Part shown: piece after piece, positions 1 through 64,000 of the stretch
Numbering within the stretch: position 1 is the first letter of the stretch
How the letters are laid out: each line of letters starts with the position of its first letter
DNA from: an uncultured Bacteroidota bacterium
GTDB lineage: Bacteria > Bacteroidota > Bacteroidia > Bacteroidales > UBA12077
DNA length: 64,000 nt
Direction: 5' to 3'
NCBI GenBank assembly: GCA_913055635.1
Contig: CAJXLK010000017.1
Span: 1 to 64,000, forward strand
Position numbers and translations under genes: made by a program
The notes under the pieces: generated by a model
Databases searched by the model: none
What the model saw: only the letters and a program-made list of their open reading frames with translations
What the model was told of the DNA's origin: nothing

Positions 1-67
1 AACGCGGCGGTCTTGAAAACCGTTGTCCGGTATCCCCGGACCGGGGGTTCGAATCCCTCTTCCTCCG
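1..67 (+). tRNA. tRNA-Ser(TGA), 3' part
   Basis: The window opens inside a tRNA. The anticodon arm is visible at 7-23: a 5-bp stem closes a seven-base loop with anticodon TGA at 14-16, which reads UCA. A long variable arm follows (TCCGG paired with CCGGA), and this is typical of serine tRNAs. Next come a T arm with the GTTCGAATC core and the 3' acceptor strand TCCTCC plus discriminator G. No CCA is encoded (CCG follows), so CCA would be added after transcription. The 5' acceptor and D arm lie outside the window. Confidence 0.9.
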
Positions 68-101
68 CCGGTTTTTAACCCTGAAATTTCAATTGACCCG
101 C

Positions 102-137
102 AAAAAAGGGACCAATCCACGAGATGGTCCCTTTTTT
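102..137 (+). terminator. Rho-independent terminator after tRNA-Ser
   Basis: A 13-bp inverted repeat (AAAAAAGGGACCA and TGGTCCCTTTTTT) with a 10-nt loop ends in a T run. It lies 35 nt after the tRNA. The A-rich left arm makes it usable in both directions, so it may also insulate the minus-strand gene that ends at 330. The stretch 138-329 shows nothing recognisable. Confidence 0.75.
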
Positions 138-329
138 GTTTTACATCATCAATCGTTACGCTCACAGCTGACCGGCCCAACCACTCCAGAGGGATAATAA
201 CAGGGCACCTATCACACCTTCACTGTGATGGCCTTACCCGGGCAGAATTCAGGTTCCGGGGCCTTCAAGCGGCCCATATCAACCGGATCAAACCGGTTGC
301 CCCGATGATCCAAATCAGGCAAATTATAA

Positions 330-2678
330 TTAAAAACGCATCCCCATCAGCAGGACATCGGCATGCTGGGGCGCTTCACCCTTCCAGTTTTCCCAGTACT
401 CAACGACCTTCTCTTTCTGCTGATGAGCCGGCAGCTGATGCACCTCAGATAAAAGTCCCCTCAATCGTTCAAGGCCCATCTCCTGCTGCCGGTCCTGGCT
501 TTTCTGCCGGTATAAGCCCCTGGTAAAGAGATAAATCATATCCTGGGGCTGTAAATCCAGCACCCGGGATTGAAAGGACTCTTCAAGCTGAGTTTGCCTG
601 GCAATGGAAATATCATCGGGTAAAAATTCGATCAGCTCACCCTGGCGGTAAAGGTAAAGGGGACGTTGCGACCCGGCAAACTGTAACCGATGCCCGGGCA
701 GATCCCAGACGCAAAGGGCCACTTCCAACTTATCGTGGTCATCCTCAGCCGGATCCTCTTGCTGAAGGGCATGAGCAACTTTATGCCGCAGGCGGTTTAA
801 AAGTTCCCCCGCCTGGAAGTGTTCCATCCCGGCAGCGGCTTCATTCAAAAAAGACATCCCCAACATGCTCATGAAAGCCCCAGGCACGCCATGGCCAGTG
901 CATCCGACCACCGCAAAGGCAATTTGATCATTCTTCTGACGCACCCAGTAGAAATCACCGCTAACCATGTCGCGGGGCTGAAAAAAAAGAAAATGACCAC
1001 GGAACAATTGCCGGAGGGTCCGGGTCGACATCAGCAGGCTCGACTGAATCCGACGGGCGTACTGTCCTTCACGAATAAGCTCCGAGTCCTTGTTGTGCAA
1101 CTCCTCCTTTTTACTTTGGGTCAACTGGCGCTGGCGTTCCAATTCATCACGCTGGCGGCTGATCTGCTCATTCTGCTGCAACAACTCTTCATTTTGGCTC
1201 TCTATCTCTTCCTTTTGTTCGGCCAATAAACGATAGGACCGGCGCTTGTTGCGGTAATAGATATAAATCAATACCGACAAAATCAACACCACCAACCCGC
1301 CCCCCATAAGGGCATATTTCTCTACCTCATGCTTTTCGATGAGGTCCTGCTGACGGTTGAGCAAGTGCTCCTGGCGCTCGATCTCCTTTTGCTTTTGCTC
1401 GAGTTGATAACGTGTCTCAATGGCTTCAACCATCTGATTCTTTTCTTTATTAAAAAGACGGTCTTCAATTTGCTCGAATTGCCGGGTAAAAGAAAGGGCT
1501 TTCCGGTAATTGCCACGCTTCTCAAAGGCCTGGGCTAAAATCTTAAGCGATTTTTTCTGCTGAAGGGGAATCTCAAGTGAATCAGCTAGCTCTTTACCCT
1601 GGCGGGCAATATTTATGGCCCGCGGTATTTGCTCCTGCTTAAGATGCACTTTAGCCATGGAGATCATGTCCTCGGCCATCCCCTTCTTATCACCTATCTC
1701 ATTGTCCAGCTTTAGGGCATCATGTAAATAATCCTGCGAGCGATTATAATCCCCCTTTTTCATATAGATCATGGCCAGATTGGAATAAACCCCCGATATA
1801 CCACGCTTGTCATTGACCTTCCTGCGGTATTCCAGGGATTCCTCGAAATTTTCACGGGCCCGGGGAATTTGATTTTGCTTGAGGTGGACCTCACCCAAAT
1901 TGTTCAAACAGGTGCCTATATTGGGAACATTACCAATCCTGCGGTTCAACTCCAGGGCGCGACGGTAATATTGTCGGGCCTTGAAATAATTCTGCTGCTC
2001 CTCAAAAACATTGCCGATGTTGTTGTAACAGGCCGATATCCCCTGATGATCATTGATCTTTTCAAAGTGTTCCAACCCCTTCTTATAAAAAGAAACAGCC
2101 TGGGTGTAATTGCCGAATTGAAAATGAATATTCCCCAGGTTATTGTTGGCTTGTCCGAGTTTTTCAGTATTGTTGCCCTGGCTGGTCGAATCCTTCAGTT
2201 GGCCGGCCATCTCCTGGCGAATGCCGGCGGCTTTTTGATAATATTCCAGGGCTTTGCTGAAATTTCCCTGATTTTTGTGGATCACCCCCAAATTGTTATA
2301 TCCATTGGCCATGCCTCCCCTGTCACCGGCTTTTTCTTTCAGAGCAATGGACTTTCTCAGATACCGGATGGTTTGATCGTATTCCGAACGGTAAATATAG
2401 ACCACCGCGATGTAATTCAAACATTTCCCTGCCAGGCGGGTATATCCCCCTTCTTTAGCCAGATTCAGGGCTTCCCGGTAATAACTCAGGGCCGAATCCT
2501 GTTGACGGTACTGGTATAAATCGCCCAGATCCAGGTAATGCAAAGCTTTTAAGGAATCGTTGGAAGTCTTATCGATCAGGTGGACAATTGAATCATGCTT
2601 CCGGTCTTTTTGGCCCTGACTCAGCAGGGGCAGCAATAAAAGCAGGAACAAAAAGCATGGTTTCTTGCAGATCCGCAT
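330..2678 (-). CDS. TPR-repeat membrane protein with degenerate SpoIIE/PP2C-like domain
   Basis: 782 aa. A signal peptide (about residues 1-22) is followed by tandem TPR units from about residue 40 to 400, a single membrane helix at about 455-475, a coiled coil, and a C-terminal SpoIIE-type domain from about 560. This is the usual architecture of Bacteroidota TPR/SpoIIE proteins: periplasmic TPRs sensing something and a cytoplasmic phosphatase domain. The domain keeps GDFYW (D575) and TGHGVPGAF. However, the metal-binding Asp just before CTGHG is Gly (G592), the Asp expected in the FTDG motif is Arg (R720), and the terminal DD pair is reduced to A773-D774. The fold is clear, but phosphatase activity is doubtful. 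The start is the ATG directly before the signal peptide. It stands alone with 300 bp on its 5' side, and I see no recognisable partner gene. Confidence 0.85.
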   Translation of the reverse strand: MRICKKPCFLFLLLLLPLLSQGQKDRKHDSIVHLIDKTSNDSLKALHYLDLGDLYQYRQQDSALSYYREALNLAKEGGYTRLAGKCLNYIAVVYIYRSEYDQTIRYLRKSIALKEKAGDRGGMANGYNNLGVIHKNQGNFSKALEYYQKAAGIRQEMAGQLKDSTSQGNNTEKLGQANNNLGNIHFQFGNYTQAVSFYKKGLEHFEKINDHQGISACYNNIGNVFEEQQNYFKARQYYRRALELNRRIGNVPNIGTCLNNLGEVHLKQNQIPRARENFEESLEYRRKVNDKRGISGVYSNLAMIYMKKGDYNRSQDYLHDALKLDNEIGDKKGMAEDMISMAKVHLKQEQIPRAINIARQGKELADSLEIPLQQKKSLKILAQAFEKRGNYRKALSFTRQFEQIEDRLFNKEKNQMVEAIETRYQLEQKQKEIERQEHLLNRQQDLIEKHEVEKYALMGGGLVVLILSVLIYIYYRNKRRSYRLLAEQKEEIESQNEELLQQNEQISRQRDELERQRQLTQSKKEELHNKDSELIREGQYARRIQSSLLMSTRTLRQLFRGHFLFFQPRDMVSGDFYWVRQKNDQIAFAVVGCTGHGVPGAFMSMLGMSFLNEAAAGMEHFQAGELLNRLRHKVAHALQQEDPAEDDHDKLEVALCVWDLPGHRLQFAGSQRPLYLYRQGELIEFLPDDISIARQTQLEESFQSRVLDLQPQDMIYLFTRGLYRQKSQDRQQEMGLERLRGLLSEVHQLPAHQQKEKVVEYWENWKGEAPQHADVLLMGMRF

Positions 2679-2979
2679 ATTTCAGGAATTTAACAGTTTG
2701 GGTCGAAGAATGAATTGGGTCAAGTTGGATCATTTTCAAGATAATGTGCAATTTACATAATTTTTGGCAAATCCATAAAGATACCCTTGCTTTCGAATAA
2801 AACCGGGGCATTGCCAGACCTGCACAACAAGAAAATTTATAACCATAGGGGGGTCATTGTGAGGCGTCAAAAACCACTGAATAAGATTCAATGCGAGATT
2901 CTTTTGCAGGCGCCATGAAGTATTTAACCAAATGGAAGCCGCAGAAAGGCGGAAAAAATTCCATATGGCTCAAAAGGGT

Positions 2980-4386
2980 TTATTTACGGGTTAGGAGGAT
3001 CACATTTTCAACATGATAGGTATGGGGAAACATATCCACCGGCTGAACCCTATCCACCCGGTAATCTTCCTGGAGAATGTTGACATCCCGGGCCTGGGTG
3101 GCCGGGTTACAGCTCACATATACGATGGTGTGGGGGGCGGCTTTGCGGATATTGGCCACCACCTCTTTGTGCATGCCTGCCCGGGGGGGATCGGTAACGA
3201 TCACTCCGGGATAGCCGTGCTCGCGGAAAAAATCTTCATTCAGAAGCTGCTTCATATCTCCGGCAATGAACCGGGTATTGCCAATGGCATTGGTGCGGGC
3301 ATTCTCGCGGGCATCTTCGATGGCTTCGGGCACCGACTCAATGCCGGTCACCTTCCGGGCATAGGGCGCCAAAAAATTCGCTATCGTGCCGGTACCGGTG
3401 TATAAATCATAAACATGTTCTTCGCCCTGCAAGGCAGCATAATCGCCCACCAAATGATAAAGCCGGTGGGCCTGGTAGGAATTGGTCTGGTAAAAAGACT
3501 TGGGTCCGATCTTAAACCACAGTTCATCCATTCTTTCATAAATAAAATCGCGGCCGCTGTAAGTTACCGGCTCCAGATCATAAATGGAATCATTGGCTTT
3601 GGGGTTGATCATATATATCAGTGAAGTGATATCGGGGAAGTGCTGTTTCAAATGGTCAAGCAGGGCCAGGCGCTTGTCTTCTTCTTCGCGGTAAAAGACC
3701 ACGATAACCATTAGCTCGCCGGTAGAAGAGGTACGAATAATCAGGGTTCTAAGGAAACCTTCATTGTTGCGTTCATCAAAAAAGGGATAATCATGTTCAA
3801 GGGCGAACCCCCGGATGGCATTTCGAATGGCATTGGAGGGGTCAGGCTGCAGGTAGCAGGTTTCAATATCAACCACCTTATCCCATCGACCGGGGATATG
3901 CAGGCCCAACCCCCGCTTTTCCAGTCCTTCATCCCCTGAATCAATCTCCTCGCGGGTGAGCCAGCGCTGGCTGGAAAAGGAAAATTCCATCTTATTCCTG
4001 TAATACCGGGTATACTCGGAGGGTATGATATCCTCAACAGGCGGCAATTCCACCTTTCCAATCCGCTCCAGGTTGTCGATCACCTGTTTGCGCTTATAGT
4101 GCAGCTGATCCTTATAGGGCAAATCCTGCCATTTGCACCCCCCACACAAATCAAAATGCCGGCAAAAGGGCTCGACCCTCATGTCGCTATAGGCATGGAA
4201 TTGTACCGGCATGGCTTCCATATAGGACTTCTTCTTCCGGGTGACCTTCAAATCTACCACATCACCAGGCAAGGCCTTGGTGACAAAAACAACCTGCCCT
4301 TCCACCCGCGCAATGGATTTGCCTTCGCCACCAATATCCTCAATGGTGACTTTTTCCAGATAAGGTAAACGCTTTGTTCTTCCCAC
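2980..4386 (-). CDS. rlmD: 23S rRNA (uracil-5-)-methyltransferase RlmD/RumA family
   Basis: A SAM-dependent enzyme that methylates a uracil of 23S rRNA. It has an N-terminal TRAM-like beta domain (EKVTIEDIGGEGKSIARV), a 4Fe-4S cysteine set (CRHFDLCGGCKW plus a later Cys in CYLQP), a SAM site in the DLYTGTGTIANFLA region, DPPRAGMH, and the catalytic-cysteine motif VSCNPATQARD. An open frame runs up to a TTG at 4419. I prefer the GTG at 4386 because family members begin with a short basic segment followed by LEKVTI, and because a Bacteroidota -7-like box (TATTTTTG, 4404-4397, minus) overlaps the longer start region. Whether it targets U1939 or another site (RlmD versus RlmC) cannot be decided from sequence alone. 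Confidence 0.88.
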   Translation of the reverse strand: MGRTKRLPYLEKVTIEDIGGEGKSIARVEGQVVFVTKALPGDVVDLKVTRKKKSYMEAMPVQFHAYSDMRVEPFCRHFDLCGGCKWQDLPYKDQLHYKRKQVIDNLERIGKVELPPVEDIIPSEYTRYYRNKMEFSFSSQRWLTREEIDSGDEGLEKRGLGLHIPGRWDKVVDIETCYLQPDPSNAIRNAIRGFALEHDYPFFDERNNEGFLRTLIIRTSSTGELMVIVVFYREEEDKRLALLDHLKQHFPDITSLIYMINPKANDSIYDLEPVTYSGRDFIYERMDELWFKIGPKSFYQTNSYQAHRLYHLVGDYAALQGEEHVYDLYTGTGTIANFLAPYARKVTGIESVPEAIEDARENARTNAIGNTRFIAGDMKQLLNEDFFREHGYPGVIVTDPPRAGMHKEVVANIRKAAPHTIVYVSCNPATQARDVNILQEDYRVDRVQPVDMFPHTYHVENVILLTRK

Positions 4387-4644
4387 TTTTTTTTGACAAA
4401 AATAATGAACTTGAAACAATTTTCACGAAACCACCCCCTCCCCCTAAAACCAAACCATTCTAAACCAGCCAGCCTATGGGTATACTTTAAGAAGCAACTA
4501 AAACAATACTTAAAATAGAAAACAAGATCAAACCAAAAACAAATAAACCTCCCAAAAAACTCACAGCATAGCATATATAGAATTAACACCTGCCAAACTG
4601 AGCAGGAATTAAATCAAACAATAAAAACAATTGGGCGGCAGTGA

Positions 4645-4676
4645 TTTGACTTTTTGAAAATTTTAATTTAGTTTCG
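4645..4676 (+). promoter_or_regulatory. Bacteroidota-type promoter for the serine hydrolase
   Basis: TTTG at 4645-4648, a 20-nt spacer, and TAGTTTCG at 4669-4676. This is one mismatch from the TAnnTTTG -7 element of the primary Bacteroidota sigma factor. The start codon lies 29 nt downstream. Confidence 0.55.
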
Positions 4677-4704
4677 CAGTTTTAATGAAAAACAATTTGG
4701 GCCT

Positions 4705-5883
4705 ATGGGAAAGCCCCTACATATAGAAAAATATCGTTCGATTATTGGAATATTTTTACTGGCCACTATATTTATCATCCCCATTGTTTACTCTTCTGTA
4801 TCGCGCAATGCTTCCGCAGAAAGCTCAGTAAAGCAGGAGCAGGCGGATGATTACAATCTGGGGCGGCTTTTTTACAAACAAAAGATTGACCGGATTGATT
4901 CGTTCATGCAAGCCCATCAGCAAAGGGTCAATTTTCAGGGCAATGTGCTTGTAGGCTACAAAGGCCATTTGATTTACCAGGGAAGCTTTGGCTATGCCAA
5001 TCCCTTAAAGCAGAAGCCCATGGACAAAGATGCTGTTTTTCAGCTGGCTTCTGTTTCCAAGCAATTTACAGCGATGGGGGCCCTCATTGCCATCGAAAAA
5101 GGGCTGTTGAATTACACCGATACAGTGACCCGATTTTTCCCCGACTTTCCTTATCCCAACATTACGGTTCAGATGTTGCTGAACCATACGGCAGGCCTGC
5201 CCAATTACATGTGGCTATTGGAACATCACTGGAATAAGGAAACGCCCCCTTATAACGATCAGGTCATTGATCTGATGGCTCAGCATCAGCTCTCGCTTCA
5301 TTTCACCCCGGGCACCCGCTTTGGCTATTCCAACACCGGATATGTGGTACTGGCGGCGGTCATTGAACAGGCCACCGGTAGGCGGTTCGACCACTTTCTG
5401 GAGCAGGAAATATTTGATCCCCTGGGCATGGAGCATACTTTTGTACATAGCCCCGCTTACCCTTCCTCGAAAAAACACCTCCATGGTTATAAATATTGGG
5501 GCCGCGGATATTACCAGATACCCATGACGGTGAACGACGGGGCCGTGGGGGATAAAGGTGTATACTCGACCATTCGCGACTTATATAAATGGGACCAGGC
5601 CCTCTACCAAAACCAGCTGGTGGAGGCCTCAACCATCAAAAAGGCCTATCAACCGGTTCAATTGAAAAACGGCAACCACTATCCCTATGGTTTTGGTTTT
5701 CGCATTAAAGAAAACAATGGCAAAAAGGTGGTTTATCACTATGGCAAATGGAATGGATTCAGAACGGGCATCATCCGGTATATTGAAGACACCAGCACCA
5801 TCATCATCTTGAATCACACCAACAGGCCGTATAACAGCCAAATAACAGAGCACATCAAGGATTACCTGGAAACAAAAAGTTGA
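4705..5883 (+). CDS. secreted serine hydrolase, beta-lactamase (class C/PBP4*) fold
   Basis: 392 aa with an N-terminal hydrophobic segment (about 10-30) for export or membrane anchoring. The active-site motifs are intact: S116-V-S-K119 (SxxK), Y208-S-N210 (YxN) and a C-terminal HYGKWNG that matches the H/KxG triad. The domain fills nearly the whole protein (about 50-385). Such enzymes hydrolyse peptidoglycan peptides, D-amino-acid amides or esters, and the substrate cannot be told here. A diverged paralogue with these residues lost lies at 55228-56331. The start is the ATG at 4705, since an upstream ATG at 4685 is out of frame. It is monocistronic, with a good promoter just upstream. Confidence 0.88.
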   Translation: MGKPLHIEKYRSIIGIFLLATIFIIPIVYSSVSRNASAESSVKQEQADDYNLGRLFYKQKIDRIDSFMQAHQQRVNFQGNVLVGYKGHLIYQGSFGYANPLKQKPMDKDAVFQLASVSKQFTAMGALIAIEKGLLNYTDTVTRFFPDFPYPNITVQMLLNHTAGLPNYMWLLEHHWNKETPPYNDQVIDLMAQHQLSLHFTPGTRFGYSNTGYVVLAAVIEQATGRRFDHFLEQEIFDPLGMEHTFVHSPAYPSSKKHLHGYKYWGRGYYQIPMTVNDGAVGDKGVYSTIRDLYKWDQALYQNQLVEASTIKKAYQPVQLKNGNHYPYGFGFRIKENNGKKVVYHYGKWNGFRTGIIRYIEDTSTIIILNHTNRPYNSQITEHIKDYLETKS

Positions 5884-6121
5884 CTGGGCAGTAATTCCAG
5901 CCAGACCCCTGCCAAAGGATTATCCATTTGCCCAAAACCAAACATGCAATAAAAACACCCGGCCTTAGAAAACAGCTGACCAACCCGCCTGGAAAACAGC
6001 CTGCCTTCAAAAAAACCGGGCCATGAAACTTTTGCGGCTTATACCCTTACGGCCCAACCCCTGATGGGTTCAAAAATATCACAAACAACACGGTCATGAA
6101 GCTGATAAAATGGCTCTTCCT

Positions 6122-6808
6122 TCAACCCAATTCACTGATTCGCTCAAGGCTTTCCATATCCTCAATCTTAATCTTCCTCCCATCAAGCGAAATCACCCCT
6201 TCCTGGGCAAACGCCGAAAGGGTGCGGATGGCATTGGAGGTGGTCATATTCGAGAGGTTGGCCAGATCTTCCCGCGAAAGATACACCTTCAGGGTGGTTT
6301 CGTCTTCTTCATAACCATAGGTGTTTTGAAGGAAAATCAGGGATTCGGCCAGCCGTCCCCGGATGTGTTTTTGGGTCAGGGTCACGGTACGGGTATTGGA
6401 AAAGCCCAGTTCAGAAGCCAAAAACTCGATGATGTTCAAGGCAAACTTGCCATTCTGCATGATCACATCAAAAAGGGCGTTTTTCTCGATGGTACAAATC
6501 TCACATTCCTCAATCGACTCGGCTGTGCCCAGGTAATTTTGCTTGGCAAAAAGTGCACGGAATCCAATGAAGCCACTGGGTCGGGCCATTCTCACAATCT
6601 GTTCTCTTCCTCCCACACCCTCTTTATAGATTTTGACTTTGCCTTTGGCCAAAAAAATCAAGCCGGTGGGTTTATCCCCCTCTTTATAAATGATCTCGTT
6701 CTTCTTATATCTTGAAATGGCGCTGTTGTCCATTAAGATTTGCTTCTGCTCATCTGTAAGGGCCTGGAAAACCTGCATCCGATTGATAACATGGACGTCT
6801 TCTGTCAT
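6122..6808 (-). CDS. Crp/Fnr-family transcriptional regulator
   Basis: 228 aa. A cyclic-nucleotide-binding-like beta-roll (about 15-140; IIYKEGDKPTGLIFLAKGKVKI) leads through the long dimer helix to a winged helix-turn-helix at about 165-225 (LSREDLANLSNMTTSNAIRT). There is no N-terminal cysteine cluster of the Fnr 4Fe-4S type, so the effector is unknown. The sequence ISRYKKNEIIYKEG is typical of the Bacteroidota proteins. It is transcribed alone. The upstream -7 box (TACATTTG) places the start of transcription about 45 nt before the ATG. A second member of the family sits at 51024. Confidence 0.9.
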   Translation of the reverse strand: MTEDVHVINRMQVFQALTDEQKQILMDNSAISRYKKNEIIYKEGDKPTGLIFLAKGKVKIYKEGVGGREQIVRMARPSGFIGFRALFAKQNYLGTAESIEECEICTIEKNALFDVIMQNGKFALNIIEFLASELGFSNTRTVTLTQKHIRGRLAESLIFLQNTYGYEEDETTLKVYLSREDLANLSNMTTSNAIRTLSAFAQEGVISLDGRKIKIEDMESLERISELG

Positions 6809-6856
6809 GGGATATATCGATTTATGTTAATATTTGGACATATGTTATTCAACATG

Positions 6857-6864
6857 CAAATGTA
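6857..6864 (-). promoter_or_regulatory. -7 element upstream of the Crp/Fnr gene
   Basis: Read on the minus strand, TACATTTG matches TAnnTTTG exactly. A T-run lies about 19-20 nt further upstream where the -33 element is expected. The 49 nt between box and ATG are A+T-rich. Confidence 0.45.
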
Positions 6865-7086
6865 AGGAATCAACGACTGATAAAAAAAGAAAAATCACTT
6901 TTTTATCGCCCTTTCCATTTCCTCCCGGCAGAATGATCACAATTAAAAAAAGGGTCTTATAAAACATGAATGATAAAACTGAATGTCAATATGATAACGT
7001 TAAATCAACTCCCCCCGCCTTATGGATTGAACCATCTCCTTCGCTGAAAAAGTCATCGCTTTTTCTTGTTGTACAAAACCTTGCAT

Positions 7087-7117
7087 AAAAAAACCGCCTG
7101 GTTTTTACCAGACGGTT
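7087..7117 (-). terminator. Rho-independent terminator of the hsp20 gene
   Basis: On the minus strand an 11-bp hairpin (AACCGTCTGGT with ACCAGGCGGTT, one G-U pair) with a 4-nt A-rich loop is followed by a run of T. It lies 23 nt after the stop of the Hsp20 gene. The remaining bases between 6870 and 7086 show no gene. Confidence 0.8.
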
Positions 7118-7139
7118 CCTTTGAGAAGTACGAACAAGA

Positions 7140-7571
7140 TTACTCAATGTCAATTTTCTTGGAAGCTTTTTCAACGGCTTCTTTTTTCTTGGGCAGCTCT
7201 ACGTAAAGGACGCCGTTATCATGCTTGGCTTTAATATCTTCAACATTTACCGTATCCGGCAGACTGAATGAACGTTGGAATGCGCTGTAGCTGAATTCTC
7301 TCCTCAGGTAACTATCTTCCTCATTCTCATCCTTATGTTCTTTCTCCGAAGAGATGGTCAGTACATTGTTCTGAATGTTCACATCAAAGTCCTTCTTATC
7401 CAATCCGGGAGCTGCTACTTCAATGGTATACTTGTCTTTATCCTCCCGTACATTGACATCCGGTACGCTTGGATTGTTTTCAAAATCAAAGAAATCCTTC
7501 AGAAAATCTTTTCCAAACATATCGTCGTCAAAGCTGGGCAGAAATCTTCTATTTCTCAGTTTGGGTATCAT
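7140..7571 (-). CDS. Hsp20/alpha-crystallin small heat-shock protein
   Basis: 143 aa, an ATP-independent holdase that binds unfolding proteins in the cytoplasm. The alpha-crystallin domain covers about 35-130 (VPDVNVREDKDKYTIEVAAP, then GLDKKDFDVNI and GVLYVELPKKK), with the A-x-x-x-n-G-v-L signature near its end and a short basic C-terminal extension. The start ATG is preceded by an unusually strong Shine-Dalgarno stretch (AAAGGAGGG) 8-9 nt upstream, which is rare in this phylum and fits high expression. It is monocistronic and followed by its own terminator. Confidence 0.93.
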   Translation of the reverse strand: MIPKLRNRRFLPSFDDDMFGKDFLKDFFDFENNPSVPDVNVREDKDKYTIEVAAPGLDKKDFDVNIQNNVLTISSEKEHKDENEEDSYLRREFSYSAFQRSFSLPDTVNVEDIKAKHDNGVLYVELPKKKEAVEKASKKIDIE

Positions 7572-7993
7572 ATCACAACCCTCCTTTCTTTTTGGTTCGA
7601 CATCTTTTTAATGTTTCCATCCTTAAAGGATCAAATCGTATGCCAAATCCACGTTAATGACTATGTGTCATTTTACCACGGCCATTTAATGTCAATGTGG
7701 CATATATGATATTAAATAACTGTAATACAACAACTTAAAATCACTCTCCCAAGAGGCGGTGATTTATCAATACAATGCATTCGAAAAGAGGATTGACCAT
7801 TAAATTGGTATGCCAATGGGCAATGAGCAAATCGGCGATGGACAATGCATAATGGACGATGAACCATGAGCAATGAAAATAATGAGCCTCCTTCACCTCG
7901 CTGATCGGACAGGGAAGCTTCATCAAAATTCAACCAAGATTTAGGGCTTAACCTTAATAAATTATTAGCTTTAGGGACCCAACACAAACAGCT
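7572..7993. other. 422-bp intergenic stretch with degenerate short repeats
   Basis: No gene is visible. Positions 7814-7886 hold a degenerate run of short elements around CAATG and GGACAATG (for example GGGCAATGAGCAA, GATGGACAATGCATAATGGAC and GAGCAATGAAAAT), which looks like a decayed simple repeat. The right end, after about 7940, contains the probable promoter of the next gene. Confidence 0.5.
7940..7973 (+). promoter_or_regulatory. possible promoter of the nifS-selD fusion gene
   Basis: TTTA(G) at 7940-7943, a 22-nt spacer and TAGCTTTA at 7966-7973, which is one mismatch from TAnnTTTG. It lies 21 nt before the ATG. Confidence 0.35.
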
Positions 7994-10198
7994 ATGGAGA
8001 TATACCTGGATTACAACGCCACCACCCCGGTTGACGGGGAAGTGGCAGCAGCAATGAAGCCCTACATGGAGCAGTATTTTGGCAATCCTTCCAGTTTCCA
8101 TCGCTTTGGCACTGACTCAAAGAAAGCAGTTGAAAAGGCGCGCAAACAGGTTGCCGGGTTGCTTAACGGTTCCGCGCACGAGGTGGTATTTACCAGTGGC
8201 GGGACGGAGTCCAATAATTTTGCCATCAAGGGAGTGGCCTGGGCCCACCGCGAGCGGGGCAACCACATCATCACCTCTCAGGTGGAGCATCCGGCTGTGA
8301 TGGAGGTATGCAGGTATCTGGAAGGCCAGGGCTACCGGGTTACCTATCTGCCGGTCGATGCTTACGGGCTGGTAAGTGAATCAGACCTGCAAGCGGCCAT
8401 CACCCAGCAAACCATACTGGTTAGCATTATGCATGCCAACAATGAGATTGGCACGATCCAGCCCATAGAGGAACTGGCCCGGATTGCCAGGGAAAACAAC
8501 ATCCTCTTTCATACCGATGCGGCCCAGTCCACCGGAAAGATCCCGGTTGATGTCAAAAAACTGGGGGTCGATTTGCTTTCTGTGGCCGGTCATAAGCTGT
8601 ATGGCCCCAAAGGTGTGGGAGTCTTATACATCCGCGAAGGGGTTCAGCTGGAAAAAATGATGCACGGGGCCGACCACGAACGAAACCTGCGGGCCGGAAC
8701 CGAAAACGTCATTGAGATTGTGGGCCTGGGCCAGGCCAGCGAGGTGGCAGCAAGAGACCTGGAGGCCAACACCGAACAGATGCAAAAAACCCGTGACCGA
8801 CTTTATCATAACCTCGCCGACGAAATCAGCGACTTGCGGGTCAATGGTCCCGAAAAACGGATTTTGCCCAACACCCTTTCGGTGAGTTTTCCCGGCATTG
8901 AGGCCAACCTGCTGGTTAAAGAGATCTCGGAAAAAGGCATTGCCGCTTCGGCTGGAGCCGCCTGTCATGCCGACCAGGTAGATGTTTCCCAGGTACTTGA
9001 AGCCATCGGGCTTGATCAACGCTATGCCATGGGCACCCTGCGTTTTTCTACCGGTAAGATGACCACGGAAAAAGAAGTGGATGATGCGGCAGCGATCATC
9101 ATCCAGGCCGTCCGAAATTTGTCTTCACAAGGGGATCAGCCCCCTGAAGCATCCCCGGCCATCCACCTTACCCGGTATACCCAGGGGATGGGCTGTGCCT
9201 GTAAGCTAAGGCCGCAGGAGTTGGAAAAAATCCTGCGCGAAATCCCCGTCACCGAGGATGCCAACATCCTGGTCGACACCCGTGGTTCGGATGACGCCGC
9301 GGTTTACCGGGTTGGTCCACAAACGGCCATCGTCCAAAGCCTCGATTTCTTTACCCCCGTCGTTGATCAGCCCTATGATTTTGGCGCCATAGCCGCGGCC
9401 AATGCCCTGAGTGATGTCTATGCCATGGGGGCCGTACCGGCTTTTGCTCTGAACATCGTCGGCTTCCCCTCCAACCGCCTGCCCATGTCGGTCTTGCAGG
9501 ATATTCTGGAGGGGGCCCGGGACAAAGCCAGGGAAGCCGGCATCGCCATCCTGGGCGGGCACACCATCGACGACCCCGAACCCAAATACGGCATGGTCGT
9601 TACCGGCACGGTCCATCCCGACCATGTCCTCCAAAACAAAGGGGCCCGCCCGGGCGATCGCCTGATCCTGACCAAACCCATTGGCACCGGCATCCTCGCC
9701 ACGGCCATGCAAAGACAAATGGCCGGGAAAGAGGACATAAACCGCCTTGTCAGGGTTATGAGTGAACTCAACCGCCAGGCCGCCGAAGTGATTGCTCACT
9801 ACCCGGTCCACGCCTGTACCGATGTCACCGGCTTTGGCCTGTTGGGCCACCTCCATGAGATGACCCTGGCCGGGGGCATCAATGCAGAGATCACCGCCGG
9901 CCGGGTGCCCCTGATAGAAGGAACATGGGATCATGCCACCGCCAACATGATCCCTGGCGGCTCACGCAACAACCTGGATTACCTGAGCCAACACCTGAGC
10001 TGGGATGAAGGAATACCCCAGATCCAGCGCCTGATCCTCTCTGATGCCCAAACATCCGGGGGACTGCTCTTTGCCATTGATCCTCAATATGAAAACGCCA
10101 TCCTCCAAGACCTCAAAAAAGCCGGCGTTGATGCCGCCACATCGCTCGGTTCCTTCACCCAGGAAGGCCCCGGGCGCATCACCATCAAAAAAGAGTAA
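7994..10198 (+). CDS. fusion: cysteine desulfurase (NifS-like) - selenophosphate synthetase (SelD)
   Basis: 734 aa with two complete enzymes in one frame. Residues 1-380 are a class V PLP aminotransferase-fold desulfurase: YLDYNATTP at the start, the HTDAAQ motif, the PLP lysine K201 in GHKLYGPKG and the persulfide cysteine C324 in SAGAACHADQ. Residues about 395-734 are SelD: the catalytic Cys/Lys pair C401 and K404 in GMGCACKL, the metal-binding region around GSDDAAVY, SLDFFTPVVD, GGHTIDDPEPKYG and ACTDVTGFGLLGH. SelD uses ATP to activate selenide, and the NifS part can release selenium from selenocysteine or sulfur from cysteine. The fusion therefore suggests direct hand-over of selenide to SelD. 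Catalytic residue 401 is a TGT cysteine, not a TGA-encoded selenocysteine. No selA, selB or ybbB lies in the window, so whether the product feeds Sec-tRNA or selenouridine is open. Codon use matches the neighbours. Confidence 0.93.
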   Translation: MEIYLDYNATTPVDGEVAAAMKPYMEQYFGNPSSFHRFGTDSKKAVEKARKQVAGLLNGSAHEVVFTSGGTESNNFAIKGVAWAHRERGNHIITSQVEHPAVMEVCRYLEGQGYRVTYLPVDAYGLVSESDLQAAITQQTILVSIMHANNEIGTIQPIEELARIARENNILFHTDAAQSTGKIPVDVKKLGVDLLSVAGHKLYGPKGVGVLYIREGVQLEKMMHGADHERNLRAGTENVIEIVGLGQASEVAARDLEANTEQMQKTRDRLYHNLADEISDLRVNGPEKRILPNTLSVSFPGIEANLLVKEISEKGIAASAGAACHADQVDVSQVLEAIGLDQRYAMGTLRFSTGKMTTEKEVDDAAAIIIQAVRNLSSQGDQPPEASPAIHLTRYTQGMGCACKLRPQELEKILREIPVTEDANILVDTRGSDDAAVYRVGPQTAIVQSLDFFTPVVDQPYDFGAIAAANALSDVYAMGAVPAFALNIVGFPSNRLPMSVLQDILEGARDKAREAGIAILGGHTIDDPEPKYGMVVTGTVHPDHVLQNKGARPGDRLILTKPIGTGILATAMQRQMAGKEDINRLVRVMSELNRQAAEVIAHYPVHACTDVTGFGLLGHLHEMTLAGGINAEITAGRVPLIEGTWDHATANMIPGGSRNNLDYLSQHLSWDEGIPQIQRLILSDAQTSGGLLFAIDPQYENAILQDLKKAGVDAATSLGSFTQEGPGRITIKKE

Positions 10199-10219
10199 TA
10201 AACCCCAAAAAATCATGCT

Positions 10220-10987
10220 ATGAATAAAAAACCTGACAAATGGAGCCTTCAAAATCAGACCGCCCTGGTGACCGGCGGAACAAAAGGCATTGGGGCCGCC
10301 ACAGCCCGGGAAATGATCAACCTGGGCGCCCACGTTTTTATCGTTTCGCGCACCCATGAACACATCCAACAAATGCAAGAGGAACTGGGCGAACGCCTCA
10401 CCGGGATGGCCGCCGATTTAAGTCAACCCGACGGACCCCGCCAGGTCATTGATCAAATCCAAAAACAATGGGATTCCCTCAACATCCTGGTCAACAATGC
10501 CGGGATGAACATCCGCAAAAAGACCACCGAATACAGCCGGGATGAATATGAACGGATCCTCCACACCAACCTCACTTCCACCTTTGAATTGAGCCGGAAA
10601 GCTTACCCGCTGCTGAAAAAAGCCGATGCGGCCAGCATCATCAATATGGCCTCGGTGGCTGGAGAAAAACACCTGCGCACAGGTTCTGTCTATGCAATGA
10701 CCAAAGCCGGAATGATCCAGCTTACTAAAAACCTGGCTGCAGAATGGGCCCCGGATGGCATTCGGGTCAATGCCGTCTCTCCCTGGTATATCAACACCCC
10801 GCTGGCCCAGACCGTTTTGAATGACCCCGGCTACTACCGCGAGGTGATCTCCAGAACACCCCTGGGCAGGGTCGGTGAACCTGATGAAGTGGCTTCGCTG
10901 GTGGCTTATCTGTGTATGCCTGCTGCCGGTTTCATCACCGGCCAAACCATCAGCATTGACGGGGGCTTTACCATCTACGGTTTTTAA
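10220..10987 (+). CDS. short-chain dehydrogenase/reductase (SDR)
   Basis: 255 aa, a classical NAD(P)-dependent SDR. It has the cofactor motif TGGTKGIG (about 18-25), NNAG, the active-site Ser in NMASVAG, the YAMTK catalytic pair, and the C-terminal [15 protein letters not shown] ending. The sequence is closest in flavour to the tropinone-reductase-like/3-oxoacyl reductase group, but the substrate cannot be inferred. It starts 21 nt after the NifS-SelD gene on the same strand and is probably co-transcribed. A link to selenium metabolism is only positional. The stop codon is followed after 6 nt by a palindromic repeat array. Confidence 0.85.
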
Positions 10988-10993
10988 TCGCAA

Positions 10994-11158
10994 ACCCCGC
11001 TAAGCGGGGTCTGCTAAGCGGGGGGAGGTAAGTTTTCGACCCCGCTAAGCGGGGTCTGCTAAGCGGGGGGAGGTAATTTTTCGACCCCGCTAAGCGGGGT
11101 CCGCTAAGCGGGGGGAGGTAATTTTTCGACCCCGCTAAGCGGGGTCTGCTAAGCGGGG
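10994..11158. repeat. 45-bp tandem repeat built from CCCCGCTAAGCGGGG palindromes
   Basis: Four copies start at 10994, 11039, 11084 and 11129 (exact 45-bp period). Each holds a 17-bp palindrome (ACCCCGCTAAGCGGGGT), a second half-palindrome (CTGCTAAGCGGGG) and a short GGAGGTAATTTTTCG spacer. The array fills the gap between two convergent genes (SDR and pyruvate kinase), where the hairpins plus T-runs could end transcription from both sides. The same palindrome recurs at 27973-28085. Confidence 0.9.
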
Positions 11159-11180
11159 TTTGCCAGGCAGGGTTGACGGC

Positions 11181-12611
11181 TTAAACCTGTTGATCCAGGG
11201 TGACATTTCCCAGCAGGTTGTCGATGGTGCCAATCTCAATGAAGGTCACGCCATAGTTTCGGCCGAAATTTCCGGCAGTTACGACCACCAGGTCCTGGTC
11301 GGAAAAATCATACTGGGTTTTCAGCACCTTAATGGCCTCTTTTAAAAATTCGTGAGAAGTATTGCGCAATTTGATGAAATCGGGCCTCACACCATAGCAA
11401 AGCTGCAGCTCGCGCATGGTACGCCGCGAGTAGCACTGGGCATAGACCGGTTTCTGTCCGCGGTAAGCCGCCAGGCACCGGATGGTCTTTCCTGAAGTGG
11501 TATCGGATATCACTGCCTTAGCATCCAGGCGAATGGCCGCCTTCACTGCCGACTTGCACAAATAGGCCGTCACCTTATTGTTGATCACTCGAGATTCAAT
11601 GTCGTTAAACGGCTCCTTGGTGTTTTCCACCTCCTTGGCTACTTTGGCCATGGTGCGGACCGACTCAACAGGGTATCTGCCGGAAGCCGTCTCGCCGCTG
11701 AGCATCACCGCATCGGTTTTGCTATAAATGGCACTGGCGATGTCATTGACCTCGGCCCGGGTAGGCCGGGGATTTTCAATCATCGAATGCAGCATCTGGG
11801 TGGCCACAATCACCGGCTTGCGCTTTTCAATGCACGTATCGATCAGCATCCGTTGAATGCCCGGAATCTTTTCATAGGGAATCTCAATGCCCAAATCACC
11901 CCGGGCTACCATGATGCCGTAGGCCACATCCAATATCTCGCTGGCGTTGTCCACACCCTTCTGATTCTCAATCTTGGCAATGATCTTGATGTCGCTGTTG
12001 TGCTCATCCAATATATGTTGGATTTGCTCAACATCCTGCTTATTGCGCACAAAAGAGTGGGCGATGAAATCCAGGTCATGGTCGATGGCAAACTGGATGT
12101 ACTGGTAGTCCTTTTCCGATATCGGGGGCAGATTCAGAAAAACATTCGGCACATTAACGCTTTTCCGCGGCTTGATCACCCCCGAATTATTCACTTCACA
12201 AATCAGCTGGTTGCCTTCCTTGCTTTTGACCGTCAGCCCCACATCGCCGTCGTCAATCAACACCGAGCTGCCTACCGGCACATCATCGGCAAAATGGTCA
12301 TAGGTCACATAAATGCATTGGGGGGTGGAAGAGGCCTGTGAATTGCCTTCCAGGCGAATTTCATCCCCCGGCCTGACGTGTATATCCTCTGAAGAGCAGG
12401 CGGTCCGAACTTCCGGGCCTTTGGTATCGAGCAGCAGGGCAATCTTTTCCGATACGTTGCGGGTGGCCTCGACCACCTTCAAAGTCTGATCCGGGGTCTG
12501 ATGGGCGGTATTCAACCGCACTACATTCATCCCTTCCTCATAAAGAGATCGTATGAACCCCTCATCCGCATTGCGATCCGAAATGGTCGCGACAATCTTC
12601 GTCTTAGGCAT
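11181..12611 (-). CDS. pyk: pyruvate kinase
   Basis: 476 aa, the usual length. It catalyses phosphoenolpyruvate + ADP to pyruvate + ATP, the last step of glycolysis. Visible motifs are MPKTKIVATISDRN at the N-terminus, MNVVRLNTAH, the B-domain insertion, KIIAKIENQKG (the catalytic Lys region), the substrate and metal motif ARGDLGIEIP, and MLSGETASGRYPVE. The C-terminal domain carries an allosteric-site-like fold that I cannot assign to an effector. It lies 18 nt downstream of aroQ on the same strand, and an aroQ-pyk pair next to xerD is an arrangement I have seen in Bacteroidales genomes. Confidence 0.95.
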   Translation of the reverse strand: MPKTKIVATISDRNADEGFIRSLYEEGMNVVRLNTAHQTPDQTLKVVEATRNVSEKIALLLDTKGPEVRTACSSEDIHVRPGDEIRLEGNSQASSTPQCIYVTYDHFADDVPVGSSVLIDDGDVGLTVKSKEGNQLICEVNNSGVIKPRKSVNVPNVFLNLPPISEKDYQYIQFAIDHDLDFIAHSFVRNKQDVEQIQHILDEHNSDIKIIAKIENQKGVDNASEILDVAYGIMVARGDLGIEIPYEKIPGIQRMLIDTCIEKRKPVIVATQMLHSMIENPRPTRAEVNDIASAIYSKTDAVMLSGETASGRYPVESVRTMAKVAKEVENTKEPFNDIESRVINNKVTAYLCKSAVKAAIRLDAKAVISDTTSGKTIRCLAAYRGQKPVYAQCYSRRTMRELQLCYGVRPDFIKLRNTSHEFLKEAIKVLKTQYDFSDQDLVVVTAGNFGRNYGVTFIEIGTIDNLLGNVTLDQQV

Positions 12612-12629
12612 AAGCTGATTTCCCTTTCG

Positions 12630-13070
12630 TTATTTTTTAGATTGTTGAAGATGGATCAATCGTAGTCCTTCTATGGCCAGGCGATAGCCATCCAGGCCAA
12701 AGCCTATGATCGAGCCCTCACATACCGGGGCAATATAGGATTCGTGACGGAACGATTCCCGCTGATATATATTCGAGACATGCACCTCTACCACGGGAAT
12801 GCCAATCGAAGCGATGGCATCGCGGATTGAAACAGAAGTATGGGTATAGCCCCCGGCATTGAGCACCACCCCGTTTACTTCCTTACCTGCCCGCTGGATC
12901 CGGTCGACCAGCTCTCCCTCCAGGTTGGTTTGATGATCATACAATGTGATGTCGGCAAAATGTTCCCTGAGCAATTTGAGGTAATCTTCCAGGCGAATAT
13001 CACCGTAAATCTGCTTCTCTCGTTGTCCTATAAGATTCAGGTTGGGCCCGTTAAGAATTTGAATTTTCAT
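12630..13070 (-). CDS. aroQ: type II 3-dehydroquinate dehydratase
   Basis: 146 aa, the normal size of the dodecameric type II enzyme that converts 3-dehydroquinate to 3-dehydroshikimate in aromatic amino-acid synthesis. It shows GPNLNLIGQRE with the catalytic Arg, the active Tyr in QIYGD, the general-acid His in GGYTHTSVSIRDA, and VHVSNIYQRESFRHES. The usual NPGAYTH is NAGGYTH here, a mild variation. The frame is open further upstream to 13115, but the ATG at 13070 puts MKIQILNGPNLN at the conserved N-terminus. A TATTTTTG box on the minus strand near 13105 lies in the divergent region shared with xerD. Confidence 0.94.
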   Translation of the reverse strand: MKIQILNGPNLNLIGQREKQIYGDIRLEDYLKLLREHFADITLYDHQTNLEGELVDRIQRAGKEVNGVVLNAGGYTHTSVSIRDAIASIGIPVVEVHVSNIYQRESFRHESYIAPVCEGSIIGFGLDGYRLAIEGLRLIHLQQSKK

Positions 13071-13147
13071 GGAAGTTTTGTTATTTTGTAATATAGCAAA
13101 AATAATACATAGCATATTATTTTAGAGCAATGATGCGTTAAATATTT

Positions 13148-14047
13148 ATGATAAGTTGGGAAATTTCCATAGAAAAATTTGTCAATTTTCTGAAGCTGGA
13201 ACGCTCGCTCTCGAGCAATTCGATACATGCTTACCAAAACGACATCAAGAAATTGCGCGAGTATTTGGCGGCCCAAAAGGAGACGCTGTATCCCACCCAG
13301 ATTGACTTCCATCATTTGCGGGATTTTCTGCACTGGATCAATGAGCTGGGCATGAGCCCGACATCCCAGTCGAGGGTTATTTCAGGAATCAAGGCTTTCT
13401 TCAAGTATTTGTTGATCGAGAAATACATCGAAAAGGACCCGACCGAGCTGCTGGAATCCCCCAGGATTGGCCGGAAGTTGCCCCAAGTCTTGACCCTCGG
13501 GGAGATCGACCAGATCATCTCGGCCATTGATTTGAGCCAGCCGGAAGGCCAGCGGAACAAGGCCATAGTGGAGACCCTTTACAGCTGTGGGCTCCGCGTG
13601 TCCGAGCTGATTCACCTACGCATCTCCAACCTCTATTTCGACAAGGGATTCATCCGGATCATCGGCAAAGGCAACAAGGAACGGCTGATTCCCATCAGCC
13701 AGAAGGCCATTCGCGAAATCAACCATTACCTGGAGGATCGCAAACACCTGAATATTGACAGCGGGTGCGAAGACATCCTCTTTCTGAACCGCCGGGGCAA
13801 GCAGTTAACAAGGGTGATGGTCTTTGTCATTGTAAAAAAACTGGCCGAGAAATCAGCCATCAACAAGAACATCAGCCCCCATACCTTCCGCCATTCGTTT
13901 GCTTCCCACCTGATTGAAGGCGGGGCCGACCTGCGGGCCATCCAGGAAATGCTGGGCCACGAGTCGATTACCACTACCGAGACCTACACCCACCTGGACC
14001 GCACCTATCTGCGTGAAACCATCATCGAACACCACCCCAGGGCCTGA
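13148..14047 (+). CDS. xerD: site-specific tyrosine recombinase XerD
   Basis: 299 aa, the usual Xer length. An N-terminal SAM-like core-binding domain (about 1-90; FVNFLKLERSLSSNSIHAY) precedes the catalytic domain with Arg in CGLRVSELIHLR, the Lys-containing IGKGNKERLIP turn, HTFRHSFASHL, the LGHESITTTETYTH box and the nucleophile Tyr in that box. XerD with XerC resolves chromosome dimers at dif during division. It is divergent from aroQ-pyk, has no excisionase, attachment repeat or cargo next to it, and is therefore a housekeeping gene and not an integrase. Confidence 0.92.
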   Translation: MISWEISIEKFVNFLKLERSLSSNSIHAYQNDIKKLREYLAAQKETLYPTQIDFHHLRDFLHWINELGMSPTSQSRVISGIKAFFKYLLIEKYIEKDPTELLESPRIGRKLPQVLTLGEIDQIISAIDLSQPEGQRNKAIVETLYSCGLRVSELIHLRISNLYFDKGFIRIIGKGNKERLIPISQKAIREINHYLEDRKHLNIDSGCEDILFLNRRGKQLTRVMVFVIVKKLAEKSAINKNISPHTFRHSFASHLIEGGADLRAIQEMLGHESITTTETYTHLDRTYLRETIIEHHPRA

Positions 14048-14327
14048 GCCCCTACTGCACGAAAAAAGCCGACAAAACAAGGCGAACCCTGACCCCAAGG
14101 GTCAAGATCCGCCATGTTGTAAATGGATGTCGCTAAAGGGTGAATTGTTGCCCGATTAGGTAACCCTCAATATCCGCTTGTTGTAGTCTTATAACCCCGC
14201 TGAGTTATTGCTTTAGAAGGACTGGTCTCCTAAAAAGAGGCCTGATTTAACTGATCTCCCAAAATAGGCTTGATTTAAAAAGTTACTAAATAAGCCTCCA
14301 AAGGAAGGGCATCAAAAGGTCTTGTTG

Positions 14328-15527
14328 CTACAGGCCCAGTTTTTCGGCAATATCCTCCGGGATGGCATCCTTGTGGACCATGATGTCCATGGTCTGATAC
14401 TTTACAAAGGCCTCGGAGGCGTAGAAATAGCCGTCGTAGATGTGATCGCCCACGTCCCAGCTGTTCTTGACGATGAAATATTGGGTGCCTTCCTGATCTT
14501 TGGCGATGCCGGTAATGTGCATGCCGTGATCGTCAGTGGTTTGATAGTTATTGAAAGCCTTCTGGCGCATCTCCTGGGTGATGGCCTTCTCCGGTCCGGG
14601 GCCGTCAAAGTTATAGAGCATGGCTTCTTTTTCATCCTTGCTCAACTCTTCCCACCTGGCTTTTTCCGTATCGCTCAAGTCCTCAAAATCCTGTTTAGGC
14701 ACGACAGCAACCCCGTTTTTCCAGGAGAAGCCTTTGGCGCTGACATCAGCGGCCCAGGCAAAGGTGTAGCCTTCCTCAATGGAATGGTACATCGTCTCCA
14801 TCAATTCATCCAGGGGAAGATTATAGACACGGTCGTATGCCCAGTTGTCAGGGACTTCCAGTATAAAACGGGAATAAAAAGGATGGTGGGTATAGGAAGT
14901 CAGCTCCACATAGTCGTCGGGATTGATGCCGGTGTAATCCTTGGCAAAGGATTCGGGGGTATAGGTCTGTCCCTGGTATTCAAATTTCTCAGGCGCCTTG
15001 CCCAGGTAAGTGTCCAGGATTTTTTCAAAACCCTCGTGCCACACCGGAGTAAGCTCGCCATTCTTATTCTCGATCACCTGGTCGACATAGCCCTTCAAAA
15101 CAGCATCAAACTCTCCATGAACGTGATCATCTGTGCCATAATTCAGCCCGGGATAAACCTGTTCGGGTACAATCCCGTTTTCGCTGATCATGTTGGTGAC
15201 ATCATGAAAAGCGCCACCCCCGGCAAAATTTAAATGGCCATGAAAACGAACATACTTTTTGGCCTTATCCGAGTAGGCATGACGCACAATCCACATCTCA
15301 GAAAGGTTGGCCGTGTCTTTTCCCTTCCTCAGCATTTCCGATTCCAAAAAGGAAAGGGCTGAAAAACTCCAGCAGGTCCCCGAACGGTGCTGGTCCTTGA
15401 CCGAAGTGGCCCCGAGGCGTTTGACCGTTGTAAATTCATACCCTTTGTTCTGATCATCTTGTGCCTGAAGGTTAAAACTGATAAGCATCGCCATGATGGC
15501 GACAAAGGTTAATCTGAGTGGTTTCAT
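14328..15527 (-). CDS. secreted C1B cysteine peptidase, bleomycin hydrolase/aminopeptidase C-like
   Basis: 399 aa. A signal peptide (1-22, ending LQAQ) precedes a papain-fold domain of the bleomycin hydrolase type. The catalytic Cys is in RSGTCWSFSALSF (about 50), the His in DDHGMHITG, and the Asn in VKNSWD. The region HHPFYSRFILEVPDNW matches the C1B insertion. Cytoplasmic C1B members act as aminopeptidases. The signal peptide here points to a periplasmic or outer role in peptide breakdown. It is monocistronic. The 280-bp gap after xerD holds two diverged copies of a roughly 28-bp A+T-rich sequence (about 14228-14282) and no gene. Confidence 0.88.
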   Translation of the reverse strand: MKPLRLTFVAIMAMLISFNLQAQDDQNKGYEFTTVKRLGATSVKDQHRSGTCWSFSALSFLESEMLRKGKDTANLSEMWIVRHAYSDKAKKYVRFHGHLNFAGGGAFHDVTNMISENGIVPEQVYPGLNYGTDDHVHGEFDAVLKGYVDQVIENKNGELTPVWHEGFEKILDTYLGKAPEKFEYQGQTYTPESFAKDYTGINPDDYVELTSYTHHPFYSRFILEVPDNWAYDRVYNLPLDELMETMYHSIEEGYTFAWAADVSAKGFSWKNGVAVVPKQDFEDLSDTEKARWEELSKDEKEAMLYNFDGPGPEKAITQEMRQKAFNNYQTTDDHGMHITGIAKDQEGTQYFIVKNSWDVGDHIYDGYFYASEAFVKYQTMDIMVHKDAIPEDIAEKLGL

Positions 15528-15598
15528 CTTGAAATTCGTTTTGGTTTCTCTACAAATATCATAAAAAATTCACCATTTCAGGTGAACCCTAAAAAATA

Positions 15599-15629
15599 TT
15601 GTAGAATTGGCGAAAAATCAATAGTTTTG
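15599..15629 (+). promoter_or_regulatory. Bacteroidota-type promoter of the nucleoside phosphorylase gene
   Basis: TTG at 15599-15601, a 20-nt spacer and TAGTTTTG (exact TAnnTTTG) at 15622-15629. It lies 19 nt before the ATG at 15649. Confidence 0.6.
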
Positions 15630-15648
15630 AGTTCCAAAATAATGGTTC

Positions 15649-16515
15649 ATGGCTTTTCAATCATCAGAACTTATACTGGCTGCTGATGGCAGCATTTTCC
15701 ATCTACGGCTTCATCCACAGGAAGTTGCCGACAACGTCATTTTGGTCGGCGATCCCGGCCGGGTCAATTTAATTGGCTCATTCCTGAGTCCCATAGAAGT
15801 CGAACGTCAAAACCGAGAATTCAAGACGATAACCGGCTGGTACGGCTCCAAAAGGATCAGTGTCATCTCCTCGGGCATCGGCACCGACAACATTGATATT
15901 GTCATCAACGAGTTGGACGCCCTAAAAAATATCGACCTCGATAACAAAACCGTCAAATCACAGCTCCAAAAGATGCGGATCATCAGGATTGGCACTTCGG
16001 GCGCACTGCAGGAAGACATTCCTTCGGGTTCTTTCGTCATGACCAGCCGATCAATCGGTTTCGATAACCTGATGCAGTTTTATGATATACCCCGCTCCCA
16101 GGATTCACAACAAATCGAACAGCAATTAAAAAAACATCTGGGATGGCCCGAAAACTTTACTTATCCCTATGTTACGGAAGCCTCCGGTGAACTTACGGAA
16201 AAGATGCGCCAATCAAAATTTATCCCCGGGATGACCATTTCCGCCCCGGGATTTTACGGACCTCAGGGAAGAGCTTTAAGAATACCCCTGGCGGATGAAA
16301 ATTTGAACAATAAAATCCATCAATTCAGGTTCAATAATTTAAGGATCACCAATTATGAGATGGAAAGCTCGGCCATTTATGCCCTGGCCAACAGTCTGGG
16401 ACATCAGGCTTTGACCGTTTGTGCCATCATTGCCAACCGCAAAAGGGGTGATCATCTGAGTGATTATCAGCCCAAAATAAAAGAACTGGTTCAATCGGTA
16501 CTGGAAAAAATTTAA
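15649..16515 (+). CDS. nucleoside phosphorylase (uridine phosphorylase-like, PNP/UDP family)
   Basis: 288 aa. It has the phosphate-binding VILVGDPGRVNLI at about 28-40, SSGIGTDNIDIVINEL, RIGTSGALQEDIPSGSFV, and the ribose-contacting Glu in NYEMESSAIYALA. This order of motifs is that of the PNP_UDP_1 superfamily, which cleaves nucleosides with phosphate to base plus ribose-1-phosphate. The exact base preference is not readable, although the layout is closest to uridine phosphorylases. Its own promoter is upstream. The next gene follows after 12 nt on the same strand. Confidence 0.87.
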   Translation: MAFQSSELILAADGSIFHLRLHPQEVADNVILVGDPGRVNLIGSFLSPIEVERQNREFKTITGWYGSKRISVISSGIGTDNIDIVINELDALKNIDLDNKTVKSQLQKMRIIRIGTSGALQEDIPSGSFVMTSRSIGFDNLMQFYDIPRSQDSQQIEQQLKKHLGWPENFTYPYVTEASGELTEKMRQSKFIPGMTISAPGFYGPQGRALRIPLADENLNNKIHQFRFNNLRITNYEMESSAIYALANSLGHQALTVCAIIANRKRGDHLSDYQPKIKELVQSVLEKI

Positions 16516-16527
16516 AATCAACAGGAA

Positions 16528-17415
16528 TTGAGCGAATTAACGGATAAGCAGATCAAGGCGCTGGTCAAACTGCTGGACGACCCCGATGAAGGGGTCTATG
16601 AACAAGTTTCCGAGCAGTTGAAAACACAGGGATATGAAGTGATACCTCAATTGGAGAAAGCCTGGGAACAATCGTTCAATGAAAAGATACAAACCCGCCT
16701 GGAAAACCTCATCCAGGAGATCCAGCTTTCTTCAGCCACAACCAACCTGGGCAAATGGAGCCGCGAAGGTGGGGCCGACCTTTTTGAGGGGGCGTTTTTG
16801 GTTGCCAAGCATCAATACCCGGAGTTAAGCTATGATTACTACCGCAAAAAACTGGACGAGATCAAAAAGGATATTTGGCTCGAGATCAATGATAACCTGA
16901 CGGCCCTGGAGAAAGTGCGCATCATCAACCATGTTTTTTTCAAGATATACGGTTTCGCAAGCAATGCTGCCAATTTCTATGCCCCCCAGAACAATTACAT
17001 CAACCACGTGCTGGAGACCAAAAAGGGCAATCCCATTACCCTCTCCATTCTTTATTCATCCCTGGCCCAGGAACTGAGCATCCCCATTTACGGGATCAAT
17101 CTGCCCAAAAACTTCATTGTGGCCTATCAAAACGAATACACCAAAAAAGAGGACCCGCAAAACCAGATCCTTTTTTACATCAATCCCTTTAACAAGGGGG
17201 CCATTCTGGGAAAAAAAGAGATTGACTATTTCATCAAACAACAGGACCTCAAGCCCCGAAAAGAATACTATTTGCCTTGCAGCCACATCGAGACGATACA
17301 AAGGTTGCTGAACAACCTGATCTATGCCTATGACCGGCTGGGATATCCCCATAAAATAAAAGAGTTGAACCAACTTTACCGAATACTGATTGACAACAGC
17401 AATCAACCCGAGTAG
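16528..17415 (+). CDS. SirB1/transglutaminase-like family protein
   Basis: 295 aa with a TTG start preceded by an AGGA stretch. Residues 1-75 form a short helical repeat (LTDKQIKALVKLLDDPDEG). Residues about 80-200 match the SirB1 N-terminal, transglutaminase-like domain (FYAPQNNYINHVLETKKGNP followed by ITLSILYSSLA). The C-terminal end (LLNNLIYAYDRLGYPHKIKE) looks like a single TPR-type helical hairpin. The classical Cys-His-Asp triad is not evident: the position where an active-site Cys is often found reads NPITLSILY. Members are widespread but of unknown function. It is placed between the phosphorylase and a sugar dehydratase gene, 30 nt before the latter's ATG. Confidence 0.75.
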   Translation: MSELTDKQIKALVKLLDDPDEGVYEQVSEQLKTQGYEVIPQLEKAWEQSFNEKIQTRLENLIQEIQLSSATTNLGKWSREGGADLFEGAFLVAKHQYPELSYDYYRKKLDEIKKDIWLEINDNLTALEKVRIINHVFFKIYGFASNAANFYAPQNNYINHVLETKKGNPITLSILYSSLAQELSIPIYGINLPKNFIVAYQNEYTKKEDPQNQILFYINPFNKGAILGKKEIDYFIKQQDLKPRKEYYLPCSHIETIQRLLNNLIYAYDRLGYPHKIKELNQLYRILIDNSNQPE

Positions 17416-17445
17416 TGTTTGCCAGGGCAAACAATATACAGGCCT

Positions 17446-19347
17446 ATGAAGCATATTCACTCTATCAAAGCCTTGCTCTTTCCCCGGAATTATACCCCGG
17501 GATGGGTCATCTTTCTTTTGGACCTGGCCATCGTCATGGTTTCAATCACCCTTTCGCAACTGATCCGCTACAATTTTGATCTGCCTCATACAGATCGCCT
17601 TTATCACCAGCTGGAGTTGATCATTCCCGTGGTACTAGGGGTAAGGGCAGCGACCTTTCTGATCTTTCGTTCTCATGCCGGCATCATCAGATATACCAAT
17701 GCCGAAGATACCCAGCGCATAGCCCTGGTGGTGTTAACCGGCAGTATGGCTCTGGGCCTGGTCAATATAGGCACCTTTACTTTGATGGATCGAATTTTCC
17801 TCATTCCCTTCTCGGTCTTAACCATCGATTTCCTGATCACCACCTTCGCCATGAGCGCCTCCCGGCTGATCATCAAGTCGCTTTATCACCAGCTCTACCA
17901 TTCACCGGGGAAAAAGCCAGGGGTGGTCATTTACGGGGCTGATGAATACGGAATCATTACCAAACAAACCCTGGAAAGGGATGCCGGCAGCCGCTACCGG
18001 GTCATTGCCTTTTTTGACAACGACCCTTCCAAAAGCGGTAAAAACCTTGAAAACCTGAAAATTAACCACCTGCGCCACCTCTCCGGTTTTTTACAGGCGT
18101 ATCAACCTCAAAAATTGATCCTCGCCAAAAAGAACCTTCACTACCAGGAGCGCAAACAGGTAATTGAGACGTGCCTGGATTATAAGACCAATATACTGAG
18201 CATCCCCGATATCCATTCATGGATCAACGGGGATCTGAGCTTCAATCAAATCAAGAACATCGAAATAGAGGACCTGATGAACCGATCGCCGATTGTCCTG
18301 GATGAAGCCCGGATAAAGCATCAGGTTCGCAACGCGGTCATTCTGGTAACAGGGGCTGCAGGCTCGATTGGCAGTGAGCTTACCCGGCAACTGATCCGTT
18401 TTGGCCCCCGTAAATTGATTTTACTGGATCAGGCTGAAACACCCCTCTATGACCTGGAGATCAGCCTTCAGGAGGATTTTCAGTTCACAGACTATCAGAT
18501 TGTTGTTGGAGACATCACCGATGAGAGCCGGATGAAACAAATCTTTTCCTCACACCGCCCGGATATTGTCTACCATGCTGCGGCTTACAAGCACGTGCCC
18601 ATGATGGAGACCAATCCCTCACAAGCGGTAAGCACGAACATCACCGGCACCCGGATACTGGCTGAACAAGCCGAGGCTTTCCGCACCCGGCAATTTGTTC
18701 TGATTTCCACCGATAAAGCGGTCAACCCCACCAATGTGATGGGGGCCTCCAAGCGCATTGCCGAGATATACATCCGCAACCTCAACGAGTACAGCCGCAC
18801 CTGTTTTGTCACTACCCGGTTCGGGAATGTCCTGGGTTCCAGCGGCTCGGTGATCCCCCGGTTTAAAAAGCAGATTGAACAGGGCGGGCCATTGACCATC
18901 ACCCATCCCCAAATGACCCGCTTCTTCATGACCCTGTCCGAGGCCTGCCAATTGGTTCTGGAAGCCGGCTCTATGGCGCGGGGCGGAGAAATTTACCTGT
19001 TTGATATGGGTGAATCCATTCAGATCACTGAATTGGCAAGAAAAATGATCCGCATCAGCGGCCTGGAACCGGACAAGGATATTGCCATCCGTTATACCGG
19101 CCTGCGCCCCGGTGAAAAAATCCACGAGGAATTGCTCAACGATCGGGAAAGGCCTCTGCCTACTCATCACGAAAAAATCATGATTGTCAAGGAGGAACAT
19201 CCTTCCTCCAATCAGGTTAAGCAGGATATCGCCGAACTGGAACAAATCAGCTACACCACCCGCCTGGAAGACATCACCGCCAAGATGAAGCAAATGGTAC
19301 CCGAATTCCAAAGCACTCAGATCATGCAGGAAAAAGGCATCTCGTAA
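17446..19347 (+). CDS. membrane-bound nucleotide-sugar 4,6-dehydratase, WbpM/CapD/FlaA1 family
   Basis: 633 aa. Four membrane helices lie in residues 1-140, then a Rossmann-like domain (VVIYGADEYGIITKQ), then the NAD-dependent dehydratase domain from about 290: TGAAGSIGSELTRQL, YHAAAYKHVPMME, STDKAVNPTNVMGASKR and RFGNVLGSSGSVIP. The family converts UDP-GlcNAc to UDP-4-keto-6-deoxy sugars for O-antigen, capsule or glycan synthesis at the inner membrane. An upstream in-frame TTG at 17419 exists, but the ATG at 17446 sits just before the first hydrophobic segment. The two surface-sugar genes that follow are on the other strand, so any link is functional and not operonic. Confidence 0.9.
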   Translation: MKHIHSIKALLFPRNYTPGWVIFLLDLAIVMVSITLSQLIRYNFDLPHTDRLYHQLELIIPVVLGVRAATFLIFRSHAGIIRYTNAEDTQRIALVVLTGSMALGLVNIGTFTLMDRIFLIPFSVLTIDFLITTFAMSASRLIIKSLYHQLYHSPGKKPGVVIYGADEYGIITKQTLERDAGSRYRVIAFFDNDPSKSGKNLENLKINHLRHLSGFLQAYQPQKLILAKKNLHYQERKQVIETCLDYKTNILSIPDIHSWINGDLSFNQIKNIEIEDLMNRSPIVLDEARIKHQVRNAVILVTGAAGSIGSELTRQLIRFGPRKLILLDQAETPLYDLEISLQEDFQFTDYQIVVGDITDESRMKQIFSSHRPDIVYHAAAYKHVPMMETNPSQAVSTNITGTRILAEQAEAFRTRQFVLISTDKAVNPTNVMGASKRIAEIYIRNLNEYSRTCFVTTRFGNVLGSSGSVIPRFKKQIEQGGPLTITHPQMTRFFMTLSEACQLVLEAGSMARGGEIYLFDMGESIQITELARKMIRISGLEPDKDIAIRYTGLRPGEKIHEELLNDRERPLPTHHEKIMIVKEEHPSSNQVKQDIAELEQISYTTRLEDITAKMKQMVPEFQSTQIMQEKGIS

Positions 19348-19364
19348 GGGCCTACTACATTTTT

Positions 19365-19429
19365 ACAGAACCCGGGCTTTATTACAGGGATCGTTTTATT
19401 ACAGAACCCGGGCTTTATTATAGGGATCG
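19365..19429. repeat. two-copy 36-bp direct repeat after the WbpM-like gene
   Basis: A 29-bp element (ACAGAACCCGGGCTTTATTA plus 9 nt) occurs at 19365-19393 and 19401-19429 with one mismatch, giving a period of 36 bp. A third partial copy (GGGCTTTGCCTCG) follows at about 19429. It begins 17 nt after the stop codon of the preceding gene. Confidence 0.8.
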
Positions 19430-19486
19430 GGCTTTGCCTCGTTGGGGCAGGTCCATCCCCGGGTTATATTCCTTGCCTCGGAGCCT

Positions 19487-20083
19487 TCAGGCAATCCGGG
19501 TTACCCCACCGTCTTCAAATTTGTATTTTTCTCCGCTTTCCGGGCAAACGGCAATGCCATCCTTGTCAAAATGAAGGCGGTGTCCGTATTCACTCATCCA
19601 CCCTACATGCCGCCCCGGATTGCCAACAACCAGGGAATAAGGCTGAACTTCCCGGGTAACAACCGCACCGGCGCCAATAAAAGCGTAGCGGCCAATATCA
19701 TGTCCGCAGATGATGGTGGCATTGGCCCCGATGGTAGCCCCTTTTCTTACCACCGTGCGCTCATATTGTCCGCGGCGCACCACTTCACTGCGGGGATTGG
19801 TGATGTTGGTGAACACCATCGAAGGGCCCAGGAAAACATCGTCTTCACACTCCACACCGGTATATATGGAAACATTATTCTGGACCTTCACATTTTTGCC
19901 CAAAACCACCTGGGGGGCCACCACCACATTCTGTCCCAGATTGCACCCCTCTCCTATTGTGGATTGAGGCATGACATGGGTAAAGTGCCATATTTTGGTT
20001 CCTTGTCCAATCTGGCAGCCTTCATCAATGACGGCTGTTGGATGGGCGAAATAGTCCTGTTGGGATTCAGCTTGTTGAGTCAT
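19487..20083 (-). CDS. UDP-sugar N-acetyltransferase, WbpD/WlbB-like left-handed beta-helix
   Basis: 198 aa. Hexapeptide repeats run from about 15 to 165 (VIDEGCQIGQGTKIWHFTHV, TIGEGCNLGQNV and IGANATIICGHDIGRYAFIG), followed by VGNPGRHVGWMSE. The KIWHFTHVM segment carries the His expected to act as general base. Relatives acetylate the 3-amino group of UDP-GlcNAc(3NH2)A made by the aminotransferase encoded just upstream, giving the di-N-acetylated uronic acid found in some O-antigens. The start overlaps the stop of that gene by 4 nt (ATGA), so the two are translationally coupled. The oxidase that would supply the 3-keto substrate is not in the window. Confidence 0.88.
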   Translation of the reverse strand: MTQQAESQQDYFAHPTAVIDEGCQIGQGTKIWHFTHVMPQSTIGEGCNLGQNVVVAPQVVLGKNVKVQNNVSIYTGVECEDDVFLGPSMVFTNITNPRSEVVRRGQYERTVVRKGATIGANATIICGHDIGRYAFIGAGAVVTREVQPYSLVVGNPGRHVGWMSEYGHRLHFDKDGIAVCPESGEKYKFEDGGVTRIA

Positions 20084-21219
20084 GATTGAAAATATTTTTT
20101 TAGGGTGTCGGTCATATATTGAAGTTGTTCCTGATCCAGCTCAGTATGCATGGGCAGGGACAAAACCTTTTGGGAAAGCCGCCGGGAGACCTCAAATGGT
20201 CCTTTGGCCGGTGATTCTTCAATCTGATAGGCCGGCTGCTGATGCATGGGCACCGGATAATAGACCATAGTGGGGATTTGACGATCCTTAAGGTATTCCC
20301 GCAGATCGTCGCGTTGCACCTGATCGCTCAGCACCAGGGTATACTGATGGTATATATGGCTGGAATGTGGCTGAACCTGGGGCAGCTGCAATTGTTCTAT
20401 ACCAGCCAGGGCCTGATCATAAAAGGCAGCAGCCTGTTGGCGCGCCCGGCTGTATTGATCCAGGTAAGCCAGTTTAACCTTCAGGATGGCTGCCTGAAGG
20501 GTGTCCAACCGTGAATTGACGCCAACCCGTGTGTGATAGTATTTTTGATGTGACCCGTGGTTGGCGATGGTACGTATTTTATCGGCCAGATCCGGATCAC
20601 GGGTAAACACAGCCCCTCCATCGCCAAAAGCTCCAAGGTTTTTAGAGGGGAAAAATGAAGTACAACCGATATCACCAAGCGTTCCGGCTTTCTGTATTTT
20701 ACCCTGCCTGTAATAATCGGCCCCGATGGCCTGGGCCGTATCCTCAATGATTTTTAACCCGTGTTTTTCCGCCAGCTCCATGAGCTGCTCCATCTCAGCA
20801 CACTGCCCGTAAAGATGGACCGGTACAATGGCTTTGGTTCGCGGGGTAATTGCCTCCCGCACTTTATCGGGAGAAAGGGTGAAATAGCGGGGATCGACAT
20901 CGACCAAAACGGGCTTCAGGCCCAAAAGTTTGACCACTTCCACGGTGGAAATAAAAGTAAAATCGGGGGTAATCACCTCATCGCCGGGCTCCAGTTCAAG
21001 GGCCATTAACGCGATCTGAAGGGCGTCCGTGCCATTGGCACAGGGTATCACATGCTCGACCTGCAAATAATCGGCCAGCTGACCGGCAAATTCCCGTACC
21101 TGCGGCCCGTTAATGAAAGCTGTCTGCTGGATAACCTGCTCCATGGCCTGATCCATTTCATCCCGGATGTGCTCGTACTGGTTTTTTAAGTCAACCATTT
21201 GAATGGGTTTCATGGGCAT
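20080..21219 (-). CDS. PLP-dependent sugar aminotransferase, DegT/DnrJ/EryC1 (WbpE-like)
   Basis: 379 aa. It begins with PIQMVDLKNQYEHIRDEM, as in the WbpE/WlbC group, and has GPQVREFAGQLADYL, CANGTDALQIALMAL, DFTFISTVEVVKLLG, and the PLP Lys in SFFPSKNLGAFGDGGA (about 190). It transfers an amino group from glutamate to the 3-keto position of a UDP-N-acetyl uronic acid. Immediately downstream is the matching acetyltransferase. The pair therefore belongs to diacetamido-uronic-acid synthesis for surface polysaccharide. Two ATGs (21219 and 21213) are possible starts. Confidence 0.88.
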   Translation of the reverse strand: MPMKPIQMVDLKNQYEHIRDEMDQAMEQVIQQTAFINGPQVREFAGQLADYLQVEHVIPCANGTDALQIALMALELEPGDEVITPDFTFISTVEVVKLLGLKPVLVDVDPRYFTLSPDKVREAITPRTKAIVPVHLYGQCAEMEQLMELAEKHGLKIIEDTAQAIGADYYRQGKIQKAGTLGDIGCTSFFPSKNLGAFGDGGAVFTRDPDLADKIRTIANHGSHQKYYHTRVGVNSRLDTLQAAILKVKLAYLDQYSRARQQAAAFYDQALAGIEQLQLPQVQPHSSHIYHQYTLVLSDQVQRDDLREYLKDRQIPTMVYYPVPMHQQPAYQIEESPAKGPFEVSRRLSQKVLSLPMHTELDQEQLQYMTDTLKKYFQS

Positions 21220-21375
21220 ATGGTTTTATAATAAGTTCAGATTGAAAAACCTGATTTGATCCGCCCTTTGAGCGAACCAGATCAGGTTTAAAATTTTTCA
21301 GCCATCCCTCCAGGTTGTTTTCGCTATACCGGCATTTTCACGGTGAATAGTGGCCGGGTTGATGGGGCTCGCTGT

Positions 21376-21501
21376 TTAATTGGAACGATTCATCCCTTAC
21401 CTGGCACGATTCACGGCTTACCTGGCGCTGTTCACCGTTTACCTGGCGTAGTTCACCGTTTACCTGGCACAATTGACCGGTTACTTGGCGTAATTCACCG
21501 C
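21376..21501 (-). repeat. 21-bp tandem repeat: six in-frame copies of the rny 3' end including its stop codon
   Basis: Read on the rny strand, six consecutive 21-nt units decode as AVNYAK-stop, PVNCAR-stop, TVNYAR-stop, TVNSAR-stop, AVNRAR-stop and GMNRSN-stop. The first unit is the genuine C-terminus of RNase Y, and the other five follow in the same frame. The plus strand reads as the LPGxVHR pattern in one open frame, which I take to be non-coding. Confidence 0.9.
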
Positions 21502-23052
21502 CCGTTTTTCGCGGATGACGGTAACCTTCACCTGTCCGGGATATGTAAGCTGACTTTCAATATGTTTTGATATATCGTAGGACAATTTATCGGCTTCGGT
21601 ATCGCCTACCTGATCGGCCCCTACGATCACCCGAAGTTCGCGACCGGCCTGTATGGCGTAGGTTTTAGAGACCCCTTCAAAGGAGAGGGCCAGCTCTTCC
21701 AAATCGCGCAGGCGCTGGATGTAGGATTCAACGGCTTCTCTCCGTGCACCGGGCCGGGCACCTGAAATGGCATCACAGACCTGCACCACCGGGGCAATCA
21801 GGCTTGACATCTCCACCTCTTCGTGGTGGGATCCAATGGCATTGGCCACCTCCGGTTTCTCCTTGTATTTTTCAGCCAGTTTCATCCCGAGCATGGCGTG
21901 GGGCAACTCAGGCTCATCATCGGGTACTTTGCCGATATCATGAAGCAGACCGGCACGTTTGGCCAGTTTGGGGTTTAACCCGAGTTCAGTGGCCATGATA
22001 CTGGAAAGATTGGCTACTTCACGCGAGTGCTGAAGCAGATTCTGGCCATAGGAAGAGCGGTATTTCATCTTACCAATCAAGCGGATCAGTTCAGGATGCA
22101 GGCCATGGATGCCCAGGTCAATGGCGGTCTTTTTACCCACCTCATTGATCTCCTGCTCAATCTGCTTTTCCGTTTTGTTGACAATCTCTTCAATGCGGGC
22201 CGGATGAATCCTTCCGTCGGTGACCAGCTGATGGAGGGAAAGACGGGCAATCTCGCGGCGAATGGGATCGAAGGCTGAAAGGGTGATGGCCTCGGGGGTA
22301 TCATCCACGATGATCTCCACCCCGGTGGCTGCCTCCAGGGCACGGATATTGCGGCCTTCCCTGCCGATGATGCGGCCCTTGATCTCATCATTGTCGATGT
22401 TGAAAACGGTGATGGCATTTTCAATGGTGGTCTCGGCCGCTACCCGCTGAATGGTCTGAACAACGATGCGTTTGGCTTCCTTGTTGGCATTCATCTTGGC
22501 TTCCTCCACAATCTCATTCATCGTCGACATGGCTTCGGAGCGGGCTTCCTGCTTGAGGGACTCCATCAGCTGATTTTTGGCCTCCTCGGCCGATAAACCT
22601 GAAATCGCCTCCAACTGCTCAACATGCTGCTTATGGATCTTATCCAGCTCCTCATTTTTCTTCTCAACCATGTCCATCTGATTCTGGAGGTTTTCCCGCA
22701 CTGCATCCAGCTCTTTCTTCTTGCGCTGATTCTCCTCCATCTTCTGAGAAAGGTTCTGCTCCTTCTGTTTAAGCTTATTCTCAGAAGCAGCCACCTTGTT
22801 GTTGCGCTCATTGATCTCTTTCTCATGCTCAGCCTTGAGCTGCAAAAACTTTTCTTTAGCCTGAAGGATTTTATCTTTCTTGATGACTTCAGCTTCGCTT
22901 TTTGCATCTTCTATGATCTCATCCCTTTTCTTTTTCAGGGCCTTGTTCCACAGCAGGTAGGATAAGCCTCCGCCTGCCACAAAAGCAACACCCCCGATGA
23001 TGAAATGCATCGTGAGGGGGGATAGATCACCAAATATTGTTGTGACTACCAT
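21481..23052 (-). CDS. rny: ribonuclease Y
   Basis: 523 aa, the usual size. It has an N-terminal membrane helix (about 14-35), a long charged coiled coil (40-190), a KH domain (about 210-275; [20 protein letters not shown]), and an HD domain with the metal ligands in [10 protein letters not shown] and [17 protein letters not shown], ending in [12 protein letters not shown]. It is a membrane-bound endoribonuclease that starts mRNA decay. The ATG at 23052 is used here, and a second in-frame ATG at 23010 lies just before the hydrophobic segment and is possible. Upstream on the same strand lie a structured RNA, zapA and a coiled-coil gene. Downstream, its last seven codons are tandemly repeated. 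Confidence 0.95.
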
Positions 23053-23088
23053 ATTGCTGTAATTTTTGAATGATTCGGTTATATATAT

Positions 23089-23300
23089 AAAAAAAAACCC
23101 GCATAATTGACCTTAATGCTGTATAAAAACCCCTGTTTCGACATGGGTGGAGCTGCCATTCGAGGTCGACCTTCCCCTGTCTCCCGCTTTCGGCGGGAGA
23201 GCCCCGCGTAAACACGGGGCCGGGGCCTGCTCTTACTCAAATGAGCTTGACTCCAATTGGTTAAGTGTTGAGTTTTTCAGCCATTAAGGAACTATGCGGG
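23089..23300 (-). ncRNA. structured 212-nt RNA between zapA and rny; candidate 6S RNA
   Basis: The ends of this segment pair over a long range. On the minus strand, CCCGCATA (23300-23293) pairs with TATGCGGG (23105-23098), CCTTAAT (23289-23283) with ATTAAGG (23117-23111), GCTG with CAGC (23281-23278 and 23121-23118), and AAAAAC (23277-23272) with GTTTTT (23130-23125). A T9 run follows at 23097-23089. Inside are two GC-rich hairpins (GCCCCGTG/CGCGGGGC around 23206-23225 and CTCCCGC/GCGGGAG around 23180-23200). Rod-like pairing, a length of about 200 nt, a terminal T-run and position next to zapA fit 6S RNA, which is linked to zapA in gammaproteobacteria. The two inner hairpins are not typical, so the family call is tentative, but a structured RNA is well supported. 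Confidence 0.6.
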
Positions 23301-23323
23301 CAATCTCATTTATTTAAAGAACG

Positions 23324-23623
23324 TCAGGTCTCTTTCTTGATATATTCGTCCAACTCTTCGTTTAACTCCTTTAAATCTTCCAGAATAGGTTGATCATCTG
23401 CTTTTTCTTCCATCTCCAGATATCGGATTACAAACTGTAACGCAGCCATCGCCAAAAAATCCTGATTGTCTTTGTCTACATAACGTTGTCTGTATTGCAA
23501 TATTTTCTCATTTATCAATTTTGCAGCCCCACGTATCCGCTCTTCGTCTTTGGCCTCGATTTTCAGCGGATAGTACCTATCTGCAAGATTTATCCGAATT
23601 GATAATTTTTCATCCTCCCCCAT
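23324..23623 (-). CDS. zapA: cell division protein ZapA
   Basis: 99 aa. It begins with a beta strand segment (KLSIRINLADRYYPLKIEAK), then RIRGAAKLINEKILQYRQRY and a C-terminal coiled coil (DFLAMAALQFVIRYLEMEEK). This is the compact Bacteroidota ZapA. It bundles FtsZ protofilaments at the division ring. Its acidic tail EELDEYIKKET ends 23 nt before the structured RNA. The short coiled-coil gene lies 18 nt upstream on the same strand and is likely in the same transcript. Confidence 0.9.
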   Translation of the reverse strand: MGEDEKLSIRINLADRYYPLKIEAKDEERIRGAAKLINEKILQYRQRYVDKDNQDFLAMAALQFVIRYLEMEEKADDQPILEDLKELNEELDEYIKKET

Positions 23624-23641
23624 ATATCGCTATACCTAAAC

Positions 23642-23932
23642 TTACTTGTTTAAAAGAGCTATACACCTGTCAATTTCCCGCACGATCCTGTTGATTTTGA
23701 TCTTGGCATCATGATTTGACTCGGCTGATGCAAGCGCCTTGGCCAGCTCCATGTTCGAGAGTTTTTGCTGGCAACCGACCAATTCATCTTCTTTTTGCTG
23801 TAACTCTTTTTTTAATTTTTGATTTTCTTCGCGGAGCTGGACATTTTCAGACTTATACGATTCATGAAGTTGCATTAAAGTATGAACTTTTGTTTTCAAT
23901 TCATGAACAGTATTTTGGCCTTCATTGTCCAT
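23642..23932 (-). CDS. short coiled-coil protein upstream of zapA
   Basis: 96 aa, almost all predicted coiled coil (HELKTKVHTLMQLHESYKSE, NVQLREENQKLKKELQQKED), ending in a conserved-looking KINRIVREIDRCIALLNK helix. There is no membrane segment. It resembles ZapB-like proteins in size, and the linkage to zapA suggests a role at the division ring, but sequence alone cannot prove homology. The frame is open to a TTG at 23956. The ATG at 23932 (MDNEGQ) is the more credible start. Confidence 0.75.
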   Translation of the reverse strand: MDNEGQNTVHELKTKVHTLMQLHESYKSENVQLREENQKLKKELQQKEDELVGCQQKLSNMELAKALASAESNHDAKIKINRIVREIDRCIALLNK

Positions 23933-24021
23933 ACTCACACTGTTTTCAATATACAAAATTAATACAGCTTTTGCAAATAAAAAAATAAAGGTGCGCTTTT
24001 TTATTCAAATCAAAATAATAT

Positions 24022-24029
24022 TAGTTTTG
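24022..24029 (+). promoter_or_regulatory. -7 element upstream of the M23 peptidase gene
   Basis: TAGTTTTG matches TAnnTTTG exactly and lies 38 nt before the ATG at 24068. A T-rich stretch about 20 nt upstream is a weak -33. Confidence 0.45.
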
Positions 24030-24067
24030 TTGTTTTTATGTAAAATGCATTAATCTTCTACTTTAAT

Positions 24068-25816
24068 ATGAAGGTTTTCTGGTTGAGCCTGTTGTTCATC
24101 CTCTCATTTTGTTTTACCGGCAGAAGCGATCTACATGGGCAATCCCATATGGAAGGCGAAGGTTTTCATCCTCCGGTGAACATACCGCTAAGGCTTTCGG
24201 GCAATTTTGGAGAACTCAGGTCCAACCATTTTCATGCCGGTATTGACATCAAAACCCGGGGAACCACCGGTCAAAAGACATTTGCCATTGCCGGGGGCTA
24301 TGTATCGCGCATCAAAGTATCCAGCGGCGGCTATGGCCGGGCCATCTACATTCACCATCCCCACAAGGGGTTAACTTCCGTTTACGGCCACCTCAAGCAA
24401 TTCAGCCCTGCCATTGAAGCCTATGTCACCGACCGCCAGTATGAAAAGAAAAGCTTTGAAATCCAGCTCTTCCCCAAAAAAGATCAATTCCCCGTGGAAA
24501 GGGGAAGCCTCATTGGCTGGTCGGGTAATTCAGGCAGCTCTGAAGGACCCCACGTGCATTTTGAAATCCGCAACCTCTCCGACCAGGAACCTTTGAATCC
24601 CCTGCGTTACGATTTTGACATCCGCGACAACATTCCCCCGAAAATATTCAACCTGGCGGTTTATCCCCTGGGAAAGAACGCTTCGGTGAATGGAACCCAT
24701 CAAAAACAAATTTTCCGGGTGATCGAAAAGACACAGGATCGGTATGCCCTGGGTTCGCACCGAAAAATCAGCCTTCACGGAAAGGTGGGATTTGGCCTGA
24801 GGGCCTTCGACTTTTTAAATGGCGCTCCCAACTGGTGCGGATTATATACCGTTAAGCTGTTCGTCGACAGCACCCTGATGTACCACCATCAAATGGACCG
24901 GTTTGCTTTTCACCAAACCCGCTACATCAACAGCCTGATCGACTATGAGGAAAAAATCAAAAACGAGCGCTCCTTTCAGCAAAGTTTCCGAAAGCCCAAC
25001 AATCCCCTTCCCATCTATGAATATCTGAGAAACAAAGGCATATATCATTTTTCCGGCAACACCCGCCATACCGTCACCTACCAGATAGCCGACGTGTATG
25101 GCAATACCTCCCGGCTTTCCTTCACCGTTGAAAGTCTTCCGCAAAAAACCCCCGGCATCAAGACCCACCATGACCCGCAGGGAAAATGCATGCCCTTCAA
25201 CCAGAGCAACTCTTTCGTGAAAGAAGACATCCGGCTGAATTTTCCGAAAAATGCCTTTTACGACACCCTTTATTTCCAATACCATAAAGACACGGCCATC
25301 ACAGGAAGCAATGATTCAGGGGCCATCTATTCAGCCATCCACCAGGTGCACAACCGCTATACCCCGGTGCACAAAAGTTACAACCTTTCCATTCAGACCA
25401 AAGACCTGCCGGAGATCCTGGAGAACAAAGCTTTCATCGCCCGGATCGACCCGGAAGACGACAGCTATCGATATATGGGCGGGGAACCTGTGAATGGCTT
25501 CATATCAACCCAAGTTCGCAGTTTTGGAAAATTTGCAGTGATGGTCGATCAGCAAAAGCCGCACATTGAACCCCTGGTGATCAATCAGGAAAAGATCAGC
25601 TTTAAGATTGACGATGAACTGAGCGGCATCGACCGTTACAATGGCTACCTCAATGGCCGGTGGGTTTTGTTTGAGTACGATCCGAAAAACGACAAGCTCA
25701 CCTATCATGTGGATCATCAGCGGCTAAAAAAAGCAGACCGGTATAACCTGGAACTATACATCAGCGATGCGGTCGGCAACATGGCTACCTACCATGATAC
25801 CCTGCAATTTGAATGA
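24068..25816 (+). CDS. secreted M23-family metallopeptidase
   Basis: 582 aa. A signal peptide (1-25) leads into a LytM domain at about 35-170. It has the zinc ligands in SNHFHAGIDIKTRG (H and D of HxxxD) and in GPHVHFEIRN (HxH), with SVYGHL between them. The remaining 400 residues are beta-rich with no recognised domain (possibly Ig-like or substrate-binding). M23 enzymes cut peptidoglycan cross-links, and large Bacteroidota members of this layout are common periplasmic enzymes. It is monocistronic. The next gene starts about 120 nt later, after a repeat-like stretch. Confidence 0.88.
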   Translation: MKVFWLSLLFILSFCFTGRSDLHGQSHMEGEGFHPPVNIPLRLSGNFGELRSNHFHAGIDIKTRGTTGQKTFAIAGGYVSRIKVSSGGYGRAIYIHHPHKGLTSVYGHLKQFSPAIEAYVTDRQYEKKSFEIQLFPKKDQFPVERGSLIGWSGNSGSSEGPHVHFEIRNLSDQEPLNPLRYDFDIRDNIPPKIFNLAVYPLGKNASVNGTHQKQIFRVIEKTQDRYALGSHRKISLHGKVGFGLRAFDFLNGAPNWCGLYTVKLFVDSTLMYHHQMDRFAFHQTRYINSLIDYEEKIKNERSFQQSFRKPNNPLPIYEYLRNKGIYHFSGNTRHTVTYQIADVYGNTSRLSFTVESLPQKTPGIKTHHDPQGKCMPFNQSNSFVKEDIRLNFPKNAFYDTLYFQYHKDTAITGSNDSGAIYSAIHQVHNRYTPVHKSYNLSIQTKDLPEILENKAFIARIDPEDDSYRYMGGEPVNGFISTQVRSFGKFAVMVDQQKPHIEPLVINQEKISFKIDDELSGIDRYNGYLNGRWVLFEYDPKNDKLTYHVDHQRLKKADRYNLELYISDAVGNMATYHDTLQFE

Positions 25817-25936
25817 TCGGATGAATCGATTAACAAAAAAAGCCTTTAAGCCGGGATGCCGGGTTGAATGGTATGGCAGCAAGGTCTGTTCCAAATATAT
25901 TCAGGCATCAAATAGTGATTATCTCAAAACCCATAT

Positions 25937-26160
25937 ATTATGCAAACTTCAGGCCCTGCGAAAACCCTGAACGCTCTGATAAAAACCTTTAACCATCTAA
26001 AAGCCTTCAGATGTATGCAAACCTCCACTCCTCTAAAAACATCCAGCCATCTGCAAGGCTTCAGCCCTGTGGAAACAGCCGGATCGCTGCATGCTTTCAG
26101 GCATTTGAAAACAGCCGGATCGCGAGCCTTTAGCCCAGCGAAAAAAGACAGATCTCAGCA
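25937..26160 (+). repeat. degenerate repeat of about 35-40 bp over the 5' end of the M28 gene
   Basis: Loosely repeated elements around the words CTTCAG, CATCTGAAA/CATTTGAAA, CCTGTGGAAACAGCCGGATCG and GAAAACAGCCGGATCG recur every 30-40 bp. The clearest pair is GGAAACAGCCGGATCG at about 26070-26086 and GAAAACAGCCGGATCG at about 26107-26122. It follows the M23 stop by about 120 bp. Confidence 0.5.
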
Positions 26161-27964
26161 ATATTTCGGCTACCTGAAAACCGTCATATCTTCAAAAATT
26201 CTGGGCGCTGTACTTTTCGCCTTTGTCTTGTTTTTTGCCGGTTGCCAGGAGGACACCGGCGATAAGCCTGATATCACCCACCAGGAGTTAAAGGACCATG
26301 TTGATTATCTGGCTTCAGATGCCCGGGGTGGCCGTTATCCGGGGAGTGAAGGCGGCCGGGCAGCGGGCGATTACATCAGGCAGGAATTCAAACGGGCCGG
26401 ATTAAAATTGCTGGGAGAGGATGGTTTTCAGCGGTTTCAGGTTCAAACCGGTAAGAAGACCGGTTCAGGCAACTGGCTTCGCATCGATGGGGATACGGCC
26501 AAACTGGGGAAGGATTTCAATCCCATGCCTTTTTCGGGCAACGGGCAGCTCAGCGACAGTGTGGTTTTTGCGGGTTATGGGGTAAAAAACGATTCGAGGC
26601 GGTTCAGTTGGAATTCCTACCGCGGTTTGAATCCGCGTGGGCGATGGGTGATGGTACTGCGTGGGGCTCCACAAAAGGAGAGGCTAAAGAAGTTTTTCAT
26701 GGGCCAGGGGGATGAGCGCAAGAAGGCGCTTCAGGCCAGGGATCTGGGTGCCTCGGGCATCCTGTTTGTTTCGGGAGAAGGCGCTGGCGACGAGCTGGTG
26801 AAGGTAAACCAGCAGCAGGGCAGCATTGGGATACCGGCGATGCACATCAGCAGGGAGATGGCCAACAAGATCCTGGCCACCACCACGGTCAGCGAGCTTG
26901 AAAAAAGGATCAGCCGCCAGCAAAAGCCTCAGCCTTTCCGCCCTCCGGTTGGGGTGGATGGTGCCTGCGATCTGATCACCGTGGAAGCCACCGCGCGCAA
27001 TGTCATTGGGCAATTGCGATCCGGATCACCGGGGGCCAAGGACCGCTACATCCTGATTGGCGGTCATTACGATCATCTGGGGATGGGAGGTGAAAACACC
27101 GGCTCGCGGCGGCCCGATACGATGGCCGTGCACAACGGGGCCGACGACAATGCCTCTGGTGTAGCTGCCCTGATGGAGATCGCCGAAAAACTGGCCCCGC
27201 GCCAGGACAGCCTTCAGCGCCATTTCCTTTTTGTGGCTTTTGATGCCGAAGAGATGGGCCTGATCGGCTCGCGTCATTTTACCCGCCATGCACCCGTTCC
27301 ACTCGATTCGATCGAGGCAATGATCAACCTCGATATGATCGGACGCCTGCGCCATGACAACAGCCTGCAAATAGGAGGAACGGGAACCTCCCCGATTGGA
27401 GAAGAGCTGCTTCATCAGCTCAACCAGGACAGCACGTTCAATTTGGGAATGACCCCGCAGGGATACGGGCCCTCAGACCACGCCGCCTTCTACAGCAGCA
27501 ACATCCCTGTGTTTTTCATCTCAACCGGGCCCCACCTCGATTACCATACCCCTGCAGATGACCCCGACCAACTCAATTATCCCGGCCTGAAAAAGGTCGC
27601 TGACTTCGTCTTCCGCCTGACCAATCAAATCGCCAGCCGCCATCAAAGACTGGCCTTCCGCGAGGCAGGTCCCAAACAACAAACTTCCGCCCGCCATGGC
27701 GAAGAGTTGAAAGCCACCCTCGGCATCATGCCCGACTTTGCCGGGGTGGTCGAAAAAGGCCTCCGTGCCGACCTGGTCATTGAAGGCAAACCCGCCGACC
27801 GGGCCGGCATGAAAAAAGGCGATGTCATCACCGCCATCAACGGCAAAAAAATAAGCGATATATACGACTACATGGACCGCATGTCGGAATACAAACCCGG
27901 TCAAACCATTACCGTTGAGGTGCGGCGCGGCCAGCAGCAAAAAGTGCTGATGGTCCAACTGTAA
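25940..27964 (+). CDS. M28 metallopeptidase lipoprotein with C-terminal PDZ domain
   Basis: Up to 674 aa as an open frame. A membrane segment ending in the lipobox LFFAGC is found only at about residues 83-104, so the first 80 residues (which look like translated repeat DNA) are probably not all coding. In-frame starts nearer the lipobox are the ATG at 26015 and a TTG near 26105. The mature part has a PA-like insertion (about 190-330), then the zinc peptidase core: GGHYDHLGMG, NGADDNASGVAALME, FDAEEMGLIGSRHF, INLDMIGRL and SDHAAFY. A PDZ domain at about 585-674 (LGIMPDFAG, then GKPADRAGMKKGDVITAING) ends the protein. It is probably an exo-aminopeptidase of the periplasm or outer membrane, and the PDZ may bind substrate C-termini. 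Confidence 0.85.
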   Translation: MQTSGPAKTLNALIKTFNHLKAFRCMQTSTPLKTSSHLQGFSPVETAGSLHAFRHLKTAGSRAFSPAKKDRSQQYFGYLKTVISSKILGAVLFAFVLFFAGCQEDTGDKPDITHQELKDHVDYLASDARGGRYPGSEGGRAAGDYIRQEFKRAGLKLLGEDGFQRFQVQTGKKTGSGNWLRIDGDTAKLGKDFNPMPFSGNGQLSDSVVFAGYGVKNDSRRFSWNSYRGLNPRGRWVMVLRGAPQKERLKKFFMGQGDERKKALQARDLGASGILFVSGEGAGDELVKVNQQQGSIGIPAMHISREMANKILATTTVSELEKRISRQQKPQPFRPPVGVDGACDLITVEATARNVIGQLRSGSPGAKDRYILIGGHYDHLGMGGENTGSRRPDTMAVHNGADDNASGVAALMEIAEKLAPRQDSLQRHFLFVAFDAEEMGLIGSRHFTRHAPVPLDSIEAMINLDMIGRLRHDNSLQIGGTGTSPIGEELLHQLNQDSTFNLGMTPQGYGPSDHAAFYSSNIPVFFISTGPHLDYHTPADDPDQLNYPGLKKVADFVFRLTNQIASRHQRLAFREAGPKQQTSARHGEELKATLGIMPDFAGVVEKGLRADLVIEGKPADRAGMKKGDVITAINGKKISDIYDYMDRMSEYKPGQTITVEVRRGQQQKVLMVQL

Positions 27965-27972
27965 ATTTCTCC

Positions 27973-28085
27973 ACCCCCGCTTAGCGGGGGTAGTTGAGAC
28001 CCCGCTTAGCGGGGGTAGAAAAAAATCGACCCCGCTAAGCGGGGTATGAAAAAATCGACCCCGCTTAGCGGGGTAAAGCGGGGTA
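27973..28085. repeat. array of CCCCGCTWAGCGGGG palindromes
   Basis: Four palindromes of the form ACCCCGCTTAGCGGGGT/ACCCCGCTAAGCGGGGT occur at about 27973, 27999, 28029 and 28058, with short A-rich spacers (AAAAAATCG) between the later copies and a trailing AAAGCGGGGTAAAA. The array starts 9 nt after the M28 stop and ends 13 nt before the next ATG. It is the same palindrome as at 10994-11158 but with different spacing. Confidence 0.9.
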
Positions 28086-28098
28086 AAAAAAAACTTCT

Positions 28099-28929
28099 AT
28101 GAAAAAACAAACGTGGCTTTGGATACTGGCCGCAGTGATCACACTGGCGGCTGCCATTTACCAGCGGACTACCGGACCGACCTATTCGAAAAAAGTTGAC
28201 TTTCAACTCAGGGGCCAGACCATTACCGCCGAGCTGCCCCGAAGCAGTACCTCAAGCGACAGCTGCCGCGTGGAACTGAATATTCCCGCGCACATACCGG
28301 CCGAGATTTACTACAAACGCTATCCAACCGATGATCCCTGGAGCAAGCAACAATTCCGCAAAAACCAGGATGGCCAGGTGGCGGCCCTGCCTCCACAACC
28401 CCCGGCCGGTAAGATCAAGTATTACATCCGCATCCGGTCCAATCCCAGACAAATCTTCCTGGCCCGCCATAAACCCATCATACTTCGCTACAAAGGTGAA
28501 GTGGCAACGGCCATCCTCATCCCGCACGTGCTGCTGATGTTTTCTGCGATGCTCTTCTCAACGGTCGCCGGCCTGTTTGCCCTGACCAAACGACCCAACT
28601 ACCGCCTCTATGGGATCATTACCCTGGCTTTGCTTGTTGTAGGCGGGGGCATTTTTGGCCCCCTCATGCAATACCAGGCTTTTGGGGATGCCTGGACCGG
28701 TATCCCTTTCGGATGGGACCTGACCGACAACAAAACGTTGGTGGCCTTTTTGGGCTGGCTTACCGCGGTAGTCTCCAACCGCAAAAAATACCGCCCGCGC
28801 GATTATATCATCGCTGCGGTCCTGCTGCTGGCCGTATACTCCATTCCCCACAGCCTCATGGGTTCGGAGTACGACTACAGCCAGGGCGAGGTGACTACAG
28901 GAATGATCAGGGCTTTCGTCCCGTTTTAA
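28099..28929 (+). CDS. integral membrane protein of unknown function
   Basis: 276 aa. One N-terminal helix (5-22) leads into a soluble beta-type domain of about 110 residues (FQLRGQTITAELPRSSTSSD, YYIRIRSNPRQIFLA) that would face the periplasm. This is followed by four or five membrane helices (about 140-255; HVLLMFSAMLFSTVAGLFAL, ALLVVGGGIFGPL and IIAAVLLLAVYSIPHSLMGS). I do not recognise a family. It follows the M28 gene on the same strand across the palindrome array, so co-transcription depends on whether that array terminates transcription. Confidence 0.72.
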   Translation: MKKQTWLWILAAVITLAAAIYQRTTGPTYSKKVDFQLRGQTITAELPRSSTSSDSCRVELNIPAHIPAEIYYKRYPTDDPWSKQQFRKNQDGQVAALPPQPPAGKIKYYIRIRSNPRQIFLARHKPIILRYKGEVATAILIPHVLLMFSAMLFSTVAGLFALTKRPNYRLYGIITLALLVVGGGIFGPLMQYQAFGDAWTGIPFGWDLTDNKTLVAFLGWLTAVVSNRKKYRPRDYIIAAVLLLAVYSIPHSLMGSEYDYSQGEVTTGMIRAFVPF

Positions 28930-29349
28930 AAGACAATGAACCGCTCCCGCTTATGAATCGCCCGGAGGGTATGTTCCATTCGAAAAGTGTCCAATGGCTC
29001 CTTAAGACATTTGCAATCGAAAAGGGGGCATCGTCTGCTTAAAACGAATTCACCCGAGGGCAAGCCAGCCTTTTCTCTAAACGAGCCGAATCGGGGGGCC
29101 ACACAGCGCCCTAAACCGGGCAATTGAAAAATGCCCGGAGCCCGTTTCACCTAAAGGAAAGAAAGCTCACCCAGCCCTCCTACTGGATGAATCAAAAACC
29201 CTGGTGGACCATACCTTTGATGCCCCAGCCGACAAACTGACCTGTTCAGAAACCCTGTAGGGCAGCACCTTTGGTGACCCGGCAAACAAACAGACCTCAC
29301 CATAAGTGCTGTCGAATCAGACTTCCGATAACTCAACCAACAAAGGGAA
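28930..29349. other. 420-bp stretch without a supported gene
   Basis: Open frames here lack start context and sensible sequence. The recognisable content is a two-copy degenerate repeat of about 54 bp at 29196-29303 (both copies start AAACCCTG and contain ACCTTTGRTG and GRCAAAC). A pair of G/C-rich words around CCCGGAG is also present. It lies between two convergent genes. Confidence 0.5.
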
Positions 29350-29547
29350 CTAATCAGAAGTGCTGTCGGATTCCATCTCTTCAGCCTTGTCGATCATCTG
29401 TTGGGTCTTTTCCTCGTTGCTCTTTTCCATCTCTTCCACTTCCTCTTCCTCCTGCCGGGGTTCCTCCCGGGAAGGGCCTCCACAGGCGTAAAAGGCAAAC
29501 AGGCCCATAAAGGCCGTCAGCAGGAAAATCATACGCAGTGTTTTCAT
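29350..29547 (-). CDS. small acidic lipoprotein
   Basis: 65 aa. A lipoprotein signal (MKTLRMIFLLTAFMGLFAFY followed by ACGG, with the lipid-bearing Cys at 22) precedes a 44-residue tail made almost wholly of E, Q, S, K and D (EEPRQEEEEVEEMEKSNEEK), which is probably a single charged helix or disordered. No domain is recognisable. It is upstream-adjacent to a 21/42-bp repeat and downstream of the TonB receptor on the same strand. The signal peptide makes it credible despite its size. Confidence 0.7.
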   Translation of the reverse strand: MKTLRMIFLLTAFMGLFAFYACGGPSREEPRQEEEEVEEMEKSNEEKTQQMIDKAEEMESDSTSD

Positions 29548-29572
29548 GGCTACTCATTTTTAAGGTTGAACA

Positions 29573-29713
29573 ATCAAATTTTACGCTGAGAGTTTAATGA
29601 TCTACATTGAAAATCAAATGATTTACGCTGAGGATCTAACGATTTAACCGAATAATCAAATGATTTACTCTGAGGATCTAACGATTTAATCGAGTAATCA
29701 AATGATTCCACAG
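29573..29713 (-). repeat. 42-bp tandem repeat made of two related 21-bp halves
   Basis: Units start at 29573, 29613, 29655 and 29697 (periods 40, 42 and 42). Each 42-bp unit is two diverged 21-mers, ATCAAATGATTTACGCTGAGG and ATCTAACGATTTAACCGAATA, sharing ATCnAAnGATTTA. The array occupies the gap between the TonB receptor stop (49 bp away) and the small lipoprotein gene. Confidence 0.85.
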
Positions 29714-29761
29714 CGATTCAATGTTATTATTACAAAGGGGCTGTCTCATAAGCCCCTGTCT

Positions 29762-31891
29762 TTAATCTTTCCCCGACAGGGCGATGGTCCGCTCCAGGCC
29801 TACTTTAATCCATCGCCCCGGCAGGCGAATATTGCCGATATCGCTGTATTGGCTGTCAAACAGGTTGGTCACTTCGCCATACAATTTCCAGTTGCCCCAT
29901 TGGTAACCAACCCGGGCATCAAACAGCCAATAAGGTTTGAACGGTTGCTGGCCGGTATAAGCCTCCTGGCGGAAGTTATAATTCAGATACTTACCGGCCC
30001 GGTCGAGGTAATCGGCACTGATGCTAAAACGGAACCCCTGAAAGCCGGCCGTTAAACGGGCTTTGAACCGGGCATCGGGATAATTCAGCGAATACTTTGA
30101 ACGCCCGTCGGAAGAGAGCTTGCGTTGGTTCATTGTGGTATAATGAAGGGAGAAGCGCCGTATGAATGAAGCCTCTTCCCATATGCCGTTTATTCGGGCA
30201 TTCAGGGACACTTCCAATCCCTGGTTGATCAGCCGGGTGATGTTGCGAGCTTTCCATCTGACCTGCCCCCCCTGATCATCCCGGCGGCTCCAGGCAATCA
30301 GCTGGCGGCCGTCATGGTGAAAAAAGGAAAGATGGCCCCGCAAAAAAGGGGCATTGAATTTCAATCCGCCTTCCCAGGCAAGGACTTTTTCCGGTTTCAG
30401 ATCAGGATTGCCCACGTTGGAGGGGCCCTGGTAAAACAGATCGGTAAAGGTGGGCATCCGCAACGACCGGTTGAAAGAGGCATAGGAGGTTAAACCGGAG
30501 GTCATCTGGTAGCTCAAATCGATGCCGGGATAATACCTCCATCCGGGATCATGCTCATTGCTTCGGCTAACAAGCAATCCGGCTGAGAGGGAAAAACGCT
30601 TCAGATAAATGTTGTGTTCCAGGTAGAAGTTGATCAGGCTTCGGTGGTATTTTTTGTCATAATAACCTCGCCCCCCTCCTTTTGCCGAAAGGGTATCATT
30701 CATGGGGCGCCCAAGTACGTTGCTCCAGATTTGTTCGGAGCGCATGTCAAACCCCAATGAAGTTTTTCCCAGGGAAGAAGTATAAGAGCTGGTGGTTTTA
30801 ACCCCAACCACATCGGTCAGGTGATAATTGTGTCCGGAATAATAATTTCCCGGCTGATAGACCCCCTCCACATACTTGGCCGTATCCCGGCGGTCTTTGA
30901 CCCAATAACCATCCTGGGGTTGATACCAGTTTTCGCCTTCGCGAAACAATTCAAACCGGTTCTGGTGGCGCCGCCAGTAGATGGAGGGATGCATCTCCAG
31001 GGTACCTTCTATATCCATCCCGAGGCTGACCAGTGAAACCTCTGCGTGCTCATACTGATGGGGATATTCAGGGGTATAGAAACCCTGGGCGCCATAGCCT
31101 TTACTCTTATGGCCTACCTGCATTTGAAGCCGATCATCACCCATCCTGAGCATCCCCTGATAATATAGGCTGTAAGTGTCAAAATCGGTATTGGTTCGGT
31201 AACCCCGGGAAGCAGATTTGGAAAACGAGAACCGGTTTTTCAGTGAACCGGTTTGAAAAGAGGTAAGAGCAGTAGCCTGGTATAAACCGTGGCTGCCTCC
31301 GGTGAGTTCAATGCTCAGGTGGTTTGAATCGGCCGGGGCGGTAATGATGTTGATGGCCCCACCAAAGGCATTGGGTCCGAAAACACGGGAACCGGGACCT
31401 TTCAACACTTCGATCTCTTTGACATCGGAAAGGTTAACCGGCAGATTCATTGCAAAATGGCCGGTCTGGGGATCGGTGATGTCGATCCCGTTCAACAGGA
31501 TCATATTCTGGTCGAAAGAGCTGCCCCGGATGCTGACATCAGCCTGCATGCCCATCGGTCCCCGCTGACGAACATCCACCCCGCTGATCTGATCCAATAC
31601 ACCATGAATGCTCGATTGTGGCATCTGGTTAATCATCTCCTTATCGGTTACCGAGACGATCCGCGAAAGCCTGGAATAAACCACCGGCGTGCGTTGGGCA
31701 CTGACCACCACCTGGTCGATCTCCCTTTTGTTGCCTACAGTCAAAGTATCCTGCTGGGCCCTGGCCGAAAAAGAAAACAACATAAGAAAACCAAACAGCA
31801 TGACCAAATAAGGCCGAAGCATTGATGATTTGGACGATTCATTCCCGGTATCATGATAAGATGGATAACATTTAGCCGCTCTCATTAACAT
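29762..31891 (-). CDS. TonB-dependent outer-membrane receptor
   Basis: 709 aa. A signal segment (MLFGFLMLFSFSARAQ) is followed by a plug domain at about 55-170 (EIDQVVVSAQRTPVVYSRLS, then VLKGPGSRVFGPNAFGGAIN) and a 22-strand-type barrel to the end (final Phe replaced by TIALSGKD). It lacks the N-terminal carboxypeptidase-like domain of SusC proteins and has the layout of BtuB/iron-chelate receptors. No SusD partner or cobalamin riboswitch is next to it, so the ligand is unknown. The start at 31891 has a strong Shine-Dalgarno (AAAGGAG, 6 nt spacing). An alternative ATG at 31822 sits directly before the hydrophobic segment and would give a more standard signal peptide. Confidence 0.9.
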   Translation of the reverse strand: MLMRAAKCYPSYHDTGNESSKSSMLRPYLVMLFGFLMLFSFSARAQQDTLTVGNKREIDQVVVSAQRTPVVYSRLSRIVSVTDKEMINQMPQSSIHGVLDQISGVDVRQRGPMGMQADVSIRGSSFDQNMILLNGIDITDPQTGHFAMNLPVNLSDVKEIEVLKGPGSRVFGPNAFGGAINIITAPADSNHLSIELTGGSHGLYQATALTSFQTGSLKNRFSFSKSASRGYRTNTDFDTYSLYYQGMLRMGDDRLQMQVGHKSKGYGAQGFYTPEYPHQYEHAEVSLVSLGMDIEGTLEMHPSIYWRRHQNRFELFREGENWYQPQDGYWVKDRRDTAKYVEGVYQPGNYYSGHNYHLTDVVGVKTTSSYTSSLGKTSLGFDMRSEQIWSNVLGRPMNDTLSAKGGGRGYYDKKYHRSLINFYLEHNIYLKRFSLSAGLLVSRSNEHDPGWRYYPGIDLSYQMTSGLTSYASFNRSLRMPTFTDLFYQGPSNVGNPDLKPEKVLAWEGGLKFNAPFLRGHLSFFHHDGRQLIAWSRRDDQGGQVRWKARNITRLINQGLEVSLNARINGIWEEASFIRRFSLHYTTMNQRKLSSDGRSKYSLNYPDARFKARLTAGFQGFRFSISADYLDRAGKYLNYNFRQEAYTGQQPFKPYWLFDARVGYQWGNWKLYGEVTNLFDSQYSDIGNIRLPGRWIKVGLERTIALSGKD

Positions 31892-31933
31892 GTGTTGCTC
31901 CTTTTATAAAAATCACGGTTATACAAAGGCCCG

Positions 31934-31966
31934 CAAAATTATGCAATTCAAAAGACGATAAACAAA
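31934..31966 (-). promoter_or_regulatory. Bacteroidota-type promoter of the TonB receptor gene
   Basis: On the minus strand, TTTG (31966-31963), a 21-nt spacer and TAATTTTG (31941-31934, exact TAnnTTTG). The leader to the ATG at 31891 is about 35 nt and ends in AAAGGAG. Confidence 0.65.
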
Positions 31967-32069
31967 GAAGGTTGATGCAGCTGTTATGTTTTACAATCGT
32001 CTTTGGCAATAAAAAGCGATTGACATACCCGTCTAAAGCACTTAAGAAAAGCCTTTATCAAGATGAAAG

Positions 32070-32099
32070 TTGCTCAACGGACAGAAAAAGTTAACTTTA
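32070..32099 (+). promoter_or_regulatory. promoter of the ECF sigma operon
   Basis: TTG at 32070-32072, a 19-nt spacer and TAACTTTA at 32092-32099 (one mismatch from TAnnTTTG). It lies inside the longer open frame that begins at 32063 and therefore argues for the ATG at 32132 as the start. Confidence 0.5.
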
Positions 32100-32131
32100 T
32101 AGGCAGCAAAACCAATTTTGAATCGTCTTTT

Positions 32132-32740
32132 ATGCAAAAGGAAAAGCACCAGGCACTGTATCAAAATATTCACCAGGATATTATTGACCGGTGCAAAAAA
32201 GGCGAGCAGAAGGCCCAGTTTCAGCTTTACAAGCTGTACTATAAAGCCATGTACAACACGAGCTACCGCATCGTCAACGATCGGATGGAAGCTGAAGACA
32301 TCATGCAGGAGGCCTTTCTGAAAGCTTTTGACAAAATCGAGACCTACAGCGGGCGGGTCAGTTTTGGAGCCTGGCTCAAGCGAATCGTGATCAACCACTC
32401 ACTGGATGAGCTAAAAAAAAAGAAGCTGGATTTTGAGTCGGTCGATTCCTATGACCGCCCGGGCGAAGTAAGAGGAGAAGAGCCGGAGGAAGAAGAAAAG
32501 GAAGGCCAGGATGATGAGAACCAGATCACGGCACAAATCGGCCAGATCAGGGAAACCATCAATGAGCTCCCGGAGGGCTACCGCATCGTCCTGTCGCTGT
32601 ATTTGCTGGAAGGCTATGATCATGAGGAAATCGCAGAGATCCTGAACCTTTCCAGCTCCACGTCCCGGTCGCAATACACCCGGGCCAAACAAAAACTGAA
32701 AGCAGAACTGGCAAAAAAAAACCACACGCAAAATGGATAA
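32132..32740 (+). CDS. ECF-type RNA polymerase sigma factor
   Basis: 202 aa. Region 2 spans about 15-80 (DIIDRCKKGEQKAQFQLYKL, EDIMQEAFLKAFDKI), an acidic linker follows (EEPEEEEKEGQDDENQ), and region 4 covers about 140-195 (INELPEGYRIVLSLYLLEGYDHEEIAEILN, split here by me into the helix before and after YDHEEI). It recruits RNA polymerase to its own regulon. It overlaps the following gene by 8 nt (stop of one inside the start of the next), which is typical of a sigma factor with its regulator. The longer frame from 32063 is rejected because of the internal promoter. Confidence 0.9.
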   Translation: MQKEKHQALYQNIHQDIIDRCKKGEQKAQFQLYKLYYKAMYNTSYRIVNDRMEAEDIMQEAFLKAFDKIETYSGRVSFGAWLKRIVINHSLDELKKKKLDFESVDSYDRPGEVRGEEPEEEEKEGQDDENQITAQIGQIRETINELPEGYRIVLSLYLLEGYDHEEIAEILNLSSSTSRSQYTRAKQKLKAELAKKNHTQNG

Positions 32741-33329
32741 ACTGGAACATATCATTCAATCCAACCGGGAACATTTCGATGAAATGGAGCCCAATGAGGG
32801 GCATTTCGACCGGTTCCGCGAAAAGCTGAACCAGCATCATCGCAAGCGACGCAAGTTCCCGTGGGGAGTTGTTCTTAAAGCGGCTGCCGTGGCAGTACTG
32901 GTGGTGCTATCAGGACTGTGGGTTTACGAAAATATTCAACCCCAGCCCTCTTCCACAAGGCTGGCCCTGGAAAAGGTCTCGCCCGAGGTCAGGGAAGCCC
33001 ATATGTACTACACCTCCCTGATGGAGCAAAAATACGAGCGGATCCGTCAGTTCGACTTCAAAAGCCACCGGCAAAAAGAGATGCTCCTCGAAGAGCTCAA
33101 AGAGATGGATGCCATCTACGCCAACATCAAAGATGATTTACGGGCCAATCCCAACGACCCGCGCGTGGTAAGCGCCCTGATCAAGCATTACCAGATGAAA
33201 CTGGAGGTGATGAATCAGATCGTCCATCAGCTCGAACAAATCAATCAATCATCAACATCCACCATACCAAATCATTCCATCAAACCCAAAGTCAAAAAAG
33301 ATACAAGCTATGAAACGACTCAGATGTAA
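32733..33329 (+). CDS. membrane-anchored anti-sigma-like protein
   Basis: 198 aa. The N-terminal 45 residues are cytoplasmic and charged (SNREHFDEMEPNEGHFDRFR), the size and character of a small anti-sigma binding region. One membrane helix lies at about 44-66 (VVLKAAAVAVLVVLSGLWVY), then a helical periplasmic part of 130 residues (YERIRQFDFKSHRQKEMLLE). It has no zinc-binding HxxxCxxC motif. Overlaps with both neighbours make a three-gene unit. The anti-sigma role is inferred from position and topology. No enzymatic motif is visible. Confidence 0.72.
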   Translation: MDKLEHIIQSNREHFDEMEPNEGHFDRFREKLNQHHRKRRKFPWGVVLKAAAVAVLVVLSGLWVYENIQPQPSSTRLALEKVSPEVREAHMYYTSLMEQKYERIRQFDFKSHRQKEMLLEELKEMDAIYANIKDDLRANPNDPRVVSALIKHYQMKLEVMNQIVHQLEQINQSSTSTIPNHSIKPKVKKDTSYETTQM

Positions 33330-34401
33330 ACAAGCGGCCCTGATCCTGGTGCTTCTCCTGGGAAGTACCTCCCTGAAAGCCGCCTCAGATGAATATTCCA
33401 AAAACAAGCATAAGGAATATGAGGTCAATCAACAAACCGTCTTTGCCGTATCCAACAAATATGGGGATCTGAACATCACCAACTGGGATAAAGACCAGGT
33501 TTCCATTGATGTGACCGTTACGGTCGATCACCGTAAAGAAGAAAAAGCCCGGGAGCTGCTCGATGAAATCCTGATCAACTTCTCCCGTGAAGACAACAAA
33601 ATCAGCGCCGTCACCGATTTTGACAAAGGATTTAACCGTTCAGGCGGGCTGTTTGATTTTGACAGCGATACCAAAAAGTTCAGCATCGATTATACCATTA
33701 AGATGCCCAAGTACCTGAACATTGAAATTGAGAACAAGTATGGCGATGTCTTCATCAATGAAGTAACCGGAAGGGCTGATATTGCGGTCAAATATGGCAA
33801 TCTGAAGGCCAACAAAATCCTCCGCGACAACACCAAGCCCCTGAGCCATGTATACCTGGCCTACTCCAACGGGGATATTCAGGAGGTCAACTGGCTGAAG
33901 CTGACCCTCAAATATACCCCTGACCACTGCGAAATTGGCAAAAGCAAAGCCCTGATCGCCCTGACCAAATATTCGAAGCTGGAGCTGGAGGAAGGAAGTT
34001 CGCTGGTTTGTGAATCCAAATATGACAATTACCGCATCGGAACCCTTTCCAACCTGGTTTGCGAGGCCAAGTACACCGACTTTAAAATTGACCGGGTGAA
34101 CAAAAAGATTGATGTGGACTCCAAATACGGGGATTTTGACATCAACAGCGTACCCAAAGGTTTTAATCAGATCAAGGTTGAAAACTCATACGGACATGTG
34201 GACATTGCCATTGACAGGGATGCCAGTTACAATATCCAGGGCGAAGCCCAATATGCGAACATCGATATACCCAATGGCAACAACGTCAGCCGGATTGAAC
34301 GCAACACAGAAGTTAAAATCTCCGGAAGAGTCGGACCCGACAGTTCAACAACATCAGAAGTCAAGGTAGACACCAAATACGGGAATGTGAACCTGGACTA
34401 A
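33310..34401 (+). CDS. secreted beta-solenoid protein of the DUF4097 type
   Basis: 363 aa with signal peptide 1-24. The mature protein is built of about ten repeats with a KYGD/KYGN core followed by hydrophobic-x-hydrophobic: NKYGDLNITNW, NKYGDVFINEV, VKYGNLKANKI, SKYDNYRIGTL, AKYTDFKIDRV, SKYGDFDINSV, NSYGHVDIAID and TKYGNVNLD at the very end. This pattern fits the DUF4097/adhesin-head beta-helix. It is the last gene of the sigma/anti-sigma operon (20-nt overlap with the second gene). It may be a surface or periplasmic structural protein, or a sensor feeding the sigma factor. No catalytic site is visible. Confidence 0.8.
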   Translation: MKRLRCKQAALILVLLLGSTSLKAASDEYSKNKHKEYEVNQQTVFAVSNKYGDLNITNWDKDQVSIDVTVTVDHRKEEKARELLDEILINFSREDNKISAVTDFDKGFNRSGGLFDFDSDTKKFSIDYTIKMPKYLNIEIENKYGDVFINEVTGRADIAVKYGNLKANKILRDNTKPLSHVYLAYSNGDIQEVNWLKLTLKYTPDHCEIGKSKALIALTKYSKLELEEGSSLVCESKYDNYRIGTLSNLVCEAKYTDFKIDRVNKKIDVDSKYGDFDINSVPKGFNQIKVENSYGHVDIAIDRDASYNIQGEAQYANIDIPNGNNVSRIERNTEVKISGRVGPDSSTTSEVKVDTKYGNVNLD

Positions 34402-34872
34402 GTCGGGGCAAACGAAAAAAGACAGCATGAGCCGGACTACACAAGTGATTCAATGAGTTGTAACCTTCTAAATCATTGATGGTTTGCAGGCCATAAAACA
34501 AAGACAGGACTCAACGCACAATAGCAGGGTAGGAATTGAGTTGAATAAAGCGCCCTGCCAGCAGATTAAATACCAGCAATGAATAGCCAAGAAAAACCCC
34601 GGGAAGTTGGATCTTTTCCCGGGGCTTTTTTTTACAACCTTTTGACGGCTTCTTTGAAGAGCCCTGATTTGTTTTTTTTCGTTTCCCACCAACACTTCTC
34701 TCTGAATGGCTCATTTGCAAGCCATAACCACCCAATGCTCTGTCCGGCTAAAGCTAAGGCAGTGACTAAAACGTTACTTTTTGATTCTCACATCTGCTGG
34801 GCATACGAACCGGATTTGCCGGGCTGAACGGCTGAACCAAGGGCAGCATCTTTGGCCCGGCTACTGACCTTA
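34402..34872. other. 471-bp intergenic stretch with a terminator
   Basis: There is no credible gene between these convergent genes. It contains a GCAGGG...CCCTGC inverted repeat at about 34525-34559, then the strong terminator at 34594-34633. The part after 34640 shows nothing clear. A small RNA ending at the terminator is possible but unproven. Confidence 0.5.
34594..34633 (+). terminator. Rho-independent terminator after the sigma operon
   Basis: CCCCGGGAA and TTCCCGGGG form a stem (9 bp with flanking A/T pairs) around a roughly 10-nt loop, followed by CTTTTTTTT. It lies about 195 nt after the stop of the beta-solenoid gene. Confidence 0.8.
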
Positions 34873-36000
34873 TCACTGGTCGAACCCGTAATAGGCCTGC
34901 ATTTTATCAAAGACGGCCGTATTTTCGTAGATGCCTCTGAATTTTTCCGATCCCGGGCCATAGGCAAAAACAGGCACCATGACGCCGGTGTGGCCATCAG
35001 TGCCATAGTTGGCCTTAAGCTGGCCGGCCTCCCGGTCGCCGCCGGTCAGGGCCATACCGCCCGTTTCATGGTCGGCCGTTACGATCAGCAGGGTGTTCTC
35101 ATGGGCTTTGGCAAAAGCAAGGGCTTTTTCTACGGCCCGGTTGAAATCGAGCAATTCATTGACTATGTAGTCGGTGTCATTGGCATGGCCACCCCAGTCA
35201 ATCTGAGAGCCCTCCACCATCAAGAAGAAACCTTTGGCGTTGTTGTCCAAAATATCCAGGGCGGTCTGGGTGGAGCGGGGCAGCATGTTGCCACGGCCTT
35301 CGGTGTATTTGGGATTGTGCTTGTCGGCAGTTAACCCGGCCAGTTTGCCTTTTTCCACCTCTTCAATATCCTGAATATCCCTCAGCACCTGATAACCTTT
35401 TCCTTCGAGCTCCTTCACCAGGTTGCGGTTGTCGTCGCGGTTGGCAAACTGGTTATAACCACCGCCAATGAAAACATCCACATCGGTTTTGAGAAAATCT
35501 TCTGCAAGGCTGGCGTATTCATGGCGGTCTTTATTGTGCGCAATAAAAGCGGCCGGTGTGGCATGAAGGATGCTACTGGTACTGACCAGCCCGGTGGCAT
35601 AGCCATGTTGTTCGGCCATCTCCAGGATGGTGGTCAGGGTATCGCCCGAAGGGCTCATGGCAATGTGGCCGTTGGCTGTTTTTTCCCCCGTTGCCAATGC
35701 AGTATTGCTGGCCCCGGAATCCGTAATGTAATTATCCTTAGAATAGGTCTTTTGAAGCCCGATGTTTTTAAATTGCTCAAAGACAAGGGGATTACTACTG
35801 ACGGTCATGCCGGCGTAGATCTGACTTACCCCCATACCGTCGCCAATCATCAGGATGACGTTTTTGGGCTTTGGCTTTTGCCCGGAACCGGACTTTTCCT
35901 GAGATTGCTGCTGATTTTCTTTGTTGGTATTGCTGCTGCACGACAAACCTATAACTGTCATGGCCAGCAGCATAATGGATAAATGGCGTAATTTATGCAT
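34873..36000 (-). CDS. alkaline phosphatase lipoprotein (PhoA family)
   Basis: 375 aa. A lipoprotein signal ends in IGLSC (lipid Cys about 21), then a low-complexity Q/S/K linker, then the PhoA core: VILMIGDGMGVSQI (metal Asp), the nucleophile Ser in TDSGASNTALATG, the HATPAAF region, FFLMVEGSQIDWGGHAND, and TADHETGGMAL. It hydrolyses phosphomonoesters in the periplasm. The open frame extends to a TTG at 36024, but a TATTTTTG -7 box (36029-36022, minus) covers that codon, so the ATG at 36000 is chosen. It is monocistronic. The region after the stop meets the terminator of the convergent operon. Confidence 0.92.
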   Translation of the reverse strand: MHKLRHLSIMLLAMTVIGLSCSSNTNKENQQQSQEKSGSGQKPKPKNVILMIGDGMGVSQIYAGMTVSSNPLVFEQFKNIGLQKTYSKDNYITDSGASNTALATGEKTANGHIAMSPSGDTLTTILEMAEQHGYATGLVSTSSILHATPAAFIAHNKDRHEYASLAEDFLKTDVDVFIGGGYNQFANRDDNRNLVKELEGKGYQVLRDIQDIEEVEKGKLAGLTADKHNPKYTEGRGNMLPRSTQTALDILDNNAKGFFLMVEGSQIDWGGHANDTDYIVNELLDFNRAVEKALAFAKAHENTLLIVTADHETGGMALTGGDREAGQLKANYGTDGHTGVMVPVFAYGPGSEKFRGIYENTAVFDKMQAYYGFDQ

Positions 36001-36250
36001 AGCTTGCGATTTTGTTTCCTGCAAAAATAACGATAAAGGGGGGAAAATTCATCTTTATGCGGGTTAAAAAATCATGAACCAACCATTGCGCGGTTGGATG
36101 GGCCTGCACCAAGCACAAGCCGAGGCTACAGGAAGGCATAACCAGGCACCATTCCGGGTTTTGCAGGGCCTGTAGGAAAGGATGGTCTCAGAGGGAATGA
36201 CCCCAGCCAATGAGATGCTTTCCCCGTTAAATAAGAGGTAAAAGAAGGGG

Positions 36251-36466
36251 GATAAAGGAATAAAGGGGTAAAGGGATAAATCGCCGGGGTAAAGGGATAA
36301 ATCACCGGGGTAAAGAGATAAATCACCGGGGTAAAGGGATAAATCACCGGGATAAAGGAATAAAGGGGTAAAGGGATAAATCGCCGGGGTAAAGGGATAA
36401 ATCACCGGGGTAAAGGGATAAATCGCCGGGATAAAAGAATATATAGCCGTGGTAAAGGGATAAAGG
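36251..36466 (-). repeat. 21-bp tandem repeat after the PAS-sensor gene, with a 100-bp higher-order period
   Basis: On the plus strand the unit is GGGGTAAAGGGATAAATCACC (21 bp), present about nine times with GCC/ACC variants and one GATAAAGGAATAAA interruption. The interruption block recurs exactly 100 bp apart (36251 and 36351), so a larger segment was duplicated. The array ends 2 nt from the stop codon of the sensor gene (36471-36469). One frame of the minus strand is open through it (YPGDLSL heptads), but I regard this as non-coding. Confidence 0.9.
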
Positions 36467-36468
36467 GC

Positions 36469-38745
36469 CTAAAACAGATCGACCGAAATATTTTGGATAA
36501 AGGCGGTATAGGTGGTTTCCTCTCCTACTTTAGCCATGGAAAGCAACATGATCACCGGCACCTCTTCCTGGTTGGCATTGATGATTTTAACCTCTTTTCG
36601 CTCACCAACGATCTTATCCTTGTCGGGATCCAGCAGGCGCTCTATAAAATCCTCGCGTTCACCGCCTACATCGGGAAACAGTTTATTGATGTTGCGTTCC
36701 AGCACCATGGAGCGTTCTATTTGCCAGAGTTCCTCAGCGGCCTTATTGAAGAATTTGATGATGCCATTCTGATCAATGGTCACGATGGCGTCAGAAGCGC
36801 CCTCAAGGGTTCGCTCGTTACGCAGTTTCTCCTTTTCCATTTCACGGAAACGCTGTTTGACCTCTTCGCGGGCCTCCTCCAGTTTTTTGGTCAGGTCGCT
36901 CTGAGCTTTCTTGAGCTCCTTTTCCTGTTCTTTAAGCTGCTCGGCTTGCTTGGCGGTTTCAATCTCCATCTGCCGGCTTTTGGTGATGTCGTGGCCCACA
37001 TAAATGACCTTGGCAATATCCCCGTACAGATCAAGCACGGGTGAGAGGGTCACCTGCAGCCAGACTTCCTTACCTTCTTTGGTTTGCTGACGCAGCTGGC
37101 CTTCATAAATATCACCCTGCTGAACTTTCTGCCAAATCTGGCGAAGCTGGTTCAGATCGGTTTGATGGACAAAATCGAAGATGGTTTTATTTTTGATTTC
37201 TTCCTCCGAATATTCCATCAGCCGGACAAAATTCTGGTTCACCTGAAGCACATCTCCCGAGGGAAGCAGCTCGACCTTTTGGGTAGACTGATTTAGGGCA
37301 TTGATTTGTGCTTCGTAATCGAGGCTTTGTTTCTTCTGGTCGGTGGTATCGAGGCCCAGGTAAAGGATCTTCTCGGCCGAGCCATCTTCTTTGCGCATGG
37401 GGGTATAGGTGGACATGGTCCACAGGTCGTTGCCCTGTTTGGTGACGTGCTTCATGTAATCCTCAAAGTGTTTGCCACCCCGGGCAAGGCGTTCCCATAT
37501 CTGGTCAAACCAATCGTGGTCTTTTTCATCGAGGAACTTGCTGAGGGGCTGATTCTTCACCTCTTCGGCCGATTCATACCCCAGTTTATTGATGAACTTG
37601 GTGTTGGCATAGAGCAGGTAGCCCTGCGGATCGTATTCGGCATGGATCATGGTATGGCTAACGGCATTGGAAAAGAGAATAAAACGTTCACTTTGCCGGG
37701 CAGCCTCTTCCTGGGTGGCTTTCAGCTCTTCCATATTCTGGCGCATTTGCTCCTCTTTGGAAGAGAGCTCTTCAGCCTGTTTCCTGGATTCCTCCAACAG
37801 CCTGGAGGTGCGGGCATTGATCTTGACATTGGAAATGGTCGATGCCACGGATTCTCCCACTTTTTCCACAAAATCCCTGACATACTGCTCAATGCCATGA
37901 AAATCAGCCAGTTCAATGGCCCCGTAAACCTGATCATTCACCTTCAAAGGCACCATCAACACAGCATTAGGGGTTGACTCGCCCAGCCCGGAGGTGATGT
38001 GGACAAAATCCTGGGGCACTTCGGTCATATAGGTGGTCTCCTGCTCCTTGACAGTGGCCCCCAACAAGCCCTCTCCCATCTCAATGCGCTTATCAGGAAA
38101 CTTATGGCGGTCATAAGCATAACAGGAGGTCATCTCCAAATGCCGGTCGTTTTCTTCCTCTCCGTTGATGATGAAAAGCGCCCCCTGAACCACGCCGCAA
38201 TACTTGACCAGATTGCTGATGACTTTATGCGAGAGTTCATTTAGATCGTTGGTATCCTCACGCAAAATCTCTCCAAATTTGGCCAGTCCTTCCGAAACCC
38301 AATGGCGTTGCTCATCCTCCTTACGCCGTTGTTCCTCTTCCTGCTGATTCTTTTTGAGTTCATCCCGCAAAGCCAGGATCGAATGGCCCAGGGTTTCGCC
38401 TTCTTCAGGATGGTATTCGGTATCGGTGTTGCCCTTACGCAGTTCCTCGACAAAAAACTGCATGCGGTTGAGGCGGTCTTCATAGTTTTCCAGGGTCTCA
38501 TTCAATCGCCCCGTAACCCTCGCAAACTGCCGGCTGAAAAAATAAGCATAGAGGGCCAGCACCAGGGGTGACAAATCAAGGATGATGTAAACCGGATTGC
38601 TCGTGTGGGCCCGGGCAATTTGCTCCAGGGTCAGATCCCGAAGGATGAAATCAAGAAAAAGAACCAGCAAAACCGTGGCCAATCCTATGACAAACCCACT
38701 GAGGGTATATTTCAGAACAATGTTGCGATCTCTTTTGGTTTGCAT
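36469..38745 (-). CDS. membrane GAF/multi-PAS sensor protein without output domain
   Basis: 758 aa. Two membrane helices (about 12-35 and 52-70) lead to a coiled-coil linker and a GAF domain (about 150-310; YCGVVQGALFIING, MGEGLLGATV, VPLKVNDQVYGAIEL). A coiled coil follows, then two PAS domains with PAC ends (about 355-480 and 490-600; GYLLYANTKFINKLGYES, IYVGHDITKSRQ), another coiled coil, and a last PAS (655-758; ASDAIVTIDQNGIIKFFNKA). It ends there: no histidine kinase, GGDEF, EAL or MCP module is present. It lies next to the chemosensory genes but has its own upstream region. A role as a sensory partner that acts by protein contact is inferred. Confidence 0.8.
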   Translation of the reverse strand: MQTKRDRNIVLKYTLSGFVIGLATVLLVLFLDFILRDLTLEQIARAHTSNPVYIILDLSPLVLALYAYFFSRQFARVTGRLNETLENYEDRLNRMQFFVEELRKGNTDTEYHPEEGETLGHSILALRDELKKNQQEEEQRRKEDEQRHWVSEGLAKFGEILREDTNDLNELSHKVISNLVKYCGVVQGALFIINGEEENDRHLEMTSCYAYDRHKFPDKRIEMGEGLLGATVKEQETTYMTEVPQDFVHITSGLGESTPNAVLMVPLKVNDQVYGAIELADFHGIEQYVRDFVEKVGESVASTISNVKINARTSRLLEESRKQAEELSSKEEQMRQNMEELKATQEEAARQSERFILFSNAVSHTMIHAEYDPQGYLLYANTKFINKLGYESAEEVKNQPLSKFLDEKDHDWFDQIWERLARGGKHFEDYMKHVTKQGNDLWTMSTYTPMRKEDGSAEKILYLGLDTTDQKKQSLDYEAQINALNQSTQKVELLPSGDVLQVNQNFVRLMEYSEEEIKNKTIFDFVHQTDLNQLRQIWQKVQQGDIYEGQLRQQTKEGKEVWLQVTLSPVLDLYGDIAKVIYVGHDITKSRQMEIETAKQAEQLKEQEKELKKAQSDLTKKLEEAREEVKQRFREMEKEKLRNERTLEGASDAIVTIDQNGIIKFFNKAAEELWQIERSMVLERNINKLFPDVGGEREDFIERLLDPDKDKIVGERKEVKIINANQEEVPVIMLLSMAKVGEETTYTAFIQNISVDLF

Positions 38746-38983
38746 CGGGCTGGTTTATATGTTTTTACAAGTCTAAAGACAAAATACAACCAGTGTTTCA
38801 ATCATACCATCCAAATAGCAAAAACAATTAAAGAAGCTCGCCCCCTTTAATTCATTACACTGGTTAAGGCACAAAGGTAGAACGATTCAGTGAATAAATA
38901 TATAGATTATTTTAGAGATTCCAAGCGCTTGCAGCGATAAATTACCGGTGAAATCGGAGGTTAGGCCGGTGTATCACCGGGGT

Positions 38984-40066
38984 TCAACTTTTCCCCTTAT
39001 AGTTGGAAACGATGGTTGGGGCGATGCTGGGCAGGGGAAGCACTCTGTGGATGGCCCCCAGGTCGATGGCCTCTTTGGGCATGCCGAATACCACCGAGGT
39101 TTTTTCGTCCTGGGCGATGGTGTGGGCACCGGCCTGCTTCATTTCGAGTATTCCCCTGGCCCCGTCTCTGCCCATGCCGGTAAGAATAATACCCAGTGCA
39201 TTTCGCCCGGCATAACGGGCCACCGATCGGAACAGCACATCGACCGAGGGGCGGTGGCGGTTGACCATGGGGCCCTCTTTGACTTCCACATAATACCGGG
39301 CGCCACTTCTTTTAAGCAGGGTATGGTAATTGCCCGGGGCGATCAACACATGGCCGCGGATCAGGCTATCGCCATTGACTGCCTCTTTGACCGAAACATG
39401 GCAGGTTTCGTCGAGCCGTTCGGCAAAAGAGCGGGTAAATTGCTCGGGCATATGCTGGACCACGATGATACCCGGGCTGTCCATGGGCAAATCCTGCATA
39501 AGCCTGGCAATGGCTTCCGTACCGCCGGTAGAAGCGCCAACAGCCACCACCACCTCGGTGGTTTCCACCATGCTGTGGGCCGCCTTTTGAGGAATGACGG
39601 CGTCAGCCGAATATTTAGGCTCCACATGGGGCTGTGGCGGGGGAACACTTCGGCGCTTACGCTTGGAAACGGCCGCTGCCTTAATGGCATCACAAATGCG
39701 GATGCTCGATTCATGGATGAACTTTTGCGAATCCATCCGGGGCTTGGTGATGATGTCGACCGCCCCATACTCCATGGCCTTGATGGCCGTGCGGGTGCCC
39801 TTCTCCGTCAAACTTGAAATGATCACCACCGGCATCGGGTGCTGCGACATGATCCGCCGCAAAAAAGTAACCCCGTCCATCCGGGGCATTTCAACATCCA
39901 GGGTGATCACATCCGGTACTTCTTTCTTGATCTTACCGGCCGCAATATAAGGATCGCTGGCAACACCCATCACCTCAAGCTGCGGGTCTTCATTGATGAT
40001 CTCTTCCAAATTCTGCCGCACAACAGCAGAATCATCCACCACCAATACACGAATTTTATTTTTCAT
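38984..40066 (-). CDS. cheB: chemotaxis protein-glutamate methylesterase CheB
   Basis: 360 aa. The receiver domain (1-120) has D57 in [14 protein letters not shown]. The linker holds [12 protein letters not shown]. The methylesterase domain (about 165-350) shows the catalytic triad: Ser in [11 protein letters not shown], His in [10 protein letters not shown] and Asp in [11 protein letters not shown]. It removes methyl groups from, and deamidates, receptor glutamates/glutamines, reversing CheR when phosphorylated by CheA. It is the last gene of the cheR-kinase-cheD-cheB unit, 33 nt after cheD. All catalytic residues are present. Confidence 0.95.
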
Positions 40067-40099
40067 GAAAATGCCCCTTTTGATTCATAATCAACCTGA

Positions 40100-40573
40100 T
40101 TATTCCAGCTCCTGGCGCCTTACGTAGCGCTGACGGACCTGACCGCTGAGGGTATTAAAAATGATCTTCCGCCCGTACTGCCCGCCTGTACTGGAACCCA
40201 CCACCGGTATGCGGTAATCCCCCAGCATATCATAAGCCATGTCAATATTGCGCTGTCCAATATAAAAATAGGGATTTTGACTCTGAATGACCTCACCACC
40301 CCCGAATATTTTGGCTTTCATCTGGCTCCTCCTGCTGCCGTAAGATTCCATCTTCTGGACAAGCCGCTCAATGGCTATATTGCCGTATTTGGGCGAGGCC
40401 AGCCCTGCTCCGTTCCAAAGGGGCAGCATGTAATGGGCCATCCCTCCCATCTGTTCAACCGGATCGTACAAACATACCGCTACACAGGAACCCAAAATGG
40501 TGTGAATATTCTCTTTGCCTTTAGAAACGTAGAGCGCCGCGGGATATAAAAAATGACTGTATCCTGGATTCAT
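40100..40573 (-). CDS. cheD: chemoreceptor glutamine deamidase CheD
   Basis: 157 aa. The family signature is clear: HTILGSCVAVCLYDP with the catalytic Cys, GGMAHYMLP with the His, KIFGGGEV, NIDMAYDMLGDYRIPVVGSS and GGQYGRKIIFN. It deamidates glutamines of receptors and in Bacillus also interacts with CheC. No CheC gene is seen here. It is 11 nt downstream of the atypical kinase gene, in the same transcript as cheR and cheB. Confidence 0.94.
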   Translation of the reverse strand: MNPGYSHFLYPAALYVSKGKENIHTILGSCVAVCLYDPVEQMGGMAHYMLPLWNGAGLASPKYGNIAIERLVQKMESYGSRRSQMKAKIFGGGEVIQSQNPYFYIGQRNIDMAYDMLGDYRIPVVGSSTGGQYGRKIIFNTLSGQVRQRYVRRQELE

Positions 40574-40584
40574 GGGCCATCTGG

Positions 40585-41508
40585 TTAAAAGGTCTCTTCT
40601 TCTCCTGTCTCGGATGGATCTTGATCGCCAAAAAACATCTCGTTGTCGTCATAAGCCACATCATCACTTTCGCTATCAACCTCACTAACCCTTACCGTAA
40701 AGGATGATCCGGCCCCTTCCCTGGTCTTGAAATCTATATCTCCATTGAGTACATCAATCAGGGCCTTATTCACCGATAAACCCAATCCATGGCCCCGGTA
40801 TATGGAATTGATGCCCGAGTCCAGTTTTCGAAACCGGTCAAAAATCACCTCCTGGTTCTCCTTTGAAATACCCGTCCCGTAATCCTTGACCATGATGTGC
40901 AACTGCTTTTTCTCCATCCAACACCTTAACAGAATACTTCCCCCGTCATAACTGAATTTAATGGCATTGCTCATCAGATTGGATATGATCAGTTTCAGCT
41001 TTTCAGGATCGGTCTTGAAGTAAAAAGGCTCTTGCTCGGTGGAATCTATATCAAAACGATAAATAACCTGCAAATGCTTCTTTTTCTTCTCATAATGAAA
41101 ATTGTCCACGACGCTTTGCAGCAACTTCTTGACATCCACATGCACCGTTTCCGGGTAAATCTCTCCGGCCTCCAGCCGAGCCGCCACAAAAATGTTGCGC
41201 AACTGATAATCAAGATGGAAAGCTTCGTAATAAATCATCGAAACCAACGATTGTACCTTTTCCCAATCGGGTTCCTTCATGGCCATAATGCTCTCAGCCA
41301 GTCCCTGGATCGATGAAAAGGGATTGATGATTTCATTGGTGATGTTGGAGATGAAATGCGATTTTAAGGACTCAGACTCCTCCAGCTTCTTGTTGACCTC
41401 TTTCAGTTCTTCATTGAGTTTCTGAACCTCAGCCAAAGATTCTTTATTCTGATCGAAACGCTTCTTTAGCTCCTCCATTAATTCCTGATCGGTTAAATCA
41501 CTCATCAT
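40585..41508 (-). CDS. soluble histidine-kinase-like ATPase lacking the phospho-acceptor histidine
   Basis: 307 aa with no membrane segment. An N-terminal coiled coil (10-50) runs into a dimerisation helix that matches HisKA (LKSHFISNITNEIINPFSSI), but the position of the phosphorylated His (SHE in kinases) is Asn58 (TNE). The HATPase domain is intact: N-box NLMSNAIKFS, DYGTGIS, FDRFRKLD and GHGLGLSVNK. The C-terminal 30 residues are acidic. It can probably bind ATP but cannot autophosphorylate in the usual way. It sits inside the che operon between cheR and cheD, so it may control signalling by heterodimerisation or binding. Start is ATG 41508 or the next codon. Confidence 0.88.
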   Translation of the reverse strand: MMSDLTDQELMEELKKRFDQNKESLAEVQKLNEELKEVNKKLEESESLKSHFISNITNEIINPFSSIQGLAESIMAMKEPDWEKVQSLVSMIYYEAFHLDYQLRNIFVAARLEAGEIYPETVHVDVKKLLQSVVDNFHYEKKKKHLQVIYRFDIDSTEQEPFYFKTDPEKLKLIISNLMSNAIKFSYDGGSILLRCWMEKKQLHIMVKDYGTGISKENQEVIFDRFRKLDSGINSIYRGHGLGLSVNKALIDVLNGDIDFKTREGAGSSFTVRVSEVDSESDDVAYDDNEMFFGDQDPSETGEEETF

Positions 41509-41525
41509 ATTGATTTTTTTGCCAA

Positions 41526-42386
41526 TTATATTCGCTTAAAGATGGTAGGACGGATGGGCTGCAGGGGCACATCCATTCCCATGATGGATTCAGAATGGCC
41601 GATGAAAAAATAGCCGCCGGGGCGAAGCTTATCCAGCAGTTTCTGGATGACCTCCTGCTGTTTGTCCCGGTTGAAATAGATCAGCACATTGCGGCAGAAG
41701 ATCACATCAAAAGTTTCACTGATCGGGTAATGATCATCCATGAAGTTCAGCCTTTTGTAATGGGCTTTTTTTCTAAGCTCCGGCACAATCCTAACCAGCT
41801 TTTTGGAGCGGTCTTTGCTGCGGAGCAAATACCTTTTCTTCAACTCCAGGGGTAAAGTTGCGGCCTTTTCCTCCTTGTAAATGGCATCGACGGCTCTTTG
41901 AAGGATATCGGTCGATATGTCGGTGCCCAGTATGGAATAATTCACCCCGGGATGCTCGCGCAGAAATTCGCTGATGGTCATGGCAATGGTATAGACTTCT
42001 TCGCCGCTGGAACATCCGGCACTCCATATTTTCATCGTCCGGTTCAGGGGAAACTGTTCGATGTATTCGGGGAGAATCGATTTCTCCATAAACTCAAAAT
42101 GTACCGGTTCCCGGAAAAAATCGGTTTTATTGGTGCTGACCACATCCAGCATATGGATCAACTCATTTTGAAGGCCTTCCTCGCTGAAGACATAATCCAC
42201 ATACTCCTTGAATGAGGTCATGTTCAGCTGCCTCAGACGTTTCTGGAGCCGGCTTTGGAGCATCACCCTTTTTACATCAGGCATTTTGATGCCGGCTTGC
42301 TCAGTAATAAAGCGGCTGAGCTTGCGAAACTCCTCATCGCTCATCCGGGCTTTATAGATTTGACTGATATTGGCAGGATCGCTCAT
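41526..42386 (-). CDS. cheR: chemotaxis protein methyltransferase CheR
   Basis: 286 aa, the normal length. The N-terminal helical domain (RKLSRFITEQAGIKMPDVKR) is followed by the SAM-binding domain with IWSAGCSSGEEVYTIAM, YSILGTDISTDILQRA, FDVIFCRNVLIYFN and GGYFFIGHSESI. It methylates glutamates of the receptor cytoplasmic bundle. It is the first gene after the terminator-like inverted repeat at 42441-42526, and it is followed 17 nt later by the atypical kinase gene. Confidence 0.95.
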   Translation of the reverse strand: MSDPANISQIYKARMSDEEFRKLSRFITEQAGIKMPDVKRVMLQSRLQKRLRQLNMTSFKEYVDYVFSEEGLQNELIHMLDVVSTNKTDFFREPVHFEFMEKSILPEYIEQFPLNRTMKIWSAGCSSGEEVYTIAMTISEFLREHPGVNYSILGTDISTDILQRAVDAIYKEEKAATLPLELKKRYLLRSKDRSKKLVRIVPELRKKAHYKRLNFMDDHYPISETFDVIFCRNVLIYFNRDKQQEVIQKLLDKLRPGGYFFIGHSESIMGMDVPLQPIRPTIFKRI

Positions 42387-42440
42387 GGTCTTGTTTGATT
42401 TAACAGAAAAACATACAATTTTACCCTTTTAACGCGAATA

Positions 42441-42526
42441 TGAAAAAAAGGCTGCCTAAAAAGAGAAAGGATGCAAAAATTCAATGCTAAACACTTAAAA
42501 ACAACTTACACCTTTAGGCAGCCTTT
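42441..42526 (-). terminator. 14-bp inverted repeat with T-run between mcp and cheR
   Basis: AAAGGCTGCCTAAA (42447-42460) and TTTAGGCAGCCTTT (42513-42526) pair perfectly. On the minus strand the second arm runs into TTTTTTTCATA. The loop is long (52 nt), so this may be a terminator that also includes a small leader element. It separates the cheA-cheW-mcp part from cheR onwards. The rest of the gap (42527-42683) has no gene. Confidence 0.6.
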
Positions 42527-42683
42527 CCGGAGAATCAACATGAGTCAATCCGTTAAACATTCTATTTCAATCATCAGTTAATCATTTGATCATCGGCCTG
42601 TCAAAATACAATCGAAAAAAAACCACTTTAAAGACACTCAGGCCGGTTACATGGTCGCAATATGCGCCCCATCATATCACCGG

Positions 42684-45074
42684 TTAACTTCTCTCGTCTT
42701 CATCACTCTTGTTATGGGGGTTATTTCCGTTATTTTTTCCTGTATCGTTTTTGCCGGGGGAATTGTTGCCGGGGTCTTCCCGGCCGTTTCCACCGGCATT
42801 GCTCTGGTTATTGCCTGTGGCGTTGTTCTGGTTACCGCCCTTAAAATTGCTCTGACGATGGTTTCCATTCCCTCCCTGACTATCCAGGTTCAAATCAAAC
42901 CCTTTTTGCCGGTTGGAGGAGGGGTTAAAGTGGTTGGTTCCCTGGGTACCTTGGGGTGCCTGGGTTCCGTAGCTTCCCTGCTGGTTCGGCCCATCGCCAT
43001 TTTGGGCATTAAAAGCTTTCAGGCGGTGTTGGTGTTGTTGGCCCTTCTGGCCCGATTGCGGGGCAGATTGGGTTTGTCGCCTTTGTTGTTGGCCGCCCTG
43101 CTTCTGGCCACCCTGCTTTTGACCTGCACCAACCGTGGTGAACTGACTGGAGGATGATCCGGCACTTTGCTGTTGACCGGTTTTAAAATAGTCGATGGCC
43201 GAGTTCAGCTGATCGGCCTGGCTGGCCAATTCTTCGCTACTGGTAGCCAACTCCTCGGAGGAGGCTGCATTTTGCTGGGTCACCTCATTGAGCTGCTGAA
43301 TGGCGTTGTTGATCTGATCGGCCCCCGAATTTTGCTCCTGTGAAGCCGCATTGATCTCCTGGACCAGCTTGGCGGTTTTTTCTATTTCAGGCAGCAACTT
43401 CTCGAGCTGTTTGCCCGATTCTTCGGTAACCTTGACGCTGTTATCGGCCAGATCAACGATCTCATCGGCAGCTTTCTTGCTGCGGTCAGCCAGCTTCTTG
43501 ACTTCCGAGGCGACCACCGAGAATCCTTTACCATACTCACCGGCCCGGGCAGCCTCCACGGCAGCATTCAGGGCCAGGATATTGGTCTGGAAGGCAATGT
43601 CATTGATGATGGTAATCTTATCGGCAATCTCGCGAATGGAGCTCAGGCTCTTCTTGCCGGCTTCATCCATCTTTTCCACCTCTTTGGCTGCGCTGTTGGC
43701 AATCTGCTCCGTCTGCTGGGCATTTTGCGTATTCTGCTGAATGTTGGATGCCATCTCCTCCATCGACGAAGAGACTTCTTCTACCGAGGAAGCCTGTTCA
43801 GAGGAGCCCTGCGACAATTGCTGGGAGCTGGAACTGACCTGCTGACTGGCCGAGGCAATGTTGTCAGAGCCTTCCCGCACATTCTCAACCACTTCCCGTA
43901 ATTTATAGACCATCTGATTCATGGCTCCGGCCAACTCGCCCACTTCATCTTTTTGATCCAGATCAACCGTGGCGGTCAAATCGCCGGCGGCTACCCGCTT
44001 GGCAAAATCAACCCCTTTGTTCAACCCCCGGGTGATCGAGCGGCTTACCTGCCGGTTGATGATCACAAAAAGCCCAATGCCCAGGACAATCGCCACAACA
44101 ATGGCAAGACGGGTCTGATTGATCAGGCCCAGAAAATCCTCCTCATAAATGGAAGCCACCACATACGAATTGATCGGTTCCACATACTTGTAATACTGAA
44201 ATTTGGCCTTGCCCTTCCACATATACTCAAGCTGGCCCTGGCCATCCTGATCGGCCATCATGCGCTGAATAAAATCCTCCTGGGCCACATTCGAGCCTTC
44301 GGTCTGCGAATTGGGGTGTATGATCACATCCCCGTCCTTATCGACCATGTAGGGATAACCGTTTTCAAAATAGGTTTTGCTGTAGAACAGCTCACTCAAT
44401 CCTTCCATATCCTTTTCAGGCACACCCACGCCAATCAGCCCGACAACCTGCCCATTCTTACGGATGGGCTTCTGAGCGGTCAGATACATCTGATCCACCA
44501 CCCGGGCCCTTCCTTTATAGACCCGGCCTGCGGAGATGGTTTGAGCTACCTCCGATGAACTGGGCACAAACGTACCCATCTGGCGTTTGCCGGCTTCATT
44601 TTTTACCGTAGTGGCAATGCGGCAATAGCCCCCGTCGATGCGCTGGAAAATAGAAACATCGGCACCGGTCATCTCCTTGAGCCGGTCCACAAAATCATTG
44701 TTCCTCAGCACCTGATTGCTCCCAATCTTCCAGATGGGAATGCGCTGGCTATGGCTACGCCCTGTTTGCTGGTTCTTTACATTGATCTGAACCATGGCAC
44801 TGTCTATCACACGCAGTTGCCCCTGGTTGCTAAAAACATAGCTGGCGGTTTCCAGGGCATGGTTGGTATTTTTTTGATGTTGTTCTACTTCTGCTTTGAT
44901 AAATTTAGCCAGGTCATTGACCTGCTCATTCATTCGGGTATCGGTGCTTTCATGAATCTGGTTGCTTTGTATCTGCATGGTGTAAATGCCCAAAGCCACA
45001 ACCACTACAATAAAGGCAAAACTAAGGATTAAATTCAACCGCGTCCCGATCTTCATATTTTTTAAAGAAAGCAT
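42684..45074 (-). CDS. methyl-accepting chemotaxis protein with long low-complexity tail
   Basis: 796 aa. TM1 (about 8-30) and TM2 (about 310-330) flank a periplasmic double-Cache sensor ([20 protein letters not shown], then [16 protein letters not shown]). A HAMP domain and the MCP signalling bundle (about 390-640) with the hairpin tip [20 protein letters not shown] follow. The last 150 residues are rich in Gln, Gly, Asn and Ser ([31 protein letters not shown]) and end DEDERS, without the NWETF-like CheR tether. The frame is open to 45311, but the ATG at 45074 has an AGGGGA Shine-Dalgarno. A later ATG at 45056 (MKIGTRL) is also possible. It is downstream of cheW in the same unit. Confidence 0.92.
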
Positions 45075-45180
45075 ATAATTCCCCTGTTTGCAATGAACCC
45101 GTGGATTAAATCCATCAGGGTTATTTGACAATTCGTTGATTATCCAATTCAATTTAAAAAGGTGAAGCCACAGGAATTTG

Positions 45181-45774
45181 TCACTGCGCGTTTTCAGAAG
45201 CCGAGGTCTGGGCAGCTTGCTGTTCGTCCTCCTGCTGACTATTTTCCCGGGAGCCGCCGTTGGTTTGTTCAACGCCCTGCTGACGGCCCTGCTCAGTAGA
45301 AGCCTGAACATTCATCATTTCTTCTGCGGAAAAAACCTTGTCCATATCCAGGATCATAATGAATTTTTCCTCCACCTTGGCCATTCCGCTGATGAATTCC
45401 GATTTGTACTTGGAGCCAATGCTCGGAGGTGGCTGAATCTGATCCTCAGTGATCTCGAGCACTTCCTGCACCGAATCGACCAGGGTTCCTACCTGCACCT
45501 CTTCTCCGTTCACATTGACCTCCATCACCACAATGCAAGTATTGGCGGTGAATTCGGTCGGAGTCATCCCGAATTTGATGCGGGTATCGACCACCGGTAA
45601 AACCTGCCCCCGCAAATTGATCACCCCTTGCATATAATCAGGGGATTTGGGAACTTTGGTGATTTTGACCATTTCCATAATGCTCAAAACCCGGCTAACA
45701 TGCGCGGCGAATTCTTCTTCACCCAGTTTGAAAGTTAAATAAGAGTTGATTTGTTCTAATTCTTCCTTGTTCAT
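45181..45774 (-). CDS. cheW: chemotaxis coupling protein CheW
   Basis: 197 aa. The SH3-like CheW domain (about 10-150) shows [39 protein letters not shown] and [17 protein letters not shown]. It couples the receptor to CheA. Most CheW proteins are about 150-165 aa. Here a further 45 residues of Gln/Glu/Ser/Asn-rich sequence ([19 protein letters not shown]) form a disordered tail. It starts 11 nt after cheA and ends 106 nt before the mcp start. Confidence 0.93.
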
Positions 45775-45785
45775 CGTGATATCTT

Positions 45786-47924
45786 TTATGATTCCACATT
45801 AATCTGTTGTTGATAATCGCTGGTAAAGCGATCGATCATCTTATTGGTATCCATCACCAGGGCTACGGTTCCATCACCCAAAATGGTGGCCCCGGATATC
45901 ATATCCTGATATTTATACATCTTGCCCAATGACTTCAGCACGGCCTGATACTCGCCAATGACTGTATCTACGACCAGCCCGATGCGGTTGCCTTCATACT
46001 GGACCACCACAATTTCCTCGGTTTGGGACTCGGCCTCAGGCATATCAAATTCTTTACGCAGGTAGAAGAAAGGAATGCGTTCGCCATCGAGTACGATCAG
46101 GTTGTTGAACTTATCGACCACATCGCTGTGGTTGGCTGCGTATATCTTGTGAACAGCCGAGAGGGGGATCACATATTTGTTGTCGGATATTTGAACCAGC
46201 AGCCCGTCAATGATGGAGAGTGTCAGGGGCAACTTAACGGTAAGGGTGGTGCCGGTGCCGGGTTCGGAATCTATTTCCACCTCCCCGCGGATCTCTGCCA
46301 GGTTCCTTTTCACCACATCCATGCCCACACCCCGGCCTGATACGTCGGTTACGTTGGTGGAGGTTGAGAAGCCGGGGGTAAAAATCAAATCAAAGAGTTC
46401 TTTTTGGGAGAGGCTGGCCTCCGGGCTAATAAGTTTTTGCTTGACCGCCTTTTGTTTGATTTTTTCAGCATCCAGGCCTTTGCCGTCATCATGCACCTGG
46501 ATGTGAACACTGGCCCCTGAATAATAGGCTTTAAGCATGATGGTTCCCTCTTCGGGTTTTCCGGCCCGTCTTCTCTCCTCAGGGGTTTCAATGCCATGGT
46601 CAATGCAATTTCTCAGAATGTGCAATAAAGGATCGGTCAGGGTTTCAATGATATTCTTATCCAGCTCGGTTTCAGTGCCTTCTGTTTTCAGGCGCACTTT
46701 TTTACCCAGGCTGTTGGACAGGTCGCGTACCAGGCGGTTAAACCGGGTAATCATCGTTTCCACCGGTACCAGGGCAATATCGAAAGCATTGTCGCGAAGC
46801 TGTCGGGTAAGCTTTTGAACGTTTTCGGCGATGGCCTCCAACTCATTGTCTTCAGATTGATCGGCATGAAGGCTCAGGCGGGCCTGGGTGGTGACCAGCT
46901 CACTGACCAGGTTCATCATATGGTCAATCTTCTCTGACTCAACCCGGATGCTCGAGATGGCATCCTCTTTTTTCCCCCCGCCATTGGCTTTTGGGCTTGC
47001 TGGCTTCTGATTGCCTGTATCCTTGCCTTGGTTTTGCTGGCCTCCGGTTCCCTGATTTCCCGACTTCCCGCTGGAGGCATCCCGGCTTTGTGAAGTGTGG
47101 GCCTCAGGTTGGACCGACTCCTGGTGCTGGGCCACATATTTGATGGCATCCAATCCGATGAGCTGATCTTTCCGGTAATTTTGTTCCAAAAATTGGGCAA
47201 AGACACTGTTTTCCAAAAGATTGCCCTGAGAAAGCCGGTGAATGTCGATCCGGGCCTGATCTTCAACAAAAATAAACACATCATGGATGGCATCTTCCGT
47301 TTCATCGGTAACCAAAACCACTTCCCAGTGCGTATAGCATTTTTGAGGATCAAGCTGATCAAGCCGGGGGATGCGATCCAGACAGGGCATCACATAAGCC
47401 TGGCCCAGGTTGGCCAGCTCATCCATCAGGAACAACGGGTTGGTGCCGTTGTCAAAAAGACGTTCTTCCGGCTCAAAATAGATGTAGAACGTTTTGGTCT
47501 TATCCTGTCGCTGGTTTGAATTCTGTGGGGTTTCAGGCTCCTGTTGCTTCTCCTGGAGATATTTCCTGATCTGAATATCCAGGTTTTTATGGCGGGTTTG
47601 CGTTTCATCCGACATCTCATCTCCCTGGTGGAGCAACACTTTTAAATGATCCACCGCATCCAGGGTCAAATCCAGTAAGCCCTGGTTGACTTGCATGTTG
47701 CCCTCCCGAACCTGGTCATACACATTTTCCAGGTGATGGGTAAATTCGCTGAGCTGGTTGAAACCAAACATGGCCCCACCTCCCTTGAGGGAATGCATAT
47801 AGCGAAAAACCCGCTCAATCAGGTCAGAATCCTGGGGCGACTGTTCCAACTTCAGCAATGCTTCTTCCAGTTCGGCAAGGTTCTCGGTGGCTTCTTCCTG
47901 AAATTTTTGTTTGAAATTGTCCAT
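45786..47924 (-). CDS. cheA: chemotaxis histidine kinase CheA
   Basis: 712 aa. An Hpt domain (1-105) has the phosphorylated His44 in RYMHSLKGGGAMFGF. A second domain (about 145-265; FYIYFEPEERLFDNGTNPLF) is of a type I associate with many non-enteric CheA proteins. A Gly/Gln/Ser/Lys-rich linker (about 270-320) follows, then the dimerisation helix, the HATPase domain (HILRNCIDHGIETPEERR, VHDDGKGLD, GRGVGMDVVKRN) and the C-terminal CheW-like regulatory domain (VIPLSAVHKIY). It phosphorylates CheY and CheB. Its start codon overlaps the stop of cheY by 1 nt. Confidence 0.95.
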   Translation of the reverse strand: MDNFKQKFQEEATENLAELEEALLKLEQSPQDSDLIERVFRYMHSLKGGGAMFGFNQLSEFTHHLENVYDQVREGNMQVNQGLLDLTLDAVDHLKVLLHQGDEMSDETQTRHKNLDIQIRKYLQEKQQEPETPQNSNQRQDKTKTFYIYFEPEERLFDNGTNPLFLMDELANLGQAYVMPCLDRIPRLDQLDPQKCYTHWEVVLVTDETEDAIHDVFIFVEDQARIDIHRLSQGNLLENSVFAQFLEQNYRKDQLIGLDAIKYVAQHQESVQPEAHTSQSRDASSGKSGNQGTGGQQNQGKDTGNQKPASPKANGGGKKEDAISSIRVESEKIDHMMNLVSELVTTQARLSLHADQSEDNELEAIAENVQKLTRQLRDNAFDIALVPVETMITRFNRLVRDLSNSLGKKVRLKTEGTETELDKNIIETLTDPLLHILRNCIDHGIETPEERRRAGKPEEGTIMLKAYYSGASVHIQVHDDGKGLDAEKIKQKAVKQKLISPEASLSQKELFDLIFTPGFSTSTNVTDVSGRGVGMDVVKRNLAEIRGEVEIDSEPGTGTTLTVKLPLTLSIIDGLLVQISDNKYVIPLSAVHKIYAANHSDVVDKFNNLIVLDGERIPFFYLRKEFDMPEAESQTEEIVVVQYEGNRIGLVVDTVIGEYQAVLKSLGKMYKYQDMISGATILGDGTVALVMDTNKMIDRFTSDYQQQINVES

Positions 47925-48289
47925 TAGCGCATAACTTTTTTAAGAGCAGCCAGCAATTTGGCCGGAACAAAAGGCTTGACGATCCACCCGGTGGCCCCCG
48001 CATCTTTGGCCTCCTGCTTTTTGGAAGCCTGCGATTCGGTGGTCAGAAACAAAATCGGCACACGTTGGTATTGATCCTTATTGCGTATCTCCTTGATCAA
48101 TTCAATGCCATCCATCTCGGGCATATGCAAATCAGTAATTACCAAATCAATCGGATCGCCATTGAGGTGCTTCAAAGCATCCTTGCCATCATTCCCCAAT
48201 TTAACCTCATACCCCTCATTTTCAAGGGTAAAAGAAACAACTTCGCGGATGCTCTCTGAATCATCAACAACTAGAATATTTTTGCCCAT
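47924..48289 (-). CDS. cheY: single-domain response regulator CheY
   Basis: 121 aa, a stand-alone receiver. It has the acidic pair D9-D10, the phospho-acceptor D53 in LVITDLHMPEMDG, Thr in FLTTES, and Lys in WIVKPF. It begins 17 nt after the STAS gene and is coupled to cheA. Because no flagellar genes are in the window, its target is unknown: in this phylum it may address gliding or another process. Confidence 0.93.
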   Translation of the reverse strand: MGKNILVVDDSESIREVVSFTLENEGYEVKLGNDGKDALKHLNGDPIDLVITDLHMPEMDGIELIKEIRNKDQYQRVPILFLTTESQASKKQEAKDAGATGWIVKPFVPAKLLAALKKVMR

Positions 48290-48306
48290 GGTGATTTGAT
48301 GTTTGT

Positions 48307-48630
48307 TTAGGTTCTTAATATCGGATCAAACCCCGCATGATCAACCAGGGTCTGGGTCTCGTCCATCAGCTCAGCCGAGATGGAAATGGTTTTATCATAT
48401 TCCTCAGCGGTCTTTCTCAGGGACTCGATCAGCTGAATGAAACTCAAATCAATATTTTCCACATTTTTGATCTGAATATCAAGTTGATCATACTGATGGA
48501 TCGCGTCGAGGAAATTTTCCTTAATCTCCAGGACCGTATAAATGGTCAGTTCCTTTTCTACGACCATACGGGCCTTGTTTTCTTTCTTCTTACCATAAGG
48601 GGTAATGGTCACATGTTTGCTTGCTCTCAT
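48307..48630 (-). CDS. STAS-domain protein
   Basis: 107 aa. After a basic start (MRASKHVTITPYGKKKENK) comes a single STAS-type domain: EKELTIYTVLEIKENFLDAI, QIKNVENIDLSFIQLIESLR, then ISISAELMDETQTLVDHAGF. STAS domains act as anti-anti-sigma factors or scaffold switches. The position between the coiled-coil gene and cheY suggests a structural or signalling part in the chemosensory complex. The Ser in LSFIQLIESL lies where the regulatory Ser/Thr is found in phosphorylatable STAS proteins, but I cannot prove equivalence. Confidence 0.78.
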   Translation of the reverse strand: MRASKHVTITPYGKKKENKARMVVEKELTIYTVLEIKENFLDAIHQYDQLDIQIKNVENIDLSFIQLIESLRKTAEEYDKTISISAELMDETQTLVDHAGFDPILRT

Positions 48631-48655
48631 AGCTTGGTTCTTTAAGGTTTAAATG

Positions 48656-50434
48656 TCAGAATAGTTCCAGGTCACCTCCTTCTTCTCCAGCCTCAATTTC
48701 AGGGGACTCGCCTTTAGAGACGCTGTCATGGACCTTGAATTCGGTGCTCATGGTGTAGTATTCCCGCAGCTTCTGCAGGTTTTCCTCCTTACTCTCGCCA
48801 CTGTAGCTGGAATAAAGTTTAAGGTTGTAGTTAACCGTATTGAGTTGTTCAATGATGTCGCCAATGACATTTTCGAAATACTCGTAATACTGAATGCGGT
48901 TAACCGAATTTTGAACTTCCGAGTAGATTTGTTCACTCTTCTCGTTGTTCTCTTTGAGTTTTTCTAATATTTGCTGTTCGATCTGCCCTAATTTTTCGAG
49001 ATAAGCGCGTATTTTTCCCGGCAAATCCTCTGCACCATTGCCCTTATCATAGAGGTTGGCCATGGAATCACGTTCCAGCTCCTGGCGGATGGTTTGATAG
49101 TCCTCAAAAATGCTGGTCAGCAGCCCCTGATTGTTCTGCAAATCGCCATGCAGCTGGCTGATCTGTTGGACGATTGCATCGTCCTTGCTTTCGGTTTGCC
49201 CGTTGGTCAGGGTTTTTTTAAGGATATCATTCAATTGCTGCATATACTGATTGACCCGCTCATGTCCATCCTTCAGCTGATCGAGGATGGATTGGATTTC
49301 ATCCCGCTTGTCAGAAAAAGCCCGGGTAAACCGGCAAAAACTCTCGATCTGGCCTTTGGCCTGATCCAGGTTCTGCTTCAAACCACTCATAAATTCCGGG
49401 CTGCCCTGGTCTGAGGCAATATACTGGTTGCACATGGCCGAGACCCGGGTCATGCTCTGGCCAATTTCAAGAAACTTATCCGAAATCTTCTGGATGGCCG
49501 TCTGGTATTCCTTGTTGGTATGCATCAGCTGAGCAGCCTGCAATCCGGCAATATCCCGAATGCGGATAAAATAATCCGCTTTGGTCTGATCATCTACCTG
49601 GTCTTCCTGCTGCTCCATGGCAGAGATTTCTTCCAGCAACTGCTTATGCGTGTGCTGAATATGCTCCATCTTTTGTTTGATGATGTCCTGGTATTGTAAA
49701 TTGGTGACGATGCCGGCAATATTTTCAGAACTGCGCTGGGTCTCGGTTTTTATGGCCGGCAGATGCTCACGGATGTTCTGATAATGGCCCGAGTAAGATT
49801 CAATCTCCCTTTTTAAAAGGGTTAAAATGTTCTGAATATCCGAGCGTTCCCTGTTAAATTGTTCTTTTAACTCAAAATGCGCCCGGATCATTTGCTTAAG
49901 CTTGGACAACAAAGTCTCAATACTCCCCAGCTGCGCCTTCAACTGCTCCGAAATCTCCTGGATGGCCATCGGCGGGACTTCCCGCTCCTGATCAAAGGGT
50001 ATCTTCAGCTCATAATTGCTCTCCAAAAATTTCAGGCTGGTCAGATTCTGCTTAAAATTCTTGATGGGGAAAAAACTCTGCCTTAACCGGGAAAGCAAAC
50101 GGGTAAGGGCTTCAGATATCACTTCAATGTGGCCGTCCAGGATCTCCGTCCTCGATCGCAATTCCTGGTACAACTTCTCGATGCCCGCAACCATCTCGGC
50201 ATTTTCATTGCCCGTGATGTAATGGAATAAATAAGAGGCATTGTCGGAGATCTGCCGGGCTTGCCCGTGAAAATCGCGAAAATCCCGGTTTAAATTCATG
50301 AAATCTTCTGACGACACCTGGTGCAAGGAAACAATTTGTTCATCCACCCGCGTAAAGAAAGCCGTGAGGTCCTTCAGTGAATAAGCGGTTAATAGCGACT
50401 TAAGCTGTCCGGAATCTGTATTTTTTTCGCTCAT
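48656..50434 (-). CDS. large helical protein of the che operon with two CheZ-like DxxxQ motifs
   Basis: 592 aa, almost entirely alpha-helical with coiled-coil heptads, no membrane segment and an acidic C-terminus (SKGESPEIEAGEEGGDLELF). No family is recognised. Two segments stand out: LQYQDIIKQKMEHI (D250, Q254) and FENVIGDIIEQLNTV (D526, Q530). Both place an acidic residue and Gln four positions apart in a helix, as in the QDxxxQ active site of the CheY-P phosphatase CheZ. It lies between two receiver genes and STAS-cheY-cheA. A role as CheY-P phosphatase or array scaffold is inferred. A GTG at 50440, immediately after the upstream stop, is an alternative start. Confidence 0.7.
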   Translation of the reverse strand: MSEKNTDSGQLKSLLTAYSLKDLTAFFTRVDEQIVSLHQVSSEDFMNLNRDFRDFHGQARQISDNASYLFHYITGNENAEMVAGIEKLYQELRSRTEILDGHIEVISEALTRLLSRLRQSFFPIKNFKQNLTSLKFLESNYELKIPFDQEREVPPMAIQEISEQLKAQLGSIETLLSKLKQMIRAHFELKEQFNRERSDIQNILTLLKREIESYSGHYQNIREHLPAIKTETQRSSENIAGIVTNLQYQDIIKQKMEHIQHTHKQLLEEISAMEQQEDQVDDQTKADYFIRIRDIAGLQAAQLMHTNKEYQTAIQKISDKFLEIGQSMTRVSAMCNQYIASDQGSPEFMSGLKQNLDQAKGQIESFCRFTRAFSDKRDEIQSILDQLKDGHERVNQYMQQLNDILKKTLTNGQTESKDDAIVQQISQLHGDLQNNQGLLTSIFEDYQTIRQELERDSMANLYDKGNGAEDLPGKIRAYLEKLGQIEQQILEKLKENNEKSEQIYSEVQNSVNRIQYYEYFENVIGDIIEQLNTVNYNLKLYSSYSGESKEENLQKLREYYTMSTEFKVHDSVSKGESPEIEAGEEGGDLELF

Positions 50435-50440
50435 CGGCAC

Positions 50441-50818
50441 TTAATTAACGATTTGTTCAACTTTCATCAAAAAATTGTTGATGTCAATGGGCTTGTTGAT
50501 TACATCCTCCGCCCCCAAATCCATAGCTTTTTTGGTATTGTCATGATTGTCATAGGCCGTTACCACAACCACCGGATACATCTGCCGATTATGCCCGTTC
50601 CTTAACCGCTCCATGAACTCAAAACCGTCCATCCCGGGCATCAATAAATCCAACAGGATTAAATCAGGCTGATGGTCATGGATATATTGAACCGCCTGAT
50701 AAGAATTGCTCATCAACTTAACTTCATAGCCGGCATCTTCCAGTACTGCGCTAAGCAACAACAGGTTGGTCTCCGAATCGTCTACCACAAGTATTTTTTT
50801 CTTTTCCGATTGTACCAT
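50441..50818 (-). CDS. single-domain response regulator, first gene of the che operon
   Basis: 125 aa receiver domain. It has D13-D14, the phospho-acceptor D57 in LILLDLLMPGMDGFEF, Thr in VVTAYDN and Lys in VINKPIDINNF. Compared with the CheY at 47924 it has a longer alpha4-alpha5 region with NHDNTKKAMDLGAED, so it is a distinct regulator and not a recent duplicate. The stop is followed at once by the large helical gene. The promoter lies about 55 nt upstream of the ATG. Confidence 0.9.
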   Translation of the reverse strand: MVQSEKKKILVVDDSETNLLLLSAVLEDAGYEVKLMSNSYQAVQYIHDHQPDLILLDLLMPGMDGFEFMERLRNGHNRQMYPVVVVTAYDNHDNTKKAMDLGAEDVINKPIDINNFLMKVEQIVN

Positions 50819-50872
50819 CTTTGTTTAATAGGAATTCTTTTTTTAAATTGCACGACTAGTTCAGTGTCTAAA

Positions 50873-50904
50873 CAAAGATACGCAGAATCGAGACGGAGGT
50901 GCAA
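50873..50904 (-). promoter_or_regulatory. Bacteroidota-type promoter of the chemosensory operon
   Basis: On the minus strand, TTG (50904-50902), a 21-nt spacer and TATCTTTG (50880-50873, exact TAnnTTTG). It lies in the 205-bp divergent region between the che operon and the Crp/Fnr gene and leaves a leader of roughly 48 nt. Confidence 0.65.
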
Positions 50905-51023
50905 GGCTTCCCCAGTGATTTGAATTATTGAGTAAAATGATTTATACATATTTGATAAGATGAGCCAAATCATCCGGCCAGTCGTAACCCCGTGACAGTG
51001 AGATGTACATAAATGTATGAGTG

Positions 51024-51725
51024 ATGAAGGAACAAAAACATATCGATAGCCAACCCAAGCAGACCACCCAGGATATCATTCCTTTTCAAAATCTCCTTTC
51101 CGGGGAGGAAATTGAGCAAATCAAGGCCCATAGCAACATTGTGACCTATCATGAAAATGATGTGATCTTTAAGCAGGATACCCGCACTTCCCATTTTATG
51201 TATATCCTCTCGGGTTTGATTAAGATATACCGGGAAAATCGCAACAACAAAGTAAAAATCATCAAGCTGGGGATCCCCGGAGAGCTTTTAGGGATCAACT
51301 CCGTAATGGGAGAGGAAACATTCAGTTATTCAGCGGCTGCCCTTGAAAAGACAACCATCCAAATCATAGACTACAATGTACTGGAAACCATTCTGTTAAA
51401 CAACGGGCAGTTTTCCATGGCTTTGATGGAGAACATTTGTTCCGACAACCTCAACATCTTTAAACGCCTGATCAGTCAGTCGCAAAAACAATTACCCGGG
51501 CGCATCGCCGACATTATCCTTTACTTCTCGGATAACATCTACTACTCCAAAAATTTCACCTTTCCCCTGACCCGCAGCGAACTGGCCGAATTGGCCGGAA
51601 CCACGAAAGAAAGCCTGATCCGGACACTGACCGAATTTAAAAACGATAAAATCATCCTGCTGGAAGGCAAAAAAGTGCAAATCACCAGTGAGGACATTCT
51701 CAAAACCCTGAGTCGAATAGGGTAA
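51024..51725 (+). CDS. Crp/Fnr-family transcriptional regulator, divergent from the che operon
   Basis: 233 aa. The beta-roll sensor domain (about 25-150; VTYHENDVIFKQDTRTSHFM, YILSGLIKIY, KLGIPGELLGINSVMGEE) is followed by a winged helix-turn-helix (about 175-230; FPLTRSELAELAGTTKESLI, RTLTEF). There is no cysteine cluster for an iron-sulfur centre. A GTG one codon upstream (51021) is an alternative start. It is divergent from the chemosensory operon and 30 nt upstream of a receiver gene, so it may control one or both. The effector is unknown. Confidence 0.9.
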   Translation: MKEQKHIDSQPKQTTQDIIPFQNLLSGEEIEQIKAHSNIVTYHENDVIFKQDTRTSHFMYILSGLIKIYRENRNNKVKIIKLGIPGELLGINSVMGEETFSYSAAALEKTTIQIIDYNVLETILLNNGQFSMALMENICSDNLNIFKRLISQSQKQLPGRIADIILYFSDNIYYSKNFTFPLTRSELAELAGTTKESLIRTLTEFKNDKIILLEGKKVQITSEDILKTLSRIG

Positions 51726-51755
51726 GATAATTTAGAAAGGAAAGAAAAAGCAGAA

Positions 51756-52151
51756 ATGAGCAATCTCAGATACAATTTTCTGATCGCCGACGACATCATC
51801 ATGAACCGTTTTTTGCTGCGGGAAATTGTGACCGAAATCGCCAACGAAGTCTTTGAAGCCGGCAATGGAAATGAAGTGATCGACCTGCTGAACAACAAAT
51901 CCGTTGATATCATTTTAATGGATATCGAGATGCCGGAGATGAACGGGGTCGACACCACCAAATTCATCCGCAACAAAATGGAGCCTCCCCTAAGCGAAAC
52001 CCCGATTATTGCCCTCACTGCACACAATCCGAAAGATTTTTTTGAAAACCACCGCAATGTGGGATTTGATCATCTGATCACCAAACCCTATTCCATTGAG
52101 AAGGTCATGCAGGTGATCTCCACCCTTGACCACATACCAAAATCCAGATAG
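51756..52151 (+). CDS. single-domain response regulator
   Basis: 131 aa receiver. It has the acidic pair in LIADDIIMNRFLL, the phospho-acceptor Asp in IILMDIEMPEMNGVD (about 56), the Thr in IIALTAHNP and the Lys in LITKPYSIEK. This is the receiver type usually attached to hybrid kinases, here free-standing. It follows the Crp/Fnr gene and ends 1 nt before the next ATG, so it is co-transcribed with both. It is the third free receiver near the che genes. Confidence 0.9.
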   Translation: MSNLRYNFLIADDIIMNRFLLREIVTEIANEVFEAGNGNEVIDLLNNKSVDIILMDIEMPEMNGVDTTKFIRNKMEPPLSETPIIALTAHNPKDFFENHRNVGFDHLITKPYSIEKVMQVISTLDHIPKSR

Positions 52152-52152
52152 T

Positions 52153-54777
52153 ATGCTTTACAGATGGATTCTTGCGATCCTTTTAACGGGGCCCCTGATG
52201 TTTTCATGCCAGCAGGCGGGGGATATGCCGGAGAAAGGTGTATCAAAAGACCTGGCCCAAAAAAGAAAAGCGCTGATCTCCGATCTGCACTATAAATTAT
52301 TTTTTGATATTCCTGACAATGCCCGGGAACCGATCAAAGGTGAAGCCGCCATCACCTTTAACCTGAAAGAGCCGGTCAAGCGTTTGGCCCTGGATTTTGA
52401 TGCCCCGGCCAAAAACCTGCAGTCGGTCAAAAGCAATGGCCGACACCTGCATCATCAGTTCGCCAACGAACACATTGTCATAGAGGATGAGCAACTTCAC
52501 CGGGGAGAAAATACCCTCAACATTTCCTTTATTGCCGGTGACCTGTCGCTGAACCGGAATCAGGAATATATGTACACCCTTTTTGTCCCGGACCGGGCTT
52601 CCACGGCCTTTCCCTGCTTTGACCAGCCGGGGTTGAAGGCTTCCTTCCAACTGGAGCTGAACATTCCGCACAAGTGGGCGGCATTGAGCAACGGCGCCCT
52701 GCAGTCACGCCGCGACACCGGTGAGCGGGCCCGGCTGAGGTTCACCCAAACCAAACCCATCCCCACCTATTTGTTTGCCTTTGCCGCCGGCCAGTTCGAA
52801 AAAATCACCCGCACCCAAAACGGCACCACCATCAGCATGTACCACCGGGAAACCGACTCCACCCGGTTGCATAAAAACCTGGCCCAGGTTTTCGACCTGC
52901 ATTTCAATGCCCTGAGTTGGCTGGAAGATTATACCGGCATCGAATACCCCTTCCAAAAATATGATTTCATCCTGATTCCCTCCTTTCAGTACTCGGGGAT
53001 GGAACATCCCGGGGCCACCTACTACCGGGCCTCCAAAGCCCTGCTGGAAGAAACGGCCACGGTGCGGGATGAACTCAACCGGGCCAACCTGATATCGCAT
53101 GAGACAGCCCATATGTGGTTCGGCAACCTGGTGACCATGGAATGGTTCGACCAGGTATGGCTCAAGGAGGTCTTTGCCAATTTTATGGCCGATAAAATCA
53201 CCCGCCCGCAATATCCCGACATCAACCACCCACTGAATTTTCTGCTTAATCACTATCCTGCGGCCTATTCAGTGGATCGCACCCGGGGGGCCAACCCCAT
53301 CAACCAGACCTTGCCCAACCTCAGCGATGCCGGCACCCTTTACGGCGACATCATCTATCACAAGGCCCCGATTGTTATGCGCAACCTCGAGGCCATCACC
53401 GGCGAAGACCTCTTGCAGCAAGGCCTTCAAACCTACCTGCAACAACATCAGTACGGCAATGCTTCATGGGAAGACCTGATCGCCATCCTGGAAACCCAAA
53501 CCCGGAAGAAAAAGGTGGAAACGGCCCTGGCCGGCCCCCAGAGCAGCCTCTCGGCCTGGAGCAATACCTGGGTCAACGAACCGGGCATGCCCCGGATCAC
53601 CCTTCGCAAAAACGGATCCAAGCAGGATCATCAGTACCTGCTGAAACAGCATGATCCCCGCCAGAAGGAAAGAATATGGAAACAGTACCTGAGCCTGGAG
53701 ATCGGTCTGGCAGGGGCCTCATCGCCTCAAAAAACCACCCGGCATCAAAAAAAGGTCTTTTTGGACCAGACGAGCGTCCGGTTGACTGACTTGCCCGACG
53801 AAGGAAGGCTGAGTTACGCCATTCCCAACGCCGCAGCCCGGGGATACGGCTATTTTGACCTGGATGAACAAACCCGCCAATACCTGCTCAGGCATATGGC
53901 CCAATTTGAGAACCCCCTGCAACGGGCCAACCTGTGGATCAACCTGTGGGAAAACCTCCTCCACCATAACCTCACGCCCGTGGCTTTCCACCAGGCGGTG
54001 GTCAAACACCTGCCCCGCGAAACAAACCGCCAGTGTATCAACCTGACCAGCGACTATTTAACGACCAACTACTGGCGGTTCCTCACAGAAAAACAAAGAA
54101 AAAGCCATCGCCGCGAGACGGAAAGCCTCATATGGAGTTTGATGGAAAAAGCCGGGCGAAAGGATGTACGTTCCACCTACTTCAAAACCTACCGTTCCAT
54201 AGCTTACAGCCACGGGGCCACCCAAAAGCTTTACAAAGTGTGGAACAAGAAAAAAAACATTGAGGGGCTGACCCTCTCGAGCGACGATTACATCCGCCTG
54301 GCCTATGAGCTGATGCTCAAACACCCGGCCAAAGCCGACACCATCAAAAAACGGCAGCTGCGCAGGATTGAAAATGAGGAGAAAAAGCGTGAGTTTCGGT
54401 TCATTGCCTCAGCCCTTTCGCCCGTGGCCGCTGAACGGGACCAATTTTTTGAATCCTTACTGGAAAAGGAAAACCGCCGTAAAGAGCCGTGGGTCAGCCA
54501 GGCCCTGCACTACCTGCACCACCCCCTGCGGGCCGAACAATCAACCGGCTATATCCGCCCGGCCCTGAAAGAACTCAAAGAGATACAGGCCACCGGCGAC
54601 ATCTTCTTTCCCAAAGCCTGGCTCGAGGCAACCCTCTGGGGCCACTCCTCACCCCGGGCCGCTTCCATCGTGCGGGATTTCCTGAAAGACCATCCCGATT
54701 ACCCCAACAAGCTGCGGCAAAAAATCCTCCAGTCAGCTGATATGGTTTTTAGAGCGAGTAAGGAAAAGAAGAAGTAG
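52153..54777 (+). CDS. M1-family aminopeptidase lipoprotein
   Basis: 874 aa. A lipoprotein signal ends in PLMFSC (Cys about 18). The M1 core has the exopeptidase motif as YSGMEHPGATYY (the GAMEN region, Glu kept), the zinc site HETAHMWFGNLV with the third ligand in WLKEVFANFMAD, and a downstream helical part of the ERAP-like C-terminal domain. It removes N-terminal residues from peptides in the periplasm. The frame is open to 52126, but the ATG at 52153 is chosen because it precedes the signal directly and leaves the receiver gene intact. The stop codon is the first triplet of a long tandem repeat. Confidence 0.92.
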   Translation: MLYRWILAILLTGPLMFSCQQAGDMPEKGVSKDLAQKRKALISDLHYKLFFDIPDNAREPIKGEAAITFNLKEPVKRLALDFDAPAKNLQSVKSNGRHLHHQFANEHIVIEDEQLHRGENTLNISFIAGDLSLNRNQEYMYTLFVPDRASTAFPCFDQPGLKASFQLELNIPHKWAALSNGALQSRRDTGERARLRFTQTKPIPTYLFAFAAGQFEKITRTQNGTTISMYHRETDSTRLHKNLAQVFDLHFNALSWLEDYTGIEYPFQKYDFILIPSFQYSGMEHPGATYYRASKALLEETATVRDELNRANLISHETAHMWFGNLVTMEWFDQVWLKEVFANFMADKITRPQYPDINHPLNFLLNHYPAAYSVDRTRGANPINQTLPNLSDAGTLYGDIIYHKAPIVMRNLEAITGEDLLQQGLQTYLQQHQYGNASWEDLIAILETQTRKKKVETALAGPQSSLSAWSNTWVNEPGMPRITLRKNGSKQDHQYLLKQHDPRQKERIWKQYLSLEIGLAGASSPQKTTRHQKKVFLDQTSVRLTDLPDEGRLSYAIPNAAARGYGYFDLDEQTRQYLLRHMAQFENPLQRANLWINLWENLLHHNLTPVAFHQAVVKHLPRETNRQCINLTSDYLTTNYWRFLTEKQRKSHRRETESLIWSLMEKAGRKDVRSTYFKTYRSIAYSHGATQKLYKVWNKKKNIEGLTLSSDDYIRLAYELMLKHPAKADTIKKRQLRRIENEEKKREFRFIASALSPVAAERDQFFESLLEKENRRKEPWVSQALHYLHHPLRAEQSTGYIRPALKELKEIQATGDIFFPKAWLEATLWGHSSPRAASIVRDFLKDHPDYPNKLRQKILQSADMVFRASKEKKK

Positions 54778-55080
54778 GGAGTAAATTAGTAGGGAGTAAA
54801 TTAGTAGGGAGTAAATTAGTAGGGAGTAAATTAGTAGGGAGTAATTAGTAGGGAGTAAATTAGTAGAGAGTAATTAGTAGGGAGAAATTAGTAGGGAGTA
54901 AATTAGTAGGGAGTAATTAGTAGGGAGAAATTAGTAGGGAGAAATTAGTAGGGAGTAAATTAGTAGGGAGTAATTAGTAGGGAGAAATTAGTAGGGAGTA
55001 AATTAGTAGGGAGTAAATTAGTAGGGAGTAATTAGTAGGGAGTAAATTAGTAGGGAGTAGGGAGTGCAGAAGTAAGGAGT
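54775..55080 (+). repeat. 14/15-bp tandem repeat starting at the stop codon of the M1 gene
   Basis: Nineteen full units of TAGGGAGTAAATTAG (15 bp), TAGGGAGTAATTAG or TAGGGAGAAATTAG (14 bp) follow head to tail, then a decayed tail (GGGAGTGCAGAAGTAAGGAG). The first TAG is the actual stop codon of the aminopeptidase gene, and each unit begins and ends with TAG. The rest of the gap to 55227 holds no gene. Confidence 0.95.
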
Positions 55081-55227
55081 GAAGGAGTAAGGAGGTCGCT
55101 ACAAAATATAGGCTACCGGGTAAATGCAGGTTTAATCTGCCAGAATTCTAAGAGTTAGGATCTGATTGTTATAGACAGGTTAATATCTATAACAGGTGAG
55201 CGCTGTTGGTCAGGGCCTAACTCAGTG

Positions 55228-56331
55228 TTAGTCGGTAGAATATTGCCGTTCGGAGTAAAGGTTCACCAACTCAAACGCCCGGCGATGCAAACCAAAAAGG
55301 CCACTTTGATTGGATAAAATTGCAACAAAAATATCCTCATTAGGAATATGCAGTAGAATATGGCTATTGCCATGTCCGATACCTGCGCGATATAAATATC
55401 TTTGTTTTGCATTGAATGCTTTGATCCACCCATAGCCGGGAAAATTCTTCTGGCCTGGAATAAAATTTAAATGTTTGGCTTTTTTTAGTAAATCTTGAGA
55501 TACAAGTTTATCCGTAGTCCATGCCTTAAACCATTGCTGAATATCTTCCAGGTTAGAAAAAATTCCAATCGCTCCTTCCACATACTTTTTCGGAAATTTT
55601 CCAGCCATTTCAAAAGTGGTATCGTTTCGCCGCAAATAAGAAGTAGCCTTATTGGGCACACTCGTAAACCAACCTTTCTTATAAACACGGCTCTTTTTCA
55701 TGGCCAATGGCTGAAAAATGTTCTCTTCTACAAATTTTCGGTAAGATTTATTTGTAATTCGCTCAACTAGATTGGCTAACAAAGCATAATTAAGAATATT
55801 TTGCTGGGCTTGTTTACCAGGACTAGTTTTCAGGCCTTTCTTGTCACTAAGAAAGGTCAAAATATCATTAAAAGATTTTATATCATTATAAAAATGATCA
55901 TTTTGAATTAAAGGTAAGCCAGAAGTATGATTAAGTAGATGCTTAACCTGTATGTTGCTACAATAAGCAGGTAATCCCGGAAAAATTTCTGATAATAAAT
56001 CTTCTAATTTTATACGATTTTGCTCCAACAATATTAGAGTACTCATAACAGTGAACTGTTCCGTTAGAGTGGCAAGGTCATAATTAGTGGTTATACTTGC
56101 CATTTTCTTTTCTTCTATATTGGCATATCCGTAAGTTTCTTTTACTTTTAATTCTTCGCCTTTGATCAAAACAATTCCTACTGATGGAGAATTAGGTCCG
56201 TAATATGCACTCAAAATAGAATCTATTTTATGGGACTTTTCACTTTGAGCCAGCAATGTATTTCCTGATAGTAGGACCATCAGCAAAATAAAACTGGTAC
56301 TTAAAATAGATAAATGGAACAATCTATTCAT
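55228..56331 (-). CDS. beta-lactamase-fold serine hydrolase paralogue with lost active site
   Basis: 367 aa with signal peptide (1-29). It aligns along its length with the serine hydrolase at 4705 (for example NHTSGLPLIQ with NHTAGLPNYM). The SxxK motif, S-V-S-K there, is T88-L-T-E91 here, and the YxN motif is replaced by ILN. Nucleophile and general base are both missing, so it is probably not an enzyme of this class. It is visibly richer in A+T than the genes on either side. It overlaps the TPR gene by 8 nt and is translated after it. It may be a binding protein or a decaying gene; the long intact frame favours the former. Confidence 0.82.
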   Translation of the reverse strand: MNRLFHLSILSTSFILLMVLLSGNTLLAQSEKSHKIDSILSAYYGPNSPSVGIVLIKGEELKVKETYGYANIEEKKMASITTNYDLATLTEQFTVMSTLILLEQNRIKLEDLLSEIFPGLPAYCSNIQVKHLLNHTSGLPLIQNDHFYNDIKSFNDILTFLSDKKGLKTSPGKQAQQNILNYALLANLVERITNKSYRKFVEENIFQPLAMKKSRVYKKGWFTSVPNKATSYLRRNDTTFEMAGKFPKKYVEGAIGIFSNLEDIQQWFKAWTTDKLVSQDLLKKAKHLNFIPGQKNFPGYGWIKAFNAKQRYLYRAGIGHGNSHILLHIPNEDIFVAILSNQSGLFGLHRRAFELVNLYSERQYSTD

Positions 56332-57673
56332 CTCGGGACTGATTTTTGCAATAAGTTTTAATCATTTGCCGGGCCTTTTCGAAACCCAGGTCCAGGGCTT
56401 TGTAAAAGTCCTCGCAACCTTTGCCGAACTTATTGATGGAAACGGTTGAGACTCCACGATTGTAGTAGGCCATGGCATAGGTACTGTCCAGGCCAATGGC
56501 TTTTGAGTAGTCATTGATGGCTTTTTGATGTTTTTTCTGAATGCCATAGGAAACGCCCCGGTAATAATAAGCTTCCTTATAAGTTGAATCAAGAGATATG
56601 GCCTGAGAATATTGTTCAATGGCCGATGAATGGTTTTTCAGGTTGGCCAGGGTCATTCCGAGGAGAAAATGAGCCTTTGTATGCCTGGGCTTCAGATTGA
56701 GGGTTTTTTGCAGGTCATTGCGGGCTGCCTTAAAATCGCCTTTGTGCATGCGGGCCAAACCACGGTTAAACCATAACTTTTCATTTTCGGGCTCATTTTC
56801 CAGAACCTCAGAAAAATCGGCGATGGCCTTCTGATAATTTTGAACCTGCGAATGGGCATGGCCCCGATAGTAAAGGGCATCCCGATGGGGCTTTTCGTAC
56901 TCCAAGGCCTCGGAAAAATCAGGGATGGCATTTTTATACTGGTTCAAAAGAAAATGCAAATACCCCCTTTGATAATATAGCTTCTGACTGCCTCCGGTTA
57001 GTTCTATGATCCGGGTATAATCACTGATTGCCTCCTCATAATTTTTGGTATCGGACAAGGCTTTTGCCCTTTGCTTGTAAATGCCAAGATTATCCATCCC
57101 CAAATTCAGGGCTTTGGAGTAATCGTCAACCGCTTTTTGTTTTTTGCCCAGTTCCCGGTAAGAAGCGCCTCGGTTAAAGTAGGCATCCGCAAAGGTGCTG
57201 TCCAGTTTAATGACACTCGTAAAATCTCTCACCGCTTTATTAAAGTTCTCTTGTTTCATCCTGGCCACTCCCCTATTATAATAGGGCTCAGGGGTTTCAT
57301 TATCCAGATGAATCGATTGGGTAAAATCTTTGATGGCCCGATTGATTTTATCCAGATCTGCATAGCTCATACCCCGGTAAAAATAGCCACGGGCATCGGT
57401 TGAATCGATTTTTAAAGCCTTGTTGTAAGCATCAATAGCTGGTTTATACTGCTCCAGGGAATCCAGGGCCAGTGCTTTGGCCTGGAAAAACTCGGCACGG
57501 CTGTCGTCCAGCCACAGCGCCCGGTCATACTGCTCAATGGCTTGTTCAAAGCGAGCCGAATCGGACAATTCTTTTCCCTGGGTGTAATAATAAGTGGCGA
57601 TTCTTGGCTTTAACAGAAAAAAACCCGCCACCAAAATCACCACGATTATAAGGGGTATCAACCATTTTTTCAT
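56324..57673 (-). CDS. membrane-anchored TPR-repeat protein
   Basis: 449 aa. A single membrane helix (about 4-21) anchors about twelve TPR units (35-440), such as ARGYFYRGMSYADLDKINRA and ADAYFNRGASYRELGKKQKA, with the family's G-Y-A-P positions. It is a protein-interaction scaffold of the periplasmic side. No enzymatic motif is present. The first of two genes in a unit, it overlaps the inactive serine hydrolase by 8 nt, which suggests the two work together. About 165 bp upstream separate it from the PorP/SprF gene. Confidence 0.85.
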   Translation of the reverse strand: MKKWLIPLIIVVILVAGFFLLKPRIATYYYTQGKELSDSARFEQAIEQYDRALWLDDSRAEFFQAKALALDSLEQYKPAIDAYNKALKIDSTDARGYFYRGMSYADLDKINRAIKDFTQSIHLDNETPEPYYNRGVARMKQENFNKAVRDFTSVIKLDSTFADAYFNRGASYRELGKKQKAVDDYSKALNLGMDNLGIYKQRAKALSDTKNYEEAISDYTRIIELTGGSQKLYYQRGYLHFLLNQYKNAIPDFSEALEYEKPHRDALYYRGHAHSQVQNYQKAIADFSEVLENEPENEKLWFNRGLARMHKGDFKAARNDLQKTLNLKPRHTKAHFLLGMTLANLKNHSSAIEQYSQAISLDSTYKEAYYYRGVSYGIQKKHQKAINDYSKAIGLDSTYAMAYYNRGVSTVSINKFGKGCEDFYKALDLGFEKARQMIKTYCKNQSRDE

Positions 57674-57839
57674 CCTGGTAGAAATTTCGCGTTAACAATA
57701 TTTGATCAAACCATATATATACAAAAGTTCACTTGCAATCATTTTCCAAAGATAGGAGATTTTTGGCACAAATCAATTCCTCTCATTTGATAAGGAAATT
57801 TCTTCATGTGCTTCGGACAAATATAAATAAAATAGAAAG

Positions 57840-58835
57840 TTAAAATCTTCTCAGCCAGCGATAACGGCGCTGGGAATCCCCAAAGCGCAGTCCGACCATA
57901 ATTTCGTGTGAACCATAGGAAAGGTTTTGGATATCTCTGAGGGAATAATCATAGGCATATCCAAAGTAAAGTTTGCCAACCTTAACACCCACCATACTAA
58001 TCAGGGCACTGCCTGTACGGTATGAAAAGCCCATCCAGTAATCATTTTTATAATAGGCTTTCACGTTGATATCGGCCTGCATGTTAAAATCTTCTGTGGA
58101 ATGGAGCAACAGGGAAGGCTCCAGGGAATACTTGTCATCAATTTGAATGCGGTATCCACCCATCAGATAATAATTGCGCAGGAGTTTATAGCTGCTGTAG
58201 GAATCGTCCGAGCCAAACTTGAGCACGCTCTGAAACAGGTTGGTACCGGAAAAACCCACATAAAGGTTATGGTACATATAATAAATGCCGGCGCTGGCAT
58301 CAGGGATAAACATGGTGTTGCGCCTACCTTCAATCAAGGGATCGGGCACACCCAGATCTTCATCGGGCAGGATGAGTTCATCATCATCGATCTTGAACTG
58401 ATAGATGGTTCCGGAAGCACCAAAAGAAAGCTGTCCTTCGCCTACCTGAATGTGATAAGCATAGGTACCCTGCAACCCTGTACGGTTGATGACACCATTG
58501 CGGTCATTAAAAACATATCCTCCCAGACCAACCCTTCCGCTGGGTTTTTTCCTGGAGGTATTCCGGATCAAGCGGGATTTGGACAGAAAACTGGTTTTCA
58601 AAACCCGTGTTTGTACAGCAAGTGCCTGAGTTGATGGGGTATTGGCATCTCCAAAGCCCATCCATTGCTGGCGGGCTGTGAGGTTGTAGGAGGTATAACC
58701 TTCACTTCCGGCAAAAGCCGGGTTAAGCAGGTATTTGTTCATCATGTACTGGCTGTAAAGGGGTACCTGTTGGGCCTTCAGGGCCGAAGGCAGCACCATC
58801 AATACAAAGGCCAGTAAAAGCATCAATCGTTTCAT
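57840..58835 (-). CDS. PorP/SprF-family type IX secretion outer-membrane protein
   Basis: 331 aa. Signal peptide MKRLMLLLAFVLMVLPSALK, then QQVPLYSQYMMNKYLLNPAF, the characteristic start of PorP/SprF proteins, then a beta-barrel (GYRIQIDDKYSLEPSLLLHS, YWMGFSYRTGSALISMVGV) ending in EIMVGLRFG. These proteins pair with secreted proteins carrying the type B C-terminal domain, and the gene just upstream encodes such a protein, 34 nt away. The open frame reaches 59126 but overlaps that gene. The ATG at 58835 with the signal peptide is the real start. Confidence 0.92.
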   Translation of the reverse strand: MKRLMLLLAFVLMVLPSALKAQQVPLYSQYMMNKYLLNPAFAGSEGYTSYNLTARQQWMGFGDANTPSTQALAVQTRVLKTSFLSKSRLIRNTSRKKPSGRVGLGGYVFNDRNGVINRTGLQGTYAYHIQVGEGQLSFGASGTIYQFKIDDDELILPDEDLGVPDPLIEGRRNTMFIPDASAGIYYMYHNLYVGFSGTNLFQSVLKFGSDDSYSSYKLLRNYYLMGGYRIQIDDKYSLEPSLLLHSTEDFNMQADINVKAYYKNDYWMGFSYRTGSALISMVGVKVGKLYFGYAYDYSLRDIQNLSYGSHEIMVGLRFGDSQRRYRWLRRF

Positions 58836-58869
58836 ATCGCGTTTAAATTTCGAAACCCACATACTCCAT

Positions 58870-59955
58870 TTAGCGGATAATGGTGACACTTCCGTAGATC
58901 GGTTTTTCTCCGTTACCCAGCTTGATGATGTAATAATACGAGTCCATCGGCAGCTTATGGCCGTTGCGATCGGTGCCATCCCAATAATCGCCGGATTCAT
59001 AGCCATTGGAACGGAACACCATTTCGCCGTGGCGATCAAAGACCTGGACCACACAATTCGGATACAACGACAGGGCCGGAATCTTCCATTTGTCGTTGAC
59101 CTGATCGCCACCCGGGGTAAAGGCATTGGGGATCCTCAGTTTGCCATAAACCGAGACCGTGATGCTGTCACGGGCAGAACAACCAAATTCGTTGGTGACC
59201 GAGACCCAATAATTTCGGGATTGTTTGCCAGCCTCAGCAGTACCCACATCACTATCCTCTACGTCTATCGTAGACATCATTTCACCGGTATTCCATTCAT
59301 AGGAACTCCACATGCCAGCATCCAGGGTGACGTATTCCACCTCACCGGCGGCAAAGGATACGCTGTCATCGGTTATCTGGACCTTGTCGGGATACATGGT
59401 GCTGACTTGTATGTCCACATCCGGATTATCATGAACGGTCAACTCAACAGAATCCCGATCCTGACAACCATACTGATCGGTCACCTGCACCCAGATGAGT
59501 CCTGAAGAATCAGCCGTGTAATAAGACTGCTGGCTGCTGTCCTGCCACATGTAAGATTCATAGCCTGTTCCCGGGGAGAATTCAATGGAAGAGCCTTCAC
59601 AAATCTCCTGGTCCATGCCCAGATCGGCAAATGTGCTGCGCACATCCACTACATATCTTTGGGTCTCTCCTTCGCAATAAGTATCTGAGCCCGTAATGGC
59701 ACTGATCTCCTTTACCGATATAACCCCTTCATCGGTGTCTTCATGCCATCTGACCCGAACTTCACTTCCCAGGCTATCGATAAAGCTTCCGCCTTCCACC
59801 TCCCACTGAAAAATGCTGTTGTAGGAATAGGTCGAATTGACGGCATAAACAGCTTCATCTCCGGTACAGACCACCGAATCGGTCTGGGAGACAGCCGGAG
59901 CCGCAAAAAAGATCGTAAGCCCTAGGAGGAAGATGATATGTAGCAGCCGTTTCAA
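58870..59955 (-). CDS. secreted protein with gliding-type (type B) C-terminal sorting domain
   Basis: 361 aa. Signal peptide (1-23), two or three Ig/PKD-like segments with cysteine pairs (VCTGDEAVYAV, EICEGSSIEFSPGTGYESYM), and the CHU_C domain from about 275: LRIPNAFTPGGDQVNDKW, VVQVFDRHGEMVF, YWDGTDRNGHKLP and YYYIIKLGNG. This domain sends proteins through the type IX system and is usually matched with a PorP/SprF partner encoded next door, as here. The protein probably reaches the cell surface. It is short for the class, perhaps an accessory subunit for the larger modular proteins upstream. Confidence 0.9.
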   Translation of the reverse strand: MKRLLHIIFLLGLTIFFAAPAVSQTDSVVCTGDEAVYAVNSTYSYNSIFQWEVEGGSFIDSLGSEVRVRWHEDTDEGVISVKEISAITGSDTYCEGETQRYVVDVRSTFADLGMDQEICEGSSIEFSPGTGYESYMWQDSSQQSYYTADSSGLIWVQVTDQYGCQDRDSVELTVHDNPDVDIQVSTMYPDKVQITDDSVSFAAGEVEYVTLDAGMWSSYEWNTGEMMSTIDVEDSDVGTAEAGKQSRNYWVSVTNEFGCSARDSITVSVYGKLRIPNAFTPGGDQVNDKWKIPALSLYPNCVVQVFDRHGEMVFRSNGYESGDYWDGTDRNGHKLPMDSYYYIIKLGNGEKPIYGSVTIIR

Positions 59956-60043
59956 ACTCTAAAAATAAAAAATAGCAGATTAGCATTCAACTTTGTGAAT
60001 CATCCATCTGCCAAAACTTACCAATAACAAAACAACCAAAAAT

Positions 60044-60082
60044 CAATTGCTTTGTCCCGTTTTTTGCGGGACAAAGCAATTG
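60044..60082 (-). terminator. strong hairpin terminator between secreted-protein genes
   Basis: A perfect 16-bp stem (CAATTGCTTTGTCCCG and CGGGACAAAGCAATTG) with a 7-nt loop lies 13 nt after the stop of the upstream gene. On the minus strand ATTTTTGG follows. It probably ends that transcript, so the CHU_C-porP pair needs its own promoter. Confidence 0.75.
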
Positions 60083-60095
60083 AAAAATAAAAAAA

Positions 60096-61124
60096 TTAAC
60101 GCTCATAAGTGTTAGGTACATGATAAATCGTACCGGTACTCGGTTCAGGATATACTGTAACGGTTATTGTCCCAGCATCCGAAGTAAACCAAGTATAATT
60201 TGCTTCACCATCGCTTGGATATCCGTCACTACCATCATAGTTAGTATTAGAAAGATCAGGTTGTGTCTTAGTTGGTGGTGTTGTACCGGCATCTGCTAAA
60301 CTTAAAAAATCTCCTTTTCTTGAAATATGATGATTTACGCCAGCAATGTCATCCCCACCATTGTTGGTGGAAAAATCAAAGACGTATTCAGTAATACGTT
60401 TTTTACCGTCATACGAATGACATTTAAACGTATAATTGCTTATCAAATCAACTGGGCCGGTGCTCACTTCTGTGGTCTTTTTTATAACCACCGTATCATT
60501 TGCAGAATATACAGGATTGGTGACACCACTGACATCATTTCCTTCTGAATCAACTGCATTCCTGTAAACGTCCATTACAAAGTAATAATCACTGGTGCCT
60601 GATATGCCATCACCGCCACTTGAAATGGTCGATATTTGAACAGGACCGCCAGCACCTTCACATACCTGCATGTCATTCGATCCTATCGTAAATGAGGGTT
60701 TTGAAATTACATCGACCAAATTTTCGGTGGTTGTGCCCTCACAACCTTCCTCATTTACCTCTGTAACCTGAATAGGAATATCTGTACCGGTTGAGGCCAC
60801 GCTAACTTCTCTATATGGAGCGTCTGCATCACCTGAGGGCTCTGTAAAAGATACGTCACCATTGCTTGAGCTCCAATTAAAAGTTGAATTAATTCCCTGT
60901 GATGAATTTAAAGAAGTGGGATCATATGCACTTGTCATATTGTTCAAGGCATTGTCAGGTTCTACATAATAAGGGACTGTCATATCGATTACCAATGAAT
61001 CCTTTTCGGAATCACTAGAACTTCCTGTCATTTCATCCCATGGCTGATGTTGGCCAAAAGCAGCAGAAACCATCATCACTGCTACCATCGTTGTAAATAG
61101 TTTAAGTAAATTTCTTGTCTTCAT
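60096..61124 (-). CDS. secreted modular protein of unknown function ending in a TGxIYHVPN motif
   Basis: 342 aa. A signal peptide (MKTRNLLKLFTTMVAVMMVS followed by AAFGQ) precedes Ig/PKD-like repeats with single cysteine-bearing loops (VNEEGCEGTTTEN, DMQVCEGAGGP). No sorting domain of type A or B is present. The end reads VTVYPEPSTGTIYHVPNTYER, almost the same end as the protein encoded at 62006. The frame is open to 61244, and the ATG at 61124 begins the signal peptide. It is richer in A+T than the neighbours. Its place beside a CHU_C protein and PorP suggests a surface complex. Confidence 0.75.
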   Translation of the reverse strand: MKTRNLLKLFTTMVAVMMVSAAFGQHQPWDEMTGSSSDSEKDSLVIDMTVPYYVEPDNALNNMTSAYDPTSLNSSQGINSTFNWSSSNGDVSFTEPSGDADAPYREVSVASTGTDIPIQVTEVNEEGCEGTTTENLVDVISKPSFTIGSNDMQVCEGAGGPVQISTISSGGDGISGTSDYYFVMDVYRNAVDSEGNDVSGVTNPVYSANDTVVIKKTTEVSTGPVDLISNYTFKCHSYDGKKRITEYVFDFSTNNGGDDIAGVNHHISRKGDFLSLADAGTTPPTKTQPDLSNTNYDGSDGYPSDGEANYTWFTSDAGTITVTVYPEPSTGTIYHVPNTYER

Positions 61125-62005
61125 AATTCTGAGTTTAACATTTAACATCGATTGATTCCGCTCTTTCTTTTTCTGTTTGGTTTCAATTTTTGTTGGTTCT
61201 ACTTGTTTTTGGTTGCTTATTGATCGATTGGCAGATCGATACAAATATTAGTTATTTCAGGTACGCAAATATACGGTTTAGGTTTGCATTTCATTGATCG
61301 GTTTGACCAACCGAAACAATTTTAAGGTAAATGTTACCATTATTACAGTGAATGAACACTTGCACTGAAAATCTCGTCAACAACTTGCTAACTGCCCAGT
61401 TTATACTTTCTAACCAGCATAAAGTTTCAGCAAAAGCCCAAAATCATACCCCAAAATCCGTATTTTTACCTAAGCCCTCTCATTCAAAACTTTAACGATT
61501 TATTTTTCAATCCTTCGTCCCTTTTACAACCTTCTTTCCCTGTTTGAGATTGAATGAATGCTTGATCATAGACATGCAATAAAGACTTATTCAAAGTTTG
61601 TAATTTAATATCGTGTTGAAAATTAATTAATTGTTATTGGACACCTCACCATGCCCCCACCATGCTTTATACATAGCCTTGTTGTGTAGGTCATTGAATG
61701 AGGGCTTTATATGATTATTTTTTATCGAATTAATTGGCCATATGGAACTCCCATGATAAACATAGTCTTTTTTGTTTAGGTATCATGGACGTTTCATACA
61801 TAATATGCCTTTGCAAAAGATTTTTGACTTATTTAAACAGTGGCTTCATGGGTCCAAATGATATATTGAAGGGTCCTGTTTTGTTTTATAGATCAATGAA
61901 TCTCCTTATATTGAGCCGGATGATCTGTATTCATTCCAAATCTTAATCATTGGCCCTATCTGCATGTGTTTTGCTTTTACGCATATCGGTCAGGAAAATC
62001 TGTAT
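61125..62005. other. 881-bp stretch without a supported gene
   Basis: It is A+T-rich. The left 150 bp contain the leader of the gene ending at 60096, with a palindrome TCGGTT-TGACC-AACCGA at 61298-61314 and a TATATTTG box (61273-61266, minus). No open frame has a convincing start or composition. Near the right end is a copy of the 3' end of the next gene (61922-61953). Confidence 0.5.
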
Positions 62006-62030
62006 TCATTTCAAATCGAAATCATTGGGT
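61922..62030 (-). repeat. direct repeat of the 3' end of the adjacent secreted-protein gene
   Basis: A segment of about 32 bp (ATCTGTATTCATTYCAAATC plus 12 nt) occurs at 61922-61953 and again at 61997-62028, a 75-bp shift. The second copy contains the last codons and the TGA stop of the gene at 62006. The first lies just downstream in non-coding DNA. The shift is a multiple of three. Confidence 0.75.
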
Positions 62031-64000
62031 ACGTGGTACATTTGTCCGGTTTGGGGCTGCCGGTGAAGGATCATGCGAAGGCTGTCAACCCCTACACAGC
62101 CATTGTTATTGACTTCCACCTCAAACCAGGTGGTATCGCTGGAAGCACCGGGATCAGAACCTGAACCGGGGTTGGAACCGGGCTCATAGTATGGATTCTG
62201 AGCCGAAGGATCATCCAGATCGCCGGTGGGCGTCCAGCTATAGGCATAACCTCCTCCATCCCCGGCATAAAGTTGAACCGAAAGGGCATTTTCATAACAC
62301 CACTCGTATTGAGTGGCCTGGGGGTAAGGTTCGGGATCGGGCACGGTATGAACCGTTATGGAGGCACTGCCCGACATCTGAATGCGGCAGCCGTTGCTGT
62401 TGACCGCCTCCACCGTATAGGTGGCTTGTGTGCTGTAATAGCCAAAGGTAATGGAATCGCCGGTACCACTGACTGTCTGAACCGGGGTAGAACCGCCGTC
62501 GTAAAGTTCATATTCAACCCCAGTCTGGGAACTGGTCAAACCAATGGGTGCCGAACTGTCGGAACAGATGGTGCCCCCTCCTCCCACTTCATACTGCTTC
62601 GGATATTCACTCACCGTCACATGCACATCTCCGCCATACACATTGCCCGGGCCATCTTGATCTTCTATCGCATGGATGGAATAAGTGCCGGCATCCGAAA
62701 GGGTGGCCCCGGAGATGGTGATGGTAAAGGAACTGGAGGATATGTCGCTGTAACTATTCCAACTGGACCCATCCTTATAGATCTCCAGGTTCCAGTCGGC
62801 TTCCCCGGTCAGTTTGATGACCAGTTCAATGGCATTGCCCTCACAAACGGTGGTATCGGATGAATAAAAAGAAGCCGTCGCTTCAGGGGCATCTTCGGTG
62901 GTGGCCAGGGTAAAGGGATGTTCCTCCAGGCTGACCCGGCTGTCGGTCTGAACGAAGCCGCTATTCACCCCGTTATCGGTTACATTGCTGCCTTGATCCT
63001 TCCACTCACCGGAGAGGTATTCGGCAATGCGCAGGTTGGCCGAACGGTTATCGGTCTCGGCCGGCAAAACGCTCTGATCATCCCAGCGGATCTTCACATG
63101 AGTCTGGTTGCCCGGACCTTTGACCATCCAGAACTCATTGCCGCTGACAGCCTCCAGGTCAGTAACCCGGCTGGATGTATCGTAGCCATAAACATGCGGG
63201 TTGTTGTTGAAATACTGAACCTGCCAGTACTTGGGCGAAGAAGCGCTGTTGCTGACCAGCTCCAACTTTCCATAACGGCTGGTGTCGCCCACGGGAAAGG
63301 TATAACCCTCGTCCCCGCTGATCCTCTTCCGCAGTGGTCCCTGAATATACTGCGAGGAAGAAGCTCCGGACAGGGCATCGGAAGCCGTTGAATTTAAAGT
63401 GACCAGGGCGGTATCGGGCAGGTAAACCATGCCATCCAAAAGGGAAAAGTTCTCATCCACCTCCACCGAATCGATCACTTCCATACCCCCATCATTATTC
63501 AGTTTCAAATGGTTAAAGGCGCTGGATGCCCTGAAATTGCCCGTAATCCGTTGTCTGGAATTTCCATTAAGGCGAACCCTCGCCTGCGATCCCGAACCGG
63601 CATCAAAACTTCCCCGGGTAAAAGTAATATCCCCTTCAACCGACAAGCGCTGGTCATGCTCATTGATCACCTGCAGGCTGTTGTCGCTGCCGGTTATATC
63701 CAGATTGCCATAAAGCCCCACATCCCGGTTTGCCAATCGCCTTTCACCGGTACCACTGAATACCAGATTGTTCAATTGCGAGATGCCGCCCAAGACATCA
63801 TAGTCGCTGTTCCCTCCGTATTCCAATGTTCCCCCATCAGCGCTGAAAAACTCCTCGTAAATGCCGGCCGGCAAATCGCCCCGCTCCACACGCAGAGTGC
63901 CCACACCTTCTACTATACCAAGGCGGTGGCCATAGGTGCCATTGACATTCAGCAACCCATTCACCGCTTCACCCGTATCGATGGTGGTTTTATAATTGGT
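62006..64000 (-). CDS. large secreted modular (adhesin-like) protein, 5' part missing
   Basis: At least 664 codons are visible, and the frame is open through the right edge of the window, so the N-terminus is missing. The visible part starts with beta-helix/solenoid-like repeats (GTLRVERGDLPAGIYEEFFS, GNLDITGSDNSLQVINEHDQ), a jelly-roll-like segment (DEGYTFPVGDTSRYGKLELV), then several Ig/PKD-like domains with cysteine pairs (TTVCEGNAIELVIKLTGEAD, GGTICSDSSAPIG). It ends HRQPQTGQMYHVPNDFDLK, matching the end of the protein at 60096. There is no type A or type B sorting domain at its C-terminus. It is probably a surface-exposed or extracellular protein. Confidence 0.85.
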   Translation of the reverse strand, partial: TNYKTTIDTGEAVNGLLNVNGTYGHRLGIVEGVGTLRVERGDLPAGIYEEFFSADGGTLEYGGNSDYDVLGGISQLNNLVFSGTGERRLANRDVGLYGNLDITGSDNSLQVINEHDQRLSVEGDITFTRGSFDAGSGSQARVRLNGNSRQRITGNFRASSAFNHLKLNNDGGMEVIDSVEVDENFSLLDGMVYLPDTALVTLNSTASDALSGASSSQYIQGPLRKRISGDEGYTFPVGDTSRYGKLELVSNSASSPKYWQVQYFNNNPHVYGYDTSSRVTDLEAVSGNEFWMVKGPGNQTHVKIRWDDQSVLPAETDNRSANLRIAEYLSGEWKDQGSNVTDNGVNSGFVQTDSRVSLEEHPFTLATTEDAPEATASFYSSDTTVCEGNAIELVIKLTGEADWNLEIYKDGSSWNSYSDISSSSFTITISGATLSDAGTYSIHAIEDQDGPGNVYGGDVHVTVSEYPKQYEVGGGGTICSDSSAPIGLTSSQTGVEYELYDGGSTPVQTVSGTGDSITFGYYSTQATYTVEAVNSNGCRIQMSGSASITVHTVPDPEPYPQATQYEWCYENALSVQLYAGDGGGYAYSWTPTGDLDDPSAQNPYYEPGSNPGSGSDPGASSDTTWFEVEVNNNGCVGVDSLRMILHRQPQTGQMYHVPNDFDLK

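Follow-up and report, generated by a model that had tools for sequence, protein, structure and literature searches.

The gene at 330..2678 on the minus strand of the window (the whole stretch of 64,000 nucleotides analysed, positions 1-64,000 of contig CAJXLK010000017.1 in assembly GCA_913055635.1, from an uncultured Bacteroidota bacterium of GTDB Bacteroidales UBA12077, labelled here genome G000, contig G000:C17) encodes a 782 aa TPR-TM-coil-SpoIIE sensor protein in which catalysis has very probably been lost. All three aspartates that supply the M1/M2 side-chain ligands of an active PPM/PP2C metallophosphatase are replaced (3/3), and the protein combines these losses with a maintained frame and, by prediction, the fold, as a PP2C-fold pseudophosphatase does. 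It is likely a maintained, folded pseudophosphatase. The account tentatively preferred here, at a little below an even chance, is that an active SiaA-like SpoIIE/PP2C sensor phosphatase gave rise to a membrane sensor pseudophosphatase that works as a regulated non-catalytic binding module. The original prediction had proposed a protein that captures phosphorylated partners without cleaving them. A putative phosphoprotein-capturing role is possible, and the loss of catalysis is well supported by the loss of three side-chain ligands, the existence of an intact orthologue, the predicted retention of the fold, and the conservation of the TPR part.

The open frame was assigned by Pfam to TPR_12 (8.6e-51) and SpoIIE (6.4e-15); all features given below lie on the minus strand. 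A signal-peptide-like N-terminus was read at residues 1-23 (2610..2678), followed by the TPR sensor region and linker at residues 24-445 (1344..2609), which were delimited using Pfam and identity to the orthologues. A hydrophobic stretch at residues 456-475 (1254..1313) was taken by eye as a TM helix, and an E/Q/N-rich stretch at residues 481-559 (1002..1238) was similarly taken as a coiled coil together with the region preceding the PP2C domain. The degenerate SpoIIE/PP2C domain itself occupies residues 560-782 (333..1001), based on Pfam, the predicted model, and structural alignment to 6k4e. Given the N-terminus and the TM helix, the TPRs would be periplasmic and the SpoIIE domain cytoplasmic. 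The SpoIIE (PF07228) match covers residues 582-780 and scores 56.0 bits against a curated cut-off of 25, which places the domain in the family. The NCBIfam SiaA profile (NF038263) aligned over residues 483-782 with an equivalog score of 135.9 bits, below its cut-off of 700, and the protein was rejected as a SiaA orthologue.

Metal-site residues were identified by alignment to the SiaA-PP2C structure 6k4e, the only confident solved relative by sequence (2.8e-21), and by comparison with an orthologue. Gly592 (GGA, 903..905), Arg720 (AGG, 519..521), and Ala773 (GCC, 360..362) fall on the metal-ligand residues D474, D600, and D653 of SiaA. These three and D457 are among its conserved active-site residues, and its M1 and M2 metals are coordinated by three conserved aspartates (PMC7647112; this and the other papers are cited from the available portions of their text). 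D628, D746, and D795 are the putative metal-coordinating side chains of SpoIIE (PMC5468089), and by motif order they would correspond to SiaA D474, D600, and D653, respectively. The original prediction had placed glycine at the Asp before CTGHG and arginine at the Asp of the FTDG turn, had noted the loss of one member of the terminal DD pair, and had assigned the replaced Asp residues to metal binding; each of these points was upheld by the alignment and by an orthologue (C199, below) with Asp (GAT) at both 592 and 720. Ala773 stands in place of Asp next to a retained Asp774, and because Ala773 falls on SiaA D653, matched to SpoIIE D795, the lost residue of the pair is its ligand half. Asp575, which aligns with SiaA D457, is also retained. 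The third metal of SiaA is assisted by D604 and D534 (PMC7647112), whose positions are taken in the query by Arg724 (507..509) and Glu652 (723..725). Both replacements are common to the query and the G004 orthologue described below, as is Arg672 (663..665), which is Asn in the intact orthologue.

The frequency of such losses was assessed in 58 SpoIIE rows from five congeneric genomes, consisting of 57 Pfam matches (14 in the query genome and 43 in the four other genomes) and one frame cut by a contig end. Among rows with letters at the site, Asp was present in 55 of 57 at 592 (the exceptions being the query and the G004 orthologue), in 56 of 57 at 720, and in 52 of 53 at 773 (the query being the exception at both); one row was without letters at 592 and 720, and five at 773. 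The same two exceptions were found when the sample was widened to 81 distinct domains of the genus, the family, and three genomes of the order, a set that overlaps the first, is biased to well-scoring matches, lacks letters at 773 in 14 rows, and does not include the own-genome domain L014. Chance or common degeneration was ruled out, as just 2 of the 58 genus rows have a residue other than Asp at 592, 720, or 773, counting only positions with letters. General conservation was evaluated using a reference of 42 of the 58 rows, from which other subtypes, the partial row, and the three orthologues were excluded, and in which 41 columns were conserved at ≥90%. The query keeps 28 of the 41 columns, the G004 orthologue 20, and the C199 orthologue 36; left-out reference rows keep at least 80% of conserved columns (median 98%). 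Metal-shell acids account for five of the 13 conserved columns lost by the query.

Two orthologues were found in the genus, G002:C199 (60% identical) and G004:C50 (52%). The C199 orthologue is syntenic with the query and keeps every ligand. The G004 orthologue keeps Asp at 720 and 773, has Asn at 592 (D592N), and carries AGGGSLQG in place of CTGHGVPG. The question raised in the original prediction, whether orthologues share G592 and R720, was thus answered in part: neither has these residues, C199 having Asp at both and G004 having Asn592 and Asp720, but the G004 copy is broken at 592 as well. States common to the query and G004 and present in no outgroup are E652, R672, R724, and E733, with no identical replacement at a ligand site; these fit one common first step, although convergence is possible. 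Over residues 1-445 the query is 65.8% and 59.1% identical to the two orthologues, and the C-terminal MGxRF is retained by all three proteins. Within the order, of which 149 genomes were sampled, no more distant orthologue with the same losses was found at E 1e-110; the three non-own matches were 31-34% identical and retained the ligands. In a scan of genome contigs, from which own records may be left out, the G004 copy was the only close relative found.

In all three loci the gene is flanked by a tRNA-Ser and, in the other direction, by RlmD, a serine hydrolase, Crp, Hsp20, and a cysteine desulfurase-SelD ORF; the neighbors were named by reading of their sequences, with a Pfam scan for the last ORF alone, which is cut by the contig end in C199. 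This ORF is at 7994-10198 (+) in the window and encodes 734 aa with a cysteine-desulfurase-like domain (Aminotran_5, 3-363) fused to AIRS and AIRS_C (433-731), the latter part being read as SelD, and near-full-length matches to it are present in G004 (L076) and G003 (L115). The window contig begins within a truncated tRNA-Ser at 1-69 (+), approximately 260 bases from the query gene and on the opposite strand to it; in the G004 and C199 loci a tRNA-Ser(TGA) is on the gene's own strand, a switch that points to an inversion or to an effect of assembly where the contig ends. The flanking block occurs a second time in the G002 bin, on G002:C7, where the query-type gene is missing beside RlmD. As this RlmD groups with G003, and that of C199 with G000 and G004, C199 is probably a foreign (contaminant) contig in the G002 bin, yet its sequence still comes from a close relative. 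Absence of the query gene from G001 is not claimed, because RlmD is also missing there at 1e-60 and the region may be unassembled; the G003 genome is 57% complete. At 5/5 fetched loci of genus g2, RlmD has a SpoIIE domain no more than about 1 kb away; at one of these loci (L118, 7000-8394, minus strand) the gene adjoining RlmD is a different SpoIIE gene, whose 464 aa product has intact ligands and an N-terminus that looks multi-TM (L084 in the 81-domain set). RlmD of G012:C155 was recovered as two matches (L100/L103), one with an in-frame TGA.

The branching of the three copies was examined with several markers. Five concatenated neighbor proteins paired C199 and G004, but weakly (support of 55/56, with the alternatives at p 0.21 and 0.32), and RlmD with a larger outgroup gave the same pair (91/88). 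The TPR part, again weakly, paired the query and C199 (69/68, with the alternatives at p 0.09 and 0.26). The query was joined with G004 by the SpoIIE part (96/93; alternatives p 0.03) and by the whole protein (97/96), in both cases with a warning from the tool that long branches were joined. The order of events among the three orthologues thus differs by the marker used.

The PP2C alpha-beta-beta-alpha fold is predicted to be kept in the query domain. AlphaFold2 was run with a six-row alignment on query residues 540-782 and gave a model with pLDDT 85.0 and pTM 0.86, which VIA-align matched to SiaA 6k4e with Z 31.1 and 2.1 A over 231 residues; a TM of 0.88 to 6k4e was also obtained (values that describe the model only). 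Further matches of the model were Rv1364c (Z 22.4), P. aeruginosa RssB (22.2), SpoIIE 5ucg (20.0), and TAB1 2pop (16.0). A predicted fold is in itself no sign of function. Two of the new arginines lie within residues 720-729, a stretch that was modelled poorly (block mean 64, with pLDDT under 50 at 727-732). The G004 domain model had pLDDT 75.4 and pTM 0.79, and matched 6k4e with Z 25.8 and 2.8 A over 226 residues.

The main rival to a binding sensor is that selection acts only on the TPR part, leaving the SpoIIE domain as a catalytically dead passenger whose constraint is relaxed and which is heading for loss; this is considered possible, although rather less probable than the preferred account. 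Evidence for it comes from evolutionary rates, which were compared in quick, outgroup-rooted trees of the same 14 proteins, with the TPR part taken as residues 24-445. The ratio of SpoIIE to TPR terminal-branch length was 4.33 for the query and 3.23 for G004, against 0.17-1.14 in 12/12 intact relatives including C199, and it was still high (6.06 and 5.27) after either broken copy was dropped. More careful trees, in which the TM helix and coil were included in the TPR segment, gave SpoIIE/TPR lengths of 0.93/0.39 and 0.98/0.26 for the broken copies and 0.17/0.14 for C199, with the ratio of the other 12 proteins reaching about 1.2. The replacements also differ between the query and G004 lineages, as expected for a passenger, and G004 retains only 20 of the 41 conserved columns. 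SpoIIE acceleration accompanies ligand loss in the outgroup-rooted trees, a contrast that does not appear in a three-sequence codon model: there the dN of SpoIIE over TPR for C199 (2.1) falls between those for the query (1.8) and G004 (2.2), and a single omega for all branches, broken and intact alike, was not rejected (p 0.45). This model has no outgroup, and any stem common to the query and G004 would fall on its C199 branch.

Against a passenger stand the selection estimates and the state of the frame. On the query SpoIIE branch omega was 0.03 and omega 1 was rejected (p 0.007); synonymous sites are saturated (dS 9), and the omegas are rough. On the G004 SpoIIE branch, likewise saturated, omega was 0.29 and omega 1 was not rejected (p 0.13), which favors the passenger for that copy. 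The query frame is open to its conserved last residues, with no indel relative to C199 over 223 codons, and either broken copy has 0 stops and at most one indel codon. Neutral simulations started from the C199 segment nearly always gained stops, remaining stop-free in 0/3000 at the query divergence and 1/3000 at the G004 divergence. When just 10% of the differences were made neutral, one third of simulations stayed stop-free, and therefore a short recent neutral phase is possible. The fold is still predicted for both the query and the G004 domains, and the MGxRF end in all three copies also speaks for maintenance.

A second alternative, regarded as doubtful, is a regulatory subunit: the dead PP2C domain would pair through the coil and N-terminal helices with an active paralogue and relay the TPR signal to it. 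SiaA-PP2C forms a homodimer through alpha1-3 (PMC7647112), and residues 481-559 of the query are better conserved relative to the two orthologues (57.0% and 53.2% identity) than is its SpoIIE domain (48.9% and 38.7%). The genome contains 13 other SpoIIE matches, at least one of the same architecture (L020), but the best full-length paralogue is just 30% identical.

Returning to the preferred reading of a regulated, non-catalytic binding module, the protein would lack a hold on M1 and M2, to judge from its sequence, and hence would not hydrolyze phosphoproteins. A signal sensed by the TPRs would pass through the TM helix and coil to the PP2C fold, which would bind or release a partner in the cytoplasm, the ten SiaC-family adaptors of the genome being the most plausible candidates. 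A bound partner might be shielded from active paralogue phosphatases or from a kinase. A SiaC-type partner is the natural candidate because a profile search returned ten SiaC-family matches in the query genome, some of them near SpoIIE genes (C22:15911 by C22:16912, and C38:34843 by C38:35805). No SiaC-family gene was found on the contigs of the three loci (G000:C17, G002:C199, and G004:C50), and the neighbors of the query, by reading alone, are other than siaB/siaD. In SiaA the loop after the DG motif is a SiaC contact proposed from docking and simulation (PMC7647112). The conserved glycine of this loop is lost in all three orthologues, the intact C199 included, and the diverged loop counts against a SiaC-type partner for the query. 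The SpoIIE match at C1:132112 is separated by about 4 kb from three consecutive SiaC-family matches at G000:C1:127283-128545. The genome also contains 17 HATPase (PF13581) matches, 15 of them in frames of at least 272 aa and the other two in frames of only 138 and 143 aa.

A more specific proposal, slightly more doubtful than that of a regulatory subunit, is that R720 and R724, in place of two acids, and R672, gained in the conserved GAxNP turn, may form a metal-free positive pocket that reads a phosphorylated Sia-type adaptor. If so, a phosphatase sensor would have become a phosphoprotein reader within one genus, and intact, partly changed, and fully changed copies could be compared.

Continued phosphatase activity of the query through other ligands or a single metal is judged improbable. 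Asp575 and Asp774 are retained, and TAB1 and PHLPP2 have been reported with a single metal, though without activity (PMC12002173). Set against this, three side-chain ligands are lost, one of them and a neighboring acid are now Arg, and mutating any metal-coordinating residue abrogates PP2C activity (PMC13358185). That the ligand replacements are sequencing or assembly errors is very unlikely, because the codons GGA, AGG, and GCC differ from the three GAT codons of C199 by 2, 3, and 2 nucleotides (7 in total); the contig does start in a truncated tRNA close to the gene, and a MAG origin of the genome is possible, but the frame is open, two other assemblies show the same synteny on the RlmD side, and the G004 orthologue is broken too. 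The original prediction was to be abandoned if orthologues had Asp at both sites and reads exposed sequencing errors: C199 does have Asp at both, but the multi-nucleotide codon changes and the differently broken G004 copy speak against the error.

What is new here is a TPR-sensor, SiaA-like pseudophosphatase whose metal site was lost within one genus while a syntenic relative is intact. No bacterial SpoIIE-type pseudophosphatase besides RssB was found among the papers listed in the literature search, most subscription papers being outside it, and the words 'inactive' and 'missing' were not found in the available portion of PMC2887360. At this locus the metal site is intact in one syntenic copy, partly broken in another, and fully broken in the third, which would allow the transition to be followed across three closely related proteins; counting SpoIIE domains in such a genome does not exactly give the number of phosphatases. 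New activities of the PP2C fold have been proposed to arise via a non-catalytic pseudoenzyme that keeps the regulatory switch, with RssB as the example (PMC5468089).

The query is probably a phosphatase relative without enzymatic function, a kind already described elsewhere: PP2C-fold pseudoenzymes are known in bacteria (RssB; PMC5468089) and in animals (TAB1 and PHLPP2; PMC12002173). SiaA (the biofilm regulation PP2C phosphatase of P. aeruginosa, 6k4e, NF038263) resembles the query in predicted fold, and SiaC-family proteins occur in the query genome; it differs in that the metal Asp residues are present, whereas the query has a TPR sensor and no SiaC match on its contig. RssB is a PP2C switch without phosphatase function that serves as a protease adaptor (PMC5468089). 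Its P. aeruginosa structures matched the query model with Z about 21-22, although at a structural-alignment identity of 15-18%, and the query differs in having a TPR sensor and a TM helix. RssB carries a receiver domain, and its target is sigma S. SpoIIE and RsbU of Bacillus share the PF07228 domain with the query, but they keep the metal ligands and are active on STAS proteins (PMC11418112). PHLPP2 and TAB1 are like the query in their lost metal ligands and proposed scaffold role, with an active ancestor shown for PHLPP (PMC12002173, PMC13358185). They are unlike it in being eukaryotic and having other partners; TAB1 keeps one metal in its M2 site, and PHLPP activity was lost in the metazoan ancestor, whereas that of the query was probably lost within one bacterial genus.

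Follow-up and report, generated by a model that had tools for sequence, protein, structure and literature searches.

How is the CheY signal switched off in a chemosensory system with no recognisable CheY-P phosphatase? The question is raised by a 64,000-nucleotide stretch of DNA from an uncultured Bacteroidota bacterium (the window), in which a che operon runs on the reverse strand in the order RR-X-STAS-CheY-CheA-CheW-MCP-CheR-HK-CheD-CheB (Table 1). The preliminary description of the locus had recognised no such enzyme in the cluster, Pfam models for CheZ, CheC and CheX detected none of these phosphatases in the whole assembly (99% complete), and by Pfam the CheA of the operon has no receiver domain able to act as a phosphate sink. 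CheZ catalysis relies on an acidic residue together with an amide (DxxxQ) to place the attacking water (PMC3510030). The preliminary description proposed that the helical protein X is a CheY-P phosphatase with Asp and Gln four residues apart, as in CheZ, and that it carries two such sites in one chain in place of the two sites of a CheZ dimer.

Gene X and the che operon

X was read from an ATG (592 aa); starting instead at a GTG two codons upstream would lengthen it to 594 aa and shift residue numbers by +2. The coordinates, the frame and both strings on which the proposal was built, QDIIKQ (D250/Q254) and GDIIEQ (D526/Q530), are present as first given, and the predicted model is all helix, with a mean pLDDT of 78, in line with the earlier helical prediction. 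Searches of Pfam and NCBIfam returned no credible family for X; weak matches to SMC, MCE, Mycoplasma two-TM and other models were rejected as coiled-coil noise, and neither a CheC nor a CheX domain was among the Pfam matches. A fold search with the full model, which excludes nothing, returned generic helical bundles, with CheZ not among the matches listed. Likewise, PDB sequence searches with the X family and the motif segment gave coiled-coil or unrelated matches, CheZ not being among those listed. Plasmid tblastn searches with X or its segments as query gave no match, and we found no description of this architecture in the open literature, of which coverage was incomplete.

Table 1. Positions in the window of gene X, its parts and the neighbouring genes
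Feature	Position	Strand	Basis
X, candidate CheZ-type CheY-P phosphatase, 592 aa, all-helical	48656..50434	-	frame, translation, predicted model
Half 1, residues 20-275: helices, hairpin, descending helix ending in motif	49610..50377	-	model, half-versus-half profile match
Half 2, residues 282-538, tandem copy of half 1	48821..49591	-	hhalign
DxxxQ motif, residues 246-260, LQYQDIIKQKMEHIQ	49655..49699	-	invariant, most conserved block; equivalence to CheZ FQDLTGQ via intermediates
D250 codon	49685-49687	-	
Q254 codon	49673-49675	-	
Degenerate second site YYEYFEN, residues 516-522	48869..48889	-	half-2 counterpart of site 1
D526/Q530, second motif of the preliminary description	48845..48859	-	not conserved, chance
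Conserved YTMxxExxxH segment, residues 560-569	48728..48757	-	alignment; similar segment in relatives
C-terminal peptide DLELF, candidate CheY-docking tail, after acidic disordered linker	48659..48673	-	conservation
Single-domain receiver, directly upstream of X	50441..50818	-	PF00072 1.6e-30; synteny conserved
STAS-domain protein between X and cheY	48307..48630	-	PF13466 9.6e-8; synteny conserved
CheY, likely substrate	47924..48289	-	76-79% identical in same-family orthologous loci
CheA: Hpt, dimerisation, ATPase, CheW domains	45786..47924	-	Pfam
CheW	45181..45774	-	preliminary description and alignment to operon orthologues
CheR, HisKA-type histidine kinase, CheD, CheB	38984..42386	-	names from preliminary description/sequence; kinase by Pfam

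The order RR-X-STAS-CheY-CheA-CheW is conserved in orthologous loci; in loci of sufficient length, CheR, the histidine kinase and CheD come next. X had been placed between two receiver genes; one of them is indeed directly upstream, but the STAS gene parts X from cheY. Across the family, X and cheY keep this small STAS gene between them, and by eye we noted a similar small frame at the corresponding place in the distant relative L047. Several other features of the region were observed. Within the operon, the HisKA-type kinase (40585-41508) sits between CheR and CheD, and orthologous loci show it in synteny. The MCP frame (42684-45311) overlaps cheW as listed, so that its true start is probably further in, and its C-terminus is a long low-complexity tail rich in Q, G and N. 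Divergent from the operon, a Crp/Fnr-type regulator and a single-domain receiver (51021-52151) adjoin it in nearly all same-family loci.

Among 39 related genomes, X is present in 22, the window's own counted, and it co-occurs with CheA: 20 genomes have both, 2 only X, 1 only CheA and 16 neither (Fisher 6e-8). Both X-only genomes carry decayed copies. In G003 a 100-aa remnant lies near a contig end, and in G013 (L090 3926-4998) the operon is missing from mid-X to CheB, leaving the X remnant in frame with CheB; this join may be an assembly artefact instead of a deletion. The one exception to co-occurrence is the CheA-only genome G035 (L091 2759-5488), in which STAS-CheY-CheA has no X upstream. 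Pfam models for CheZ and CheX matched nothing in any of the 39 relatives. FliG was found in no genome carrying X, from which the output of the system would appear not to be flagellar. Type IX gliding as the output is a guess; look-alikes of PorP/SprF-type proteins and of gliding C-terminal-domain proteins of the type IX secretion system (57840-59955) were recognised in the window by eye only.

One conserved DxxxQ site in a duplicated protein

To assess the two proposed sites, we compared all available copies of X, with 16 full-length proteins in the alignment. All 19 intact copies share Y248, D250 and Q254; the sole exception among the available copies is the broken one of G013, with its frame running into CheB. 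The most conserved 13-mer of the protein is residues 246-258, LQYQDIIKQKMEH, and the predicted helix 248-275 holds the motif, which reads YQDIIKQ or, in some copies, YHDIIRQ. As in CheZ, [FY]Q precedes DxxxQ, and the motif agrees with the greater part of the CheZ signature in the literature, AXXF(Y)Q-DXXXQ, which has Y in epsilon CheZ (PMC7750401). Conservation of D250 and Q254 is far beyond chance. Because these two residues are invariant while the whole protein diverges, with identity to full-length orthologues outside the genus of only 23-35%, a catalytic reading of X is favoured.

The other pair behaves differently. Position 526 is E, D, K, Q, R or N, and position 530 is E in 15 of 20 copies, with Q only in the window. 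Since conservation separates D250/Q254 from D526/Q530, we regard the first site as real and the string GDIIEQ as chance, which rules it out as a second active site. Of the four residues whose conservation the proposal depended on, D250 and Q254 are thus kept and D526 and Q530 are not.

X is, by its sequence, an internal tandem duplication. Comparison of residues 1-278 with 279-592 by hhalign gave a co-linear alignment of 235 columns (22-276 with 285-539) with a score of 35.5, against a best score of 28.2 among 120 block-shuffled nulls. In this alignment LQYQDIIKQ of half 1 pairs with IQYYEYFEN of half 2, making E518/N522 the counterparts of D250/Q254; position 518 is acidic in 17 of 19 copies, and position 522 is N, K, Q, V or L. 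The predicted model breaks at 247 and at 516-517, equivalent points of the two halves, and the half-1 hairpin has a weak tip near residues 144-154. The N-terminal half modelled alone reached a pLDDT of 63, versus 78 for the entire chain, which lends weak support to the two halves packing together. The idea of two sites in one pseudo-dimeric chain is therefore retained as to the duplication, whereas its second site moves from D526/Q530 to the degenerate YYEYFEN. The best reading from these alignments is that X has one intact site and one that appears vestigial.

The C-terminal tail is also conserved. Its family consensus is [IVL]-E-[FLY]-F-COOH, E590 and F592 being present in 19 of 19 copies that reach the end, and the acidic linker before it has low model confidence. 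IELF and VELF ends occur in relatives of X as well. The E-x-F tail resembles the CheY-docking tail of CheZ, a CheY-binding peptide (...DDLLxSLGF), in a formal sense.

Intermediates between X, MCP hairpins and CheZ

With a profile of the X family, only 7 further proteins were found in 395 Bacteroidota genomes, all near cheA in CheA-bearing genomes. Three kinds of relatives were distinguished. Proteins of 597-666 aa read IQFHDITRQ or LQSHDFARQ, have Pfam MCPsignal matches and end in VELF or IELF. Those of 455-461 aa carry the motif as IQFQDVLRQ, a single canonical MCP hairpin, and IELF close to the end. The third kind, of 218-224 aa, has LQFHDIVxQ and a SQADIDALF-like tail, and gave Pfam CheZ E values of 2e-6 and 2e-7, one of them above the cut-off. 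Starting from the 455-aa protein, tblastn led to plasmid genes of Methylobacterium and Methylosinus, and from the Methylobacterium gene to Sphaerotilus. All of these genes are annotated as methyl-accepting chemotaxis proteins, read Q-F-Q-D-x-x-x-Q and end in IELF; those of Methylobacterium and Sphaerotilus come directly after a receiver gene in a cheA cluster, and that of Methylosinus has receiver and cheW genes in its vicinity. Over the motif, the Methylosinus (alphaproteobacterial MCP-like) protein gave a match to the NCBIfam CheZ model NF041271 at 2.5e-5. Judging from their CheZ-like DxxxQ and IELF end, the plasmid-borne proteobacterial "MCP" genes (L053 3113-4396, L052 3317-4348, L056 4755-6029) may be misannotated phosphatases.

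The MCP-like DxxxQ proteins (L045-L048 and those of Methylobacterium, Methylosinus and Sphaerotilus) share with X the motif Q[FY][QH]DxxxQ, although one of them has S in place of the aromatic residue, and an [IV]ELF sequence at the C-terminus or adjoining it. They also share nearby receiver genes and, in most cases, a Y-[TV]-rich segment ahead of the tail. In contrast to X, which gave no PF00015 (MCPsignal) match, they keep MCP signalling hairpins, some of them single, that Pfam or NCBIfam recognises.

The relationship to CheZ was examined with a 63-position motif profile, A5, whose input was X, two of its orthologues (a close and a remote one) and MCP-like proteins; canonical CheZ was absent from it. 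At E values up to 0.01, A5 matched 60 places in 51 of the 395 Bacteroidota genomes. Pfam CheZ matches with E values up to 0.001, the majority of them over the cut-off, overlap with 45 of these places, and 53 places have a cheA gene no more than 6.5 kb away; CheA is present in 49 of the 51 positive genomes versus 107 of the 395 overall. The short proteins recovered in this way read IMMALQVQDITSQQ and can be aligned directly with E. coli CheZ, IMMAQDFQDLTGQ; the three that were tested pass the Pfam CheZ cut-off. In G281, G262, G423 and G383, one CheA adjoins a short CheZ and a second CheA adjoins a large DxxxQ protein, so that each system has its own. An apparent CheZ-CheA fusion in G088 was discarded, its open frame crossing a stretch of N.

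In hhalign comparisons with the motif segments in register, X matched the MCP-like proteins at 4e-11, two CheZ-size proteins at 1.7e-7 and Bacteroidota CheZ at 4.5e-5, and Bacteroidota CheZ matched gamma CheZ at 2.7e-6; these P values are optimistic, because we picked the segments for containing the motif and came upon the first intermediates by means of the X profile. Independent checks on them are the overlap with Pfam CheZ and the proximity to cheA. In the tested pairs, 100 column-permuted nulls never reached the observed score except for X against gamma CheZ, where the direct segment match was marginal (P 0.044, 3 of 100 nulls as high); the full-length comparison of this pair gave no significant match. 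Thus, the profile-profile comparison suggested for X is significant by way of the Bacteroidota intermediates, and because its direct counterpart is only marginal, the link to classical CheZ runs through them. The curated Pfam CheZ model (PF04344) matched neither whole X nor its motif segment. NF041271 matched the segment weakly (E 0.006-0.009), unrelated NCBIfam models scoring about as well on motif segments. Because the curated model test fails, X is considered CheZ-like by prediction and is not filed under PF04344.

E. coli CheZ (PF04344; D143/Q147) and X have in common the [FY]QDxxxQ helix motif in register, a helical build, a gene near cheY and cheA, an acidic linker and a hydrophobic C-terminal peptide ending in F. 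They differ in that CheZ has 214 aa and X nearly three times as many in tandem-duplicated form with no Pfam CheZ score; in that the tail of X is E-x-F and not DDLLxSLGF; and in that X belongs to a che operon in a genome without FliG. CheZ proteins (about 200-250 aa) form a four-helix bundle from a dimer of hairpins; X is modelled as all-helical and is internally duplicated. Bacteroidota CheZ (218-380 aa; LQVQDITSQQ or LQFHDIVTQ) resembles X in motif, gene position and recovery by the motif profile, but is short, has a classical, mostly SQDDIDALF-like tail, and in most cases passes or approaches the Pfam CheZ cut-off. CheC, CheX and FliY (ExxN) are alike in proposed function only, their motif and fold family being different.

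Proposed function of X and alternatives

Motif conservation, gene context, co-occurrence with CheA and the blind recovery of CheZ genes all support the core of the original proposal, that of a CheZ-type phosphatase with Asp and Gln four residues apart. On this evidence X very probably switches the CheY signal off, and we think it likely that it does so as a CheZ-type CheY-P phosphatase built on a duplicated MCP-like hairpin, with the CheY of its operon as substrate. By analogy with CheZ, Q254, on the half-1 helix with D250, would complete the active site of CheY by orienting the attacking water towards its aspartyl-phosphate, and a contact of D250 with the conserved CheY lysine would fix the complex. 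The acidic linker and terminal E-x-F peptide may serve as a tether for CheY. The tandem hairpins would let one chain form the bundle that CheZ builds as a dimer, with the second site vestigial.

A variant of this reading concerns the substrate. X could act mainly on the receiver at 50441 or that at 51756, a less probable arrangement but one compatible with a CheZ-type phosphatase: the first receiver gene is directly upstream, the second is kept beside the operon, and the STAS gene keeps X from being immediately adjacent to cheY. In the distant relatives, however, the clearest common partner is a CheY near cheA. It is unlikely that X is instead a soluble degenerate chemoreceptor or array scaffold whose MCP-like hairpins organise CheA and CheW and whose DxxxQ is kept for packing. 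Such a role would fit the Pfam MCPsignal domains of distant relatives, of which one has a canonical hairpin tip, and the first rank of a Thermotoga MCP in the PDB profile search, in which coiled-coil bias is possible; yet X has neither an MCPsignal match nor a recognisable tip while its motif is invariant, and the same motif profile recovers CheZ genes.

Rather improbable, too, is a non-catalytic CheY-P binder that serves as sink, anchor or output adaptor through its tail peptide. The invariant E-x-F does resemble a receiver-docking peptide and the second site is degenerate, but binding alone would not need both catalytic residues of site 1, which every intact copy keeps. We give least credence to an ordinary coiled-coil protein with two QDxxxQ-like strings by chance. 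Chance does explain motif 2, and helical proteins yield many weak matches, but motif 1 is conserved and its profile recovered CheZ genes blind. A CheZ-type phosphatase thus appears to be the best explanation for X.

Surveys of genomes rely on models of CheZ, CheC and CheX to score phosphatases and then reason from their absence. Such absence has been used as an argument for phosphate-sink domains (PMC10542144), and Geobacter was concluded to need a CheZ-independent mechanism (PMC2577667). X is a CheZ-type candidate able to escape these models; if our reading is true, many chemosensory systems with no apparent "off" enzyme have one that has been missed. The MCP-like intermediates also bear on the origin of CheZ. 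It is possible, though we hold this view tentatively, that X is part of a branch of the CheZ superfamily which is widespread, has gone unrecognised and merges by degrees with MCP signalling hairpins, that many small "MCPs" are CheY-P phosphatases, that CheZ and the MCP hairpin perhaps share ancestry, and that many "phosphatase-free" systems are not so. X also provides a testable candidate off-switch for one chemosensory system of non-flagellated Bacteroidota.
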